A stretch of DNA of 6,632 nucleotides from NCBI GenBank assembly GCA_009843725.1, contig VYCX01000470.1, forward strand, positions 1-6,632. The letters are read 5' to 3'. The position numbers were made by a program, and so were the translations under genes. This DNA comes from Boseongicola sp. SB0675_bin_26. GTDB taxonomy: Bacteria; Pseudomonadota; Alphaproteobacteria; Rhodobacterales; Rhodobacteraceae. Each line of letters begins with the position of its first letter. The first letter of the stretch is position 1. This document shows, piece by piece, positions 1-6,632 of this stretch. The notes beneath the pieces are model-generated. The model ran no database searches. It was not told the origin of the DNA and saw nothing but the letters and a program-made list of their open reading frames with translations.

Positions 1-1076
1 GCGGCATCGATGTGGGCAAGCTTGTTCCGGGCGCAGTCCTTCAGTTCCTCGACCTTCGCCTCGACGACCGGGTTGCCGTCGAACAGGTCGCCGAACTCCA
101 GGAGGTCCGTCTCGTAGGCGAGGATCTGCTGCATGCGCAGCGACCATTGCTGGTCCCACGGGCGCGGCAGTCCGAGCGCCTCGTTCCAGGCCGGCAGCTG
201 GACCGCACGGGCGCGGGCGTTCCGCGACAGCGTGACCGCAAGCATTTCCAGGAGGATGCGATAGACGTTGTTCTCGGGCTGCTGCTCCGTCAGGCCGAGC
301 GAGTTGACCTGGACGCCGTAGCGGAAGCGGCGGTACTTCGGATCCTCGACCCCGTAGCGCTCGCGGCAGATCTCGTCCCAGAGCTCCGAGAAGGCGCGCA
401 TCTTGCACATCTCGGTCACGAAGCGAATGCCGGCGTTCACGAAGAAGGAGATGCGCCCGACCATGGCCGGGAAGTCCGCCGCCGGCACCTTGGCCCTGAG
501 GTCGTCGAGCACGGCCTGCGCTGTCGCCAGCGCGTAGGCGAGTTCCAGCTCGGGCGTCGCGCCGGCTTCCTGCAGGTGATAGGAGCAGACGTTCACCGGG
601 TTCCAGCCGGGGATGTGCCTGCCCGTGTAGGCCGCGACGTCGGTGACCATGCGAAGGCTGGATGCGGGCGGACAGATGTAGGTGCCGCGCGAGAGGTATT
701 CCTTGAGGATGTCGTTCTGGACCGTGCCCTTGAGCCTGGAGATGTCCGCTCCCTGCTCCTCGGCAACGGCGATGTAGAGGGCGAGAAGCCACGGCGCCGT
801 GGCGTTGATCGTCATCGACGTGTTCATCCCCTCCAGCGGGATTCCGTCGAAGAGAAGCCGCATGTCGCCCAGGTGCGAGATCGGCACGCCGACCTTTCCC
901 ACCTCGCCCTGTGCCAGCTCGTGGTCGCTGTCATAGCCCGTCTGTGTCGGCAGGTCGAACGCGACCGAGAGGCCTGTCTGGCCCCTGGAGAGGTTGTCGC
1001 GGAAGAGCGCGTTCGAGGCCTGGGCCGTCGAATGCCCTGCATATGTCCTGAAGAGCCAGGGTCTGTCTGCGGTCAT
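1..1076 (-). CDS. ecm: Ethylmalonyl-CoA mutase, N-terminal part (truncated by window edge)
   Basis: Coenzyme B12-dependent mutase that converts (2R)-ethylmalonyl-CoA to (2S)-methylsuccinyl-CoA in the cytoplasmic ethylmalonyl-CoA pathway (also called MeaA). The minus strand is open from ATG at 1076 to the left edge, giving 358 codons plus two bases with no stop. Seen: the N-terminal block RTYAGHSTAQASNALFR (about 10-26), QTGLSVAFDLPTQTGYD (33-49), GMNTSMTINATAPW (83-96), SYHLQEAGAT (165-174), QVNSLGLTEQQPENN (256-270) and LPRPWDQQWS (303-312), all typical of the acyl-CoA mutase catalytic barrel and closest, from memory, to MeaA/Ecm rather than methylmalonyl-CoA mutase. Family members are about 650 residues, so the rest of the barrel and the C-terminal cobalamin-binding domain lie outside the window. 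The ATG is preceded by a G-rich tract (GGGGGG, 1082-1087); an in-frame GTG at 1082 is an alternative start. Its divergent neighbour ccr acts in the same pathway, which strongly supports the call. Confidence 0.95.
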   Translation of the reverse strand, partial: MTADRPWLFRTYAGHSTAQASNALFRDNLSRGQTGLSVAFDLPTQTGYDSDHELAQGEVGKVGVPISHLGDMRLLFDGIPLEGMNTSMTINATAPWLLALYIAVAEEQGADISRLKGTVQNDILKEYLSRGTYICPPASSLRMVTDVAAYTGRHIPGWNPVNVCSYHLQEAGATPELELAYALATAQAVLDDLRAKVPAADFPAMVGRISFFVNAGIRFVTEMCKMRAFSELWDEICRERYGVEDPKYRRFRYGVQVNSLGLTEQQPENNVYRILLEMLAVTLSRNARARAVQLPAWNEALGLPRPWDQQWSLRMQQILAYETDLLEFGDLFDGNPVVEAKVEELKDCARNKLAHIDA

Positions 1077-1092
1077 GGGCACCCCCCAATGA

Positions 1093-1105
1093 GCAACAAA
1101 GTTGC
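1093..1105. promoter_or_regulatory. Short inverted repeat just upstream of ecm start
   Basis: The sequence reads GCAAC-AAA-GTTGC, a perfect 5-bp inverted repeat with a 3-bp centre, beginning 17 bp upstream of the ecm ATG. Its position would let a bound regulator, or a small hairpin in the 5' leader, affect ecm expression. Five-bp arms can occur by chance, so the role is inference from location. Confidence 0.3.
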
Positions 1106-1142
1106 GGCATCTGGAAATAAAGCGTAACAAACTGTCCCTGTC

Positions 1143-1165
1143 AATACGCCGCGTTGCAGCGTATT
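1143..1165. promoter_or_regulatory. 23-bp inverted repeat in the ecm-ccr divergent region (candidate operator)
   Basis: Perfect 7-bp arms AATACGC and GCGTATT flank a 9-bp centre. Inside the centre, GC and GC also pair, so 9 of 10 positions on each side match around a GTT middle. It lies 67 bp upstream of the ecm start and 217 bp upstream of the ccr start. Symmetry of this size in a shared control region fits a dimeric regulator. CcrR, a TetR-family protein, is known to control ccr in Methylobacterium by binding a palindrome, but I cannot say that this is the same site. Confidence 0.45.
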
Positions 1166-1264
1166 CCGGATCCGGCGGCCGCATTCAAGGCTTGGAGTCA
1201 TCCGTCGTCCGACCGCTTCTGTGCGCAGAACTGTCCTGAATCTGGCCCTTCGGCAAGAGTTCGA

Positions 1265-1288
1265 GCAATAAAGTTTCAAATTTTTTGC
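1265..1288. promoter_or_regulatory. AT-rich 24-bp quasi-palindrome between ecm and ccr (candidate operator)
   Basis: A 24-bp stretch with ends GCAA and TTGC matches its own reverse complement at 18 of 24 positions (9 of 12 pairs). It stands out as strongly AT-rich in a GC-rich locus. It lies 94 bp upstream of the ccr start and next to a TATATT hexamer at 1294-1299. This could be a regulator site, a promoter-associated AT tract, or both; the sequence alone does not decide. Confidence 0.4.
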
Positions 1289-1320
1289 CAGTGTATATTG
1301 AATGTTGCGCGACGGAATGA

Positions 1321-1348
1321 TTGACTTGGGGTCGAATCTGTGATTCTG
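1321..1348 (+). promoter_or_regulatory. Candidate ccr promoter
   Basis: TTGACT at 1321-1326 is a near-consensus sigma70 -35 hexamer, but the -10 side is weak: GATTCT at 1342-1347 or ATTCTG at 1343-1348 with 15- or 16-bp spacing. A start site near 1355 would give a leader of roughly 27 nt that includes the ribosome-binding site. The poor -10 would fit an activator-dependent promoter, as expected for a substrate-induced pathway, but that is inference. Confidence 0.3.
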
Positions 1349-1366
1349 CATCGCGGCGTCACATGG

Positions 1367-1372
1367 AAGGAG
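1367..1372 (+). promoter_or_regulatory. Ribosome-binding site of ccr
   Basis: AAGGAG is a strong Shine-Dalgarno match placed 9 nt before ATG 1382. It selects that start over the in-frame GTG at 1340, which would add 14 residues and place the SD inside the coding region. Confidence 0.85.
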
Positions 1373-1381
1373 CAACGCGGG

Positions 1382-2671
1382 ATGGCTTTGGACAAGATGA
1401 GCGCGGACACGGCATCGGCAGAGGGCAGGGATCTCTACGACCTGGGAGAGATCCCGCCCATGGGCCACGTGCCCGCAAGGATGCACGCCTGGGCGATTCG
1501 CCGCGAGCGGCATGGCGAACCGGACCGGTCGTTCCAGCTTGAGGTGGTCGATGTGCGCATGCCCGGAAGCAACGAGGTCGTCGTTCTCGTGATGGCCGCC
1601 GGCGTCAACTACAACGGCGTCTGGGCCGGCCTCGGCATTCCGATCAGCCCCTTCGACGTTCACGGGGCGGACTACCACATTGCCGGTTCTGACGCCTCGG
1701 GCATCGTCTGGGCCGTCGGGGACCGCGTCAAGAACTGGAAGGTCGGTGACGAGGTCGTCATCCATTGCAACCAGGATGACGGCGACGACGAGCATTGCAA
1801 CGGCGGCGACCCGATGTACTCACCGAGCCAGAGAATCTGGGGATACGAGACCCCGGACGGCTCGTTCGCCCAGTTCACGACGGTCCAGGCGCAGCAGCTG
1901 ATGCCCCGGCCGAAGCACCTGACCTGGGAGGAAAGCGCGTGCTACACGCTGACGTTGGCCACGGCCTACAGGATGCTCTTCGGCCACCACCCGCACGAGC
2001 TGAAGCCCGGGCAGAACGTGCTGGTCTGGGGCGCCAGCGGCGGGCTGGGATCCTACGCGATCCAGCTCGTCAACACGGCGGGCGGCAACGCGATCGGCGT
2101 GATCAGCGACGAGGAGAAGCGCGAGTTCGTCATGAGCCTCGGCGCGAAGGGCGTGATCAACCGCAACGAGTTCGAATGCTGGGGACAGCTGCCGACCGTG
2201 AACTCGCCGGAATACGGAGAGTGGTTCAAGGAGGTCCGCCGGTTCGGCAAGGCCATCTGGGACATCACCGGCAAGGGGGTCAATGTCGACATCGTCTTCG
2301 AGCACCCCGGCGAGGCCACGTTCCCGGTCTCGACCTTCGTGGTCAAGAAGGGCGGAATGGTCGTCATCTGCGCGGGCACCACGGGCTACAACCTGACGAT
2401 GGACGCGCGCTACGTCTGGATGCACCAGAAGCGCATCCAGGGCAGCCACTTCGCTCACCTGCAGCAGGCCTCGGCCGCCAACAAGCTGATGGTCGACCGC
2501 CGTCTTGACCCGTGCATGTCGGAGGTCTTCCCGTGGAGCGACATCCCGGCCGCCCACGTGAAGATGCGCAGGAACGAGCACAAGCCCGGCAACATGGCCG
2601 TCCTGGTCCAGGCGCCGCGGACAGGGCTGCGCACGCTCGACGACGCGCGGGAAGCGGGCAAGCAGGGATAG
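1382..2671 (+). CDS. ccr: Crotonyl-CoA carboxylase/reductase
   Basis: Cytoplasmic NADPH-dependent medium-chain reductase superfamily enzyme that reductively carboxylates crotonyl-CoA to (2S)-ethylmalonyl-CoA, the signature step of the ethylmalonyl-CoA pathway. The product has 429 residues, the usual family length of about 430. Seen: LYDLGEIPPMGHVP near the N-terminus, MAAGVNYNGVWAGLGIP (71-87), HIAGSDASGIVWAVGD (99-114), HCNQDDGDDEHCNGGDP (128-144), the NADPH-binding glycine motif GASGGLGS (217-224), VFEHPGEATFP (305-315) and the C-terminal KPGNMAVLVQAPRTGLRT (401-418). The CO2-holding residues known from the Kitasatospora enzyme (Asn, Phe, Glu, His) appear matched by an Asn of NYN (76 or 78), Tyr155 in place of Phe, Glu156 and His356. 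The conserved carboxylation residues argue against a plain enoyl reductase. The start is fixed by the AAGGAG site. It is divergent from ecm and presumably co-regulated with it. Confidence 0.97.
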   Translation: MALDKMSADTASAEGRDLYDLGEIPPMGHVPARMHAWAIRRERHGEPDRSFQLEVVDVRMPGSNEVVVLVMAAGVNYNGVWAGLGIPISPFDVHGADYHIAGSDASGIVWAVGDRVKNWKVGDEVVIHCNQDDGDDEHCNGGDPMYSPSQRIWGYETPDGSFAQFTTVQAQQLMPRPKHLTWEESACYTLTLATAYRMLFGHHPHELKPGQNVLVWGASGGLGSYAIQLVNTAGGNAIGVISDEEKREFVMSLGAKGVINRNEFECWGQLPTVNSPEYGEWFKEVRRFGKAIWDITGKGVNVDIVFEHPGEATFPVSTFVVKKGGMVVICAGTTGYNLTMDARYVWMHQKRIQGSHFAHLQQASAANKLMVDRRLDPCMSEVFPWSDIPAAHVKMRRNEHKPGNMAVLVQAPRTGLRTLDDAREAGKQG

Positions 2672-3101
2672 ACGAGGTCCTGCCTGCCGTGCAGCAACCG
2701 GGACAGGGCCGATTCTGCCTGGGCATTGCCGCGTGAGAGGGCGCGCGCGTTGAACGGCGCTGGCCAAGTTCGATGTCACCCGTATTTTCGCGGAAGCCGT
2801 CCGCATCCGTCATTCTGGGCGTTGAATTTCGAGCCGGTCGGGCGCCCGGCGTGGTCGCGGGCACCTGTCGCCGCATAGGCATCAATGCTGCAAGGCAGGT
2901 CCGGCGGCCCAGACAGAACCGCACGACAGGTCCCGGGCCCGAAGGTCTTTGGCGGGGTGCAAGCCGCGACGACTCCGCACGAGGCACAGGCCTCTGGAAC
3001 CTTGTGACCGGTGCGGGACCGAACTGTGGATCTTCCGGGACTGGAGCAGGCCGGGAAGCCGCCGTGAGAAGGGCCGCCGGCACCGCCCGGCAATTCGTGG
3101 T
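2672..3101. other. Convergent intergenic region, no gene seen
   Basis: This 430-bp stretch separates the 3' ends of ccr and the minus-strand ligase gene. Open frames here are arginine- and proline-rich, lack good ribosome-binding sites, and run into or under the neighbours. GC-rich short palindromes such as GGGCGCCC occur, but no hairpin followed by a T-run is visible on either strand, so I see no intrinsic terminator. Termination may be Rho-dependent. Confidence 0.6.
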
Positions 3102-4280
3102 TCAGACGCCTTCGCGCGTGTCGGCGATGCCCTGGTCAACGACCTTGCCGAGCGCCTCCGCGTCGCTGTCTCCCTCGACGCGTCGCAGGCGGTAGAGATC
3201 GACCTGCCGGTCGGCGGAGGTGCCTTCGCGCACGATGTCGAGAGCGCGGCGTATTTCCACCTCGCAGCCCAGCGCATGCGCGTCTTCCGCCAGGTCCTCG
3301 ACAAGCTCGGCAACAAGGTCCTCGATGTCCGTGCGACCGCTCAGGCGCCGGGAGTCGCCGAAGTTCGCCAGCACGCCGTAGCGCTGCGCGACCCAACGGT
3401 TCTCCGCAATGATGTCGGTGTGGTCCTCGAGCGGCAGCCTGCCGTCCCTGTCGAGACGCATCAGCATCCGGACGAGGGATGCGTACAAGGCAGCGATGCA
3501 GACCGCGTCGTCGATGCGGGTGCAGATGTCGCATATCCGAAGCTCGACGGTCGGAAAGGCATGGGAGGGACGGATGTCCCACCACAGCTCGCTGCCGTCC
3601 TCGATGAACTTCATGCGCTGGTACTCGCCAAGGAGTTCCTCGTAGTCGTCCCAGGAATGCAGCGGCCCGGGTATGCCGGTGCGGGGAAGGCCGCCCATCA
3701 GCGTCAGTCGCCAGGACTTGAATCCGGTCAGCCGGCCCTGGCTGAAGGGCGAGGAGGTCGACAAGGCGTGCAGAAGGGGCAGGTAGTTGCGGAGCACCGT
3801 CATGACCCGGATCCGGGAATCCCGGTCCCCGAAGCCTGCATGGACATGCATGCCTCCGACCACGAACTGGCGAACGTTCTCCTGGAACCTGCTGGCGAAG
3901 TTGTCGTAGCGCTTCTTCGGCGTGGTCATCTGTTCCGACTGCAACGCGAAGGGATGCGTGGAAGCGGCGAGCACTGCAGCGCCGTGCTGCTCCGCAGCCT
4001 CGATGATCGTGCCGCGGGTCTCGCGCAGGGCCTGTCGCAGCGTGGCAACGGAACTGCAGACCCGGGTGTTGGATTCGATCTGCGTGCGAAGGAATTCGCG
4101 AACGATCTTGTGGGCGCCGCTGGCCTTCTCGCTGGCCTCGAAGATCGCGACATCCGGATCGGCAATCAGGTCGCGCGTCCTGGGGTCGACGAGGAAGAAC
4201 TCCTCCTCGATTCCGAGCGTGACCGCGAATTCGTCGTCGTCGGGATAGACGGTCTCGGCTCCGGTTTCGATTTCGTTCAC
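3102..4280 (-). CDS. ybdK: YbdK-family carboxylate-amine ligase (glutamate-cysteine ligase type 2)
   Basis: The 392-residue product belongs to the GCS2/YbdK family of ATP-dependent carboxylate-amine ligases; E. coli YbdK (372 residues) has weak gamma-glutamylcysteine synthetase activity in vitro and its physiological substrate is uncertain. Seen: TLGIEEEFFLVDP (21-33, the glutamate-rich N-terminal motif), RTQIESNTRVCSS (65-77), STHPF (107-111), GGMHVHAGFGDRD (142-154, metal/nucleotide-site histidines), LSTSSPFSQGR (173-183), WWDIRPSHAFPTVELRICD (233-251) and RYGVLANF (300-307). The frame is open up to ATG 4430, but residues before GTG 4280 are arginine-rich and unlike the family, and GGGGGA lies 6 nt before that GTG, so I chose GTG. 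A 442-residue form from 4430 is the alternative. It is convergent with ccr and shows no operon partner in this window. The family is clear; the substrate is not. Confidence 0.9.
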   Translation of the reverse strand: MNEIETGAETVYPDDDEFAVTLGIEEEFFLVDPRTRDLIADPDVAIFEASEKASGAHKIVREFLRTQIESNTRVCSSVATLRQALRETRGTIIEAAEQHGAAVLAASTHPFALQSEQMTTPKKRYDNFASRFQENVRQFVVGGMHVHAGFGDRDSRIRVMTVLRNYLPLLHALSTSSPFSQGRLTGFKSWRLTLMGGLPRTGIPGPLHSWDDYEELLGEYQRMKFIEDGSELWWDIRPSHAFPTVELRICDICTRIDDAVCIAALYASLVRMLMRLDRDGRLPLEDHTDIIAENRWVAQRYGVLANFGDSRRLSGRTDIEDLVAELVEDLAEDAHALGCEVEIRRALDIVREGTSADRQVDLYRLRRVEGDSDAEALGKVVDQGIADTREGV

Positions 4281-4286
4281 TGGCTT

Positions 4287-4292
4287 TCCCCC
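4287..4292 (-). promoter_or_regulatory. Ribosome-binding site supporting GTG start of ybdK-like gene
   Basis: On the minus strand GGGGGA precedes GTG 4280 by six bases. This purine-rich match decides between the GTG start, which gives a family-length protein, and the far upstream ATG at 4430. Confidence 0.6.
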
Positions 4293-4574
4293 ATGCTTTC
4301 TCGTGGCCCGTCGTGACCGCCTGTGGGTGCCGCGGCTGCCGCACAGGGCTGCAGGCGTCGCCCAGGACGTGCGCCCGCTCTGCCAAGCGCGCTGCGTGCC
4401 CATGGAGCGGCCCCAAGGACGGCTTTCCATTAGCGCGACCCGCCCGCGACGTCAAAGGCGACCTGCCTTCGGTTCAGTTGCCTGCGCTCAAACCTCTGAA
4501 CTCCGACCGCCTCGGGTCGTGATCGGCCTGGGCCCTGTCAATCCATCACGCTCAAGTCCGGCTCATCTCCTGTT

Positions 4575-4760
4575 TCATTTCGGCATTCTTCCGTCCCGGT
4601 CCTGCAGGGGTTGTACGGCGACTGTGGCATGGGACAGGAACCGCCCTTGGGCTTTCGCATTCTCGTCGGCGGCTGGCGCTTCAAGCGACGGAAGCCGGCC
4701 AACGCGCTGGCAGGCCGCTGCAAGAGTCGTCCCGGCTTCATCACGAGCCCGGCCGAACAC
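4575..4760 (-). pseudogene. Possible gene remnant, unknown function
   Basis: The minus-strand frame from GTG 4760 to the stop at 4575-4577 gives 61 residues of balanced, protein-like composition (for example DEAGTTLAAACQRVGR and APAADENAKAQGRF). The frame stays open further upstream without a start codon until stops near 4840, as expected for the C-terminal tail of a gene that lost its front. I recognise no family and see no clear ribosome-binding site. It could equally be chance. Confidence 0.2.
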
Positions 4761-4871
4761 GGTGAACTCTGCACGATCTCGTACCGAGCCATTTTTCCGT
4801 GGATCCGGAAACGCCGCCCGCTGCCTCGTTCAATCTGTTCAGGTCCGTTCCGCGAAAGCTACTGACCTCGA

Positions 4872-4902
4872 GACAATCTCCGCGTAAATTACGGAGATTG
4901 TC
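4872..4902. promoter_or_regulatory. Upstream operator-like inverted repeat of fic
   Basis: Perfect 11-bp arms GACAATCTCCG (4872-4882) and CGGAGATTGTC (4892-4902) flank a 9-bp spacer. It sits directly upstream of the -35 hexamer at 4904. The core AATCTCCG is the same as in the second repeat at 4911-4939, with inverted order of the half-sites, so both are probably bound by one protein. The winged helix at the Fic C-terminus is the natural candidate (inference). Confidence 0.8.
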
Positions 4903-4903
4903 A

Positions 4904-4932
4904 TTGCCCTTGCGGAGATTGCTCTCTATAAT
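4904..4932 (+). promoter_or_regulatory. fic promoter (sigma70-like)
   Basis: TTGCCC (4904-4909) and a perfect TATAAT (4927-4932) are separated by 17 bp, the optimal spacing. Transcription would begin near 4939, leaving a leader of only about 16 nt before ATG 4955. The -35 lies between the second and third half-sites and the -10 overlaps the fourth, so occupancy of the operators would block RNA polymerase. Confidence 0.75.
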
Positions 4933-4939
4933 CTCCGCA
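4911..4939. promoter_or_regulatory. Downstream operator-like inverted repeat overlapping the fic -10 box
   Basis: Perfect 10-bp arms TGCGGAGATT (4911-4920) and AATCTCCGCA (4930-4939) flank a 9-bp spacer, the same spacer length as the upstream repeat. The repeat covers the spacer and -10 of the promoter. A weaker fifth copy, TGCGGAAAAC (4945-4954, 7 of 10 positions), abuts the start codon. Confidence 0.8.
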
Positions 4940-4954
4940 GAAAGTGCGGAAAAC

Positions 4955-6067
4955 ATGACCTGCATTCACGAACTCAATGACTGGACAAGGTTCACTTGGG
5001 ACAAGGCTGCGCTGTTTTCCAAGCTCGCGGCGGTACGCCACAGGCAAGGCCGGCTTCTTGGCCGGATGGAAGGCCTGGGCTTCGATCTGCGCGATGAAGC
5101 CATGTTGCGAACATTGACCAGCGATGTCGTCAAGAGCAGCGAGATTGAGGGCGAAATCCTCGACAAGGACCAGGTGCGGTCATCAATTGCACGACGTCTC
5201 GGGATCGAGATTGCCGCATTGGTTGCATCGGATCGACATGTCGACGGCATCGTTGAGCTGGCGCTTGATGCGACACAAGACTGCCACAAGCCACTTGATG
5301 CGGAGCGCCTGCTTGGCTGGCACGCAGCGCTGTTTCCAACAGGGCGAAGCGGCACGAAAAGGATCAAGGTCGGCGATTGGCGCGACGCTGCCAGTGGGCC
5401 GATGCAGGTTGTTTCAGGGCCCATTGGTCGAGAGCGCGTTCACTTCGAAGCCCCGGACGCCGCCAGGCTGGATGTTGAAATGGAGCGCTTTCTGGATTGG
5501 TTCAATCGTGAGTCGGAAACGGATCCAGTCATCAAGGCGGCCACGGCACATCTATGGTTTGTCACGATCCACCCGTTTGAGGACGGCAACGGGCGCATTG
5601 CCCGGGCCATTGCGGACATGGCGCTGGCGCGCTCAGAGAACAGCACGCAACGACATTACAGCATGTCGACCCAAATCCGTCAGGAGCGCGACGCCTACTA
5701 TGAAATCCTGGAGTCGACGCAAAAGGGGGGGCATGACATCACGCCCTGGCTGACCTGGTTTCTGGATTGCCTTGATCGGGCCATTGAAGGCGCGGAGGAC
5801 ATTCTTGCCAGTGTCTTTGAAAAGGCTCGGTTCTGGGAGAAGCATGCAACGACGAATCTCAACGAAAGGCAGCGGGACATTCTGAACCGGCTGCTGGACG
5901 GTTTCGAAGGCAAGCTCACCACGTCGAAATATGCAAAGATCGAGAAGTGCTCTCAGGACACGGCATATAGAGACATCATTGTGTTGATCGAGTCAGGCGC
6001 GCTGATGAAGGATGAAGCTGGTGGACGCAGTACCAGCTATTCGTTGGTGGCGGGGCAGGGAGCTTGA
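4955..6067 (+). CDS. Fic-domain AMPylase-type protein with DUF4172-like N-terminus and C-terminal winged helix
   Basis: Fic enzymes transfer AMP (or another nucleotide moiety) from a nucleotide to hydroxyl side chains of target proteins; the target here is unknown. The 370-residue product shows, in order: a DUF4172-like N-terminal region (about 7-85) beginning NDWTRFTWD with QGRLLGRMEGLGFDLRDEA; an inhibitory motif S61-SEI-E65-G66 within KSSEIEGE that fits the class II [S/T]xxxE[G/N] rule; a probable flap around GRSGTKRIKVGDWR (130-143); the complete active-site motif HPFEDGNGRIAR (206-217) with catalytic His206 and Asp210; and a winged-helix region (about 302-365) with SKYAKIEKCSQDTAYRDI and GGRSTSYSL. 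No key residue is missing. The frame is open back to ATG 4799, but the promoter at 4904-4932 and the family N-terminus support ATG 4955. The SD is weak (GCGGA, 4 nt away). Lower GC and looser codon use than ccr suggest transfer. No separate antitoxin gene is seen, consistent with an internal inhibitor. Confidence 0.95.
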   Translation: MTCIHELNDWTRFTWDKAALFSKLAAVRHRQGRLLGRMEGLGFDLRDEAMLRTLTSDVVKSSEIEGEILDKDQVRSSIARRLGIEIAALVASDRHVDGIVELALDATQDCHKPLDAERLLGWHAALFPTGRSGTKRIKVGDWRDAASGPMQVVSGPIGRERVHFEAPDAARLDVEMERFLDWFNRESETDPVIKAATAHLWFVTIHPFEDGNGRIARAIADMALARSENSTQRHYSMSTQIRQERDAYYEILESTQKGGHDITPWLTWFLDCLDRAIEGAEDILASVFEKARFWEKHATTNLNERQRDILNRLLDGFEGKLTTSKYAKIEKCSQDTAYRDIIVLIESGALMKDEAGGRSTSYSLVAGQGA

Positions 6068-6074
6068 CGCCGCC

Positions 6075-6389
6075 ATGTACCACGATCACGACTCGTTGCC
6101 TTTCCAGGGAAATGGGCGAGAGGCGGTCATTGGCCATCTGTGCAGGAAGATCAGAAACAGACCATGAGAGCAGACCTGGGAGGTCGAACGAGCCACCTAC
6201 CGCGATTCCGACCTGCCATCGAGCACCTCGACCGCGCGGCACCTGGCCGCGCTGGTTGCCGCAGAACCCGTCGAGATGCATGACCCGTTGCGTGACGACT
6301 CGGTCGCCGGTCGCACGGCTGCCTTGACCACGCTCCAGCAGCGGTGGTCTTTGCGCCCCCGAAGCGATTCTTGCAGCGTCCGGACATGA
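6075..6389 (+). pseudogene. Possible broken coding sequence, unknown function
   Basis: From ATG 6075 the frame encodes 30 residues (MYHDHDSLPFQGNGREAVIG and on), stops at TGA 6165-6167, and then stays open to TGA 6387-6389 for another 73 codons of protein-like composition, including EQTWEVERATYRDSDLPSS and ARHLAALVAAEPVEMHDPL. Both halves share one frame, so a single nonsense change could explain the break. I recognise no family. The minus-strand frame opposite is also open, so chance is a real alternative. Confidence 0.25.
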
Positions 6390-6539
6390 GCGGAGACTTC
6401 GGTGCGTCGACCTGCTGAACAAGGGGGCAGGTCCGAGTCAACGCGATCGCAGGAAGTCGAGCCCTTGCAGACAAGGCGTCTCCCTCGCCGAATCCCGCCA
6501 AGGCAGTCATGTCACTCGGCGAAGTGCGGAAGTCGGAAC

Positions 6540-6553
6540 AAAGCCCGGGCTTT
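6540..6553. repeat. 14-bp perfect palindrome
   Basis: AAAGCCCGGGCTTT equals its own reverse complement. It has no loop and no following T-run, so it is a poor terminator hairpin; it could be a protein-binding site or chance in GC-rich DNA. Confidence 0.3.
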
Positions 6554-6632
6554 CTCATGATGCTGCCTGGGCGCAGGGTCAGGACTTTCCCACGCTGCGG
6601 CTGATCTTTCGGCCGGCTGACGAACGGAGGCC

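What the first reader, a model, noticed from the sequence alone, without database searches (positions are those of the whole stretch)
4872..4954. Four (perhaps five) copies of one half-site wrap the fic promoter
Core AATCTCCG(C/T) occurs at 4875-4883 (forward), 4891-4899 (reverse), 4912-4920 (reverse) and 4930-4938 (forward), with a degenerate copy at 4945-4954. They form two perfect inverted repeats of 11-bp and 10-bp arms, each with a 9-bp spacer; the two reverse copies are 21 bp apart, about two helical turns. TATAAT overlaps the last copy and TTGCCC sits between the two repeats. This is a compact, cooperative repressor architecture in an otherwise gene-poor stretch.
Basis: partly seen in the sequence, partly recalled or inferred. 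Interest (0 to 1): 0.75.

Follow-up and report, generated by a model that had tools for sequence, protein, structure and literature searches.

The report
Fic enzyme's own promoter operator array
Five copies of one 11-base DNA word lie across the promoter and start of a gene for a Fic protein-modifying enzyme; the same spaced array stands before this gene in bacteria of several phyla, and one of its letters changes along with a residue in the enzyme's predicted DNA-reading helix, so the enzyme likely binds there and switches off its own gene.

Summary
A weak fifth copy ends on the A of the fic start codon.

Comparison gives the full design: an 11-bp half-site, TGCGGnGAWTA, as two reverse-forward-reverse triads with gaps of 7 bp (R to F) and 5 bp (F to R). 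Of 104 thinned loci, 54 hold all six sites and 84 at least five; no control stretch exceeded two. The window holds five. The -10 overlaps F5, the -35 sits one base before R4.

Where residue 335 of the Fic recognition helix is Asp, base 3 is C in 145 of 145; otherwise A in 34 of 36. In 15 usable plasmid loci fetched afterwards, 14 fit and one is mixed. No neighbour family is shared by more than 8 of 104 loci.

So the Fic protein most likely represses its own promoter, as CccR does, but through another word and geometry. Binding is not shown, independent helix switches are few (3-4), and lone triads on phage contigs are unexplained.

The parts
4874..4884 (-). half-site F2 (reads CGCGGAGATTG on -)
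   Evidence: family profile 13.5 bits
4890..4900 (+). half-site R3 (TACGGAGATTG)
   Evidence: 11.9 bits; 5-bp gap to F2 as in the family
4904..4909 (+). -35 hexamer TTGCCC, one base before R4
   Evidence: TTG starts 6 to 9 nt before R4 in 84 of 87 family members
4911..4921 (+). half-site R4 (TGCGGAGATTG)
   Evidence: 16.6 bits
4927..4932 (+). -10 hexamer TATAAT, overlapping F5
   Evidence: same offset from R4 in the family
4929..4939 (-). half-site F5 (reads TGCGGAGATTA on -); 7-bp gap to R4
   Evidence: 18.1 bits
4945..4955 (+). half-site R6 (TGCGGAAAACA), weak; its last base is the A of the fic ATG; 5-bp gap to F5
   Evidence: 9.6 bits
4955..6067 (+). fic: DUF4172 + Fic domain + predicted C-terminal winged helix, 370 aa
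   Evidence: Pfam PF13776 and PF02661; model pLDDT 90.8; best fold match 8cil
5135..5152 (+). class II inhibitory motif SSEIEG (residues 61-66)
5570..5605 (+). FIC motif HPFEDGNGRIAR (residues 206-217)
5864..6046 (+). predicted winged helix-turn-helix (residues 304-364)
   Evidence: predicted helices 304-314, 323-330, 334-346 and strands 350-352, 361-364
5954..5992 (+). predicted recognition helix (residues 334-346) with Asp335 at 5957-5959
   Evidence: covariation with half-site base 3

Best explanation
The half-sites are the operator at which the DUF4172-Fic protein, through its predicted C-terminal winged helix, likely binds and represses its own promoter. Shown by sequence: five half-sites in the window, and six slots in the family as two R-F-R triads with fixed gaps; -10 overlapping F5, -35 one base before R4, R6 directly before the start codon and including its first base; base 3 of the half-site goes with residue 335 of the predicted recognition helix. 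Inferred: Fic monomers or dimers occupy neighbouring half-sites side by side, block RNA polymerase (and perhaps the ribosome on a very short leader), and so hold a potentially toxic AMPylating enzyme at low level. The distal triad, upstream of the promoter, would stabilise the complex. Also inferred, from experiments on the homologue CbFic2 (PMC10628234), is that DNA binding may itself set the enzyme's AMPylation/deAMPylation balance by dimerising it, so the operator may act on activity as well as on expression.
For: Conservation: CCGC-N7-GCGG in 87 of 104 and GCGG-N19-CCGC in 92 of 104 thinned upstream regions; in each control set those two spacings occur at most 3 times. Six-slot model: 54 of 104 with six sites, 84 of 104 with five or more; shuffled, inside-fic, -700 and +1250 controls never above two. 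In the stretch held around 128 fic loci (up to 3 kb a side, near-duplicates included) all 174 triads start at -120 to -21 of fic residue 1, none elsewhere. Pattern-first search of 385 genomes: 21 sites, reversed-pattern control 0; 16 of 21 lie directly 5' of a DUF4172 fic frame by coordinates (against 52; in G552 that frame lacks about its first 40 residues). In the window's own genome (92% complete) the full pattern occurs once, here. Covariation: Asp335 with base 3 = C in 145 of 145, other residues with A in 34 of 36 (21 of 202 proteins had no usable dyad). Test on 16 plasmid loci fetched after the rule was noted, same procedure: Asp with C 4 of 4; of 11 usable non-Asp, A in 9, G and A in one, C and A tied in one (L573); L570 had no usable dyad. 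Residue 335 is at the start of the predicted recognition helix 334-346. No neighbour family within 2 kb is shared by more than 8 of 104 loci (66 of the 104 hold at least 1.5 kb on both sides). Precedents: CccR autorepression; CbFic2 binds DNA through the same domain.
Against: No binding, footprint or expression result exists for this protein. The D/non-D switch occurred only 3 times on the first tree and 4 on the larger one (2 forced by well-supported branches); the sign test cannot reach significance. Two of 36 non-Asp members (L053, L057) score as C, L104 also holds both TGC and TGA sites, and L573 has one TGC site. The window lacks R1 and its R6 is weak. 20 of 104 loci hold fewer than five sites, and L075 only one above threshold. 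Arrays of 4-5 half-sites with no DUF4172 fic beside them exist in two genomes (L508, L509) and lone triads occur on many phage contigs, so the word is not exclusively a fic operator.
Confidence: 0.85

Rival explanations
1. Another regulator, encoded elsewhere in the chromosome, binds the half-sites; Fic only happens to be the regulated gene.
For: No binding data; phage contigs and two genomes carry the word without a DUF4172 fic beside it.
Against: The array accompanies fic on plasmids, phage contigs and across phyla while no neighbour family is shared by more than 8 of 104 loci. The operator word differs between fic subfamilies in step with the Fic recognition helix.
Confidence: 0.09
2. The repeats work as RNA: F5-R6 forms a hairpin that hides the ribosome-binding site or attenuates transcription.
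For: F5-R6 could pair as a 6-bp stem with a 5-nt loop (sequence).
Against: The predicted start, about 7 nt after TATAAT, would leave F5 mostly untranscribed (inferred); the equally conserved distal triad lies upstream of the promoter; loci with non-Asp helices mostly have a 15-16 bp F-to-R gap instead of 5; no Rfam match up to E 1 in 4700-5100.
Confidence: 0.03
3. The triad is primarily a recombination or insertion site by which fic and other accessory genes move between phages and plasmids, and its regulatory use is secondary.
For: Two fic-less phage contigs (L445, L453) carry one triad at the place where relatives carry array plus fic; L393 carries a TGC triad beside a differently typed fic at that place; several alignments of related phages break at the left end of lone triads.
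Against: In the stretches held around 128 fic loci no triad lies 3' of fic or elsewhere, so fic is not bracketed; distances to -35 and -10 are held; modular phage exchange at gene borders explains the breakpoints as well.
Confidence: 0.07
4. Chance or assembly artefact.
For: None found.
Against: 0 of 200 shuffles with four copies and five or more sites in 84 of 104 loci.
Confidence: 0.002

Closest known systems
CccR of Yersinia pseudotuberculosis (class II Fic with C-terminal HTH; Nat Commun 2022, PMC9755527; passages and section 10 part 1 seen)
   Same: Class II Fic enzyme with a C-terminal HTH that binds inverted repeats near its own -35 and -10 and represses itself (shown there by footprint, EMSA, lacZ).
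   Different: CccR uses one pair, AGATAATCAT-N26-ATGATAATCT. Here an 11-bp word TGCGGnGAWTA in five or six alternating copies with 7- and 5-bp gaps. That paper likens CccR to SoFic (29% with 45% coverage); I did not compare CccR itself with this protein.
CbFic2, PDB 8cil (DUF4172 Fic; Commun Biol 2023, PMC10628234; abstract, passages, sections 6 and 12 and part 1 of section 15 seen)
   Same: Same domain order; best sequence match among solved structures (2.4e-96) and best fold match. Binds DNA by its winged helix and dimerises on it.
   Different: Random DNA was used there and, in the parts I saw, no operator is named. The residue aligned with 335 is Thr (alignment). It is described as acting on host histones; nothing here suggests that role.
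SoFic / Sofic anti-phage system (PADLOC SoFic; PMC12249575, passages seen)
   Same: PADLOC SoFic profile matches the window Fic (4.2e-45); class II Fic.
   Different: The NCBIfam SoFic equivalog scores only 51 bits against a cut-off of 550, so it is not filed as that ortholog; the passages I saw report an antitoxin AS1 and no operator.
Self-repressing type II toxin-antitoxin operons (recalled as a kind)
   Same: Toxic enzyme kept low by repeats overlapping its own promoter.
   Different: No conserved second gene found: here the enzyme itself carries the DNA-binding domain.

Membership tests
[quoted passage not shown]
   HPFEDGNGRIAR at residues 206-217
class II Fic protein | inhibitory (S/T)xxxE(G/N) motif N-terminal to the Fic core | tested here: met
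   SSEIEG at residues 61-66
DUF4172 Fic with C-terminal winged helix | PF13776 + PF02661 and a C-terminal wHTH | tested here: met
   domains; the wHTH by predicted structure and fold match to 8cil
Fic-HTH autorepressor (CccR-like working) | inverted repeats overlapping the gene's own -35/-10 | tested here: met
   the promoter itself is predicted
Fic-HTH autorepressor (CccR-like working) | direct binding and repression by the protein | not testable with these tools
   needs EMSA and reporter
Fic-HTH autorepressor (CccR-like working) | CccR box AGATAATCAT-N26-ATGATAATCT | tested here: not met
   no match to AGATAATCAT in the window with up to one mismatch; two with two mismatches (one at 4895-4904), as chance gives
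NCBIfam SoFic equivalog NF046030 | score above cut-off 550 | tested here: not met
   51.2 bits
anti-phage SoFic (PADLOC) | protection against phage | not testable with these tools
   profile match only

The most novel reading that the evidence does not exclude
The operator array is the antitoxin: this Fic enzyme, a relative of the SoFic anti-phage proteins, is held off by its own promoter DNA, which both silences the gene and docks the protein as an inactive or deAMPylating dimer. Phages carry lone copies of the same R-F-R operator as decoys that keep the host enzyme docked while phage DNA multiplies. A one-residue-to-one-base rule (Asp335 to C3, Ala/Pro/Ser335 to A3) keeps each Fic lineage on its private operator.
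Probability: 0.1. Interest if true: 0.88.

Novelty: new variant of a known kind. Interest (0 to 1): 0.64.

Why it matters
Class II Fic proteins are said to be 80% of all, with nearly nothing known of their activity control (PMC9755527, passage). Here a family found on chromosomes, plasmids and phage contigs of several phyla gains a defined candidate binding word, a geometry and a specificity residue. That makes DNA control of Fic enzymes directly testable with short synthetic fragments, and offers a rule for predicting cognate sites of DUF4172 Fic proteins, of which CbFic2 was assayed with random DNA. Lone operator triads on phage contigs raise a testable link to phage-host conflict.

Tried and rejected
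A loose pattern TCNCCGCN7GCGG in the own genome gave 79 hits against 45 in the control and was dropped as unspecific. A first array-placing script let the proximal triad slide onto the distal one and printed wrong occupancies; one search replaces it. One search crashed on a missing label and was rerun.

The RNA reading was rejected. A viral-contig scan with the L007 protein confirmed no relatives. Named phages: no DNA match to the L385 triad region; a made-up consensus triad gave weak hits in nine records, best E 0.8; tblastn gave 26 records, all under 60% identity. Literature searches for the word itself returned papers that by their titles are unrelated (listings only).

Not found in print, by the searches (open-access PMC papers only; subscription papers and preprints not covered): an operator of a DUF4172 Fic.

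Rows dropped: 128 loci (window plus 127) were thinned to 104 at 80% upstream identity; L081 and L155 were left out of the first protein alignment for want of a full frame; 337 candidate frames became 307 and then 202 distinct proteins, 181 with a usable dyad. States for the second tree were set by hand: the 16 plasmid loci from the printout (L573 as A, L570 and L571 as G) and six members of the first set as A.

Mended on checking: the plasmid test is 14 of 15 usable, not 16 of 16 as I first wrote; for that the best explanation went from 0.87 to 0.85 and the rival of another regulator from 0.08 to 0.09.

Full report
OBSERVATION. Four exact AATCTCCGY copies occur at the stated places and nowhere else in the window; 200 shuffles never gave four. 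The two perfect inverted repeats are there, and TTGCCC-17-TATAAT is the only promoter-like site found in 4780-5000. The suspected fifth copy, 4945-4955, is the fifth-best family match in the window at 9.6 bits; a match far away at 1495 scores 9.4, so it is its place, 5 bp from F5, that makes it credible.

THE GENE. fic (4955-6067) encodes 370 aa: DUF4172 (1.2e-32), Fic core (4.5e-18), class II inhibitory motif SSEIEG at 61-66 and FIC motif HPFEDGNGRIAR at 206-217, and a predicted winged helix at the C-terminus with recognition helix 334-346 (model pLDDT 90.8). The nearest solved structure by sequence and fold is CbFic2, 8cil. It also matches the PADLOC SoFic profile, but not the NCBIfam SoFic equivalog cut-off.

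CONSERVATION. CCGC-N7-GCGG is in 87 of 104 and GCGG-N19-CCGC in 92 of 104; in each control set (inside fic, -700, +1200, shuffled) these spacings occur at most 3 times. An 11-bp profile (14.8 bits) with six slots R1-F2-R3/R4-F5-R6 is occupied in 77, 88 and 84 of 101 and 94, 99 and 96 of 104 loci; 54 of 104 hold six and 84 of 104 at least five. Controls: mostly none, at most 2. The profile was trained on these loci, so the contrast with controls, not the score, carries the weight. R3-to-R4 distance is 18-23 bp in 77 of the 78 loci where F2 and R3 both pass, most often 21, as in the window. The hosts range over Pseudomonadota, Acidobacteria, Planctomycetota, Omnitrophota and Bacteroidota by record title. 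Many titles are of metagenome bins and may be misassigned.

PROMOTER. In the 87 of 104 loci whose proximal triad is complete, TTG starts 6-9 nt before R4 in 84, and the hexamer at R4+16 fits (T/C)A...T in 73. The -10 thus overlaps F5. The R6 GCGG lies 8-12 nt before the codon aligned with residue 1 in 85 of the 96 loci with an R6, where a ribosome-binding site would lie (inferred).

GEOMETRY. By pairing alone (TG...CA ends, at least 8 of 11 complementary), the R-to-F gap is 7 bp in 116 of 132 Asp335 loci and 28 of 39 others (6 bp in 8); the F-to-R gap is 5 bp in 96 of 132, but among the 39 others 15 bp in 15, 16 bp in 11 and 5 bp in 6. The R-to-F pair is thus the shared unit. The F-to-R difference is about one helical turn. 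Which pair a dimer occupies is not settled.

WHO BINDS. Among 202 distinct DUF4172-Fic proteins residue 335 is D in 153, A 43, P 4, S 1, E 1. In the 181 with a usable dyad, D goes with base 3 = C in 145 of 145, and A/P/S with base 3 = A in 34 of 36; the two exceptions, L053 and L057 (Bradyrhizobium), hold mixed TGC and TGA sites, and so does L104. I wrote the rule down and then fetched 16 plasmid loci, chosen for spread of identity. By the same procedure: Asp with C in 4 of 4; of 11 usable non-Asp loci, A alone in 9, G and A in one (L571, Thr335), C and A tied in one (L573, Ala335); L570 (Thr335) had no usable dyad and by eye shows TGG. A protein tree without the winged helix needs 3 changes of D/non-D and 4 of base 3 (103 rows), or 4 and 5 with the plasmid loci and six others (125 rows). 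All independent pairs whose base differs go the same way, but there are only 2-4, too few for the sign test. That Asp can accept a hydrogen bond from cytosine is general knowledge, not a result here.

SPECIFICITY OF PLACE. In the stretch held around 128 fic loci, 174 triads start at -120 to -21 of fic and none lies elsewhere. The largest neighbour family is in 8 of 104 loci. In the own genome the full pattern occurs only here; partial matches with two or more mismatches exist elsewhere. Pattern-first in 385 genomes gave 21 sites with control 0: 16 directly 5' of a DUF4172 fic frame by coordinates (one of them, G552, lacking its first 40 or so residues), one before a fic remnant that keeps only the helix-turn-helix (L497), and four (two arrays, L508 and L509) with no fic beside them; their genomes G227 and G324 are not among those with a match.

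WHAT DOES NOT FIT. Some loci are truncated (L437, for one) and some hits lie inside coding genes by likely chance, but many are outside long frames and near-perfect. Of 26 such records that I chose and searched whole, 24 had no DUF4172 fic (records may be fragments). L445 and L453 carry a triad where relatives carry array plus fic.

KNOWN WORK. CccR represses itself through AGATAATCAT-N26-ATGATAATCT. CbFic2 binds random DNA through the same domain and dimerises on it. I found no report of a DUF4172-Fic operator.

VERDICT. Autoregulatory operator of a DUF4172 Fic protein: strongly supported by comparison, untested at the bench. New variant of a known kind.

Noticed in passing
L376, L385, L401, L410 and other viral contigs (L384, L396, L443, L445, L453): Lone R-F-R triads on phage contigs; in L376, L385, L401 and L410 an open frame ends within 4 nt of the triad's left end; 24 of 26 such records searched whole have no DUF4172 fic.
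   Followed up: partly
L116, L123, L133 against L445, L453, L393: One phage site holds fic with its array, a lone triad, or a TGC triad beside a differently typed fic with its own TGATCGATA sites.
   Followed up: partly
L420, L434 against L443: Beside the lone triad L420/L434 carry an extra segment that L443 lacks; two L420 frames look like BrnT and BrnA (recalled, no profile run).
   Followed up: no
L497 from 1500: Array followed at once by a fic remnant that keeps only the helix-turn-helix stretch.
   Followed up: partly
L510 (G552) from 1500: Array directly before a fic frame that lacks about its first 40 residues.
   Followed up: no
G000:C308:4792-5265 and G000:C259:4630-4908: The own genome holds partial matches to two other DUF4172-Fic subfamilies (75% to parts of L007 and L010).
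   Followed up: no
window 1-2668: Crotonyl-CoA carboxylase/reductase beside an opposed frame that looks like an acyl-CoA mutase (recalled, no profile run): possibly an ethylmalonyl-CoA pathway pair.
   Followed up: no
window 3102-4280 (-): YbdK-type carboxylate-amine ligase (GCS2).
   Followed up: no
L570, L571: Thr335 Fic proteins of Campylobacterota plasmids have TGGTATGATTA sites (L570 by eye): perhaps a third value of the code.
   Followed up: no
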